From: Sipunculus nudus
Taxonomy: Eukaryota > Annelida > Sipuncula > Golfingiida > Sipunculidae
DNA: 64,000 bases
Assembly: GCA_026874595.1 (NCBI GenBank)
Contig: CM049310.1
Coordinates: forward strand, 49,505,558-49,569,557
Direction: 5' to 3'
Shown here: positions 1 to 64,000 of the stretch, in pieces
How the letters are laid out: every line of letters starts with the position of its first letter
Position numbering within the stretch: position 1 is the first letter of the stretch
Notes under the pieces: model-generated
What the model saw: the letters and a program-made list of their open reading frames with translations, nothing else
Database searches by the model: none
What the model was told of the DNA's origin: nothing
Position numbers and translations under genes: made by a program

Positions 1-934
1 AGCTCTAGCTGTTTCTGAGATTGAAATTTTAATGTGCTTTTTTGGACAGATGACTAAGTTCAACCTCCTGTAACCCGACCAAAATCTCCGAGCTGGAACC
101 ATTCGATCAAACTTGAGAGAGATTGTTCCAGGGATCATTTCTGTGAAATATGGGACAATTTGGCTGGATAGTTTCGGAGAGGAAGATTTTTTAAGCTTTT
201 TTTTTTTTTAGCTTTTTTCCCTATAAAAACTAAGAAAATGCAGTTAGAAAAAAATAAACAAAATCCGATAGAGTTTTTCAGATTACTGATTATTTGTAAA
301 AAAAATTGGTGATGCTAGCTCCTGCCTTTTATGAGTAAGCTATGGTTAACTTACAGGCGACGCAAGACGCAACGACGGACGACGCCGCACCTTCGCATAA
401 GCGCACAGGTTCGCTAACAAATATATAAATACACAGCTACAAAAACACATTGACTATATCATATGGATATTATGCCTGGACGGGATGTTATTATTTTTGC
501 AATTTATCGTCAAGCACGGGGTAAAAGGAGGCCGTGCTTGAGGTCTGTCCGCCAGGGTCCGTCAATATAATTGTCTAATTATATTGGAAAACATATTTAT
601 TTTTACATTTTTTTACTAAACGTGATATAAAGTACGCCTGCAGATAATTTTCTGCTCAAACAAATAAAAGGGAAATCAATAAAATAAGTGAACAAATTAC
701 CATGGCATTTTTTAATTTTATAATATTTCTAAGGGGGTCCGTGGTCTTTCATCCGTGGGGTTCTATAGTTTTATGCACTGTCATTCTATTTCAAATGTAT
801 GTTAGCAGACATTACAGAGCCTCTCAAGGTTTTCTTCTAGCTATTTAGCTATATAGCCATTGACCCATTAGATGCTTTCCATCTCGTTTCTTACAATGAA
901 GTTCCACCTTATATGGCCCAGAGAGACTTGTTTA
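1..934. other. No gene seen
   Basis: AT-rich. It contains poly-T and a GACGACGCCGCACC stretch (360-410) of repeat-like character. A 9-bp-stem hairpin CAAGCACGG/CCGTGCTTG (511-540) has no obvious role. Confidence 0.6.
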
Positions 935-1065
935 AAATGTCGGACGTCGCGTTCCATCGGATGACCAAATACCGTCAATGTATCGATACACAAATACCGA
1001 TAGGCCTCCGATATTTGACTTGATGTTGTGATTTATCGATGCACCGGTTAATCGTTACAGCCCTG
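935..1065 (-). mobile_element. hAT-like transposon terminus fragment
   Basis: Read on the minus strand from 1065 it begins CAGGGCTGTAACGATTAACC, then CGGTGCATCGATAAATC. This is a common hAT-superfamily terminal sequence of animals. Only about 130 bp of subterminal sequence remains and no opposite end is found nearby. Confidence 0.45.
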
Positions 1066-2039
1066 ATAACCTATTTCCAAATAAATTTAAAATATACATT
1101 GCAGCTGTAACACGTTAGTCCAACATAGGTGGCGCCCATAGCTGAACCGCATGTCAGTCAGTTGTAAATGAAAATGACGGTAAAAGGCGGTCAGATTTCT
1201 GCAGTCTGTTATTCAATTTTAGTTCTCTTAAAGTTCAACAGATGTCAGCAGTTGTCTATATATTTCGCCACTAACAGGGGCGATTGTTTTAGTGCGGTGC
1301 ACTGACATAGATAGCATCCATGGTCAACTTGAGTGCTTTCTTTATTCTATACACTAATGAAGTAACAAGATTATAGAAAAGTAAACCAGAAACATGTATA
1401 ATTAAAACAATCCATGTATAGGTAAACGGACAGGCGTTCAAGGTTTTCATTTCGTGGTACTTTGCTCCATGGAGCTCACTGTGCAGACAGGTTATCCAGA
1501 AAACAAGTCGAACCAGAGTTGTCAGGTTTTTCCCGCATTGGTAAATACCAGTTTTACCGATAAATTCCATCCTTGGAAATCCTCAGATTAAAATACGTTA
1601 ATCACAAGAAAAACTACAAAACCGAGTCGAACAAAATTATGTATAAACAGGAGTCTCGGATAATGAAAAATGGAGGTGTTGTCTGTTCCCACTGAAAGTG
1701 TTGAATGCACAAATTATGTCATTATTTCATTTTCTTTTGAGAACATCCAGAATACCTCGGCCTGGTTGCCTCATGGATTATAAATAACATTTGTCACATG
1801 GACCTATCGTGAAGTCCTACAGGCCAAGGCAGAATCCCAGGAAACTACGGGTTCTACTGCGAAGGTTCATGCATGTCTTGAGGAAATCTCTGATCTGACT
1901 CGAAGTAACCACTTCATGGTTCAGGGTTTCTGCTGCAACAAATATGACAAGTCGGTTACTGAGATTTGATAAGGACTTAAGCATTTTATTTGAAATAAAT
2001 TAAGGTATTCAAAATTGACATGAGTAACCAATGACTGAT
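1066..2039. other. No gene seen
   Basis: Unique-looking AT-rich DNA. A 93-codon minus-strand frame at 1289-1570 has no recognisable domain and is not called. Confidence 0.55.
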
Positions 2040-2277
2040 CAGAATTCAATAAATCATGCAGTTATTTAATGATATAATCAGAGTCATATTGTATGACATA
2101 TATGGAATAAACCAATTAATTATGAAAAATCGGAATAACATAACTTTCATACATGTGTCAGAAGTCAATAAAACATGCAGTTATTTTATGATATAATAAG
2201 AGTCATATTGTTTGACATATATGGAATAAACATATTTATTATGAAAAATCGGAATAACATTACTTTCATACAAATGA
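2040..2277. repeat. Tandem duplication, period ~119 bp, two copies
   Basis: 2040-2158 and 2159-2277 share CATGCAGTTATTT, GAGTCATATTGT, TATGGAATAAAC and GAAAAATCGGAATAACAT in the same order, with about 10% differences. Confidence 0.9.
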
Positions 2278-3556
2278 CAGTATTAAATTTAAATCTCAAA
2301 GACACATGATCAATTTCATTTCATTTGAATCAACGTGCAGTAGAACGAATTCAAACAGGCATATTCATAAAATGATAAAAATAAATAAAAAAAATTCATT
2401 CAGTACACATTTAAGCTCATTGGTTTATTTGTATCAGAGAGAGTCATATAGAACATAAAACACGAAGCCAGCTTGTTAATTCTTCCAATGGCACCAAGTT
2501 TCTAGGATTGTTTTCTCAGATTAACATATGCATGGACTGTATTATTTCAAAGTTAATTTCAACTTTTTATACTCTCTATAACATATGGGATAGGAATGAA
2601 ACTGGAGAAATTGTGAACTATGCTGTGGTAACTGTTTCTTTGTTTTTAACATAAAAAAAATCTTCCAAAAATATCGGTGGTCTAGGGTGGTTCTCGGCTG
2701 AATTTATGTGTATTTATATATTTTTATTACTATGGAAAAGCCTTTTAAAATAAAAATTGGAGTTTATCATGTATCATTTCATGTTTTTATAGTTTTTTTT
2801 TCTTACTTTAATGTTTAAATATATTTATCAGAAATCAAAGTGGGTATACATGATATATCTTGATTAAAACGAAAGTATTCTATCATATTACGCTAGTATT
2901 TATATAATTCGCTTATTCAAGTGCCTTTAGTGTGCATATTCCAATTTGAACGCAGGACGTCAAGAGTTCTTTTTTTTTCACTGGACTTGAGACGGACTTG
3001 GCTTGATTTCTAGGACCCTCGAGTCCATGTCCGAGTCTATGAAACAGTGTCGAAGTGTCGAGTCCTATACACATCATGCACTGGTGTGTGTGTGTGTGTG
3101 TCTCTTGAATATCCCGGCTCTTTATAATAGCACATATTACACGCGCATAAGATACACAGATTAGTTTTTTTACCAGATATACACGAACATTGAGTTTGTC
3201 ATACATTAAGCTCTTCAAATAACCTTAGGAGACACTAACATACTGCATACCGTCAACACTTGTATAAACATCAAGGCTTGCCTCAATATTTAATCAGCCC
3301 CAAAACCAACATCACATAATTATGCACCGAAATTAATTGAAAACAGATATCAACTATAATATATGATTTAAACTACCCGCCTCCCGCCTAGCTCCCTCGA
3401 TTTGAATTAGAAATAAAGTAAAACCCGGAGAGCAGCCACGCCATCTTTGCACAAGCAAAAGTTTAACCAAGAATTGGGTGTATAGAAGAACCATGTGATC
3501 TCGACAGTCCGCAAGGCCACCATACAGCACCTTGTCAGGATCACGAGAATTTATTA
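2278..3556. other. No gene seen
   Basis: AT-rich with (TG)n near 3084-3099. It includes the GAGTCC repeat described separately, and nothing else supportable. Confidence 0.55.
2984..3074. repeat. Degenerate GAGTCC-rich interspersed repeat, copy 1
   Basis: Contains CTTGGCTTGATTTC, CTCGAGTCCATGTCCGAGTC and TGTCGAGTCCTATAC. A related stretch lies at 42788-42893. Such GTCGAGTCC-rich sequences are ends of short DNA elements in many animals; no boundary is clear here. Confidence 0.5.
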
Positions 3557-4206
3557 TGACGTCATTGTCAATGCACCAAATTTCCATGATACCGACGTCA
3601 CAATGACGCCGTAAAAACGTCAGTTACTTACTGTAGCCAATGACAGTTAAAGGTACCTTCATTGTCCACAGAATTTATAAAAACATGATAAATTGTTTTA
3701 ATGAAACATTGTGAGAGAGCGAGGAAGAATTGACCTATCCATGATTACCATGAACACTATGTAACCTTCATCGCATATTCATTCAATGAAAAATCATAAG
3801 CATTGGACTGACGAGCAACCAATCAGGTGACCTTAAACATCGTAAAGCGTCAATCATCTGACAAAAACAAAATTTTGTATAATTTGACAGAGCTATGTAA
3901 AAAAAACCGGGTAGTCTGTAAATACTACCAGTACTAATGTCGGCATGTTTTCAGGGATTTTTTTTATATCCAAAGGAGACAGTTTAAAAAGTTCTAGGCT
4001 ATAGATTGCAGGAGCCATTCCTTTGACTACCGAGTGAATAGGCCTAATAATGTCTTATCTAGCACGTTATTCGTATGAGACGAATAATCTAAAATATTGC
4101 AAGACATTTCATAATGACTGCGATATATAGTAAACAATGGTGAGGTGATACCACTTGATGACGTCAGTCAATACGACGTCATGCGTCATCGACCTTTGTG
4201 ACGTCA
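3557..4206. promoter_or_regulatory. Cluster of CRE/ATF-type sites
   Basis: Three full TGACGTCA sites (3557-3564, 4159-4166, 4199-4206), two more GACGTCA sites (3594, 4175) and several half sites (TGACGCC 3604, AACGTCA 3617, GCGTCAT 4183) lie within 650 bp; chance predicts far fewer. CREB/ATF/AP-1 family proteins bind such sites. No gene is recognised next to it (exon 1 is 27 kb away), so the target is unknown. An old repeat bearing these sites is another explanation. Confidence 0.5.
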
Positions 4207-5689
4207 TTGTTATGTTGTAAGCCGGTCTCGCTTCCATGCGCATGGAAGACCTTTGTGTGTGAGCGCTTTTGGGGCTCATTATAATAATAAGTTAAAAGGG
4301 CGGAGCATTTTGGCTGTAGCGGATAGGTCAATTAAACGTTAGAGCCTATGTAACTTTGGCCCGTCCTTAAAAAATGTCATAAAAAATAACTGATAACCTT
4401 CGACGGTATAGCACCAACACACACACATGGCCGATCACAAAATCCCCTGCCACCTTTGTTGGTGGAGAAAATTAATGAGAACGTAATTTTGATTTTCTGT
4501 GAAGTGCTTGGTTGTGTCACTGAGTAGTGATAGCTGCTGGACAAAATACAAGACAGATTGTGTAAATACCAAGTGCGCTTCTCTATAACGAGATCTTCAT
4601 ATTAAACGTTTGGTTCCATTATGTTTCATCTATACACACATTGCAGCTATGGTTAAACAAATAAGACCGATCTTGGCTTTTCCATGAAACTTGCTTGGCT
4701 GTCCATCAACGGGTTGTCGTTTACAGTTTCCGCTTACAAGTTATATCTATATTCTCAATCTGACTCTCTGTAACACCACACAATCCTGTCGAGAGTAAAG
4801 CGTTGTTGAATTGAGGCATCAGTGACCTTAGATGAGAAAAGAAAGAATACACACAGGGGGGCTATCGGGTGTGTCTGCCAGCGACCCGCAGAATATCGGG
4901 TGGTATTTTGGGACTGTTACAGTCCCGCTTGAACCTGGGATCCGGGAGCTGTTGCAGTGTCTGACATACAGGCTGGCAGTCACGGAGTATACCACAATGT
5001 ACCAATATCTGCTCGCCCGTGGGGAATAACAGATGTGCTGATACACTGCGTATACGACTAAAGCAGGTTAGTTAGCTGTTACTTTTCTTCAGGGTCTCGT
5101 TACTTGCTGGTGCAGCTCTCAGCGGAGTATACGCCAGACATGAATTAAATAGTATAATTTAAAAGTAAAATATTATTTCACCTCTTCTGATCCAAAGCGT
5201 ACGTTGCTGATGTTTAAGTGGACGCTTACAGACTGTGGTCCAAAGATATAATTACAATTATGACGTTAAAAGCGATGACACCGAAGAAACAACTTGACGT
5301 TACTGCAGTTTTGAAATGTCGGGTATGATCCATGTTTTTGGTCAATTAAGTTCAATTATATTGTATGCCAAGTAAATATGAATGGCAAGCTGGCGACATT
5401 GTTTTAGCCGAAACGTCCAGAATTGCAAGCAAGTTAGCAATCAAATTTCGAGAATAATCTCCGACATCCATTTTCAATAACCGTGAATAATCTCTGATAT
5501 CACTTTTTCAATCATTGTTTATCTAACCATCACCAAAAATACGTTATCGAAGCATCAGTCACTTTTTTAATAATCTTAATTTTGCCTAAAAAGTGCTGGT
5601 TATTTTTAAACAAAAATTTTGCCCGGATCAGAACGTAACCAAGGTCTGTGGTGACATGTTTTCACGATGATGGCTATATTATAAAGGAG
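4207..5689. other. No gene seen
   Basis: Mixed composition. The frame pair at 4828-5046 is open on both strands, a sign of chance. No repeat boundaries found. Confidence 0.5.
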
Positions 5690-5915
5690 TCGGTAATGAT
5701 ATTGACGACAGTGCTGATAATGAAGATGGACACAACTATGATAAAGATGACGAAAACGACGATGATGACAGAAACGACAAACGTGATGATGACGATGACG
5801 ATGATGAAGATGATGGTAGTGATTATGATGATTATCATCGATGATGATAAGGATGACAAAGATGATGACGATGATGATGACGAGGACGACGACAACGATG
5901 ATGATATAGGCTGGA
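5690..5915. repeat. Imperfect (GAT)n trinucleotide repeat
   Basis: GATGATGAC-type triplets dominate 226 bp. All three frames on both strands are open because the triplet has no stop, which explains the Asp/Met-rich and His/Ile-rich translations here. These are not genes. Confidence 0.9.
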
Positions 5916-7251
5916 CCACCAGAGAATAAAACAGGGGCGGATATATAGAGGATTTTAATATAGGATGCTCGACACCCTGGCCCATGTGAACTCGTGTGTC
6001 TTGAATGCCTGTAGAATTTGTACCAAATCCTAGCATGCAAGATTAAGGACGATAACGGCTCCAAACACAAAATCCGGTGCCGTTATACTGTATAAATCGT
6101 AGATTATTCTATTTGCAAATCTTTTAGGTATAATTCCGCCTCTGTGTATAAGATATATTTAGATTCAGTAGGCAATTACTCCTGACGATCAGGCGCCGCC
6201 GCATGGCTTACGGAATATACGAAGGTGTCTGTGCAGTGTTATCCGGCAGTAGTGTATATGTTGCAACTGTGCAATGGTACATGTCGATTTGTTTTCAATT
6301 ACCAACGTTCGACTGTTTTCGGGAACAGTCTTTTTGTTTAATTCTTTATGAAAAAAGGGTGACATCACACGTTTTACTCAATTATCGGACCCTTCAGATA
6401 CAGATAAGTAAATAACTTCAGAATCGATAACAATCCACACAGAATACAGAATCCAAATATAGTTAGTATATCCATATTCTACAAAACATGTATTTAAGAA
6501 ATTCTTTATACCAAAAGGGTTTCCAGTCTTTTACACAATTAAATGATTAATGTGGGAGTAACTTCCGTAATATACAATTATTTGCATTTATTTTCTTTTG
6601 TTCCTCTTGAAGAAGCCCTACCGTTCCGCTGGAAAACAAATTAAATGAGCTGCAAAACTGCCTCTGACTTCTATAGCCTTAAGCATTTGGCCTATATTGG
6701 CGGATGTGCATTTGCTCTGTCGAGTGCCCTCTATAGTATTTGGCAGAATAAATGACCAGGAAAGCTGTTCCTTATGTTTGGTGTTACCAGCTGGAAGAAA
6801 ATAAGCACTGCTACAGCATAACACAACCAGTCGCAGCACCTGTCTCCACACCTAAAAAGAAACGAGAGAATGAAAAGATGCCAGATTATAGTAAAACCCT
6901 TCAACATTATACAGTTACTCTGCAAAGGTCATCTATTTAGCTATCGCTGGGCGAAAAAAATGGCTCTTTCGCCGTCTGTATATACAATGAGGAGCGGGTA
7001 CATCGTACTTGATATATACTGTACGGAAATAAGCACTCACTGGGGTTTATACTATCACCTGCATAAGTAGGAAAAATAACAGTGTGAGAAACAGATTCGG
7101 TTAGGATGTTTTTCTTTTGTATTAAAAGTGATTTTTATTCCATTTTATAATTTTAGGTGGACAAAGGGGGGGGGGGGGGGGCTGCGCCCTTCTTAATTCC
7201 CCCTTTGAAATTATCTTGACCTTATAATGTCTTATTCAGACTTTTTTAAAT

Positions 7252-7253
<2 letters not shown>
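5916..7253. other. No gene seen
   Basis: Several overlapping 60-77-codon frames on both strands at 6618-7070 and no domain. A G14 run precedes GGGGGGGGCTGCGCCC at about 7180, again like the end of a short element. Confidence 0.5.

Positions 7254-7299
<46 letters not shown>
7254..7299. repeat. (TC)n microsatellite
   Basis: Uninterrupted TC dinucleotides preceded by a G run at about 7168-7181. Confidence 0.95.
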
Positions 7300-7302
<3 letters not shown>

Positions 7303-7559
7303 ACACACATACACACTCTCTGAAATATTCTGGTCATGTGTGTAAATGTTTGCGGAATGTCTTTTTATTGCTAAATCTCCAGGTTTTATTGTTACAATTT
7401 TGCTCACAACGAAAGCGGGCTGCGAAACGTGGAGATAAACAGAAAATAACTATATACTATCCATGGACATATACACGAAAGGGAATTTTAGGCTGCAAGA
7501 AACGTGGTTTTGTTCAGACAGGTGTACCCATTATGATAATTAAAATATTTATATACTGC

Positions 7560-8025
7560 CAAAAATTAATTCCTTGTAAAGATAACTTTTCTTGCCCAAG
7601 TCTCAATAATTTCTTATCATGAGAAACATATCTTGTATCAAGAAAATTTTCTTGGGAGTGGGACAAGAAAAGTTTTCCTGTTATGGAAAAGAAAATTTTT
7701 TTCTCTTAACAAGATTTTTTTCTTCTGATAAGAAAGTTTTTCTAGCTATCAGAAAACGATATCTTATGGCAAGAAATAATATCACGCATCGACATTTGCA
7801 CAAAACAAAAATAAATTTCTTTCTATTAGAAAAAAAAGTTTATGACAAAAATATTTTCTTGGGAATCAGTAAAAATTAATTGCCTTACACTGGTCAAGAA
7901 AATGTTTCTTCTGACAAGATAATATTTTTTTCTTAAGAAAATTAAGATAAAATTTCATGAAGATTTCTTATCAGAAGAAAATTTTTTTCTTGTCAATAAA
8001 TTTTATCTTAACAAGAAAACAATTT
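7560..8025. repeat. Array of AAGAAAATTTTCTT-type palindromic units
   Basis: About 12 degenerate copies of TCAAGAAAATTTTCTTG and TTCTTATCAGAAGAAA in both orientations over 465 bp. The architecture is like the palindrome arrays at the ends of elements A and B, but no partner array or terminus is found nearby. Confidence 0.7.
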
Positions 8026-9033
8026 TTGGCGGTCTTTATCGTTGTCCTGAGATTATGAGCATCATCTGTATATAGAAATTTTGTAGGAAAACTACTATAT
8101 TTGAGTGCAGATCTTACATATATAAAGGTAACCATCGGGATTGACTATATGAATCTAGGGATTGATTTAAAATCCTCTGATCCATGTTGAATTGTTATAT
8201 TTACAGAGTCAGACTAGAGAAAGACTTGGACACACGACTCAGTAGTTAGATATGTAAGTTTTAATGATCGGACCAACTCTTATATCTCGGTAGACACTTA
8301 AATGTCACAGTGGCAAAACTTGGCACACGAACACGCAAGACTCTCTTTGGTTGTATAATATTTTGGTCAACAAAGGAAAAGGAAAATGAAGGAATTCTCG
8401 TGTGTCGTTCAAAATGAAGAAGTCTTACTTTTTTTTCTTTTTTCTTGCAAAGAAACAAATAAAAACAAGATCTGACATTCTTCTCAGTGCGTGACCAGAA
8501 GCCGAGGCCAATTATCTACTAAATGTGACCTTTAGGCAGTTCTTCCATTGAAGCGAGAAACGTGACTCAAAAGTCGTAATGGTGTTATCGTGATACCCAG
8601 TCTTCTAATCAGCAGGCCTATCTGATATATCTATTTTGATCCGAAGCAGAGACGCAACAAAAGGGCAATTTTAAAGTGCTGATGTTCTGTTATAACAACT
8701 GGATGTCTATGGTCAAGGTGAGGAATCGTTTGTCATTATTTTGTAGATATATAATATACAATTTTGTGTTAAAAATAAAACATTTCTCATAAGGTATTTA
8801 ACGAATTTAGATGCAATAGGATTAGTAGTTATGACTTCGTATAATACCTATACTACCTGATATACGACCTTAAATGACACTGAAATCAACTAGTGTTTTA
8901 TTTGACCAACAACATTCCATGGTCTAGGGGTAACCCTGACAAGTTTTATTTTTTACCTTTCCTGTTTGTGCAGTTTTATAAAAAGATGAGCCAAAGAAAT
9001 ACTAATCAAAAGTTTCCGCAGGAACAAGATAAA
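8026..9033. other. No gene seen
   Basis: Nothing recognisable beyond AT-rich sequence. Confidence 0.55.
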
Positions 9034-9300
9034 CAGTCCTAGCGGTACACCATAATTTCGACGTGCGACTTGTGATATCCGGATTTTAGTGTGAACCCAA
9101 AATGGCGTCCCCATTATCGGGTTCAAGAAAATTATCATGATTCGATAAGGGTGCGGGAATGTGACACAAAAGTAGGGGTACTACGATGACAGCGTCCAGG
9201 CGAGAATCTATCTGCGGGGAGATTTTGCTGGCAAGGAGACGTATATCGGCAAAGTTAAAAGCGGAATAACGCCTTTTTGTGGACACGCCCAAATTCTCTA
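9034..9300 (-). repeat. Dispersed repeat family R1, copy 1
   Basis: The reverse complement starts GAATTTGGGCGTGTCC and ends GTCGAAATTATGGTGTACCGCTAGG. The start is inverted against 9583 (GAATTTGGGCGTGGTCC), so the two copies face away from a ~280-bp spacer. The far end matches 13905-14030. Confidence 0.6.
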
Positions 9301-9582
9301 ATCAGTGTAGGATTATCGTAAGTTTATCATTAGAACAGTAATGATATTAACTGTAACTGTTTCTTCAGCCTGATGTCGAAACCGGTCAACCATTGACTAT
9401 ATTATTGTATTACGCTGATAATGCGGGGCTAAGTTGATACTTGGATTGGTTAATGCCAGTCCATTAACGTGAACTAAATCTTGGCGCCGAATTAGATGGC
9501 CAGTCATGGTCCTGTGCCACCGCATTTATTTGATCAGTGATATAATTTCAAGTAGCCTGGTCGTTTAAGTCCTGTCGTAATT

Positions 9583-9780
9583 TGAGAATTTGGGCGTGGT
9601 CCGAAAAAAGCGTTATGCCACTCTAAGTTTGCAGATAGAGTCTCGCTTGGACGATGTCGTTGTAGTGCTTTCGAGTCGCATTCCCTTTGACAGGTTTACT
9701 TCTCCCAGTTTCTCGAAACCGCTCATGGGTTCTGCTTACTGCATTATCATGCGGCGTATGTATCCATGTCATCTCTCAGC
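9583..9780 (+). repeat. Dispersed repeat family R1, copy 2
   Basis: Shares GAATTTGGGCGTG and CAGATAGAGTCTCGC(T/C)TGGACG with the complement of 9086-9300. Similarity fades after about 9720. It is probably a relic of a transposon terminus pair. Confidence 0.55.
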
Positions 9781-10256
9781 GTAGGAAAACGAAGCGTAAG
9801 GAGAGAGCACGGAAGCTAGTGCTAGGGTTCTGTCAGCTTGCGTAGACAATAAACCCAGATATCACAGGTCATCTGTTGAAATTATGGGATGTCGCTGGAA
9901 GATATGAAACATGCTATAAATAACACCATTATCTAGTGGGGCTAGTCAAGGGTTCATTTCCATTATAATTACATGTATTTAAGGATACTGCACCTATTTT
10001 CTCATATTTCTCTTTTAGCCTGTAAGGATTAAACTCGATCCGATTAGGCAGAGGACAGATGGCGGGTAATTATAAACACTCGACAAGCACCGAACCCAAG
10101 ATTTATCTGATGTGTACGGCAATATACTAAACAAGTCTGGCCCGTCTGTAGTTCTTTATCTTGTATACCTAGTTGATACTTTACTTAGACACGAGGAAAT
10201 ATTGTAGGATGAATAAATAATGAACCAGCAGAAGATGGAAATATATAAACAACAAT

Positions 10257-10257
10257 T

Positions 10258-10308
<51 letters not shown>
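10257..10308. repeat. (TA)n microsatellite
   Basis: About 25 TA units; no inverted-repeat element is visible against it. Confidence 0.95.
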
Positions 10309-10319
<11 letters not shown>

Positions 10320-10544
10320 GTTTGCAATATTTTATGGTAACGGTCAAAGTTCTGGGATGAGGATAAAAGACAACACTGTGCTGGTATTTCATACCGTGTG
10401 CACAAGTGCGATACGAAACATCTAATGACTTATGTGAGAAATGTTATATTTGCAGTCTCAGTGCTCTTTTCTCAGTAGACCACCTGGAAACTCACTTGTT
10501 ATTGTGAAAATTACAGATATTATACTCATTTATTTTTAAGTACT

Positions 10545-10760
10545 CGGCCTTGTTAATGAGCTTTTTACCACAACACATTTACAAGTCCCTGGCAAACAAG
10601 CTGGAGAGCTATGGTGTCTGCTGTAGCAGCTTTTGTACCCCTAGGCCCTGCTGGGCTGATCCATCAATAATATTATACCCCCCCCCCGGCTATAGGTCTT
10701 TGTGCTGCAAGGCTGGCATGCCTCAGCAGCACAGCCTCTGTCTCAGCAGATAGGCAGGTG
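10545..10760. promoter_or_regulatory. Possible conserved regulatory element (upstream region)
   Basis: Non-repetitive, GC-balanced island in AT-rich DNA. It has GTTAATGAGC, TGATCCATCAATAATATTATA-like HOX/PBX-style wording, and paired CTGCTGTAGCAGC and CAGCAGCACAGCC blocks. No reading frame is convincing. Proposed only from composition; conservation in related genomes would decide. Confidence 0.3.
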
Positions 10761-10861
10761 TGTGTATGTATCATTATAAATATTTGAGGAAACTATTTAC
10801 ACCATCTGCACATCGGTAATAATGTGATACACAGAGACGGATGAGAAATGACAGTATGTAT

Positions 10862-11669
10862 TGTTACGGAACCTAATATAAACAGATCACATATGCGTGA
10901 TGAACACAAATTTTGTAATGGAGATAAAAAAATCAGATTCTGTAACACTAGGCAGCGTGAAATGTCTAGGGGAATGAATAAAGAAGTCAGTGGTTTTTTT
11001 TTTTGTTAAACAAATAACTATAATTTATTCTTAAAACAACCCTAACAATACAATACACTAAATCAATACAATCATATAGTAAAACAGCGGTATAGCAACA
11101 AGTCAGTACAATCACAGAGAAAATAATGTATGTGCACAGTACCTGGAAACCAACACCATCACAACGATAAGTCCTTTAAATGTAAACTCTCGGAGAATGA
11201 CAGTCCAGTGTAAAGCTCTTGCAACAATCCAGAAAGTAAAATCATAAAATCCAGGAGAAAGTCTTAGAACATCTATAATTGCCGCATTCATCGGATAAGG
11301 TCCTAGAATCTGACACACGCTTCTTGGTCCGCTGGAATCTTCTCTGCTCTTTGCCTTTCCGTTCTAAAACACAGTCCCTTTATATAACTTCACACCCCAA
11401 GCCGAGAATTTTCCACTTCTCGAACAGTCTATAAGATCTTGCACAATCACAGTAAACACGCGTTTCAGGAATTCTCTAGAAAAAACAGCGCAGTGTATCT
11501 CTACAGACCAGGCTCATCACGTGACCCACGACCAGGCGTGAAAACCCAAGGCTCACATGACGAGAGTTCAACCAGTACGGATGAAACATAGAATGTAATA
11601 CGCGGCCAGACACGAGTGCCACAACAGGAGTTACGCCCGTGTCACATAATAAAAAGGGCACCTGTAACA
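10862..11669 (-). mobile_element. Solo LTR (808 bp) of a retrotransposon, 4-bp duplication GTAT
   Basis: Bounded by TGTTACGG...CTGTAACA, and GTAT lies immediately outside both ends (10858-10861 and 11670-11673). It matches the LTR at 26695-27500 over most of its length, with the closest similarity in the first 200 bases. On the minus strand a TATATAAAG box lies near 11380, consistent with transcription toward lower coordinates. No primer-binding site follows and no internal genes are present, so this is a recombination product between two LTRs. Confidence 0.75.
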
Positions 11670-11877
11670 GTATATCTACAAAGTGACAATCTAACTGCGC
11701 AATTCGTATAATGTATCTTTCCTTGAAATGCATAGATGTTGCCTGCTCGCCTCATTTTCAATAAGATGTGAGCACCTGTATTCTATAAAAATGTGTATTT
11801 TGAAAGAATAAAGTTGTCGTTCCACCCGTGACTCTATATATAGCCTAGACTCGACAACCAAAGGCTTGATAGACGCG

Positions 11878-11942
11878 CACACACACAGACACACACACAC
11901 ACTCACACACAGACACGCACACACACACTGTTTCTCCCCCAA

Positions 11943-12007
<65 letters not shown>
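11878..12007. repeat. Compound (CA)n and (TC)n microsatellite
   Basis: Imperfect CA tract 11878-11930 and pure TC tract 11947-12007, followed directly by a GGATCCGCCCC-type element. Confidence 0.95.
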
Positions 12008-12008
<1 letters not shown>

Positions 12009-12193
12009 GAGGGGGTCGAGGGGATCCGCCCCCCCCCTTTTCTGAGCTGAAACAATCTTTTCTAGGGTTTCAAACCATTTTTATCCACCTGGACTCCCTC
12101 CTTTCCGGACCAGGGGACTTTTTTTTAGGTTTTCTTTTAGTCTTCCTAGGTTGGACCCGTCCCTTTCCAAAATCATGGACGCGCCCCGGAGTT
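12009..12193 (+). mobile_element. GGATCCGCCCC-ended short element, copy 1
   Basis: A GATCCGCCCCCCCCC start after a long TC tract, TTTCTGAGCTGAAACAA, then TTTTCTTTTAGTCTTCCTAGG and a final CATGGACGCGCCCC. The order of blocks matches the copies near 22.7, 45.7 and 47.9 kb. It has no coding capacity. Confidence 0.6.
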
Positions 12194-13092
12194 GTCATTT
12201 AATTTTGAATATTGCTGTAAACTAAAGATATGCATTTCAAGGAATGCAAGCCGCCGCAATTCTTTATTCGCTTATTCGGCCCTTATTCTCAGGTTTATTC
12301 TTGCACAAGTTAATGTACATTTGTAAATGTTCCTTACTGACCTTGCTGAATCCGGTTTATGAGCCGGGTCCACACAAAAATCTAATCGATTCTTCATTGT
12401 CCAATTCCCAAAATTCCATTCATGATTGCGCGAGTTATATGGAGAACAACCACACAAACGTTACACACACGAACGGAGATGAAGGCATATCTTCCTGACG
12501 GCGGCAATAAATACATGTCTCAGTGTGCTGATTACTTTACCGTTACATGTAAAAAGCAGGTTCTGTTTTAAAACATCTTTGGGCCAGCATGTCAAACTTA
12601 AGTATGGGACTATGTAGTCATAACACGTTATAACACATAAATTATACACGCATGATAGCATTTTAGAGAAAATAAATCCATAAAAAAGTCTGTAGTGAAG
12701 GGTGTATGGAGCGGCTTGGTAGAGACATAAGGTAAGTGGCCTTATTTCAGCCTCTTGGCGCAGCAGTTTAATTCATAGTTAATTGATGCTGAATAGACCC
12801 ATGTTATTTTATATTCTGCGCCCGTAGAAGTGTGTCACTAGGACTCAGAGACAAAGAGATAAATGGAACGCGTTGTTAATAAGCTTTTGTACGCTCAGGG
12901 CTAGACAGGGGTATGAATAAAAGAAGGGTCTTGGGAGGTAAGTGAACAAATATGTGAATACTAGGGACAGGAGTGTATATATACGAAACATATAAGACCA
13001 CCTGATGGTACTTTAGCTTGTTCCGGCATTCCGTCCCATCATGTTCTGTACAAAGATACTTTAATAGCCTCAGTCGCAAAATGTTTCTCCTT
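12194..13092. other. No gene seen
   Basis: Unique-looking sequence with short open frames on both strands, none supported. Confidence 0.5.
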
Positions 13093-13183
13093 ACTGTGGC
13101 TTCCTTAAACTGCACTCACCCACTGTGGCTTCCTTAAACTGCACTCACCCACCTACCAACCCATACACACACACCATCACACA

Positions 13184-13186
<3 letters not shown>

Positions 13187-13245
<59 letters not shown>

Positions 13246-13253
13246 CAGAGAGA
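13187..13253. repeat. (GA)n microsatellite
   Basis: Pure GA with one GC interruption near its end. A 29-bp direct repeat (CCACTGTGGCTTCCTTAAAC core) lies just upstream at 13093-13150. Confidence 0.95.
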
Positions 13254-13724
13254 GGTTCCTTAGGAGAGGTCGAGATATACGACTGATGGCCTTTAAAGTG
13301 CAAGTCTGTTTCTTTCCGTCACGCGTATGTGTGCGTGATTGTGGGCATATATAAATTTAGAAAAGAACACGGTGGCGTTCAATTAGAACTTATGGAGATG
13401 TTGGCCTCCAGAGTATGAAAGGGTTGGTCGAATTTCAAACCTTATCGCCATAACGACGTGGATGAATGGATCATTTATGCACATTAGTTGGAATTTTCAT
13501 TGATGCCGCCGACATTTAGTGATGGTATATGGCATTAACTCAATGAATATATCAATACCATGTGTGTCTTGAAGGGAACGACCCGAAAAATGTAAAATGT
13601 TGTCAAGGATGTGCGCTTCCTAGGGGCTGGACTAGTTTTAAAACTAAATCAAGTCTTATTCCTGCTGTATTCTTTTTAGGCAAAATACAACAGGCATCAC
13701 AATGAGGTGAATTTGTCTTCAAGA

Positions 13725-14030
13725 CCGTTTGGGACTTTTCCTATACTATAATTTGCGGATGAGGGCGCGGTCATCCCCAAAGTGTTCCACAGACTTTTTT
13801 ACTGGGAAGATATATGGCTCCAATGGCCACCAAACTCTCTCAACAGAAAATGTCATCTTGGGACTCTGCTCGGGGTTCTCTCCTGTCGTATATTCTATGC
13901 CTTTATCAAACCCTGACCTCGCAATATTTTCGAAACCTCTCATGGTGCCTGCCATCTTGCTTATACATATTAAAATGCGAGGGTCTCGAGTCGCATGTCG
14001 GAACTGAGGGTATACCGCTAGTCTACAAAT
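13725..14030 (+). repeat. Dispersed repeat family R1, copy 3 (diverged)
   Basis: The last 120 bases (TTCGAAACCTCTCATGG ... GAACTGAGGGTATACCGCTAG) align with the inner end of copy 1 at roughly 65-70%. Reading frames across it (92 and 149 codons) have no known domain. Confidence 0.45.
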
Positions 14031-15493
14031 CCACTCAGGTCGAATATCAACCTACTTTGTACTTCGATATGATGTTCAGAGTTCCTCACACACACATACA
14101 CACACAAACGAAATGCCTCTCGTTCATTGCATATATATCATATATAGAGGAAGTATTAAATTCTACTCTTAACTCCTGCCAACTGCAAACTACACTAGGC
14201 CTCAGAGTGAGTAATATTTTGCATTGTCTCCTGTCTTATGAAAACTCGTTGCTACATGTGTGATATAAGTATATATACTATCAGAAATAGCTGGTGTGTA
14301 ACCTATTGTTGGCTAGGTAATGAAAGAGTAACACAAACAAACGGTATCGTTCAGAGTACGACAGTTCAAGGGGGCACTATAAATTGATTAAATTGAGCGT
14401 TTCGTATATTTATTACCGGTTCATATGTCGTCCTGTAAAAGAAAAAAAAACCTTGCCTTATTTTTTTGGAAACCAGTATAATGACTGGACTATGTATATC
14501 TGATACATGTGGGCGTATGCTTTATGGGTTAGTAAATTTTTATCAATAACCATGAATGTATAAACACACGGGTCATTAACCGCTATTTCATCAGCCTAAA
14601 GAGTACTAAATCATGCTAGTAGATCTGACTTTTAAATTATTTCAATTGAATTGTTTTGAATTATTCAACAAATAAGAACAAAAGTTGTTTGTTTGAAACT
14701 GTTCATGAATTGAATGAAGAAAAAAGAAATGAATATCATTTTTCTGCATCAGAATAAATATAGTTGCTTAAAATGATATAGGTATAGGTATAGTTTACGG
14801 TCAAATTTCGATTGCTTATAAGTGCAAACTGGTGGGCACATGTGGAACTTTGTTTAAACATTCTTTGGTTAATATTAAACTGGTGTTTTTTCAGATCCTT
14901 GCCCGTGGCAGTATTCTTTTTTCTTTCGTACTTTTTCATTTTCTTTTTCTAGGTTATACAATAGAACTGCTAAGTTCAAACATATTTCGGAACAAATGTT
15001 ACATTTTGATGAGGCATTACATTTCATATTATAATCAGTATTCGAGGATCATTTTGTCTGGCAGCATATTACTTACATATACTCTGTTAACGTATAGTAC
15101 GGACCGTCTTTTAAGAACAATTAATATAGTTATATCTGTTCCTAAACCTAACAGGTAGACAACTACACATCGCCCTTGGATTCAATCGCGGACGGTCTTA
15201 TATATTTATGGGGTAGTATGTTCCCATTAGGAGTTAAATTACTACAGATGGGAGTTATCATGGATCAACTGCAAAATCTGCCAGAATGGGCTTGTAAACA
15301 TCGCAATCTCTGGATGTCTGTAATTATCTGCTTCCCCCGCAGTATTCCCGGCTTGTCATAATAAGATAACGCTGTTTATCTCCGGTTTAAGTAGTTTCGA
15401 ACTACAGTATAGTCGATTCGCAGTCAAACTGAAACTGATTCTTCTGATACAAATACCCACTAAACAGTCCATAAGACAATGCACAGTATAAAT

Positions 15494-15499
<6 letters not shown>
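14031..15499. other. No gene seen
   Basis: AT-rich. The 108-codon + frame at 14832-15158 is hydrophobic by composition and matches nothing I know. Confidence 0.5.

Positions 15500-15547
<48 letters not shown>
15500..15547. repeat. (TA)n microsatellite at left end of element A
   Basis: TA repeats with one AAA interruption; TIR element A starts two bases later. Confidence 0.95.
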
Positions 15548-16012
15548 GTCACAGGCGAAATTAGAATCCAGGCGGATTTAAAATCCGCCTAGGCGAGATT
15601 GAAATTTTGATGCCGCCTAGGGCCTAGGTGAGATTAAAATCCTGTTATGATTATGTGTAGGATTTCAATCTCGCCTAGGCGGATTTAAATTTTGATTTCG
15701 CCTAGGCTATATTAAAATCCTAGCTATTAATCTGCTTCATTCAATTCTTTGGTTAAATCTTGCTTATTGTTTTATAATAATGTTTATTTTAAAAAGTATG
15801 ATCTTAATATTAAATGATAACATTGGAAATAAAATCATGCTAATCATGGATTTAAAATCTGCCTAGGTGAGATTGAAATTTTTATTCCGCCCAGGTGAGA
15901 TTGAAATCCTAGCTTTTAATCTGCTTCATTCAAGCAAATTGAAATCCTAGCTTTTAATTTGCTTCATTCAATTTCTGGTTTAATCATGCTGATTGTTTCA
16001 TAATAATATGTA

Positions 16013-17115
16013 CAGTCAAGCCCGCTTATTGTCATGTCGGTGGTGCATGCATAAATTATGATGATAACCGGGACGTGACATTATGCGGGCTTCAACATCG
16101 ATGTCCGTTTGAGTAATAGAGGAAGCATTATATCTCAAATTATATTAAATAAATCCTCAATAAAAAGGAAACAGAATCGTTTATGAATATTTTTATTGCA
16201 CAAACGCACATCAAACTACGTTTATATGCATCTGACTATTTATTCCCTGCAAGTTTTGTGCCGCATGCTGCAATTACTGACCAAACCCGACTTGCCAACA
16301 GAAAGAGTCTTAGCGTCTGGGTCATGAGGTCAAATGTCTGGAAATATGCGGCACAGTTATAACGTTATGCGTAGGCAAATTATTTTACTAGCTAATAATT
16401 TCCCCGACTATTGCGCCTTATTTTCTGGATATCTTATTAATGACTCAAACTTCCATGATCGTCATTATGACAGGATTGTTGAGCGGGCATCGCCATGCCA
16501 TTGTCAACTTTCTGAAGTTTTGCCGCGATTGAGGTTTTGGAACGGGTATCTCCTCAAGTGCTCACAAAACCCCCAACTTTTCGTGGACCCTAAAAGGGGA
16601 TTATCGGTGGTAAGCAACGTTTAGAGCTCGTGCTTCATATCATCTCTGCGAAACGTCACCGAGGTGTAAACCACGGCCTTGCAAAGGCCAGGAGTTCATT
16701 GTGTATGACATGTGATGGCAAACTTGCACTTGCTAACGTAGGAAGAAACGCAACGATCTGGATTACCGTGGTATCTAAAGACGTTAATTAGCTAAGTGAC
16801 GGGGAGTGACCTGTATGCATCGCTGCATTGCCTGCCGCACACAGGTGGGAGATGAGATTGTTTGATACGCCTGACCGATTACAGGCTCTTGACCTCGTTG
16901 ATCGCCGTGTCGGCGCCTGATGTGATATTAACTGCGATCTGGTATCATTGCCAAGGGTTCTAAGCATGACAATAAGCGGGATTATGACAATATTCCATGA
17001 TACTAAACGGTCAGATTTACCATTGTTTATGTAGGAAATGGTTTGGGATTTCAGATTTAAGTGACAATAAACGGGATTTATTATTAACCGATATGACACA
17101 AAGTTGGCTCGACTG
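16013..17115. mobile_element. pogo/Tigger-like DNA transposon remnant (1.1 kb) with TA duplication
   Basis: The ends CAGTCAAGCCCGCTTATTG and, inverted, CAGTCGAGCCAACTTTGTG are alike at 23 of 29 positions, and TA flanks both sides (16011-16012, 17116-17117). A subterminal motif GACAATAARCGGG recurs at 16967 and 17063 and inverted at 16021, as transposase-binding repeats do. The CAGT start and TA duplication are typical of the pogo branch of Tc1/mariner. Two internal frames of about 100 codons show no recognisable transposase, so it is non-autonomous. The surrounding sequence matches 15770-15835, as expected of an insertion into element A. Confidence 0.7.
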
Positions 17116-17399
17116 TATTATAAAAAGTATAATCTTAATATTTAATGATAACATTATAAAATAAGTGACTAAAACGAGTTACTTGAGCTTAAAATAAATT
17201 CTGGTTTATTACACTCATAGGTTTTCTGGGGTTGTCCTTTATTTTAACATTTTTTATTAGCAATATAATTTTAGCAGACTGACAAAACAACACAGAATAG
17301 CATATTAATGTACAAATCTGTAAAACTGGTAGTCTACCAAATATTTTAATTTTATTCCACCATGTTCAACAGCACATTTTCACACAGAATGTTGATAAA

Positions 17400-17720
17400 A
17401 AAATTATATATATGTCAGAGTGTAGATGGGAATCCAGTTGAGTTCCGAACTCAACTAGTTGAGATGGGAATTCCCATCTCAACGGTTGAGATGGGGATAG
17501 TCGCTGTTGATATGGGAATATTCCAATGTACACTAGTTCATATATACTGGGATATCCAGAAGTCAACCAGTTCACTTTGGGATATCCTGAAATACACTAG
17601 CTTACATGAGAATATCTGAATATTTTAGTTTAGATGTTTCCAAGAGAAACAGTTTATTTTGTGATATCCTGAAATACACTTGTCTACTTAAGAATATCTC
17701 AACCTGATTGTTAAGATATA
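17400..17720. repeat. Palindrome-rich degenerate repeat inside element A
   Basis: Contains a perfect 26-bp palindrome at 17458-17483 (GTTGAGATGGGAA and its complement). Further GAGATGGG/TTGAGATG pieces follow, then two copies of GATATCCTGAAATACACT (about 17580 and 17662) with GAGAATATCT or AAGAATATCT after each. It resembles the palindrome arrays at element ends in this region but has a different sequence. Confidence 0.6.
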
Positions 17721-19608
17721 TTTTTTCCCTATTTCTTTTAAGTGGACACAAAAACATTGAGCTTCAAAACATTGAGTAGCTGCGAAAAATCACAGATTTT
17801 AATCGATAAATAAAATGAGGGAATTAAACAGACTAGGAAATGCAAACTCTGAGAGTAATAAACAAGAATACGTGTAAAATTTTATTATATTTAACATTTA
17901 GCAATTCACTACCTTCTTGGTAATCACAATCTAAAATATGCACTATGCACCATTAAAATTAAACTATATAAATAACTAAAATATTCAAATACCTGTTTCT
18001 TCCTGGCCCCTTTCAGCTAAGAAAAAGCCAAAATTTAATGTTATTTGCCAAGGCAAAAAATAAATACAGAAACCTGACTAAAAATATACCTGTGCTTTTT
18101 TTAATTTCACCCACCTGTCAGAAAAGACTCCATCACTTCTGTAAAGCATTCTTTAGCATCAGTGATTATAACAAGTGACCCATGGGTCACGGCGCTCAGC
18201 TGATTGTGACAGTTATAACTGCATCACCATAGATTTTTTTTTTAAGTTGCAATAAAAATACTATCCTCAGTGCTCAGGAACTAGGGCTCAGTGACTGGGG
18301 GGGGGGGGGGGGGGTCGGTTGAGAGTTAAACACCTTTGGATATAAATACAGAATACGGAATTAAATTCAATGGTGCTTACAGGGACTGGGGGGAGTTACA
18401 GCACCTCTGCATATATGTAAAGGATAAAATTTAATTTAAATGAAATTATTTTTAAATATTTAAAAACAGGCAGAGAGATGGAAAACAAAGCAAATAACTT
18501 TAATTTCCATTCTTCTGAGACAGGAAAATAATGAACAAATATTTGCATTAGATCCTTTTTTTTCTTTTGTTAAGTCATTCTTTTATGTTTATAAATTTTA
18601 TTATATATTTACAGTATATCATATATATCTAAATATTTAAATTGATTCACAAATCTAAATTGCATCAACATTTATTTTTAATTTCGATAGGTAACATCAC
18701 ATTATGCACACAGATATATTCCTTTTTTATATAAAATATATTTTTTAAATTAGCAAAGCAATAAATATATGAAAATAACACTCTAGAATTCACAATTTAA
18801 AATTGCGCCTTTATTTATCCATGATTTGTTTCATGATATTATCATGATATAATCAAATTATGAATTCAACAGATTAAATCCACACGTATCCCTCCTGTGA
18901 AAAATAAATTAATTATACTTATGAAAAAAGTGCCATGGTCAAATTGGGGCAAAATTTAAGGTACCTTTTTTATATTTTTGCAAATATTTAAAAAAAAAAT
19001 TAAAAGATTTTGATCTTATTTTGGGCGTACAATTAAACCTTGATTAATTAAATTTATACTACTGAAAAAAGTCCCTAGCTTTAGCATTTTTTTGTGTTAG
19101 GTAACCAAACATTTTTCCTGATTTTTTACAAAGTGCAAAATGTTTGGGCCCATAACTTTTTAAAATTATGTAATACACACCTAATTTCTGGCATGAATAT
19201 AGGAACTATGAAATGGTCCTGTTCATTAAGATGTTCCGATAAACAATTCTCAACAGATAAACGCCAACTGTGAGAATAACTGCAATTATTATGAAACAAT
19301 CAGCAAGATTAAACCAAAGAATTGAATGAAGCAGATTGATAGCTAGGATTTTAATCTGGCCTAGGCGGACTCAAAATTTCAATCTCGCCTAGGCAGATTT
19401 AAAATCCGCCTAAGCGAGATTGAAAACCTACATATAATCATAACAGGATTTTAATCTCGCCTAGGCAGAATCAGAATTTCAATCTCGCCTAGGCAGAATT
19501 AAAATCTGCCTAGGCGAGATTGAAATTTTAATCCCGCCTAGGCGAAATCAAAATTTCAATCTTGCCTAGGCGGATTTTAAATCCGCCTGGATTCTAATTT
19601 CGCCTGTG

Positions 19609-19610
19609 AT

Positions 19611-19654
<44 letters not shown>
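19609..19654. repeat. (CA)/(TA)n microsatellite between elements A and B
   Basis: The right terminus of A and the left terminus of B both abut this one tract. Confidence 0.95.
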
Positions 19655-19658
<4 letters not shown>

Positions 19659-19710
19659 GAGCCCGTTTGCGGATCTGGCCCATCTGCAGATGGGCTTGGC
19701 CCATATGAGT

Positions 19711-19758
19711 ATCCGTTATTGGGCTGCCCATCTGCAGATGGGCAGCCCAATAACGGAT
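19711..19758. repeat. Perfect 48-bp palindrome in the left arm of element B
   Basis: Every base from ATCCGTTATTGGGCTG outward pairs around the PstI-like centre CTGCAG. The matching place in the right arm (about 22231-22279) is nearly perfect. Such a sequence can extrude as a cruciform and could serve as a transposase or host-protein binding site. Confidence 0.9.
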
Positions 19759-20394
19759 TTGATACCATGCACTTTCTGGCCCATCTGCAGATGGGCTTGG
19801 CCCAATAACCGATTTTAGTTTTTGTTAATAATACGTTATTATTTTATTATCTTGATGACTTTTGTATTCAGACAAACATTTCTCAGAACTTAATGTGTTA
19901 ATTGAAACATAAATCACTATCACAGCCTTACATCAATAATTTCATCATCAAAATTACATGGAGTTTAATGAGGTTCACTTTTTACCAAAGAGTAATTACA
20001 GCTGTTGCGAAAAAATCTCATTTACATTACCACATAGATGCGACTTCCACGGTACATACAATTTACTAAAGAGAAATTATATGTGGTACAAATCAGTTTT
20101 TCATATTCATTTTTAATATCCACATATATATCAAGGTTACCACATACATTTTGACAATAGAATAGTGTAATATATGTAGCAAACACTCTCTCATGAGTCA
20201 ATCACAATCATGCACTTTCAGATGTATATCTGTAACTTGTATATATAATCGTTGGATATTGTGTTTTATCATATGTGCTTGCATTTATTTTTCTTTATTT
20301 TTTTCAAATACATAAATAAAACATTTGGTTAAAATATTACTGTGTTTTATTCATTTTTAATCTCAGGTTTCAGAAATTAGGTAAATTATGGTAA

Positions 20395-20720
20395 GTTTCT
20401 CCTTGTAGAGACAACAATTCGAGTTTGTCCCAGTAGAGACAATATATATATATGTATACGATCAGAGTTTGTCCCAGTAGAGACTACGATCGAATTTTGT
20501 CCTAGTAGAATCACCGATTCTACTAGTAGAAAGTCTGATTATGTTGTGGTCTCTGGTTGATTGGAGTTTGTCCTAGTTCAGGCTATGATCGGAGTTTGTC
20601 CTAGTATAATCGCCGATCCTACTAGTAGAAAGTCTGATCGGAGTTTCTCCAAGTAGAAAGTCCGATCGGACTTTGTCCTAGTAGGATCGATAATTCTACT
20701 GGATCAGAGTTTGTCCTGTG
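20395..20720. repeat. Array of degenerate GATCGGAGTTTGTCC units
   Basis: About ten imperfect copies of a GAGTTTGTCCTAGTAG-like unit. Some are interleaved with the 14-bp palindrome TTCTACTAGTAGAA. It ends with CCTGTGACATATG against a (TA)n tract. The terminal bases CCTGTG match the end of the neighbouring element at 19603-19608. I see only one side of it, so it could be the terminus of an otherwise lost TIR element. Confidence 0.65.
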
Positions 20721-20722
20721 AC

Positions 20723-20789
<67 letters not shown>
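20721..20789. repeat. (TA)n microsatellite left of the hammerhead palindrome
   Basis: Over 30 TA units between the GTTTGTCC array and the palindrome. Confidence 0.95.
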
Positions 20790-20792
<3 letters not shown>

Positions 20793-20814
20793 CTCTGGAG
20801 AAAAACAACACTTA

Positions 20815-20862
20815 ATTCACAACAGTCTGTTTCACGGGTTGCGACCCGATCCTCAGGTGAAT
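20815..20862 (-). ncRNA. Type-I hammerhead ribozyme motif (- strand)
   Basis: Read on the minus strand, ATTCAC (complement of 20857-20862) precedes the core CTGAGGA (20850-20856; position 7 may be any base). Then comes a 5-bp helix II, CGGGT/ACCCG, with loop CGCA and a U.U at its base (20834-20849). GAA is 20831-20833, helix III ACA-GAC-TGT is 20822-20830, H17 is at 20821, and GTGAAT (20815-20820) closes helix I with six pairs. Helix II is better preserved than in the + strand copy. The two motifs face each other with their 5' ends toward the palindrome centre. Confidence 0.75.
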
Positions 20863-20881
20863 GTGGTTAGAAACTAACCAC

Positions 20882-20929
20882 ATTCACCTGATGATCGGGT
20901 CGCACCCCATGAAACAGACTGTTGTGAAT
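20882..20929 (+). ncRNA. Type-I hammerhead ribozyme motif (+ strand)
   Basis: All invariant core positions are present. Helix I is ATTCAC (20882-20887) paired with GTGAAT (20924-20929). The core is CTGATGA (20888-20894). Helix II is 20895-20910, three G-C pairs around a short loop. GAA is 20911-20913. Helix III is ACA/TGT with loop GAC (20914-20922), and H17 is T at 20923, so cleavage would follow GUU. Weak points: U.U and C.A mismatches at the base of helix II, and competition from the long hairpin in which it sits. Hammerheads of this size are known in Penelope-like retroelements and retrozymes of animals. Activity is not proven. Confidence 0.75.
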
Positions 20930-21015
20930 TATAAGTGTTGTTTTTCTCCAGAGTTATACCGCTCTGGCCTAGTCTGTAGGCCATAGAGCACTTTACATCG
21001 GAGGGTAACACTACC

Positions 21016-21016
<1 letters not shown>

Positions 21017-21067
<51 letters not shown>
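21017..21067. repeat. (TA)n microsatellite right of the hammerhead palindrome
   Basis: About 25 TA units, ending four bases before the second copy of the 26-bp direct repeat. Confidence 0.95.
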
Positions 21068-21070
<3 letters not shown>

Positions 21071-22644
21071 AGAGTCAATCACAATCATGCACTTTCACCA
21101 CAATAACACATCTTGATACAGTTTCTTTTGGAGAAGTGTCTTATTGATAAACTCTCTACTTAGCATTCGTACAGAATTGTTTGCGTCCTGGTGATGAGAG
21201 CAGCAGGGAAGTCAGACATTTTTTTCAGGTTATCACAGAGATGATGCCAAGTCAAATGTTGTTTTGGCTGCAGGGGTCATTGCCGGATAGTAGTGTCTTT
21301 GCAAAGGCCAGGGATATGTTTTACATATCTTTCACAGTAACATAGTAAAGTTTATTTTTATTTTTAATATATAACAATTTATTAGATACAACTGATAAAT
21401 AAATAGATCTCTAAAACGAGCAATCATCACGATGTTTAATATATAAATATGTTTTAATATATAAAATATAAATATAAAATTTAAATTGTGACAAGACTCC
21501 TTATAAACCATTTTGGATAAATATAATTTATCGAATAAAAAATTAGCTCAGCTTACTAGGAACAATTCAAACTTATAGAACGTGTTTGGATTCGGAACAA
21601 TAAACATATATGTAAAATAAATCTATTTTATATAAATTGAATAAATTATGATAATACGATGGTTTAAATGGCACACTATTTTGATAGGGTTGTGCCTTTT
21701 TTTGTCTAAAAGGCCATATACTATTTTTTATGTCATATAACAGAGTGTACTTTCATTGGTACGTACACAGGCGGTGGCGGAGGCATGTGCTCTGTGAGTG
21801 CTTTCTAGTTAATTTGGTTGTCACTAACACTATAATGACACTTAAGGGTAAACGCATTTAGGTAAGACCAATTCACCAACTTAATATCGGATACACCTTA
21901 CATGATAAATGAAGCACTAACATGGGCAAAGGTCTTTCGATATCCTGCATGGTCCACCTCCCTCTCGTGGATGTTCTTGGCGACGTAAAACAGACTTTCA
22001 ACAGGGACTACTCGTAAATACTTGCTGACCTCTTCCTGAGCTTGGCTTTAGAGGGAATAACAAGTGTGTTGGACACCCCAAGAGCAGGCAAATCCATTTA
22101 AGTTCTGAGAAATGTTTGTCTGAGTACAAATGTCATCAAGATAATAAAAAATAACTTAAAACTAATAAAAACTAAAATCGGTTATTGGGCCAAGCCCATC
22201 TGCAGACGGGCCAGAAAGTGCATAGTATCAAATCCGTTATTGGGCTGCCCATCTGCAGATGGGCAGCCTAATAACGGATCCTCATATGGGCCATGCCCAT
22301 CGGCAGATTGGCCAGATCCGCAGACAGGCTCCAACATATACACACACACTTATATATAAGGGGGTGACGGTGCGTGTAGGTGCAACGTGTATCAGCTCAA
22401 TAGTTAATCCCTAAAAATACTATTAGAGATCTGTGTACATGATAAGCATGTATCTTAATTGCCATGTCGGATGCAGAAACTTCGAAAAAAGTGGTGGTGG
22501 AAGGGGGGGGGTGGCTTGGGCTCATAAACCTGAAACAGTTGGTGCTAGTAGCCTGTCTACATAAATACCGTATCCAGGAGTATAAGGAAGTAAAAAGCGC
22601 GAGACTCAAAATCCTGATCAGCTTTTTGATATAAACAGGAACGT

Positions 22645-22784
22645 GTCTATGGGGAGGTTCAGGGGGCCGGACCCCCTCTCCCTTTTTGTCATCTGCCGCA
22701 ACCCTTTTTAATTATTCATACAAAATTTTTCATTAGTCCTCCTGGGTTTGACCCCCCTTTTCCTAAATCTTGGATCCGCCCCTG
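22645..22784 (+). mobile_element. GGATCCGCCCC-ended short element, copy 2 (5' end degraded)
   Basis: Shares CATTAGTCCTCCTGGGTTTG and the terminal CTTGGATCCGCCCCTG with the other copies; the start is eroded. Confidence 0.65.
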
Positions 22785-23184
22785 TATAAAGCATACATTA
22801 TTCTGTTTTCCCAGAGTTTTAGGTCGAGAAAGAGGGCGCCCCTTTCAATTCGCCCTTTATTGCACCTAGCACTGTTTGTTATATTGCAAGGGAGCATATG
22901 AATCGCCTCTTCCTTTGCTTTTAATGCTTATGGTATAAGGATACGGGGTATAAGGACTTCTATAGAGTCGATTCGTTACACTTTAGACAATCTATCCCTC
23001 CATGCAGTGTGATCTCTGAATGTAAGCCTGGAGGGACCTGAACTCCGACGATCTAGATCTAATGAAGAAGTCCTTGGCTACTCTACGCCTAGGTGTAGTT
23101 GTAGAATATGATCTCGTAAACTCGACTGTGACCATGCAGGTAGTGCTATCAGGAAATTAGAATGTCCAGTACCTGTGTTGTTTT

Positions 23185-23363
23185 CAGAGGCGGATCCAGG
23201 ATTTTTTAAGGGGAGGGTCACGCCCAGGAAGACTGAAAAAAACTTCTAAAATGACCTCTGGTCCTGGAAGGAGGGGGTCAGGATCGCAAAATTTGGTTTA
23301 AAACCCTTAAAATAAGGTTGTTTCGGCTTCAACCCCCCCCCCCCCCCCCGGGATCCTCCACTG
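23185..23363 (-). mobile_element. GGATCCGCCCC-ended short element, copy 3, inverted
   Basis: Starts CAGAGGCGGATCCAGG (the inverted end) and ends in a 17-base C run followed by GGGATCCTCCACTGG. The internal blocks are the complement of those in copies 1 and 2. Confidence 0.7.
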
Positions 23364-25008
23364 GTTTGTACTGTATACTGTGAAGTGCCAACGATGACTG
23401 CACCAAGAGTGAAGGCTCATCCAACCCTGAGACCAGGAATATTTTGACACAGTATTCCTCCCGTGGTACTACAGGTTAATTGGCAACCAGTTGGTGGTAT
23501 TGTTTATCCGCTAACTGGAGGTTATGGATAGTGTACGGCTCCCGGGGCGCGTGGTATCAGGATATGTGACCACAGGGAAAAGCGAGAGAACTGGGATACT
23601 CTATATATGAGGAGTGTAAGCATGTTGCATGCTTAGCTAATCCGTCCATGCATGTATGTCCTAGTCCATGTACTGCAGGCTCTTGAATCGCTATTTTTGC
23701 AAATGTTGGCTTATAAATTTTCCAGTCAACTTTATCAACATTCCCCTACCCTGCATGTGCTGAATGCTGAACCAGTAAACAATGTTTGTCAGTAGCTTGT
23801 TTATATAAAAACAGAAGGCTGGAATCTTCTTTTGAAGGTGCATTGCAATCATTAAAACTTAACCCAAACAGAATTATATGCGACCTTATAATTTAAGCTG
23901 TCTTAATTGTATTGGTTACCAGTTTGTATATTGGTTGTTAAAGATAATCACATGTTGACAAAATTCAGTGGGGGGCTACTGCTTAATGGATTAAAAACGG
24001 AGATTCGGGCCTTGTTCTGCTCTTTTTAGATAAATTACCGATAACATTATCCAGCATTTCTCGCTCAGTAAATGAGAGAGAATTGTTTATGGTGTAGATA
24101 AAAACCGTGTAAGACAATTTTCAACCCATAGGGATTCAAGCGCCTGTGTGTAATATATCCACTTAACGTTTCCAATAATGCACGCAGTCAAGTATATTTG
24201 CTGGTGAAAGGTCCTTACTTTAAGAAAACTAACGATTTCTCCCGCTGTCAAACTAACAATCCATATACCTCCTGGGGATACTGATAGAGAAAAACATATT
24301 CCCCCCCCCCGAGTGTCATGTAAAAGATTTTAAATTGAAAAGGGGAAAAGAATGAATGTTGAAGTCACTTTAATCATTCAGAGAGGTAGGTGCCATAAAA
24401 CATCATCGTAAGTTTTTTTAAAGAAAAGATCGCGGGAGACAGAGGCTGTTTTATACTATTTAAAACATGCCTTGGCAACAAACTACCCAGTATCGTAAGA
24501 TAATTTCTAATTCACTCGTCTCCCATGTAATAATGGACAAATAAAAAGAAGGCCGAGATAGTCATTTGGCCTGCTTCTTCGATAAATATAGTGACATAAC
24601 TTGTGGATTTATTGAGAAAATAATGTCCAAAAGACGATATTAACAGGGATTTAAGGCACACAATAAAACAAGCTGATGGAAGCGAAATCGGTGTGCTCTC
24701 GCTCAGATCTACGGTTTAAGAAACACAGAGGTCATTAATGGAAAAATGTAAGCATCGTGTCTCTCATAGACTTTCCATGACTGCCACCATACAGGACACT
24801 AGTACGAGGGTACTCCACAAGTGAATAGATGTAAAAGTGCTCTCGTAAACGGGGTGGTTGTTCTGTTATTTAGATGCTTCTCGCAGATAGCACTTTGACC
24901 AATGGAGCTGCCAAAACCGAAACCTGACATTGGCTCCGGCGCGGCCCTTTAAGATAATGCTAAAGCAATAACAAGGGGACTAGCATCATAATAGCTCTCA
25001 CATGTAAG
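23364..25008. other. No gene seen; mostly unique sequence
   Basis: 1.6 kb without recognisable repeats. The part 24400-25000 contains words such as GGCTCCGGCGCGGCCC and TTTAAGATAATGC that stand out from the AT-rich background. It could hold regulatory DNA. Confidence 0.45.
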
Positions 25009-26292
25009 TCTGTTCACCTCTCTAATAGTGTCATTACAAGTAATATTCACAATCCATCAATCTTTTTTTTTTATATTGTATTTTTTTCTGTACAAATATT
25101 GAGTTTGACATTTAGTAACTTTCCCATTACTATTTTTCCCACGAGAGTATGTATTTGAGTTATCACTCGTCCACTTCAGTATGGGGACCTCTTTATGCCC
25201 TTGAAGCAGGGAACCTTAATCTCCATTCCAGAAATGCGTTTGGGTTCAGAGATCTCTAAAACCTTGACAACTGTAAAGTTAAGAACCAAAACCCTCGCTC
25301 CATTTAGTTTATAACCTGTTATAGTGTAGCACTGCCATCATCATTTTAGTATATATTTCACCACGCCAAAAAGAGTTCACTGACATCACTTAAGCACCAG
25401 CAAATTCACATATAAAGTACACCTATATTACTTTTTATTAAGATTAATAATTCTTCTTGAACTTAGATTCTAAATATTTACAGTGAAATGCGGTAGATCT
25501 GACGTTGATTAAATCGAATTGATATATAAAAATAGTATATGATGATAGCACTGCCATCATCATTTTAGTATATATTTTACCACGCCAAAAAGAGTTCACT
25601 GACATCACTTCAGCACCAGCAAATTCACATATAAAGTACAGCTATTACTTTTTATTAAGATTAATAATGCTTCTTGAACTTAGATTCTAAATATTTACCG
25701 TGAAATGCGGTAGATCTGACGTTGATTAAATCGAATTGATATATAAAAATAGTATATTTAAAGCTTATTTGAAACTACACACTTAAATATATAGTTTTCA
25801 AAAGAAAGTTATATCCAGCTGTATACGCTTGCGCCCTCAAACCACATCACTGCAAAATGGCTCAATATAGGTTTGTTTATACAGTCGTTCTTGTAAAAAA
25901 ACTTATAAAACAAGAAATACTTTAGGTTTAAACCCCAAAGTTAAATTGCATGACTTAAATTGTAAAGATTAAAGAAGGAAACAAAAATACAATTGGAAAT
26001 ATTTTAGAAAAAGCAATGTCAATCTGAACCACAGCTAGTATATTAATCTTACTGAAGTATATAGGGGTCAAAGCCTTTAATTACCCGTATAAAGAGTCAG
26101 GCGCGTCAATTTCCCAGGTCTCTTCTCCATGAAATCTCCGTCGTTTTCTGTACTGGCAAGTAGAGTAGAATACAGGAAAGGCTGCCTCTTGAAGATGCTA
26201 TCTTTCTAACCTCAGAGTCTATATAAAGGCATGATTTATCATCAAAACAGTACATCGCCATGTATATATTTACTGGATATATCAGATAGGAA
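25009..26292. repeat. Segmental duplication, source copy (1284 bp)
   Basis: Aligned base for base with 27811-29094: same length, and I noted only about three substitutions (in the TTTAGTTT/TTCAGTTT region and at GTAGATCT/GTAGATTT). It holds an internal tandem duplication with period 219 bp (25328-25546 and 25547-25757). No reading frame or terminal repeats characteristic of a transposon were found. This copy is not flanked by the 37-bp repeat, so it is probably the donor. Confidence 0.9.
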
Positions 26293-26670
26293 GGTTAGCT
26301 TGGCATTTGATTATAGCCTGGCACACATGGCACACCCGATAAGAAGACATGTTTCCAAGGCGAATTTAGGAAGGGCGCAGGGGAGAGCACCTCTTTTTCG
26401 ACCGAATACCATTTTGAAAAATGGAATAATGAGTGCTTTATACTTAAAATCATAGCCGGATTTCGAATCAAGATTTATCCTAAACTGTCCCGGATTTTAC
26501 CATTGCCGCCTGAACCTTCAAAATGTTATACACTGTGTGTCTACACTACCCTCATCTAAACATTCATCCCTAAACCCCTTATATATAAATATATAAAACA
26601 CTGAGATAAATCTTGTAAACAATGTATTGTAAACATTGTGTCTAGATCAAGGTCTTAAAAAAGTTTAAGC

Positions 26671-26688
26671 ATCCCGGACGAGCCCCAA
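26671..26688 (-). other. tRNA-Pro-like primer-binding site of the LTR retrotransposon
   Basis: Read on the minus strand, TTGGGGCTCGTCCGGGAT starts a few bases inside the LTR end. It matches 17 of 18 bases of the proline-tRNA primer-binding site known from gammaretroviruses and some metazoan Ty3-type elements. This fixes the orientation and the LTR boundary. Confidence 0.7.
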
Positions 26689-26694
26689 ATTTTA

Positions 26695-27500
26695 TGTTAC
26701 GGAACCTAATAACAACAAACCACGTAATCGTGATGAGCACAAATTTTGTTACGGAGATAAAAAAAAAATCAGATTCCGCAACACTAGGCAGCGTGAAATG
26801 TCTAGGGAAAGGATTAAAAAAGTCTATTTTTTTGTTAACAAATAACTGTAATTTATTCTTAGAACAATCCTAACATTACAATACACTAAATCAATAAAAT
26901 TACACAATATAACAACAATAATGTATATCACCAGAGTGTCCGGATCCTAGGCTTTGACTTCTGGATACCACCACTGTCACAGCTCAACAAGAGTCTTTTA
27001 ACACAAATAATCCAGCTTAACAGTTCATGTAAATCTTCTCAGAGAATAGTCTGATTTAATTTCTAAAACAATCTGTTGTAATCCCAAAGTGAAGTTCCGG
27101 TAATAATTTCAAAAGCGAACTGAAGACAATCCGTAAAGTCTGTAGAAGATCTGTAAGTTCTGCAATTATCGGAAAGGTCCCAAAAATTCACTGACGAGAG
27201 AGTCACACTCTTCCTTGTCCGCTGGTATTTTTCCCTCTGCCGGCTCAAAACACAGCCTCTATTTATAACTTTTTTCACCCAAAGCCCAGAAACTTCCATA
27301 TTCACGAACATTCCAAAGAACACAACAATAAACACGCGTCCACAGCGCACGAACAGGCCCGATAATTCTAGACTACAATGAGCGCTGTGTCTCTACACGC
27401 AAGGGTTCAACCAGTATGGTTCCCATAGCAACGCCCAGGGCCTAAGCCTCATACGAATAAGAACGCCAGGCGCATAATTAACAGATACATGTAACTAACA
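26695..27500 (-). mobile_element. 5' LTR of the same retrotransposon family, minus strand
   Basis: Begins TGTTACGGAACC on the + strand (LTR 3' end on the minus strand). It is similar throughout to the solo LTR at 10862-11669. A TATAAATAG box on the minus strand near 27265 sits where the solo LTR has its TATA box. The upstream end is less certain; AACTAACA at 27500 fits best in length (806 bp). A primer-binding site follows directly on the minus strand. Only about 400 bp of possible leader remains beyond it and no gag or pol frame is seen, so the element is a fragment. Confidence 0.65.
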
Positions 27501-27767
27501 CGCATGTGCACCAGTAGGTAAGCCAAACAATTCGTCACCCAACCGTCTCTAAATCCTGGCTACGCCCCAGTCATGGGCCATGGATCATATGCAGCCAACC
27601 AGATGCCAATAAACAAACACTCGACAGGCATCCTGGCTCCGCCCATAGCTGCGCTTCAAGCGCCGCTTTATGACAGTTTACGGTCGAATTTTAATTGCTC
27701 CCTCTACATTTTCGCATCATCGACCGATTCGATTATGACATTATGACTATGTAAGGGTAGCCATGTA

Positions 27768-27804
27768 TCTGTTGTCTGCAGATCTAAAACCAGCCTGCTG
27801 GGTG
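27768..27804. repeat. 37-bp direct repeat, left copy
   Basis: Identical to 29095-29131 and flanks the inserted 1284-bp segment. Too long for the usual cut-and-paste transposon duplication (2-11 bp). Confidence 0.9.
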
Positions 27805-27810
27805 TTCACC

Positions 27811-29094
27811 TCTGTTCACCTCTCTAATAGTGTCATTACAAGTAATATTCACAATCCATCAATCTTTTTTTTTTATATTGTATTTTTTTCTGTACAAATA
27901 TTGAGTTTGACATTTAGTAACTTTCCCATTACTATTTTTCCCACGAGAGTATGTATTTGAGTTATCACTCGTCCACTTCAGTATGGGGACCTCTTTATGC
28001 CCTTGAAGCAGGGAACCTTAATCTCCATTCCAGAAATGCGTTTGGGTTCAGAGATCTCTAAAACCTTGACAACTGTAAAGTTAAGAACCAAAACCCTCGC
28101 TCAATTCAGTTTATAACCTGTTATAGTGTAGCACTGCCATCATCATTTTAGTATATATTTCACCACGCCAAAAAGAGTTCACTGACATCACTTAAGCACC
28201 AGCAAATTCACATATAAAGTACACCTATATTACTTTTTATTAAGATTAATAATTCTTCTTGAACTTAGATTCTAAATATTTACAGTGAAATGCGGTAGAT
28301 TTGACGTTGATTAAATCGAATTGATATATAAAAATAGTATATGATGATAGCACTGCCATCATCATTTTAGTATATATTTTACCACGCCAAAAAGAGTTCA
28401 CTGACATCACTTCAGCACCAGCAAATTCACATATAAAGTACAGCTATTACTTTTTATTAAGATTAATAATGCTTCTTGAACTTAGATTCTAAATATTTAC
28501 CGTGAAATGCGGTAGATCTGACGTTGATTAAATCGAATTGATATATAAAAATAGTATATTTAAAGCTTATTTGAAACTACACACTTAAATATATAGTTTT
28601 CAAAAGAAAGTTATATCCAGCTGTATACGCTTGCGCCCTCAAACCACATCACTGCAAAATGGCTCAATATAGGTTTGTTTATACAGTCGTTCTTGTAAAA
28701 AAACTTATAAAACAAGAAATACTTTAGGTTTAAACCCCAAAGTTAAATTGCATGACTTAAATTGTAAAGATTAAAGAAGGAAACAAAAATACAATTGGAA
28801 ATATTTTAGAAAAAGCAATGTCAATCTGAACCACAGCTAGTATATTAATCTTACTGAAGTATATAGGGGTCAAAGCCTTTAATTACCCGTATAAAGAGTC
28901 AGGCGCGTCAATTTCCCAGGTCTCTTCTCCATGAAATCTCCGTCGTTTTCTGTACTGGCAAGTAGAGTAGAATACAGGAAAGGCTGCCTCTTGAAGATGC
29001 TATCTTTCTAACCTCAGAGTCTATATAAAGGCATGATTTATCATCAAAACAGTACATCGCCATGTATATATTTACTGGATATATCAGATAGGAA
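27811..29094. repeat. Segmental duplication, inserted copy (1284 bp)
   Basis: Same orientation as the copy at 25009-26292, 2802 bp downstream. A 37-bp sequence starting TCTGTTGTCTGCAGATC stands immediately before (27768-27804, then six extra bases TTCACC) and immediately after it (29095-29131). This looks like a staggered-break insertion with a long target duplication. The near identity implies a recent event, or else a collapse/duplication artefact of assembly. Confidence 0.9.
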
Positions 29095-29131
29095 TCTGTT
29101 GTCTGCAGATCTAAAACCAGCCTGCTGGGTG
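29095..29131. repeat. 37-bp direct repeat, right copy
   Basis: Second copy of the 27768-27804 sequence. It runs straight into the GC-richer patch at 29132-29290, which is probably the ancestral continuation of the left flank. Confidence 0.9.
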
Positions 29132-29300
29132 AGCACGCAGCCTTTGTTGTTACATTTCGTTTGAATTACAGCCCAAGGCCCTAAGCAAACCACGTCTGGG
29201 GCCATTCTCTCTGAGCCTGTGGCCTGTTCAGACGGTTACCGGGGCCATGAGCTGTCACTAAAACGAAATGAACAACATTGGCTCCGTGTATTCCTCGCTT
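29132..29300. promoter_or_regulatory. Palindromic, GC-rich island next to the duplicated block
   Basis: TGTTGTTACATTTCGTTT (29144-29161) and its near complement AAACGAAATGAACAACA (29261-29277) face each other across a GC-rich 100 bp. CCTTTGTTGTT and AACAACATTGG resemble paired SOX sites. This could be an enhancer or an old foldback element. Confidence 0.3.
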
Positions 29301-29503
29301 GGCTGTATCTTCCAGCACAAGGTCTCATCTGATTGGACCAAAATACAGTGCTCCCCTCTGGTGTAGCAATTCAGGATACGAGGTCATAACAAACAGCGCT
29401 TACGATATAGGTAGTAGGCCTATAGGTAAAGCGCTGTGTAAAGAGCGTATAATTCGCAGGGCCTAATAATACTGGAACTGGTAAAATCTGGCAAATAATT
29501 CAC

Positions 29504-29506
<3 letters not shown>

Positions 29507-29551
<45 letters not shown>
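29507..29551. repeat. (TA)n microsatellite
   Basis: About 22 TA units in otherwise unremarkable intergenic DNA. Confidence 0.95.
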
Positions 29552-29553
<2 letters not shown>

Positions 29554-31129
29554 CATCGTTTATAACAGATCTTCCTTTTCTGCCGCTGTCATACCTGGCA
29601 ATACAAGCGCATTTAGCATTAAAGAGGCATTGCACTCGCGATACGAATATCACCTAGTGTTCTGCACTCACGACTTATGAAAGGTCCATGGGGATATCAT
29701 ATCTGCCTGTCCTAATGGTATAAAAGTTGTAAACCAGCCGAATAATGCGTGGTCTAAAATGCCTGTTTTGTCCTACACGGCATATTGTTGTTTTCCCAAT
29801 CACATACAAACCCGGTTTGAAAATGACGAAATTACCTTCTCAAAGCTGATAATCCTATCGTACACCCGGTTCTGTTTTTAGCATGCAAGTTGCAAAGACA
29901 TGACAAACATGTCAGATACATGATTTTCTAGCGGAGTTAAATGAAATAAGACACCTTTGATAGGTATGTTGAATTCTCACTATAAGTCGAGAATAATCTT
30001 TTAAAGTCAAGCGAATACATTCTGAGATTCATTATATTATCATACGATGAATATACTCTTAATGGTTTGTACGCCAATATATTTCTATACTTGATTGGCA
30101 TCAAATGTATGGATAGAGGACGACCTTTTATGTCCAGTCTCCAAACAGCAAGGGGACCAATTACTATAACGTATTGTGTGAAGAATTCTAAATCTCTTGT
30201 GTGGAGCATATTCCTCAGCTAATGCATAATAGGGACCTACATGTACGGTCGGTCGGTTAATGTACAAAAAAAATAGATTTCAAACGATTTTTTTATTACA
30301 TTATTACAAAGAACACATATACATACATATTTACACAATAACATACAAAAAAATAAACAATATATAACAAGGTGACATGAACAATAACAAACATGAAGAA
30401 AATCTTTCAACACCATGCAACTGATTTTTATTATTTTATTTTATTTTATTTTTATATTTTTAAATCAATTTTTTCTCGATTTCTCCACCACTTGTTTAAT
30501 CCAGGGAAGAAAAGTTACTTTTCAAATACTGCTCGAGATAGCCTATGTTCGGTTGTTACCGTTCACTTTTAGGATTTATCATGTGGTCTTGTATATCACT
30601 CGTCCGGAGGGATTGAGATAAAAAACAAGTGCAAGTCTAGGGCGAGTATTGCTGCCGGACCCTAACGGAACTCGACTAAGTACCTGGACATTCTTTTTGC
30701 TGAAGCATGTACTACAGCATGAGCCATATGCTAGAACACGGTCAAACATTTACATGAGTATTACTGAATTAATGAATATTTTATATCAGCGTGATAGGGC
30801 CTATACGGTAAAACATTATTTTAATTTGAATCACATATTTGATATTATCATAAACGTCTGGAAAAGATATATTATCTTAAAGACAGAGCTTTTGTAGAGA
30901 AAAAAGGAAATATACTTTTACGGTGTAGATTAATCAAAATAATGTTCCGTATGTCATCTCTTGGTTTATCACGGTTCAGGGATTTTTTTTTTTTTGGTCT
31001 TCCTTTTTCAATGACAAGAATAGTGAGCTACGAGAGCAAGATGGAATAAACAACTTCATCTCAGTTCAAATAAATACACTATTAACCGCCTTTTGATTGT
31101 TACACGAGTTCTGCCAACCCTATCGCCTT
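29552..31129. other. No gene seen upstream of the promoter
   Basis: AT-rich, with T-runs at 30420-30470 and 30980-30995. Frames of 60-90 codons lack any domain. Confidence 0.5.
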
Positions 31130-31342
31130 GTAACATATTGATCAGCCCGCTCTAATCATAACGTTCGGCGCTTTGTATGTATTGTCATTGCGAGCTGCGA
31201 TAAATGACCTGAGTTGCGTGAATATTGTTTATAGAGTTGCGGGAGGCTGAGAGCATCTAGTGAGTTCAGTGTCCCGTTGCTCGCTGCAGATCGTGTCGTG
31301 GTAATCCGCCAGCATCACACACAGCTGAGCCCGTCGTCAGAG
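31130..31342 (+). promoter_or_regulatory. Probable promoter and 5' UTR of the patatin-like gene
   Basis: This stretch is more GC- and CpG-rich than its surroundings and has none of the simple repeats that crowd both sides. A TATA-like TTTATAGA starts at 31228, and an initiator-like TTCAGTGT starts at 31265. Spacing of about 38 bp is slightly long for a TATA/Inr pair. The start site is therefore only a guess; transcript 5' ends would settle it. Confidence 0.45.
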
Positions 31343-31528
31343 ATGGGGTGCGGTGTGAGCGCGGAGATACGGAAGGAAGACGGGGAGGTGGCACCCCTGA
31401 CGGCAGATGGAAGCGAGGCTGATAGAGAAGCCCTGATGGAACAGCTCCGAGAAATTCCCATGAACTATGAGAATTTAGTATTGGAAGGCGGAGGCACCAA
31501 AACCTACGCTTACCTTGGCGCCCTTAAG
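31343..31528 (+). CDS. Patatin-like gene, exon 1 (residues 1-62)
   Basis: The ATG at 31343 is the first in-frame ATG; the open frame upstream begins only at a TTG. It has purine at -3 and G at +4, a good animal start context. The exon encodes an acidic, probably flexible N-terminus after MGCGVS (residues 1-6), then a short helix-like stretch (residues 28-38) and the first patatin strand NLVLEGGG (44-51) followed by the loop T52-K53-T54 and YAYLGALK. It ends in codon phase 0 at AAG|GTAGGT. The Gly2/Cys3/Ser6 pattern fits an N-myristoyltransferase substrate with adjacent palmitoylation, so the enzyme is probably membrane-tethered (inference). Confidence 0.92.
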
Positions 31529-33258
31529 GTAGGTTTGTCTTATAAATAGAAGATGTTGTATTTACTATGTACACTATTCATTGAATCTAACACCGTACCA
31601 TAATATTTACAGGAATTAATAAATGTAATAATAATATAATTATAGGAAAGGGGTTGGTTGGCTGAGGTAGAGTCAGTAAATATTTGAATTTTTATGAGTA
31701 TGTAAATAATGGAATCCTGGAAAATTATCATTAAAATCTGAATTTCTTCTGTGTTTGAGAAATAAAATCTTACCGTACAGGTGTTTTTTCAGTAACCAAT
31801 TAATCAGGAAAAGTAGTGAAGCTACTTATCCTTATGAATATGAAGCAATTCAACCAAATCAGAATGACAAATACAAGTACCTTATTCCTTTGAAAATAAC
31901 GGCCACATATATCATTTTAAGTGTGTCAGATAAAGAACGTCACTTTAAATTTGTCATAATCATACTGGTTTATCAGTTAATTGTTAATATAGCGCACGAA
32001 GCACATATATATGGATTTACTGAGGAGCATAAAGATTGAGGACAACATACTTTCAATAATTATCGGAGTTGCAGGAACATCAGAAAAGCAGCGGTGAAGC
32101 GAACATTGACACACGGTCTTTTGGACAAATGGTGGACTGCTAATGCGTAACATCTGAACGTTTTGGGTCGTATGCGCAAAGGCCGACTAATGGTTAGTCT
32201 CACTTTAAACTGCAGACCAACTTTAGACCGTATGCTCAAAAACGGACTAGAGATAAAATGAGTTTATCACTGCATTTTAGTCCGAGATTTAAGCAAAAAG
32301 TTAGACCAGGTAGGGGGGTAGTTTAAGGTCGGACTAAGTGCTAAAATTCATTGGAACCAATTACATTTGAACCTTTTTATGGGCTGTTAAAAGTATTATG
32401 TATAAAAATGTTTTCACGCCAATAATTTATTAACCCCAAATACATATGATATGCTGACATTGGCCTAACAGCAATCTTTGTTGAAGACCCGTCTGATAAA
32501 ATTAAGAAAAACAGTGTCACATGTAATATGTTTGATTTTTAGCAAAAAAAGCAGGAATTTAACAATAAAGTTTCCCTTGCGCATTGTGTTTAAATGTTCG
32601 TTATAGCATGTATATTTATAGCACTAAACCGTATAATACTAATATTATTTTTTTACTTTTTGAGTCCATGACCTTTGACACAGAATGCAACTAAATAAGG
32701 TGCTGAAATCTGGAATTGTAAATATATCATTTCAAAACCATGGACCTTATGGTGGGTCCACTAGTAACTGAATAAATATATTGCCATTAATCTTTGACCT
32801 TTTAACTCATAAAATTAATATAACAAATCTCAAAACATTTTTCTTACAGTTTATGAAAATATTTCCTTATACCGAAAGCATCTGACAAGCAAGGCCAAGG
32901 TCATTTACATGTGCAATATAAAAGTCATTTCGACGTGCATTTATACTCTATATACTAGACACAGTGTCATAAAACAAAACACAAATATATGCAAATACTT
33001 TGCTCAGTAAAAAAAAAAATAAAATATGACATGAAAGTAATTTCTATGATGTTGCCAGATTTAATGTAAATATTATATATCGAGCTCAGTTTCAGCAAGA
33101 ACAAATTTTTGTTTGTCTTGCTTATAATAATTTTTACGCTTATGTTAAAACTTTTAACAGCTTGCACCCTCTTACAGAATAAATATTCACGGTTATATGG
33201 TTCTAGAATTTGGTATGAACAAGATTATCTAAAATACTAGACCCATGGTTATTGCTCA

Positions 33259-33319
<61 letters not shown>

Positions 33320-36300
33320 CCGGTTATTCAAATTGGTAGCTATCTGGTATCATATTTTTTTCTCATATACTGGTCTGAAGTATAGCATCCAAAATAATTT
33401 AATAAGGACTATAAGTCAGTAAAATCACGGCAATAACAATTTATATTGATATAATATACAAGAGTTTTTGAATATTTGCCTGACAGCCACAATAAATATG
33501 AAAAGAGTCTGAAATTTGAAGGCGCATACCCCCTCTTGGTTATAATAATAGATTTTAATATTGGGAAAGAATATTAGATATTAGACAGGTCTGTAATTTG
33601 ATGGGTTCGAGCCCTCAAGGGCAGCAATCACCCTATGAATTTGGGAAAAAAAGATCACTCATATTCTCTTGAGATACTGCGCGATAGAAAATCACCCGTT
33701 TTAATCTGGTGGCCATATTGGATTTTCAGTGGGCCTGTCCCGCCACAGATCTGGAGCCCCCATAGACGCCAATCACACCAATAAAATTGAGCAAGATCAA
33801 ATATATTATCTTTGAGATACTGTGCGCGAAAAATTGCGTCACTGATTGACGAACGTAAAAACAGGGTGATCACTATAGAGCATGCATGCTTTTCAATTAT
33901 GGCCTTCATAATGATAAACAGTATTTACTTCTCGCCAAATCCCTGATATAATCAGACTCATATGTAGTGCTAACAAACATTTTTTTAAAAATGTCTTTGG
34001 ACTAATACTTTGCAAAATCATTGGAACGTATGTTTGATAGAAGTACATTATTTTATTGTAATGGTAAAATGCAAAGTATCTGATATATAATCTGTGAATG
34101 CTATTTGTCAGTCTAGCCCATCGGATCTGCAAATATACATATGTATGAAAAAAGGTGGTACTACCATAGCATTTTTCAGTCTATAAAGATATCAAAGGGT
34201 CACATATATAGAATATTATCATCAATTATTATTCATTAATTACAGAGATGTTGGAGGAGTTTTTTTTTTTTTTTTTTTTTTTGCAAAATGGACCAGTTTT
34301 AGTAAAATATCATAAATGTTGAGAGGTAAAACTCTCACATGACTCTTGGATGTCAGTCTCTAAATCATAGAGAGAACCACTACCTGATAAGGGATTCCGT
34401 TGGATTTTGGATTTTTACTCAAAATTGACTGATTAGATGATACCTCATTTCTGTTATTCACATTGTTCAAGAATTATATTTGGCCAATGTTTTTGTAAAT
34501 ATCTTCGTACTAAAATGGGATTACAGGTCTGACAGAGAGACTCATTCTATATTAATTTAAGACAGGTCACATATAAGAGTTTTACTATTACATAAAAGTC
34601 AGGTGCCATTCTCAATACCAATCTTGAATTTCCACATAAACCATTCAACATTTAGATGGCACCAATATTCAAATACAGTAGGTCGAGCTATAAAAATGAA
34701 TAAGCGCAGTAAATTTCTTCATTTTATTGGGAAACTGGAGCTTTTTTCATCATTTGGTGCTCCAAATTGACTGATTTTGGTGAAACATAAAACCTCTAAG
34801 GTGACCTTCATGAGGAGCTGTTTGTGGCAATGTTGTCCAAAATCTGCAAGTAGGGTGGTACACATGTGTGAAGTATATACATTATTTTATTTTCTTGAGC
34901 TATTATTATAAATTTTGTTCAACAGCATTTAACATTCAGAAAATGTAACTTTCAAGGTGTTCACGGAGCTAATACTAAGTTTGCCTGGATATTTCTGCAG
35001 GGCCTGTCATGATGTTTACCAAGATCTTTCTGGTTAGTATCGTGTGTCCTGTCAATGGCTAGACCGAAAGATACTGAATTAAGTTCAGATCCAGGGAGGG
35101 TTTTGGGGGTTTTGGACATCCCTTCCCTGCTCTCGGCAAAATTTTTTTTTTTATCCGACTTTTGGATTATGCACAATAATGCTTCGAATCCCCTAAAATG
35201 CATTATTTCCAATACATTTACTCAATATTTAATTTCAGGTATTATAAATCCTAGTAGAGTTTATTTCTGGCCTCATTTATTATATATAAAGTGTGTGCCT
35301 TGACATCTCTCTTGACATCCCCCTTTAGAAAAAAATATTAAAAATCCCGGCTTGTAATGATCAAAGACCCATCACAATAGCTAAGCATGGCTGAAAGTTT
35401 GAACTAAAGAGGCTCATTTTACATGTTTTAACTGACCTATCAGTTGTAGATGGTTTTATAGGATTGGTTACACAAATATTACACAGTCACTAGCCCTAAC
35501 ATACACTGTACAGCAAAAGACAGCAGTAAAATTGCTCTTAACTGTTGTTTTCTGTGGGGAATCCCCATAGTGACCCTGCTGACCTGCTTCATTAATATTC
35601 ATAAATTGGGTTTAGTACCAGGTTTAAGGAGTTAGTATTTGGTCTGGCTAAACCTTCTTTGGTCCTCCTTCGTGCATACCGTTTAGACTACACCGATAAT
35701 CCCGTTCTAGCCAGTCCGAGATTAAGCAAATCCATGGACTGTATTAGGTTTACTTAGTCAGCTTTTGAGCATACGGGCCTTAGTGTTTCTAAAACTAGTC
35801 CATTTTGAAAGTTTCGTTACAGAAAGTAGTTCAGCAAGATCCACACAGTACACACTCGTATTATACAACGAAATACTCTGGTTGCCTTTTGTTCGCGAGT
35901 TTTTCAAATTCGCGAAAATGAAAGCTTCGTGAATAAGACGTACGTCTCATCTACATGGGTGAACGGTCATCACAATGTAGCCTCACTAGCATTTAAACCT
36001 CAGTCAATCGGCGGAGGTTATGTTTTTGGTGGCGTTGGTTTGTCTGTGTGTTTGTCTGTTAGCGACATCACCCAAGAGGTTATTTAAAGGATTTTGATGA
36101 AATTTTCAGGATAGCTTGGCAATGAAACAAAAAACAATTGATTAACTTTTGGCGGTGATCCAGTGGCGTTGGTTTGTCTGTGTGTTTGTCTGTTAGCGAC
36201 ATTACCCAAGAGGTTATTAAAGGATTTTGATGAAATTTTCAGGATAGCTTGGCAATGAAACAAAAAACAATTGATTAACTTTTGGCGGTGATCCAGTCGA

Positions 36301-39300
36301 AAATAACCCCGATATGAGAGTCTTATGCGGATTTATAGCACATTTGTTCACACAGGGATGTAGCATTGACGATATGGCCATCTTTGGAGTGCGAGTTCCG
36401 ACTTAACAGACGTGACGTCACAGAAGACAATGACGTCCCTCCACGCTTACGTGCCGTTTCCCTGAAAGGTGTCAGTAAATCAACGTACAGCATGGGAGCC
36501 ATTTTTATAAGGAAAATGTTACATTTCTGACAAAGCCATAGATGGGGTGATGAGCTGCCTTGGCGGAGGTCTGCGCTCTCTGAGCACATTTATAGTTTTG
36601 TATGTTATCCATGCCTTTTGTTTAAAAGTTGAAAGGCAAAATATTGATATTATAAATACATGTGGTAACATATAGTGTGTGTTACCTGTAAATCAAAGAT
36701 TGGTATTATATATAATTTTAGATCTATCATATTATATTATCTGCTTAATGTGGACTCGTGGGCCCTTGTTAAATTGTTGAGAATTATCGCGTATATTATC
36801 AGCAATGTGATAATTCTTATACATGTACTACGTGTATTTTACCGCATGGTAAGATTGCGAAACATTAAAAAATTAATAAATAAAAATCGTGGAAAATTAG
36901 ACTCCCGAATAGGATGCCAAGCAAGGTTTAATAATTGGTCTGAAAATATACTAGCTTAGAGCTAAAGGAAATTAACTGCTCTACTCTGTAATGAAATTCA
37001 TTGTGTTCTTGAGGATACGTCACTGTTCCGTGTAACTCATCTAGTAAAGACGTCTTTTTAAGGTATAGGTTTAACAGGGGTTAGCCACATATAATCAATA
37101 ATCCATATGAGGATCTGGCGCCAGCCTCCTAACTTCAAGGTCGAGTTACACCGCGGCAGATTTAGGAAGAGGCGCAGCTGATGACATTTTGGTATGGGCA
37201 TTTATGTATAGAAGATGGGGTCTTGGAAAGGCAGTTCCGTGACTAGACTGGTACCCTGTGCCATTATGACGTTGTATGATTGAAAGGAATAACTCGTGAC
37301 CACAACAACCTTGACCCTTGTGGTCATGCAGGCAAAAAAAAAATGCCCTTGTTGGGACAACTATTATGGAAATCATATACATAGTGGGTTTACCCTGACA
37401 TATAGTGGGTTTACTCATATTAACTTATCACATGCTTGTTTGGTTTGTTACTTCCTCTGTTAAATCCTTGTTATTGCTCGTGGGCGAATCCGGCTGTTAA
37501 AAGCAGTGTATTATTGAGATAATGACAGGAATTAGATGTTGTTGTCATATTAAACCTGCCTGTGGTAATTAGATTTCGCATTAGAAGAGAAGATTTGTAA
37601 CATGGATCTTACCTGTGCTTTGGCGTCACCACTGCCCCGTTTATCCGTTGTTTTAATGAGGCCAGTAATAAAAAAAATTAGTTGCAATCCGGTATCCACT
37701 TTTGCCATCAGAATACAGGCTGCAAGTCTCATCTGTTAAATCGAATACAGGTTTATAGAATATTAACTGACTCAATCAGATCATCAAAACATAGTAACAT
37801 TTGAACCGAATAAATACATTTTGAGAACTTCCAGCATTTTGACTACAGTACCCATAGTATTCGCATATATACTTGGGGCCTTAAATAAATTGTTTGCTAA
37901 GTAAATGTTAGAGGAAAATCCAAAGGATAGGAGAACATATATCCCCCACCCACCGAAAAAAGGTCCATGCACTCGGACCGGGCAAGCTGGAGTCCTGCGA
38001 GTGGAGCAGTGGTATATTAACAAAAGTTTGTTGAGTGAAAGCGGACGTGGGAAGAAAGTTTTGGTACCAGTGGGTAGATGGCATTTACTCTTGGGCTGTT
38101 TTCAATTAAAGTTCAAGGGCCTGTATTCCACCAATGCACAATTGGCTCTGCACTCACACACGTTTTCTGCAATTATAGTGTGATGAAAGTATTGCACCAA
38201 AAGAAACCAGCGCCTCGAAGCATTTGAATCAATATACGATGATTTACAGCAAAGCCAGAAAAGAGGTTTCCCAGCGCTACTTGAAACGTCCATCTTAACA
38301 TCACATAAATGTTAAGTGATATTGTTTGAACAGCATCGTATATTCAATAAGAAGACAAAAATGTCTGTCAGACGTGGGAGGGTTGGTTATTGGGTCACCT
38401 CATGTCCGGCTCCTCGTTTTCATCGCTGTGTCCCTTGCGGTAAATTGTCCATATCGATCTAACACCACTGTATCCCGGATACCCGTTAATCATTCCAGGC
38501 TTCAAGAGACTCATGATAAAATTTGTCGGGAATAAACATTGCCCTTGTTTCATACCAACTTACTGTCTCGACCCGGGACTAGAGACACTAGTCTTGCAAA
38601 ACCTTCGACCGGTTGGTGGCTGCAGAATCGAAAGGCATGATCCACAAATCCCACATGGTTAGCCAAAAAGAAACCGACGGTGCAATGACAACACTTAAAC
38701 CAGTTTATAACCTTTTTTCAAATTTATGACGGAGTACTTCTGTTGCTGTACTCTTTAAATTAATGATTTCAACCAGAAAAAGACCCATGCACACACACAC
38801 ACACACGCAACCTGGTTTTTGCTTTGTCCTTTCAAAGGGGTCTCTATTTATAAAATCTTATGTATGTGGCAGGCTTTAGCTTACCCAAATTAAATTAGAG
38901 GTTAAGGTTCGCTATGCAGTCATTCAGCTTTGTTGAATTAGCTTTAAACCTACATAACATCAGGGTAACGGAGACTTATCACGGACGTTGCGTTAATTGA
39001 ACAACCAGCCTATAGGGGAGAGGTCCGGCAAACATTCAAATGTATTTTGAAACCAAGAAACGTTTGTCTCGTATGTCAACATTTACATATCAATACATAT
39101 AAAATGAAATATTTGTACATTTGCTAGCAGCATGGTTTTATTTATACATATTGCCTGGACAGCTGAGTGGTAAAACGGTAAACGCTTGGCCTTCTCCGCT
39201 GGCGACCCAGGTTCGATTCCCGGCGTGGCTATGAGAGTGGGTTGTAGATGCCCGTCCAGGGTCGTTGGTTTTCTCCTGTTTCCTCCACCCTTAAAGACTA

Positions 39301-42300
39301 CCGAGCGCCAACATCCGAGCCATGGAGAGGGCCTCGTATTAGTTCTTACAACTAGTTGTACAATCCATGTAAAATTAATAAAGTTTATATTATATGCATA
39401 TTGCAACTATAAGAACTTTTTTTAGAATTGACACCATCAAGCGAGCAATTCTATGTTCTTAATGAATAGAACTGACACTATTAGCTCCCGGTCAGGTTAG
39501 AATCTGTTTTTCAGTTTGACCTGGCACATAATGCGAGTAGATGAGCCTCATATCGACCTAAGTCCAATGGAGTCTATTTCTAGGCTTAGCGTCCCCGTTT
39601 CGGAGTTTCCTTTCAACTTTGGCATTCACCGTCCCTACAATTCACAGAGTCTGTGCCTGTCAGAAAATGGAGTTAGAGAGAATGATAGATTTACTGATAA
39701 GTTCACAGACTACATTTACAGTCTATCGGGTCTGGGAGTGAAATAAACGAAGCTCAGACTAAAGATTCCTCCTGAGTACCTCCTGTCAGTTCGGGGTGGT
39801 TAAGATTGTGATTGAATGGGAACAAGAGGTAATGTTCATGTTAAAGTTTTCCCGACACCTATCAGCGGCCTGCAATGCATTGTTCCAGCTAGACAAACAG
39901 ATGTCTTGGCTGTACTGCAGCAACCCCTAGTCAGACGGTGCTGTGTCATTTTAATCACTGTCGACTGCAACACAGTGGGCTTCTTCCGATTGGTGCGAAA
40001 TTGGCTAGCATTTTCCGTATGACAAAATCAGAAATTTAATCTGAAAGGAGATTTTATTAGGTTGGCTTCGCTGGTTGCCTTCTTTAATGGAAAAAAGATA
40101 GACTTCTCTCTGTATATAAACGTAATATATAAATTTAACTATTTTATAACGCTTTAGATAGTTAATGAGAATAGCATCTGTTTCCTGTATATGTGGAATA
40201 ACGATTTTCTAAAACCACATAATATAAACTTTATTTGTTTTACATGGATTGAATAACTAGTTTTGATAACTAATACGAGGCACCCTCAATGGCTCGGATG
40301 TTGGCGCTATAGGTAGTCGGTAAGGGTGGAAGAAACCGGAGGACGCGGAGAAAACCACATACCTTAGACGGGCAACAACAGCCTACTCTCATAGCCATGC
40401 CCTGAATCGATGAATCGATAATAATACCACATGAATGATGAATTCATATGTTAACATATTCGCCAACTTTAAAGTAGGAGTAACTGTTATATTTGTTATC
40501 AATACGACCTTGGTATTAAGTATAGAATGCACACAACCTTTTAAAATATGACCTCACATCATTATACGGTTTGATGAGAAGGAAAATTGATAGGAAAATA
40601 TACATAATAAAATATCCCTTTAGTATATACACTTGAAGCTAAAATGGACACTATCGCTTAAATGTATTAATTGCAATCCTCATGGTTACATTATTGCTTA
40701 ATCATTTACCTTTCTGAAGAAATTCTTTAATGGTTACAAAATACATAACTAATAAAGATTTTAATATGGAATATTCATTTTATAAGACCATGTTCAGTGT
40801 CTTGGGTCTTAATATTGTCCATGAATAGATGTATACTACAAGAATTTTGCGTGTTAACTGTAAAAGATTAAAGCCCATGCACAATGCATCTAAAATATAA
40901 TGTCTAGAACGCGTACGAAGAAGATATCTAAGAGAATACTCGCTCTTTCTGAAGAATAATATTTCAAAACGGCATTGTATTCAGACAATATTTTTTCATT
41001 TTGTTTCCCTGTGTAGTTACGGATTATAATTGGTTCAGCTCTAGACATTATTTTCTCTTTTTTTTTTATTTCAGGTTCCTCCTAACAACCTCCACTTTAA
41101 TATGTCTCCATATCCAATAACTAAACTTATTTTTCTCGTTACATTAAGATTAACATGTCGTTTGATTAAAACTTTTTTATTTGTGTCTTCGCAACATATA
41201 AATTGCTATAGTAAAATGTCGAATTTTCATTTGCATTTAAGAGGAGAGTTTCTAGTAAATTTGCACTTGTATTCGGAGTGAAACATCTGATTTTCAAATG
41301 CAAACACAATCCTGAAATGCTGTCTTGTAATAATGTAATGATCAGATAAATGTCCACACTTTAAACTTTGATAATGTTTAAGATATATTCAAGCCAGGCC
41401 GTTTTCAGTGTCTCCAGAAACAATAATTATATGTCTGTATATATGATGCTTTCATCATGCATGACAATATATACAAATAAACCTCGATACAGGTTGGAAG
41501 ATAGTTCAAATAGTTCAAATATAAATACATTTGCTTTAAACTACGATTGTATTTGAACTTTTTATTCGCACCTGCTATTTAATTTCAACTATATTTGTAT
41601 CTGATTATCAAATATTGTTAAAATCAATCAATTATATTTTGTACAGATTTTTATAGAGATACAGATATAGATGCCGACTTTTAGATGACAAATGTGCCTC
41701 CATGTATACGGTTATATAACCCAGCGGTCCCCAAACAAACGGTTTCCTAAGAACCATGTGATGATATTACTTCGTAACTTGAAATGAAAGTATGTGAAAT
41801 AGATATATATTGTCTCCGGTTAGGAAAAGTGGGTTTCTGGGATCCAGAAACCAGCACCCAGACTTACTCTTGGGATATCCGAGACCCGCTGGAGTAATAT
41901 AGTGTGCCATAACTTGAAAATGTTTTCCCCAATAGAACATTGAATGACCATGTCAAGAAAGGAAATCTTACAAATATGAAAAGAAATACCATCTGTTCGT
42001 GCATAAACTAATCATGCCTTACGACCTGCTATATGTAAATGAAGGCAGACGGCTCGACAAACATTAAAAATATCTCCACTCTGGATATATGGGTAGAATC
42101 AAATGACCAGCATGACACGCACACTTGTTCGTGAGTCCAGGTTTCTCTGATATCACCTCTACAGATCTGTCAGAGATCAGCACCAGCACGCTGCCAGTGT
42201 GTGTTTATGAAGTGGAGTTTTATGGTCACATTGTGATGGCAGAATTGGGAGACTGTATATAGGTTCTGTTCCAACATCTGGCTTAGCATAAAGCATTTTA

Positions 42301-45300
42301 TATAAAACATGGCTCAGTAATAGCCATTGACTGCGAGTTAGATGTTACCCTTGCTTGGTATAGACTCGTTCAAAATATATAGAACAAATAATGTCTAAAC
42401 ATATTTTTGGATTTGTTTATTAATCTGTGGATATGGTATAGTCATGGGACCTGACGTTGAATTGCATATGTCACTTCAGTTTCGGTCAGGACTAGATATG
42501 GAATAACCCGAATCCTATGTTTTTTTCACATTTTTACAATTTAATATATATTATGTTTCCACTTTGCTGAGGGTATGTTCACCAAATGAAATTCCCATAA
42601 GCTGCTGTGAACCTGGTCAAAAACGATAAATTGGTTACATAAAGAAGTAGCGCTAGGGAGAACCTTTAAGTCTATCAGTTTTTCTTACAATATTCTTTCT
42701 GGAATTTTTCAAAAAAAGAACGAGTGTTCTTCTTGAGTGTTCCTTAAAACCCCTATAGGAAAGGTCGATTTCATGAGCCCTTAAGAACAGTGATGTAGTC
42801 GAGTTCACGCCAGCAGAGTCCGAATTCAAATCCGAGTTCAAGCCCCACGAGTCCGAAGTCAAGTATACAAGTCCTCGAGTCCTTTTTTCGAGCCAGGTAT
42901 CTTTTACTGCGAATTTTCAGCCGGCTAAACATGACCATTCACTTACGAACCCTGGACGATTTGCCAAGAACCACTTAAGAGATAACTATCAAATCTCCAC
43001 GGAGAAATTTTTTACTCTTTTTAAAAGTCTTCAGAACACTGCTGCTGCGAGTTTAATTTTTAATTCTGTCGAGTAATTCTAAACTGAGGATTCGGGACAT
43101 GTCAGTATCTCATTCCTGTAAATGCATTAATAATCGGTTTAATATTCAGATCAGAATTCAGTCTGATTCGGTGAAATTTAGGGATAAGTCTTTTGGTTAG
43201 AAATGAGGATATAGGAAATATGTATCATGTATAACTGTCTAGTGAAAGTGACCGGAACAAATTAACGCCTTCTCAGGGGATTATTGTGCCGTGATAGGAC
43301 CAATATGAATGTTTTAGTTCACTCAAGGGTGGTCTTAACAGACAGGTGGTCTTATAAGTGGATTTAGGACAGGGTCCACTGTATTGTATAGTATACCAGT
43401 ATTATTACTGGTATGTGTTATTATCAATGAGTTTTTTTCACAATAAAATTTGACTGTAAAAGTAAAAGTAATGTGATCAAATGTCTCTGAACCCAATGCA
43501 CAGAGCCATTTGTTCAAATTCTTACAAACACACTCATTGTTGAAAGTCGGAAGCTGAATTAAAATTCCGTATTCAAGACAGGTTTTTTTTGTATTTGCCT
43601 TGATTAATCTCGCTCACTGCTTCCTTTCAGTACAGTTTTTAATTTCATTTTAGGTTTAATAAGGCGTCAGTATACTTCAAGGAATTACACAAACTTTGAG
43701 TTTGTTTATTTTTACATTTAAATTCAATATATAATTTAATTTGGTGCAGATATTGAAAATAATTTGGGAATACGTGTAAACGTTTCAAATGCAGCATATG
43801 GCATTTAAATAACTGGACTGAAATAAATTTGTAAATTTAACTGGAATTTTACATAAATTTTGATTACAATGTTCTTCATGAAAAAAATTCTCTTTTATCA
43901 TGGTGAACTTGTTTCACCACACTTCAGCCTTTTGCTTCCTTGCCGGAGCGCAAATTTCTTTGACAAACCATATTTACCATATTTATGTACCATATTTAAG
44001 CAATTTATATAAACCAACAAGATGTAAAAGTCCTTACCCTTAAAACTCTAATCTAAAAAACCTGCATGAATTTGCTAATTCGAGCATTTAATGACTTGGT
44101 ACCACAAATTGGTTAATACGGGTGAATCATGGCATATTATAAGCCATGTTGGTATTTTATCCATTTTATTTTATTTAGAAGATTGCAGTTCAGTAATATT
44201 TTAGTAATATAGCAGCACCATGACACATCTTTCTAAATAATTCGTATTTTTACGGATTTCAGATAGAACCTATATTTTTATTGACAAAATTACATTAATT
44301 CAATCAGGAAAATAAGGTGGGGCATAACTTGGAATGACATTTCCCCCTGTCCCTCACCAAAGTATACACCCTGCTTCCTTGAACAGGCAGTTTGGACATT
44401 GATCATTGGGGTATGCTGAATGTTGTTCCAACCATTACATTATTGCGACATAAGTTAATGTTTATTGATGTAACGTTGGCTAGCGCAAGGAATATTAAAT
44501 TCTATTTACAATATTTACATAATTTTATGTTATTTAAAACAGTAACCTGTGTCCTAGCGGAAGCGCTAGGCGTTCATGTTTATATATAATTTCACCAAAG
44601 CGTACAGGCTTTCTCTTTGATGTTCAAAGCTTGAATCACAAAATCAAAACAAAACCAACGATTTTAAAGGTTACCACAGACATTTGCATGGCGTGCCTTT
44701 CTATCTGATAACATAAATGCTAATCGAACAATACATGAATTTTTACAGAGAGAAGACAGTTTTGGTATAGCTATTCTCTAGCTGGATAGACGCTGTAGGG
44801 GTTATTTCTGCTGTGTTTGACACTGTTTGTTTAGTATAAAGCAATGTTAACAGACACAATGGCTGGTTTTTGGACAAAGTATTTATCAAACTGTACAAAT
44901 ATCATGCCGTTAATCAGGTAAAGTGGTCACAAATGAACCGTCTAGACATTTCCCAGAAGCCCGATCCTGAAAACGACAGGTTTTCTGCATATGTAAAATA
45001 GCCTTCCGACTGCCAGCCGCGCAAGGCGGATTTCTATACAATTTTATGTCCGTTAACTTCATAGGACGTGCTTTTTTAACCAGAGTTTCTTGCCTTCTTA
45101 AAAAAACGGACCTTTTTGTTCTAACAGAATGCTATTTAGTTATAAACTTTTATTATACAGCGAGTATTTTCTAATACAGTCATATGGTATTATATATGTT
45201 TTTGGTCGCTTGACCGTATATGTTTATAAACGCTACGCAAATAGATAAAAAAAAATAGTTTACACTATGCAATATGAAAAAGATATGCAATAAATTATAT

Positions 45301-48024
45301 GGTATTCATATAGATCTGACATCTAATTTACGTATAATGTACAAAAAAAGTTTTTAATAACAATATAAGTAAACAATAATATAGTCGGACTACTCATAAT
45401 TAAATTCAAATGTACATTCATACATAACCATGACAAGAGATAACCTGTTATTTTACATTTAATGTATGTGATACACAGAGAGCCTGGCAGAATATGATCA
45501 GGGCATTTTATGTGGAAGTGAGCAGTCATGGTATGTACGACGCAAATACGCCCCCCCCCCCCTTTATACTCAGAGAAAATACATTTTCAGAAGCAGATCC
45601 AGAGGGGGATCCAGGTTTTTTTAGGGTTTCAGGCCTTTGTTTTCTGCCTGGAGCCTCTCCACCCCCCCCCCCCCCCCCCCGCTCCAGACCTGGTGACCTT
45701 TTCTTTTAGCTTTTGTCATTGGTCTTCCAGGGTCGGACCCCTTCTTTTTTCAGATCCTGGATCCGCCCCTGACCTTTTTTTACAGTTTTCTCCGTAAGGC
45801 TGAATCTCTCTTCATGAAGTTATGAAACCCTTTTCGGGTGTTATTTTCCCGGTTCATTCTCCCCTCCCCCCCCCCCCCCGGTCCCAAAATTCTAGATCCA
45901 CCCCTACAGTTTCTCGGGAAAAGCACACCTGTTCTTAATGATAAAGAACTAGGTTCTCAGTATTGCAGCTGGGGGCGCTCTTTCTATCTTTCGTATTCGT
46001 TTTTTAATGCTGAACGTACATAATTCGTTACACGTATAATGATTGTAGCCCGAGGTAACCATGGAGGTAATTCAGGAAGTTATTTATATAGTCAGCTGTG
46101 CTACTGCGGGGTATATAAACTCAGGAACAAGTCAAAGGTCACGGTGTACGCGCTGAGATGCTCACTAATATGAAGGAAGCCTGGGTGATTACCTATACAT
46201 TTCATGATCAACATGATTCTGTTTCTTGTGGTATTTCTTCTGTAACCCGGAGAAATTTCGCGAAGGTGTATTTTCATTTTATAAATCTTCCATTTGCCGT
46301 TATAATATAATGCCACTAGTATGGAAAATATATAGGCGTCCCTTAATAAGGATTAATAACCTCGCCCTCCAACAAAAACAAAGAGCCCTTCCTTACAAGG
46401 TTATGAATGAAGAATCATTTAACCAAAATCAGTTTACGATAATCCATATCGTCTTTATAATTTAATGGATTTTTGGGTGCTGCCATAAGCTATTTTAAAT
46501 AAAGTTGCTAACACACATACAAGTCAAATAACCAATGACCAAGTGATTAATGAACCAACGACGAATATCATCATTCCTTGCGGAGGTATATTGGGTTTAC
46601 CTTTTGAGGAGTTCAATGAACCGAGTGAAAAAAATCCTGTATGTGACTTTGTTTACATTTTAGTATTTATATTTTTCAAAACAAATTTTAGTATAATACG
46701 CATATGTGTATATCCCGTGGTGTGTGCATAATATATGTTTTTTTTTGCAGATGAAATAAAATGAACATGCATGATTGGATCTCCAGACAAATTTGACTTA
46801 CTTCCTCCGCTTGTTTTCCCTTATTTTTTAAAAATACACGAGTCAATTCTTGCACATATAATAGATTAGTAAGGTGGACGAATATTGTAGTTCGGCTATA
46901 AGCAGGGGCAGATTTAGAGGCGGCCCGGGGGGGGGGGGCGCCCCCTCTTTTTCCACCTGAAAAATTATAGAAATATATGCTTAATGTCGTATTTTGCGCC
47001 TCGCATCGTTTTTGTTTCTATATTTAAACGTGAGAGTTATGTATAAAGTCTACTGGCACCCCAGGCACATTCGTTTTCCTGTGCCCCCCCCCCCCCCCGG
47101 CTTTTTTCCTGAGACCCTGTACCCAGTCGTTCCTCGGCGAACTACAGTCGGGATGGAGGACCGTTACGCCTACAATAGATAAACGTACGTGGGTTTTGTT
47201 GACGGGCTTGTGGGACATGAATACCCTTCAGCTTGGTTGAGACTCCTAGACCAATTTTATGAAATAACAAAAAAAAAATATAAGGGTTGTTAAGTCGGGA
47301 TTTGAATTTTCAGGTGGGACTTATCATTTTCAAATATATCACCTCAAGGTAGATATCAAATTACAGTTATGTCATCCTGGGTACAAGGCTGTCAAGTCTC
47401 CTGGTTTTGTCATGTAAGAAAATGTAGATTAATCAAGTTTGGTCTGAGCTTTGGTTTGTTTAGGCGTTATCAACCGGCGGTGAATTCAATACCCAATAAA
47501 CAATCTCAAAATAATTCACAAAAAAATGAAACTGCCATAAAATAAAGTTAAAACAAGCTTGTTACAGCTGTCAGGTCCGTGAAATAATGGTTATTTTGCA
47601 CTCTGCCTATGTTATTGAACTATTTTCTTCTTCCTTTTTACGTCTCAGACTTGTTTTTGTTAACAAATATTATATATTTTATCCTCGACGTCGGAATGAT
47701 TGGAAAGAGTGGCGCCTAATTGATTACATTCATAAAACAAAGAAAAGACGTAAAATTATAATAACACTGAAGCGGATCCAGGGGCGGGGGGGGGGGAGGG
47801 GGAGGGGTTCCAGGGTGTCCGCCCCCTTTTTTTTCATCCGAAGCAACCTTTTTTAAGGGTTTCAGACAAGATGTTGCGGCCTGGATCCCCCTTTAAGGAC
47901 CTCGTGACCTCTTTTTAGGTTTTTCATTAGTCCTCCTGGTCTGAACCCCCCCCCCCCCCACCCTGTTCCTATATCCTGGATCAGCCCCTGTAACAGTTGG
48001 ACTATATACTATGATATGTTTTAA

Positions 48025-48062
<38 letters not shown>

Positions 48063-50907
48063 TTATATATATATATTGTTTGCGTGTGGCGCAAAGTTCC
48101 AGAAATACCAAGGTACGGAGAAAAAATAGTTAATTAAAGAAATTAAAATCGATCAATTTAACAATGTTATTTAACATGTTCCAGCTGACCTATTTACGAT
48201 ACATTGTAAGGTTCTTTCCTGTCATCATAAATTTTAAAATCATCACAAGCCCGTTTATCGATGTACTTTGATATTGAAAAAGAACATTTCCTAGAAATAT
48301 AAGGCAGCTCAGTGACAATGAAACCATGTTTTGTTATCCTTTATAAAGGCATTTAGAACATTAATTTTAAGTTGCAGATTCAAAAGCCTAATATTTGGCT
48401 ATGAAAATGGGAAAATCACAGCGGCAAATTTAGAAAGGCAAATTTCCAACCTAAAGCATGTGGGAAATATAATAATATACGCTTGGTACCGAAAACCAGA
48501 TCAGGATTTTGTGTCTCCTACGTTTTTTCCGTATTATTCTACATGCTAAAGTTTTGTATATAGTCCATGATTCGCAGGGTGTTGAGTTCTTGTTCTTTTC
48601 TAAAATCATGTATCCCCCTCTGAAATAGGTGCCGATCCCCTTTCAAATTTCCTCATATTTCTACCATAGCGTCTTGTGTTGTTTACACAAAACCCAGCGA
48701 ACCACCCAGTTGTACTCCTAAAAACCTAGAACCAGACGAACCATCGTCTAGACAAAAACTGTTCGCCGCACATCTGCAGTTACGGTTGGCTTCTTTGGGC
48801 ATACAGCTAACGCTTTCAGTAAATGGGCATGCAGTTACACCTGTTTTCATTGGACATATAGACCATTCCCTTATTAAAGTTCATTAAAGTATAATGGAAT
48901 TATTTGAATGGTACAGGGATTTAAAACGTCAAGACCCTGGCAACCTCTGTGTAACCGTACCCTGGTTTGACCGGGAAAACGATGCCTCTCCTTTCCAAAA
49001 TCCAAGTTATTCCCTTTTATATTTTTACGTATATATATGTTTAGATATATTTCTTATAAAATAATTAAATTGATCAAATATTATAAATATAACGCAATAT
49101 TTAAATATTTTACGTAATAGAAGTATATTACATAACATATACATATTTCAAAATATAAACCCAATACAAATGCACGTGTAGAAATAATTTGCCATAAATC
49201 CTCGTATACACAGCCACTTCAAGAGAGAGAGAAAGAGAGACCCCCTTTCTCTTCAAGGGATCGCAAAATTACCGCTGACTACAACACAATGGATACAATG
49301 ACACTCCCGGCGATGGTATCCGCAACTCCGCAGCAAGCCAAGAGGTCCCGATAAGGCTAACGGCGGTCATCCATTAGAGTGAATACAATTTGGCCAAAGA
49401 CCAAAGATGGCGTCCAATCTGCTATTTTGTCTGTACATATTACGTTTTTCCATGTCGATCTAAATGCGTTTAGTACAGAGGGAAAAACACTTTTGGTAAA
49501 CACGTTTTATCTCCTCGCTGCCATGGCATTCTCCCCGATGGTTTTTTGACGTTTTTACGACACTCCCGGGGTTTCAGCGCGCCCACATCCACCAGTTGAT
49601 CTTTATGTCATCTACTTTTACGACACCCTGTTGTAAGTTCCACTTGTTTATGGACTTGTATATTATTAATTTATATGTTTGCTGATATTTTCTTCATTTT
49701 CTTATATGTGTTCAAGATAGGCCCCTTTATACACATGTATTACTATATAGTCTGTTCCACCAGTGGGTGCCAATTAAAATTTGGCGATTATTCTCTTAAT
49801 TTTAAATATTATTACACACTATGACACAAAAGATGATGAGAGATGAGATGTAAAACTACATAACAAAAACAAAACAACATTGTATCTTTTAACCTTCTGT
49901 TTCTTCTCAATATTTTGGTCAAATGACATGGCCTCTGTCATGAGTAAGCAGCCTCACTTCGACAATTACATTTTTTAGAATATTTATGATACTCAAAATC
50001 AGCATCTTTAAATTTTGTTTTGGCACGTGACCAGTGACGGTGGCCTTCATCAGTTTGGTTATGATGTTGTGAAAAATACTGTTTTCTCATATATTGTTTT
50101 TATGGTTTGAATTAATTCTAGCTAATTAGGCCTATGGCTCGATTATCCATTACAGGTTTCTTCTGGATCTGATGTTTGAGTTTGAGAAATGATTTATAAA
50201 TTTCAATGGGTGAACCACTTTAGAACAGACTATATAAGATATCACCACATATATGCTTTACCTGCAAATTATTTGCAATAACTGAATAAAAAGCGCGATT
50301 TACTTTGTGAAATGTTATATCAATAGTGAAGGGTATTGCAGAGAAAAGATCTGACTGCTTGGCTCTACACGGAATCGGTTACCGGGTTTATATACAAGTA
50401 TCACCCTGTTTTCCAGGGAAGTTCGACCCCTGTGTAATCCGCTGCCGCTAAGCCAGCGGGCTGATTTGATATTCTCTCCACAACGTTCGGGTTATTGTCC
50501 CGCCACTCGAAAATACAAATCATATTACCAGAATGTCCTTACATTGGCGTCTCTAGCTGTCTCATCTTGAAAATATGTGACCAAATAGAAGAGCATCCCG
50601 GTGCCATTAAGCCTGTTGTCCTGTGATAATAATCATTCTGATAACAAGATCGGAAAGTAAAGAGATATGGGGTTTAATTAAGTCTCTTCAAGTAAATACA
50701 TTTTAGTATGTTACATAGCATCTATAACAAATCATTTATTCAAATTGAATTATAATTTGTACTAACTACCATCATTTGTTATATATGCATATTTTTAATT
50801 TAGTGCGCATTAAGTCATTGTCAGACGATGTCCAGAATCTAATTTAGATGGTTTTAATGAAAATGAGACTTAAAATAATGAATATACTAAAGACATATCG
50901 ATTTTTA

Positions 50908-50976
<69 letters not shown>

Positions 50977-53900
50977 ACAGTTGGAAACATAAGGGTGGGA
51001 AATACAAGTATACATCGTAATCTTTGGGTGCATCGGTAAGAATTGTCCGGGAACGATTTCAAATTTGAAAGATCAGTAGCCCTTAGGTGATTGTAGTGCA
51101 TGTATTTTTATTAATAGTACCAGCTGGTGCGTTTGATATCAAAGTCCCCATCAGTAAAATAAACGGTTTCAGAGCAGCTCACGTTTACATCTTTTCTGCC
51201 AAGTCTATTAATTTGTTTGATAAATCGTAAAATTATGGGGCAAGCAGTGCACAGTGCAGAGGCTTTACGACAAGCTTACGTCATTAGTAACGTGAACCTT
51301 TGTTTACGAATCATTTCTGATACTTGTTTCACTGCTGTGTTTAAAAGTCCAATTGATAAAACATCATGATGTTTAACCTTTTGACTGTGTACAAACGGGC
51401 AACGGAAGCTCAATGATTACGTTCTCAAGCATCCAGCCGTACTTGGCATCATTACGTATAATTTCATCTTTCCTTACACTCTTTGGTTTCATATCGTATG
51501 ATATAATATTAACCTAATGGAATATATCATATATTAGATCGTATTTCACACCCTTGAAATTATGCCGCCCGGAGCTTATTATAGATGGAATAAGGTATAC
51601 GCAGGTTTGTTCCACAAAAGTTATGAATTTTTACTTATAAAGACTAAATAAATGTACGAGTCGAAGCATCATAACGGGATCCCACTGCAAGGAACAAATT
51701 GCATCCTGATTTCGTCTGCCTGGTTGGTCACAGATTTGGTTTATGATTTTGTATTAATAATGTACGAGTATTCATATAACCATAACGAAGCACATATATA
51801 CAAGACATCTGATATGAGCCGAGATGGCATCTCAATAACTTTTTTGTTTTTGCAGCGTGCGAAAATAAGATTTTTTTTCGACTGAACCAATCGAGGATGC
51901 ACAAAACGGGGAAGGAAAACCAGTGGAAGGAGTTTATACAGTACAACCCTGCCTAACGACCTACTCGGTTTAGTGATTGCAACCTCTAAATTAAGACCAC
52001 TTTTGACAGTCCTATTTCTTAATCGAAGTCAAATCGGTGGTCATAATTTCTAGGTTTCACTGTATACTGATAAGCTTATTCTTGACTAGTTTTATAGTAG
52101 GTATATATTGTAAAAGTATATAGCTATCCATTATACCGAACAAATATATGAATAATCAAAACAAATCGAAATTACAGCTCATTCAGATTTAAAAATATAT
52201 TGCTACATCTGTATATCTATTTCTCCTTACCCATCTATATATCTATTAACTGAAGCATATATATATTATCCTGTTGCTGTTCTGATTTAATACTGGTATC
52301 GGTATTATTTTCCTTTAGAACACAACATGCTTTATTAAATATACAACACATTCCCCCGCATGAAATATGTGCGAGCTCAAGGAGTTTTAATGCAGAACAT
52401 ACCCAATCTGTCTATACAATAATAACAAATATACCCAATCTATAGTTGGGCGGGATTGGGATAACAGACGGCAATAAATCGTCAATGTGATTAATTAGCA
52501 GCTGCAGTGTATGAATACGATACAACACAAACGCTTTAATTAATGTTTCTTTAGTCATAACGCCCATCTCCTCCAGGCGTCCCCCTGGTAAAATGCTTAC
52601 AATTTATTATCCAGTCCATGGAGCTGCCAGGCCTGCACAGTGGCTGACGAGGCATTTCAGCAATGTAAGCTAATTAGAGCAGCTTGATGGATCCTCAACG
52701 CGTGGGGATCTATTTGACGAGCTGCTGTCTTATTGCGGAGTAAGACATTGTGCTGCAGAATGAATCAGGTCTCACAACGGTGTGTATGTATCTCTCCGCC
52801 AGCAGGAGGTCCTCCGTGATTCTGTGGGCGGCACGTCAAGAGTGAGAAATATTGTGTATGTTAAGAAGCGCGGGATGAGCATCTTCATGATCTAGCAGTC
52901 CACGGGGATGCTGCCGGAGCTGTATCAACAATAGAGAATGATTGCTTACTCTAAATCAGTTATATTTGACATTAGATTAGTTTAAGTTAGATAATTATAT
53001 TCAGGCATATAAATGGTAATTTGCAAATGGAAACGCTATTTAGAAAGACAATAATTATGAAGAATTGTTTTAAAAGGGATTTTTTTGGCTACGAATGCTC
53101 TATCAAATCTTCCCTAAAAAAAGCGTAATACGCTTGTACAAGGGTCAGCTTGCACACAAATTTCCCTTTGACTGTTCCCTTTTTCAGAAATTATTTAGGT
53201 CCTTTTGTAGACTGCAGCTACACTTGGTCAGAAGAGCAAAACTGCTGCTTCACTTAAATTCTGTCTTATGTCAGATGGAAAAGACTGCCTCTAAACGTAT
53301 ATTTATTTATGTCAAAAGGGGGAGAAACTGCTTTGGACTTTCTTTCGACAGAAGAGCAAAACTGCCGCTACACGTAGGCATTTCTACCTCAGAGTGCAAA
53401 ACTGCTGTTACACCTATTATAGGCTTTCTAACTTGAGGCAAAACTGCCTCTACATTGAGGCTCTCTTATATATTAGAGTGCAAAACAACTACTTCACGTG
53501 TTCCGGGGCCACGCCAGGCTTCCAAGAAAGTAGCGTGCATACTAAACAATATGTGCTTGAAGATATGTACAAGACTTTGGTATTCCGTATGAAATAAGTC
53601 GAAGATATTGTGACGTAGAGCTAGAGAGAAATTCAAGGATGACTCGCGATCATAATTGGGGAATGCTTCGAGGTAATTTTTCTTACATGTCCTTTAGCAG
53701 AGCTCGGAGTGTTACACTAATGAAAGGCCCGAAAGGTTAAAAGACCCAAGTTCGACTCGTTCATTGTACTTCATATGTCATTATCTAAACCCTTATAAAA
53801 AGCATCAAGACAAATTATTTCCATAGAAGCACGTTAAAAGGAATGCCAGAAGTAATCATGGACCAATAGGAACTTTTTTGCACTACCAGTATTGTTCTGC

Positions 53901-56900
53901 AGCGTCCGCTTAGGACCCATTTAGTCTGAGCAAGGACAGATATGCACAGCTTGTGCTGGAAGAGCTGTGGAAAACCACCGCCACAGAAACCAGGCAAATA
54001 GAATTGGAAATGACTTATTCATGCAAATGGAATGCTAATTATACCAGTCATTCTGTGCCGCTTGGTTGCTGCGTCCATAGTGCAGATAGCGCAAGCTGAT
54101 AATAAAACCGCTGTCAACCAAGCAACGAAAAAGTATTAGTCGTTTCTTTAAGGCCCTCTATCGACATCAATGAACATCAAATCCGAGTGACAGCCGATAT
54201 GACCTTTCCATTACGATGGTTATGCAAAAAGCTAGTCTACGGGTCTCTTGTATCATTGCTGATCCGTCAATAATAGTTTCATCAGTTTGTCAACATGTTC
54301 TGCTCAATTGGCTTTCGTTTGTTTAAAGGTCACATGGTTCGATTTATGTAGTACGTGGCAACTTATTTTGCCTTTCAATAGTATATTTACAACGGCACAT
54401 TTGAACTTGTGTAAACCGTTATTTACTTCAGGTTGAATAAACTATAGTACATAATAAATGTATAAAAGAAAAGTTGATATGTTTTGTTCTGAGGATACAT
54501 TAATAATCTATGAACCGAAGAGTTTATAAATATATTATTCTTAGGGAAAGTTTTATGTAATTTTATATCCAATTATGAATTGCAAAAGTGAGCGCCATCT
54601 TACATAAACCATTTAACCTTAAGATTTGCTCCCCATTATTAAATATCAACAAAGGCATTTAAGAACCACACCATTCATTAAAAGGAAGTAAATGAAACCA
54701 GTCCTTTTGGGAAAAGAAATTAAACATGGGAGAAGATATTTAATGAATAATACAAGCATCATTCGATTGGGCTTGCTTACTATAATGTTCACTGGGTCGC
54801 TGCGTCCATAGAACAGGAAGCGCAAGCTGATAACAAAATAGGTATCAATCAGCAGAGAAAAAGAATGAATAGTTTCTGAATTACCAGATATTTCCCTTAA
54901 TGAACACCAAATAAGATATAGCAGTTGATGCGACCTATCTGACACGAGAGCACCAACAGACAGCTTTCGCGTCTGACGTATCACAGCTGTTCATCGAGTC
55001 AGAAATACTTTGTTTTTCCTTTTCTTTGCTTTCGTAAATTTAAATGTCACAAGGTCATATACTCCCAGAATCAGGTTTTATCTTTCAATCTTGAATGGAA
55101 AGTGACAGACCCAAATATTTCTGTATTCTGTAAACCGCTACCAAAACAATTTACGATAAATGTATCGAAATTAATGGGAAATATGTATTCACTGCTGTAC
55201 TTTTTTGCCAGGACGAATTAGTAATTTAGAGACGAAGTAATAGACACGACATTCTAAGGGGTGTTTTTTATATGCCGACCAAATATACAAGATACTATAT
55301 GGAATGTTATATTTGGCGACCCACCTGATCATTGACTAGAGCTCTTTCGCCTTCATGCACAAATTACTTGGCTTAATATATTATTTATATAATCCTGTAT
55401 TTTGAATTGTTACGTGATCAGACATTAAGTGAGACACCTGGCGAAACATTGAAGGAATTTAATGGAAAAGTGGTCAAATCGAAAAGATGGTTGAATGAAA
55501 AACAGCATTACGTCATTCGCTTTGCTTTCTTCTACACTCGTATGGTTGCTATGTCCCTTTTAAATCAAATTTAACAAAACTGATAATACAACTTATACTA
55601 TTGAAAAGAAGAGCAGAGGACCACGCGGTCGTTTACAGCATCACATAATATCAATACAAAGAAAAGCAAAAATGACAAGTGATGTGAACTTTTTCTTAAT
55701 GGAAATTCATAGCTAACGTGGGTGCCACACCGCTAACTGTTCAGTCAGGCATCCGTTTCTGCTGGTTTCTGCTTTCGTTGCTTTTGTGTTTGCTTTTTTT
55801 TCCGTTTAAATTTCGGGTCCCAGGCACGTAGTTTAGACAACAAACACAGAATGCCAATTATCCAATTAATTTCATTACACCGAACTCAACCGTAGGTTGT
55901 CAAAGATATAATCGGTTATTTATAAAAGGCAAGAAGTAAAAAAAAAATTGTCTCTGTGTGACTAGTGTACTATAATTCAGAGTCATTCACAAACGTTTCG
56001 TGGGAGCGTGGTTTACACGTTTACCATATCAAGACAATTTACAAAAACCTGGTTTCTATCGGACTCTTAGCCATGCATACTTCATTGTAACACCAAGAAG
56101 AATGAACAAATATACGGGCATAAATGGTTAAACTAATGGTGAAGTTTCATGAAGCTTTTTAGGTTTCAAGAAAAACACAGAATAAAACTTTAATCAATGT
56201 ATGGTTAACAGCTGTCAGTTTTCAGTGCGGTTTTTTTTTTTATCATTTTGTAAGTCATCATTTCCTATTTCAACGCCCCATACCAGCGCAAGCCATATTT
56301 TCAACACTTAAGACTGTGAACAACAGTGACTATAGAGAGAGAATATTTATATTTGCGTTAAAAGACTGTCCTTTCTCCTTGTTAGGACGAATAACAACTA
56401 TAGGAGTAAAAAATTGATCTTACTGCGTTGCTCCTGAATATGGATTAATGCTATAAATCACTATATAAATGTGCTTGATTGAAGTGTCTAAATTCTTTCT
56501 AAAAAATTGAAATGCTGATGAAGCGTCTCTCATCCCTAATCCAACCGCCCTGACTCCCAACTGACAAATGTGTAATACAGAAACGACAGTTTGTGTAATA
56601 GGCATGTGCATTATCTCCCGGATGATCCAGTGTGTCAAAACCAGGAATTGACTGGCCAAGGGTACTACCAGCATTGATACTTGGACAGGTGCCGAACTGA
56701 CACATCTAAATATATAGGACTAAAAACGGGAAATGGCTCAGAAGAAACAAATGAAAAATTGAGGAAGTCACTGCCACCTATTTTTCAAAACTGCCTTTAT
56801 CAGGGCACGAATTGACCTTTCCCATGTCGTGTCCATGTTCGCTCTCCCAGTCACCAGCCGTGATTTGGTAAAAACAAGCCAGGTGTTGATTCTGCGTCGC

Positions 56901-57342
56901 TAATAAAAGTCTTTGTTGCAGGTGTTGGAAGACCTGGGTGCCTTGAAAAACATCAAAAGGTTCGCCGGCACCAGCGGCGGGGCTGTGGTTAGTGCAATGC
57001 TCGCCCTGGGCAGTGACGTCAACGGTCTGTACAGATTCTTCGATAGGTCATTCCAGCAAGTGTCAGCAGGTAACGCTAAAGATATCCATGTAGCTAGCAC
57101 CAATCACCATCTGTAATAAAATTTATGTATATGATTGGACAGAGATGCGTATAAACCCATGTTGTGTCATATATATAAACTATGATAATTAATTATCGTA
57201 TTAAATCAATAAATTACACACATAATATATTATGATATAATTTAATTAATACTTAAATGTCATAACTTAAATATATATTTATATTATCCATCGTATCAAA
57301 TATATGAGTTATGATACTTAATTATCAAAATTAATCAATAAA

Positions 57343-57394
<52 letters not shown>

Positions 57395-57956
57395 CATGAC
57401 CGACAAACCAAAACACTTGAAAATTAATGTCAAGTTTAGAACCCCCGCCCCCGACAGGTACTGCATCAACGCATCCACCTGAGTTTCTGTTAAGATATTT
57501 TACTGGCAATGACATCAGCGCAGAACAGAAAGAAACACAACCTCAGCTGCGTCTGTGACGTCACCTGGTGTTAACTCTTATCTCCCACGCCACAAAAAGT
57601 CAAATGAATCTCCCTCTGGACGTTACGGAATAACAGTTGCATTGGTATTTGTGTGCGACTCAATTGTAGCATTTATATTAAATGATCTCCTTCTGACGTA
57701 GATGAACTTTTAAACCACTTTGGCGGTGGTGTTTACGTATAAAAAGGCCAGTCGTGGGATGGACTTATTTTGAGTTAGTTTACGTAAATAACATATGGTG
57801 CCCACTGACTGAACCCAACTATGGAAATTAACGTTAATCTGCTCAAAGCATGATGTCCGAATGTCTCACAACATATAGTTTGATTATATGTTTTTACTAA
57901 TACCTGGATCACGTCGGTCTGTTTATTATTGAAAGTCATTATATATGAGCTGCATG

Positions 57957-58002
<46 letters not shown>

Positions 58003-61000
58003 AATGATTGCACTGTATGTGATAAGATAATTTATTCAGGCCATATAGATATACAATACATGTAATTGCTGTGCTAGTGTCAGCTTTACAATAAATGTCG
58101 GTAATTACCAATGATAAAAATTGATATATTATAATAGCACGAAATATGATATGACTATAAACTTCATTTTTTAAAAGGTAAAATATTAAAGGTATATTGC
58201 ACAAAGTGGTAGCTTAAGGAATAAAGTAGTTTCTATGGCGACTAGTTTTGCATGTCTCTGTTCTACAACGCCTATAAATACGAAATCGCAACACATTCAA
58301 ACAAGTGGGTGTTAGAATATATTTGGCTTTCTTGCATACATTCTTGATGTACAGGTCAGTATAGATTTAATTAAAGCAACAATTATTCTCTCAGCAGCTA
58401 TTTTGTTTCGGTAAGTGTGGTTGCCTTTTTGTTTGTGTGGGTCTAAAATTCGCGATATCCGCGAAAGGGAAATTATGGCGAAAATAAACCTTGATGCATA
58501 TGGTGTCTATCTACAGAAGTTAACAGTCAGCCAGTCAATAAGTGATTTTTTATATTATTTGGAAAATGATGAATAGGAATTCCGGATAATTCAATGTTCT
58601 CTTGGGTCCTCTTCAAATTAAGATTCTGCGCACATATTAGGCTAAATAATTCGTATCATTATGGATATACTATTTGTCTACATTACTGTGCGATGAAATG
58701 GCGGAAACGGAATCATCGCGAAACACTGAAAATAAAAAAATCGCGAAAATTTAACCTCGCGCGAATATGAAGCCAACTACAATATATTCGTTTCTTTCTT
58801 ATATTAGACGCCAGCTGTGGCTTGCTGTCCGCTCTGCCTAATGTACTTAACAAATACGGCTGGCATCCGGGAAAGAGGCTAGTCGAGCATCTCAAGCAGT
58901 GGATTAACGATCTCTGTGGGAACCCTGACATCACATTCAAAGAGGTAAACTACATGGTTATATATAAAGATATTTAATTCAGGTACAGGGGTGGATCCAG
59001 GATTAGGAAAAGTAGGGATGCAACGCAGGAGGACTAATGATAAAACCTAAAAAAAAGGTTCCCAGGTCCGGAAAACGGGTGGGGGGGGGGGGGGGGTCAG
59101 GTCTGAAACCCTTAAACAGGGTTGCGGCGGCTGAAAAAAAGGCTTGGTCAAGCGGGGTCAAGCTGATTCAGCTTCTGAGGTATATATATCGACAAAATTA
59201 TTTTGTTGATTGATTGTAAAAGTGTGTTGTTGCGTTCATAATGTTTAATTCTTTGGACAATGTAACATCAGTGATACATTGATAATCACATTGAAAGTGT
59301 GCACATTATTATAAGCAACTGTCGTGTTGTTCGATTTTGCGGACGTAATGGTCTCAAAATGGTCTTAGGAGTCTGTTTAAAAATTAGTTAAGTTTTCGCT
59401 AAAGGTATTCTAAAAACTAAATATACTGAATAAGGAATTTGAGTTAACACTACAAATATAAAAATACCGTGTAGATGGGTGTTGAATGATATATAATTTA
59501 ACATGATGATCAGCGATATTATGTAGCTGTTACAGGTTAGCTGGAATAAATACATGTATTAGATAGAGAGCAATTTTATCAAATATTTTTTTCCCAAATA
59601 TTATATACATATCAAGGTTTGCCAGACTAGAAGTTGTGAAATGTAGGAAAAACGGAAGCAGGGCTTACACATGGAAATATGAGAAAGTTCTGACACCGTG
59701 GTTGTTACAGGAGGATCAAACACGTATATTTGATATATAGAGTGGCAATATTTGCCATTGCTTGGAGAAAACAAGAAAACATTTAAGTGTCAAGAGGTCA
59801 ATTAATTAGTATGGGAAATGGTGGTCATGTAATAATATAACAATAAAAATTACGATTGAAAATACGTTATTTGGAATTGTAAAGATGAAGACAAAAAACA
59901 TTAGATCTAATAAAAACATATATACAGACAGCTGCCAAATAATTCATCCGGTTAAGGAATTTGTATAGAAAACCTATGGCCAGATTAATTCCTAGGAGCT
60001 ATTTATGCAGCGTTAAAAGGAGTAATATTGTAGAAATTAATGTAGAAAAACATTATTTGATTATGATATGGGTGTTTTATTTGACGATTTTAAAAGAATT
60101 CTAGAGGTGAATTCTGTCTGATTTTCAATTTCTTTCAAATGTAAACATCTAATAATTTTATTTCGTATTATAAACTAAAGAGTAGAACTGTGATCAGGAG
60201 TATCTTTTTACTTTGGTCCTGTTTTTGTTTTTGTATTGAAAGCCACTTTAATTGCTTGTTAAGGTTGGCACTATAGCAACATGTATGTGGAAAAATACCA
60301 AAATTGTTTTCCCGTCATTGACATGCCAAGCAGATCACTATCAATTCACAGATATTGAAATCAAAAGGTCGGTTTCCTTGTTTATTATTTTTTCACGGGA
60401 GAAACTGTCCGCCTGGCAGTCCGGCCAACATTTATTCATTTATTGCCAAGAGTGGTCCCAAAGGATAAAAAGGGAAGCTTGGTTGTCAATGCCGAAACTA
60501 CATTGTAACCATGAGGACTATTTTCTAACCAAATCCCGGAAGAAAAAAAAGTGATACTGGCTGATCCCTGGAAGATGGATGGCACCTTGCCTCGGGCTGA
60601 TCTTGTGTGTCAAGATGGCAGAGATAAACAATCTGATGAATGGTCCCTGGCCACGCACGTCCCTTGCGGTGTGGGATCTCTCGCAGCACACTAACACATC
60701 TATACCGATCACGCCCCGGTTTCATCGATCTTCTGAACAAAAGAGCAAGGTACAAGCAGGCAAAATCTAGATGGACGCAGTGAACCAGAATGTTACAGAT
60801 TAGAGGTGCTGGACACCATGATATTTAATATAAGGGATTTATCTCTTAATCTAAAAATCTCAATCGCTACCCCATTTATTGCTTCATAGGTCAAATTTGT
60901 AAATTTGACTAAAGATTCACTTTAAGTAAAAAGTTAATTTATCTTTTCCTTGCACACCCTGATATGCCCCTCGGGCAGTATACATCCTTTCACTGAATAC

Positions 61001-62027
61001 AAAAATATCAGGGATTGTGAAAGGTCACTCGAAGAAAAAAAAAGAAGATTTCTAAGCAAGAGGTGGTAAACAAAATCAGGATTCTGACAGAAGAGAAACA
61101 ATGACTCAAGAGGAGAAGAAGAACAAAATGACCAAACATGAGTCAAACAACATTATTCACGATTATGATAATTATTATATATTCTGTCGTCAAATCAAAA
61201 CATTTAATCATGAAAAGAAAAAGGGGTTTTCATGATCAGATTAAATACATCGCTGTATGCCAATGCTATGTAGCAACCACTATACAACCTTCATATAAAA
61301 ACTAAACCAAACTCGTGTCAGTTTTTTATTGAGCACTGTTGAAAGCATAAAGGTAGATTTAGTCGTATCCCAGTGGGCAAATCATTATTGATTAAATATT
61401 GAATCAATAGTTATCATCAATATTGAAAAAAATGCTTCAACCTTGAATCATTAACATTGAGAGATTATTGTCAAATCAATATTGATTCAATATTGATTCA
61501 ATATTGACAACTTGTTGAAAAATTAAGATTGAATTGCTAGTGGAAAATCAACATTTATGCAATGTTGAAACCTAGTTTATCATCGACATTGAACAATCAA
61601 TGTCAATTCAGCTTTGATTTAATGTTGAAAATGAGGTAAAAACATCATTTCAATATTGAAAAAACATTGAGTGCCCACTGGGACATATCTGTATAAATTT
61701 TTGTGGGTTTGTGTAAAAAAGAAATGATATATATTTATGTGTCCAGATTTCTTTACACATTTTGCGGACATAAATTATACAAAACATAAAAGAAGCTAAG
61801 GTCTCACACATTTCACAATATTTTTAATACACAATTTAAATCAGTTTTTAAGAAGTGATGAGAGAGTTGTAATTGTTTAATTTATTTACAGCTGTACGAG
61901 ACAAAGGGAAGGGAGTTATGTATCTGTGCCACAAATGTTTCCCAGATGGCGCTGGAGTACTTCCATGTTAAAACTACTCCGGATGTTCCTATAGTTGTCG
62001 CATTGCGCATGTCTTCCTCGTTACCCG
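31343..62027 (+). CDS. Patatin-like phospholipase gene, 5' portion (exons 1-4; continues beyond window)
   Basis: Four exons join in frame (31343-31528, 56922-57069, 58808-58944, 61892-62027) to give 202 codons plus one base. Seen: MGCGVS start; residues 45-62 with the LEGGGTKTYAYLGALK oxyanion-loop region; G78-T-S-G-G82 nucleophile elbow with Ser80; residues 113-202, with an ITFKELYE segment, ICATNVSQMALEYFH and RMSSSLPG. Known of the family: patatins are Ser-Asp dyad lipid acyl hydrolases (phospholipase A2-like), with a GGGxR/KG loop, GxSxG, then a DGG or DGA Asp; the last is not yet reached here. The G2/C3/S6 start predicts myristoylation and palmitoylation, so membrane attachment is inferred. 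Unusual: the final Gly of the GGGxKG loop is Thr54. The residue order resembles the simple invertebrate/bacterial patatins more than PNPLA2/3-type enzymes. Exact subfamily, substrate and role are unknown. No partner gene is visible. Confidence 0.9.
32165..35779. mobile_element. Candidate 3.6-kb TIR element at the start of intron 1
   Basis: The left end GGGTCGTATGCGCAAAGG and the right end, inverted, GGCCCGTATGCTCAAAAG agree at 21 of 26 positions. A subterminal copy CGTATGCTCAAAAACGGAC lies at 32229, and AGTCCGAGATTAAGCAAA-like blocks occur near both ends (32279 and 35717). The interior contains an (AAT)n tract and T-runs but no transposase. No clear target duplication is seen, so this may instead be two separate, inverted relics. 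Confidence 0.5.
33258..33318. repeat. (AAT)n trinucleotide microsatellite
   Basis: About 20 pure ATA/AAT triplets inside the 3.6-kb TIR candidate. Confidence 0.95.
36005..36590. mobile_element. GGCGGAGG-ended repeat with internal 134-bp tandem duplication
   Basis: GGCGGAGGTTATG at the left (36010) and CTTGGCGGAGGTCTGCGCTCTCTGAGCAC at the right (36549-36577) are hallmark phrases of a widespread short repeat in many genomes. Between them a 134-bp unit (GGCGTTGGTTTGTCTGTG start) occurs twice (36031-36164, 36165-36297), about 97% alike. A related GGCGGAGGCATGTGCTCTG phrase occurs at 21779. It has no coding capacity. Confidence 0.6.
36591..39154. other. Intron 1 interior, no gene seen
   Basis: Mixed composition. 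TAGACTGGTACCCTG at about 37244 matches the terminus of the 538-bp element at 62719, so a solitary relic of that family may lie here. A (CA)n tract is at 38789-38807. Confidence 0.5.
39155..39396 (+). mobile_element. tRNA-derived SINE, full-length copy
   Basis: The head is tRNA-like: an A-box-like AGCTGAGTGGTAAAACGG at 39161-39178 and a B box GGTTCGATTCC at 39210-39220, spaced as for RNA polymerase III. The body (39230-39360) contains a GTTTCCTCCACCCTTAAAG segment, and the tail is AATAAAGTTTATATTATATG. CATATTGC on both sides (39147-39154, 39397-39404) is a possible 8-bp target duplication. A second, head-truncated copy lies at 40217-40412. It is not a functional tRNA: no cloverleaf acceptor closes it. 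Confidence 0.75.
40217..40412 (-). mobile_element. Same SINE family, 5'-truncated copy
   Basis: The reverse complement follows the SINE at 39155 from the end of its B box (TCGATTCA) through the body to the AAATAAAGTTTATATTATG tail. The tRNA head is missing, as expected of incomplete reverse transcription. The two copies lie inverted within 1 kb and could pair in the intron-1 transcript. Confidence 0.75.
40413..45591. other. Intron 1 interior, no gene seen
   Basis: AT-rich. A 17-bp palindrome TTTCTGGGATCCAGAAA is at 41834, and the GAGTCC repeat at 42788 is listed separately. Nothing else is supportable. Confidence 0.5.
42788..42893. repeat. Degenerate GAGTCC-rich interspersed repeat, copy 2
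   Basis: Begins CAGTGATGTAGTCGAG, typical of a transposon end. It runs through CGAGTCCGAAGTCAAG and CCTCGAGTCC. Confidence 0.5.
45592..45771 (+). mobile_element. GGATCCGCCCC-ended short element, copy 4
   Basis: AGCAGATCCAGAG start, C20 run in the middle, GTCATTGGTCTTCCAGGG, and the end CCTGGATCCGCCCCTG. Proline-rich short reading frames across it are products of the C run. Confidence 0.7.
45850..45908 (+). mobile_element. GGATCCGCCCC-type element, 3' fragment
   Basis: C run followed by GGTCCCAAAATTCTAGATCCACCCCTACAG-like wording of the family's 3' end; only about 60 bp remain. Confidence 0.4.
46901..47120. repeat. Related G/C-run repeat fragments
   Basis: GCAGGGGCAGATTTAGAGG with a G11 run (46901-46940) and, about 150 bases on, a C14 run followed by GGCTTTTTTCCTGAG. 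This resembles another family of short elements with GGGGCAGATTTAG ends; boundaries are not clear. Confidence 0.35.
47770..47990 (+). mobile_element. GGATCCGCCCC-ended short element, copy 5 (most complete)
   Basis: Starts AGCGGATCCAGGGGCGGG and ends TATCCTGGATCAGCCCCTG, giving terminal inverted repeats of about 12-14 bp around a 220-bp body. Contains both family landmarks: AAGCAACCTTTTTTAAGGG and CATTAGTCCTCCTGGTCTG. Confidence 0.75.
48028..48076. repeat. (TA)n microsatellite
   Basis: TA units with one CT interruption, 37 bases beyond copy 5 of the GGATCCGCCCC family. Confidence 0.95.
48077..52479. other. Intron 1 interior, no gene seen
   Basis: Mainly AT-rich, with two less biased patches (49250-49630 and 51230-51310). 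Nothing can be assigned. Confidence 0.5.
50909..50973. repeat. (CA)n(TA)n microsatellite
   Basis: CA tract running into a TA tract. Confidence 0.95.
52480..52930 (+). promoter_or_regulatory. Possible intronic enhancer in intron 1
   Basis: About 450 bp without any repeat, with balanced composition and dense motif-like words: GATTAATTAGCAGCTGCAG, CTTTAATTAATG, GCAATGTAAGCTAATTAG, ACGTCAAGAG. It is the clearest non-repetitive island of the intron and lies 4 kb before exon 2. Stop codons in all frames exclude a long exon. Inference only. Confidence 0.35.
53236..53500. repeat. Degenerate tandem repeat, period ~42 bp
   Basis: GCAAAACTGCYGCTACAC-like cores at 53236, 53279, 53322, 53356, 53396, 53438 and 53480 (spacings 43, 43, 34, 40, 42, 42). 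A diverged first core is at 53209. The unit spacers vary more than the cores. A 113-codon frame runs through part of it, but the period is not constant in frame, so a protein repeat is unlikely. Confidence 0.75.
54055..55860. repeat. Diverged triplication, unit ~0.74 kb
   Basis: The phrase GCTGCGTCCATAG recurs at 54068 and 54799, and as GCTATGTCC at 55548. After it, GCGCAAGCTGATAA(T/C)AAA, AATGAACA(T/C)CAAAT and a TTTCGT(T/A)TGTTTAAA-like block follow in order in the first two; weaker matches occur in the third. Identity is perhaps 60-65% between units 1 and 2, so this is old. Confidence 0.55.
56922..57069 (+). CDS. Patatin-like gene, exon 2 with nucleophile elbow (residues 63-112)
   Basis: The acceptor is TTGTTGCAG|GTG and the donor GCAG|GTAACG, ending in phase 1. 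It encodes VLEDLGALKNIKRFAGTSGG and continues to QQVSA. The first residues complete the helix begun in exon 1 (ALK|VLEDLG), which confirms the splice across the 25-kb intron. Ser80, codon 56973-56975, sits in GTSGG, the patatin GxSxG elbow between strand and helix, and is the expected nucleophile. The following AVVSAMLALG helix is typical of the fold. No frameshift or stop is seen. Confidence 0.95.
57345..57391. repeat. (TA)n microsatellite in intron 2
   Basis: About 23 TA units. Confidence 0.95.
57958..57996. repeat. (TA)n microsatellite in intron 2, second
   Basis: About 18 TA units followed by GTGTGTAA. Confidence 0.95.
58808..58944 (+). CDS. Patatin-like gene, exon 3 (residues 112-157)
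   Basis: The acceptor TATATTAG|AC supplies two bases that complete the Asp112 codon begun in exon 2, and the donor GAG|GTAAAC leaves phase 0. It encodes a mostly helical segment: the ASCGLLSALPNVL stretch, KYGWHPGKRLVEHLKQWI, then NPDITFKE. In bacterial and invertebrate patatins the same place holds the G-W-x-x-G-x-x-L helix and an ITF-E-LYE segment, and the exon 3/4 junction (FKE|LYE) falls inside that motif. The reading frame is clean and no alternative splice site looks better. Confidence 0.92.
58986..59140 (-). mobile_element. GGATCCGCCCC-ended short element, copy 6, inverted, in intron 3
   Basis: Starts CAGGGGTGGATCCAGG, has AGGAGGACTAATGA (complement of the TCATTAGTCCTCCT block) and a G17 run. 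It starts about 40 bases downstream of the exon-3 donor. Confidence 0.7.
60400..60780 (+). other. Non-repetitive, GC-balanced island in intron 3
   Basis: Unlike the surrounding AT-rich intron. It contains GGCTGATCC(C/T)TGG and CGGGCTGATCTTGTG wording and overlapping short frames on both strands with no known domain. It could be a regulatory element or an unrecognised alternative exon. Confidence 0.25.
61369..61682. mobile_element. 314-bp CCCAGTGGGC-ended element (MITE-like)
   Basis: CCCAGTGGGCA at 61369 and its complement TGCCCACTGGG at 61672-61682 form the termini. The interior is built of AATATTGATTCAAT-type motifs in both orientations, with many ATTGATTCAATATTGA palindromic pieces. It is AT-rich, has no reading frame, and lies 200 bp before the exon-4 acceptor. 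Similar ends occur on short DNA elements of many aquatic animals; I cannot name the superfamily. Confidence 0.65.
61892..62027 (+). CDS. Patatin-like gene, exon 4 (residues 158-202), next exon outside window
   Basis: The acceptor is TTTATTTACAG|CTG and the donor CCCG|GTACGT, leaving one base (phase 1) for the next exon. It encodes LYETKGRELCICATN, then VSQMALEYFHVKTTPDVP and IVVALRMSSSLPG. The strand-rich centre and the S-S-x-x-P stretch before the catalytic Asp strand are conserved patatin features. In other members the next residues are I/L-F-x-P and, about 10-15 later, the D-G-G/A active site. No such exon is found between 62028 and 64000, so intron 4 exceeds 1.97 kb. Confidence 0.92.
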
Positions 62028-62196
62028 GTACGTCATTTCTTTTCACAATTTTAACCTGTACAAACTAGATATTTCTTGGCACCGAAGGTGCCATAGTATC
62101 CCCAGACAATTAATCCCCCCTCCCCCTTTAAGAATAGGCCCCCCCATCTTCAGCAACAATTAATATCAGACCACTCTCATAGAAAAGGTAACTCTC

Positions 62197-63580
62197 ATAG
62201 AAAAGGTCATGACCCCAATTTTTATATACATCATCCCCTAACCCATGTCTATGTATATGAATAATATGAAAGAAATCTGTCATTTAGTTTTTGACTTATA
62301 ATGCTCACAGTACTGTAAAGTGGCAATGATTGGGTATTAAACGGATTGAAAACAAGTAAAAGAATAACAGGTGGCGCTACCAGTTTCTGGTACATGACAA
62401 CACTATCCAAGTTCCTCGGTCAAGTTGATTTTTGGACCAATCCATGCATCCCTTATCAAGATATTAATGATTTTGTGTGATTTTTACCATATATGGCAAT
62501 ATATAAGGTCAAGGCCACTCTCAAAGGAAAGGTCATGACCCCAATTTATATATACATCATCCCATAACCCATGTCTATGTATATGCATAATATGAAAGAA
62601 ATCTGTCCATTGGTTTTTGACTTGATAAGTAGCAATGATGGGGGTATTAAACGGCACGAAAACAAGTAAAAGAATAACAGGTGGCGCCACCAGTTTCCGG
62701 TACATGACAATACTATCCTAGACTGGTACCCTGCTCTATTTTGACCCTCAGCCAAGCATAGAGACAGGCGTACATCGCCATTTTAAGTAATCCCAGTTGC
62801 AACTCCTGACTTACCTGTAGACTGGTTCCAACTCCAGTATGCACGCTGATACCGATTGGCACGGACGTTCACGCAATCCTGGATGATTTTCCGTGAAGAT
62901 TTCTTATAAAAAAATGTTCTTGAGTTATTTCTAGTTTTAAAATATTGAACAATGAGTTGTTGCACAAAAATTGAATGATGGATGTATAGATAATACGGTA
63001 TACTGCATCTTTGGTATTCCACTGTACGTGATATTGATTTATTATTAATATCTATTAATCTAATCATTAATGTCACACGAAATGTAAAGCCAACTTTTGG
63101 CAACTTCTCTGAGCAAACGATATGCTTATTTTTATCATATATAATACATACTGGAGGTGGAACCAGTCTGCCGGGATTAATGAACATGGCGTTGTACGCC
63201 CGTCTCTATGATTGGCCTAGAGCAGCGGTGCCACTATAGAGCGGGGTACCAGTCTAATACTATCCAAGATCTTCGGTCAAGTTGATTTTTGGACAATCCA
63301 TGCATCCCTTATTGAGATATTAATGATATAAAAGAAATCTGTCCATTATTTTTTTACTTATAATGCTCACAGAACTCTTAAACGGCAATTTTGGGGGTAT
63401 TAAAAGACACAAAAACAAGTAAGGAATAATAGATGGCGCCACCAGTTTCTGGAGCATGAAAACCCTATCCATGATCTTCGATCAACTTGATTTTGGGATC
63501 CATCCATGCAAGATTTATTGAGTTGTTTAAGAATGTGTGTGATTTTCCCCAAAATTGGACCTATTCAAGGTCAAGGACAC
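62197..63580. repeat. Tandem repeat, ~320-bp unit, about 2.6 copies, interrupted
   Basis: Unit 1 is 62197-62516 and unit 2 starts at 62517 with CTCTCAAAGGAAAGGTCATGACC. The 538-bp element splits unit 2 at 62718. After it, unit 2 resumes (63266-63329) and then jumps to the AAAGAAATCTGTCC point of a third unit, so a piece of about 250 bp was lost. Landmarks in each unit are CATGTCTATGTATATG and CAGGTGGCGC(T/C)ACCAGTTT. Confidence 0.8.
62719..63256. mobile_element. 538-bp TIR element with perfect 9-bp target duplication
   Basis: Starts TAGACTGGTACCCTGCTCTA and ends with the inverse (18-19 of 20 bases). ATACTATCC stands immediately outside each end (62710-62718 and 63257-63265), and the flanks rejoin into a ~320-bp tandem repeat. 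A 9-bp duplication fits Mutator-like elements. A 134-codon minus-strand frame (62783-63187) spans most of it but has no recognisable domain and is likely chance. Confidence 0.8.
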
Positions 63581-64000
63581 TCTCCTATTTTACTATCATC
63601 TGAGATGAATCGCAAATAACAAGAGAGAAAAAACACTCTGTAACTGTAAAATATCGATGCTGGTATTAGGTTTCGTTTCAGCTCTGACTGGTCAGTGGTT
63701 GTATCTATACAGATGTCTTCATTTCCATTTCCACGCCTTTCTGGACTTGTATAATTTAATGTTATATCGCAAATAGTATTGTACATTTCATAGAGAGGAG
63801 AATTAATATGGCGTTTTACTCTATTTTCTTATCCTCATGGCTTGTTTGCAATAAAATATTGTTAACATCAAGAGGAAAAAGGCAGCTCTCTCGAACAGCA
63901 TACATATACATGCTTAAAACACTGTGAGATTGACGTTATTCTCGGCATTTAGAACTCTGGTTTACTCTTAAAGATTTATTGCTTTTCTTTTGATTTCTTC

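Follow-up and report, generated by a model that had tools for sequence, protein, structure and literature searches.

The 64,000-nucleotide stretch of Sipunculus nudus DNA that we analysed (the window) contains a palindromic insertion sitting between two TA arrays, a left (TA)n microsatellite at 20728–20791 and a right one at 21019–21067, which would represent the target. The insertion starts with a left arm (20792–20872, minus strand) corresponding to the antisense 5′ leader of a Penelope-like element (PLE), from reverse transcription (RT) start site 2 (CAGAGT/TATA, the slash marking the junction) to about +2 of the RNA; it is followed by the centre of the palindrome (20873), which differs among copies and would be the junction of two cDNA ends, and by a right arm (20874–20958, plus strand) with the same leader in sense, from about +4. 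At this end only, the right arm continues into a 'tail' (20959–21018, plus strand), the RNA sequence between RT start sites 2 and 1 (CTACCTTC/TA), in which lies a stem-loop, GCTCTGG..CCATAGAGC (20961–20989, plus strand), common to two other PLE families. The inverted arms 20798–20870 and 20874–20946 (73 nt) are 86% complementary if compared ungapped, and 92% complementary over 170 nt when gaps are allowed. To the left of the TA array, the window at 20351–20722 shows degenerate repeats (GATCGGAGTTTGTCCTAGTAG-like), and a 219-bp stretch at the end of the array recurs with 93% similarity at L093 (176–394), a further PLE insertion locus; this looks like a second dispersed repeat ending in (TA)n, serving as target.

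Each arm carries a hammerhead motif, at 20815–20862 on the minus strand and at 20882–20929 on the plus strand. Both units read ATTCAC-CTGANGA-helix II-GAA-ACA/GAC/TGT-T-GTGAAT and pass the type-I test (invariant core, three helices, ends in helix I), with a predicted cut after 20923 in the plus unit and between 20821 and 20820 in the minus unit (20862–20815). In the left arm the core is complete, N7 is G, and helix II has 5 bp above a U.U, all the counted pairs being present; in the right arm the core is also complete, and helix II is weakened in this copy by a C.A mismatch besides the basal U.U; in the palindrome family the mismatched position is usually a C-G pair, broken in 5 of 96 arms. 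These two opposed type-I motifs had been proposed in a previous annotation made from the letters alone (the sequence-only reading), and were confirmed with a descriptor requiring every core base, minimum lengths of 5 bp for helix I and 3 bp for helix II, and a 3-bp helix III; it matched these two sites and no other in the window, and 150 dinucleotide shuffles of the window gave no match. The basal U.U of helix II, which had been regarded as a possible cause of lower activity, has a parallel in the axolotl hammerhead HHR_Amex2, according to the excerpted text of PMC7229834.

The conservation of the motif was evaluated in 48 long-armed palindromes, after dropping 8 of 56 (L065, L013, L057, L060, L054, L055, L066 and L071). 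The core was intact in 40/48 left arms and 46/48 right arms, and the core together with all 13 counted pairs in 34/48 and 35/48, respectively. Within the 48-nt unit, the changes common to both arms of at least three copies fell in loop II, loop III and H17 (T/A), positions that hammerheads leave free, while in helix I one outer base varied in both arms of two copies and in helix III one base varied in one copy. Judging from this pattern in the sequence, the hammerhead motif is probably genuine. The covariance-model search suggested as a check in the sequence-only reading went against it: across the window no Rfam family attained its gathering score, and the 50 matches at E ≤ 10 in 20600–21150 included no hammerhead family. 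No hammerhead match was obtained for the single-leader loci L079 and L098 either, though the L098 unit is intact, and in a control the complete-core hammerhead of a sister PLE family (L099) scored 15.8 bits against a cut-off of 34; thus, the test is weak for the PLE family of the palindrome, and not decisive here. Single-sequence folding of four stretches, none of which clearly beat its shuffles (z = 0.14, −0.36, −0.36 and 0.73, the minus unit being offset by one base), lends therefore no support to the ribozyme. For the window copy, the predicted fold of the plus transcript is a single long hairpin of −158 kcal/mol, in line with the earlier suggestion that the palindrome would compete with ribozyme folding, and for this reason the ribozymes of the window copy are probably idle.

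The palindrome is a dispersed repeat and not a single-copy sequence. In the chromosome-scale genome (1.43 Gb), the palindrome query found at least 82 matches, from 40 scored of 1203 first-look candidates, and the 67-bp tail query found at least 40 perfect 67/67 matches, from 40 scored of 1531; given the fraction of candidates scored, both copy numbers are lower bounds. The common form of the insertion, of about 230 bp and mostly in (TA)n, consists of antisense leader, short variable centre, sense leader and 60-bp tail. This layout is shared by all 40 palindrome-selected loci (the window and 39 others), every one of which has exactly one tail, and pure TA of at least 10 nt is found at the left end in 34 and at the right end in 30 of them. 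All 40 tail-selected loci (including L023) were examined: 22 are two-ended by reading, and 17 have no full inverted arm alongside and continue into flank, upstream leader or PLE sequence, one of these 17 (L074) having a short inverted leader piece. The genome thus also holds non-palindromic copies truncated at other points. A reading of the repeat as a SINE or MITE was dropped when non-palindromic copies with longer upstream sequence were found among the loci of the tail search. Another tail-selected locus (L057) shows, at 1192–1352, an odd 47-bp tandem array of 3.4 copies (96% matches), whose unit contains the hammerhead 5′ strand, CTGATGA, helix II and GAAACA, the remainder of the motif being missing.

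The source of the leader can be recognised in a full-length element (L080), whose two leaders are L077 and L088, with an open frame of 667 aa containing the RT motif YRDD (GLYRDDG). This frame has 3850 homologues at E ≤ 0.001 among the 7993 scored, the best of those listed being 46–60% identical over most of the frame, and its C-terminus aligns with P0001 of Solemya velum, the best match, a hypothetical protein which Pfam calls GIY-YIG (E 1e-05). Pfam-A gave no match at E ≤ 0.001 on the 667-aa frame, only unrelated ones below the cut-off at E ≤ 10, and the Pfam GIY-YIG model had no match in the frame or in five other homologues. As the best match is a hypothetical protein, the assignment to the PLE type rests on the GIY-YIG/RT layout of the homologues and on the structure of the element; judged in this way, the parent element has a PLE-type RT in one long frame. 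A genome search with the PLE gave at least 66 scored matches at 98–100%, of 3501 candidates, with a 713-aa open frame in 60 of the 66; many of them lie in head-to-tail arrays of about 2.9 kb per unit and some are head to head. The tandem and inverted copies with pLTRs and tail that characterise PLEs are therefore all found here, as arrays, a head-to-head pair and a one-sided tail.

In the array unit of L098 the order is TTC/A(+1)TTCT, hammerhead from +12, cut after +53, site 2 at +84, site 1 at +148 and ATG at +233, which places the cut site of the autonomous PLE 180 nt before the ATG. From this order it follows that the window insertion consists of two copies of the PLE 5′ leader. By contrast with this unit, the window gave no match to the PLE frame by tblastn at E ≤ 0.001, and the window copy consists of leader and tail only; on its sequence, it is a product of the PLE family and not an autonomous member. 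The attribution of the motifs to the small type-I hammerheads of Penelope-like elements, put forward in the sequence-only reading, is therefore supported. In a review, all the available PLE sequences are said to bear hammerhead motifs, usually minimal (PMC6155905, excerpt). The idea that a monomeric RNA could be the active form holds inasmuch as the motif belongs to the single-copy PLE 5′ leader, and not to the palindrome.

We consider it very probable that the palindrome of the window is a leader-only, two-ended PLE insertion at one DNA break. The PLE protein would make a staggered double-strand cut, offset by up to about 14 nt, in a target that is AT-rich and usually (TA)n, and both 3′ ends, each finishing in TA, would prime reverse transcription within the 5′ leader of the PLE mRNA: one of them at site 1 (CUUC/UA, about +148), leaving the tail, and the other at site 2 (GAGU/UA, about +84). 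Both cDNAs would pass through the hammerhead and run to the start of the RNA, at the A of TTCATTCT, this RNA being capped and uncleaved, and the joining of the two cDNA ends would produce the head-to-head pair of hammerhead leaders. The hammerhead belongs to the PLE leader and would have played no part in making the template. The sequence itself shows the structure and its copies, the autonomous element, where the arms end, the target duplications and the agreement between arms; we infer the order of these events, the cap, the promoter, the employment of both strands in vivo and ribozyme activity. In favour of this explanation are the many copies sharing one layout, the single tail per locus, the autonomous PLE, the arm ends gathered at +1 to +4, the extra G beside them, the 14-bp duplications, the similarity of the arms within copies and their independent truncation; against it weigh the other duplication lengths, the closer arms found in other copies, the weaker +1 peak of the tail-selected loci, the A found beside some ends at +1 and the missing Rfam match. 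The proposal of a new functional unit formed by the head-to-head pair found no support: it would be, instead, the remnant of a two-ended PLE insertion, and inverted pLTRs have already been published (PMC3846280, excerpt).

A biochemical precedent comes from the protein of Poseidon from Anolis carolinensis (PAc), which in vitro cleaves and extends both target strands, starts reverse transcription at two internal sites matching the genomic tail, and needs no hammerhead cleavage for insertion (PMC11167929, excerpt). The Sipunculus PLE resembles PAc in the hammerhead at the junction of pLTR and frame, the RT followed by a C-terminus that in Sipunculus is only GIY-YIG-like, the AT-rich targets and the two internal RT start sites accounting for the genomic tail (PMC11167929). 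It differs in other respects: helix III is of 3 bp and the cut falls 180 nt before the ATG, whereas in PAc the frame starts at stem II and the cut is 26 bp inside the frame; the tail is about 60 bp, versus the 30–40 bp quoted for PAc; and the Sipunculus start sites are followed by UA, matching the (TA)n target, whereas the PAc starts are reported as non-homologous to the cut DNA (PMC11167929, excerpt).

The target duplication could be measured only at loci in which the microsatellite is interrupted. It is exactly 14 bp in eight loci (L022, L035, L038, L041, L053, L068, L091 and L092), all of them starting and finishing with TA, 15 bp in L036, 13 bp in L054, 11 bp in L047 and L090, and 10 bp in L062, while in L009, L018, L033, L069 and L071 the flanks share just 6–9 bp of TA. 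As the RNA continues with UA past both start sites, the outer TA may derive from the target or from the RNA, so that the eight loci have a duplication of 10–14 bp. These data bear on the possibility that the repeat is a MITE, i.e., a miniature DNA transposon bounded by long terminal inverted repeats and generating TA duplications, whose hammerhead likeness would be incidental. The copies are indeed short, palindromic, numerous and located in TA-rich sites, but the commonest duplication is 14 bp (8 loci) and not TA alone, the centre is variable, the tail is one-sided, non-palindromic copies truncated at other points occur, and the arm corresponds to the leader sequence at the 5′ end of a PLE whose frame is open. 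Neither a fixed TA duplication nor constant terminal inverted repeats were found, and we regard this origin as extremely improbable.

In the rotifer Adineta vaga, Penelope has inverted pLTRs, one of which optionally bears a 31-bp tail (PMC3846280, excerpt). Head-to-head pLTRs, palindromic junctions, one optional tail and target duplications are thus features in common with the Sipunculus insertions; however, the inverted pLTRs of A. vaga sit in longer elements, whereas the Sipunculus insertion consists of two leader ends alone, and the target duplications are of 8–10 bp in A. vaga versus mostly 14 bp in Sipunculus (PMC3846280, excerpt). For the rotifer head-to-head copies with palindromic junctions, a snap-back self-priming was proposed in 2013, in which a palindrome arises when the first cDNA folds onto itself and serves as its own template (PMC3846280, excerpt), and the likeness of the two arms within one copy could be explained in the same way. 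In fact, mean arm divergence in the 48 palindromes is 4.8% within a copy and 7.7% between copies (lowest value in 10,000 permutations, 6.6%), and at seven diagnostic sites the arms are identical in 35/48 copies, versus a mean of 5.6 and a maximum of 12 in 2000 shuffled pairings. Nevertheless, the arm of another copy is strictly closer than the own partner in 36/48 palindromes, none being strictly closer in the other 12, which makes this nearest-arm comparison a weak one. In L050 the arms come from two subfamilies and differ at 4/7 diagnostic sites, which argues against snap-back and suggests that two RNAs were probably used. Moreover, snap-back of the tailed arm should copy the tail as well, whereas all 40 loci have a single one, and the arms hold sequence absent from the partner in both ways, the left arm being longer in L062, L075 and L091 and the right arm in L042 and L060. 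Since the arms were truncated independently and in both directions, a simple snap-back is an unlikely source, and we judge it improbable as an explanation of the palindrome.

To evaluate where the templates ended, the inner arm ends were mapped on the leader in 79 loci, leaving out L065 (the same locus as L031), L013 (a near-copy of L014), and the two leaders of L080. Among 75 right arms, the end falls precisely on +1 in 26 and within +1 to +4 in 42; among the left arms 30/62 end at +1 to +4, L052 and L070 being chance matches among the 62. The window copy ends at +2 in the left arm and at +4 in the right one. The palindrome query favours full arms, and it is among the loci selected with it that the +1 peak is most pronounced; of 37 tail-selected right arms, 9 end at +1 to +4, 9 at +5 to +12, 10 further upstream, and 9 are shorter. 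The sequence TCATTC at the start and GGTCG at +28 to +32 fit the initiator and DPE consensus sequences, so that +1 is probably the transcription start.

When RT copies onto the cap, an extra G would be left, as in other retroelements. The base beside +1 is G in 17 and A in 9 of the 26 right arms ending there; if only bases lying outside the other arm are considered, it is G in 10/12 and A in 2/12 right arms, and C (G in sense) in 5/5 left arms, while long copies read CTTC upstream of +1, with C at this position. This untemplated G suggests a capped template RNA, a reading that falls short of proof because A is found in 9/26 and some centres, as in L053, resemble leader sequence.

The arm ends are also informative on the ribozyme. 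No right arm (0/75) ends at +54, the base immediately past the cut, and only two are within two bases of it, L071 at +52 and L093 at +53 (the latter with an ambiguous join). Since ends at the cut site of the ribozyme are nearly absent, the templates of the leader insertions were mostly not cut by the hammerhead. L071 is a short two-ended copy with both arms ending no more than 2 bases from the cut site, and could be an insertion from ribozyme-cut RNA, the one clear candidate.

The same ends weigh on the hypothesis of a retrozyme-like element spread via circular RNA made by its hammerheads. Animal type-I hammerheads have been reported in non-LTR retrozymes spreading as circular RNAs, with which the Sipunculus motif shares the type-I layout and the weak helix III, as well as the U.U of the axolotl one (PMC7229834, excerpt). 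On the other hand, retrozymes are described in that text as short tandem repeats of about 300 bp (PMC7229834), whereas the window units are inverted, and the ends at +1, with 0/75 right arms at +54 and 2 within two bases, oppose cut templates. Tandem monomers of about 300 bp are absent from the Sipunculus copies examined, in which head-to-tail leaders occur as parts of the PLE units of about 2.9 kb, and there is little sign of ribozyme-cut templates, unlike what is described for animal retrozymes (PMC7229834, excerpt). We consider a retrozyme-like origin very unlikely.

A further possibility, rather doubtful in our opinion, is that leader palindromes represent a SINE-like mobile class, whose arm transcript would be reverse-transcribed in trans by the PLE protein, with the palindrome re-formed at each jump. 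This reading comes from the fact that each palindrome, besides having both RT start sites, shows an apparent downstream promoter made up of most of the initiator and the DPE-like GGTCG at +28. In its extreme version, one RNA on a protein dimer could be read twice, once per break side.

On the way PLEs insert and on the role of their hammerheads, the leader palindromes offer a large natural record: in each of them both RT start sites are preserved, and in many also the stagger of the cut and the 5′ end of the RNA. Returning to the two-ended leader insertion, the copies examined indicate that insertion can proceed from both ends of the break, with templates that often reach the 5′ end of the RNA, may be capped and had not been cut by the hammerhead. 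This record agrees with the in vitro study of the Anolis PLE (PMC11167929, excerpt) and argues against snap-back priming. It is already published that PLEs have inverted pLTRs which may carry a tail, start reverse transcription at two sites and extend both strands; the Sipunculus copies add to this a form made of leaders alone, an extra G beside the ends at +1, target duplications that are frequently 14 bp long and evidence that the templates had not been cut. In the open-licence literature, covered by title and beginning of the abstract, a scope outside which key PLE papers fall, we found no description of leader-only palindromes.

Hammerheads with a different sequence precede the frames of two other PLE families. 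In fact, among 12 upstream regions of other PLE copies, five contain a hammerhead (L099, L101, L102, L104 and L107), those of L099 and L101 being near-identical, and seven (L100, L103, L105, L106, L108, L109 and L110) have neither hammerhead nor stem-loop, which may reflect truncation, decay or a real lack of them. Each of the five hammerheads is accompanied, 89–90 nt downstream, by the stem-loop GCTCTGG..CCATAGAGC (at 834 in L099, 819 in L102, 851 in L104 and 823 in L107, and on the opposite strand in L101), which is found at 910 in L098 and at 20961–20989 in the window. With its 2-nt AU bulge, this stem-loop occurs 73–90 nt after CTGANGA in three otherwise dissimilar PLE families; its folding compared with shuffles gave mixed results, with z = −3.1 for the window tail and −0.6 for the equivalent stretch of L099. 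On the basis of this recurrence, we infer that it is a possible docking, start or recognition structure for the PLE protein. Other PLE arrays were observed at G000:C17:31676499-31690268 and G000:C3:95741832-95748296, with a spacing of about 2.4 kb and open frames of 1483–1560 aa around most matches, more than twice the usual length.
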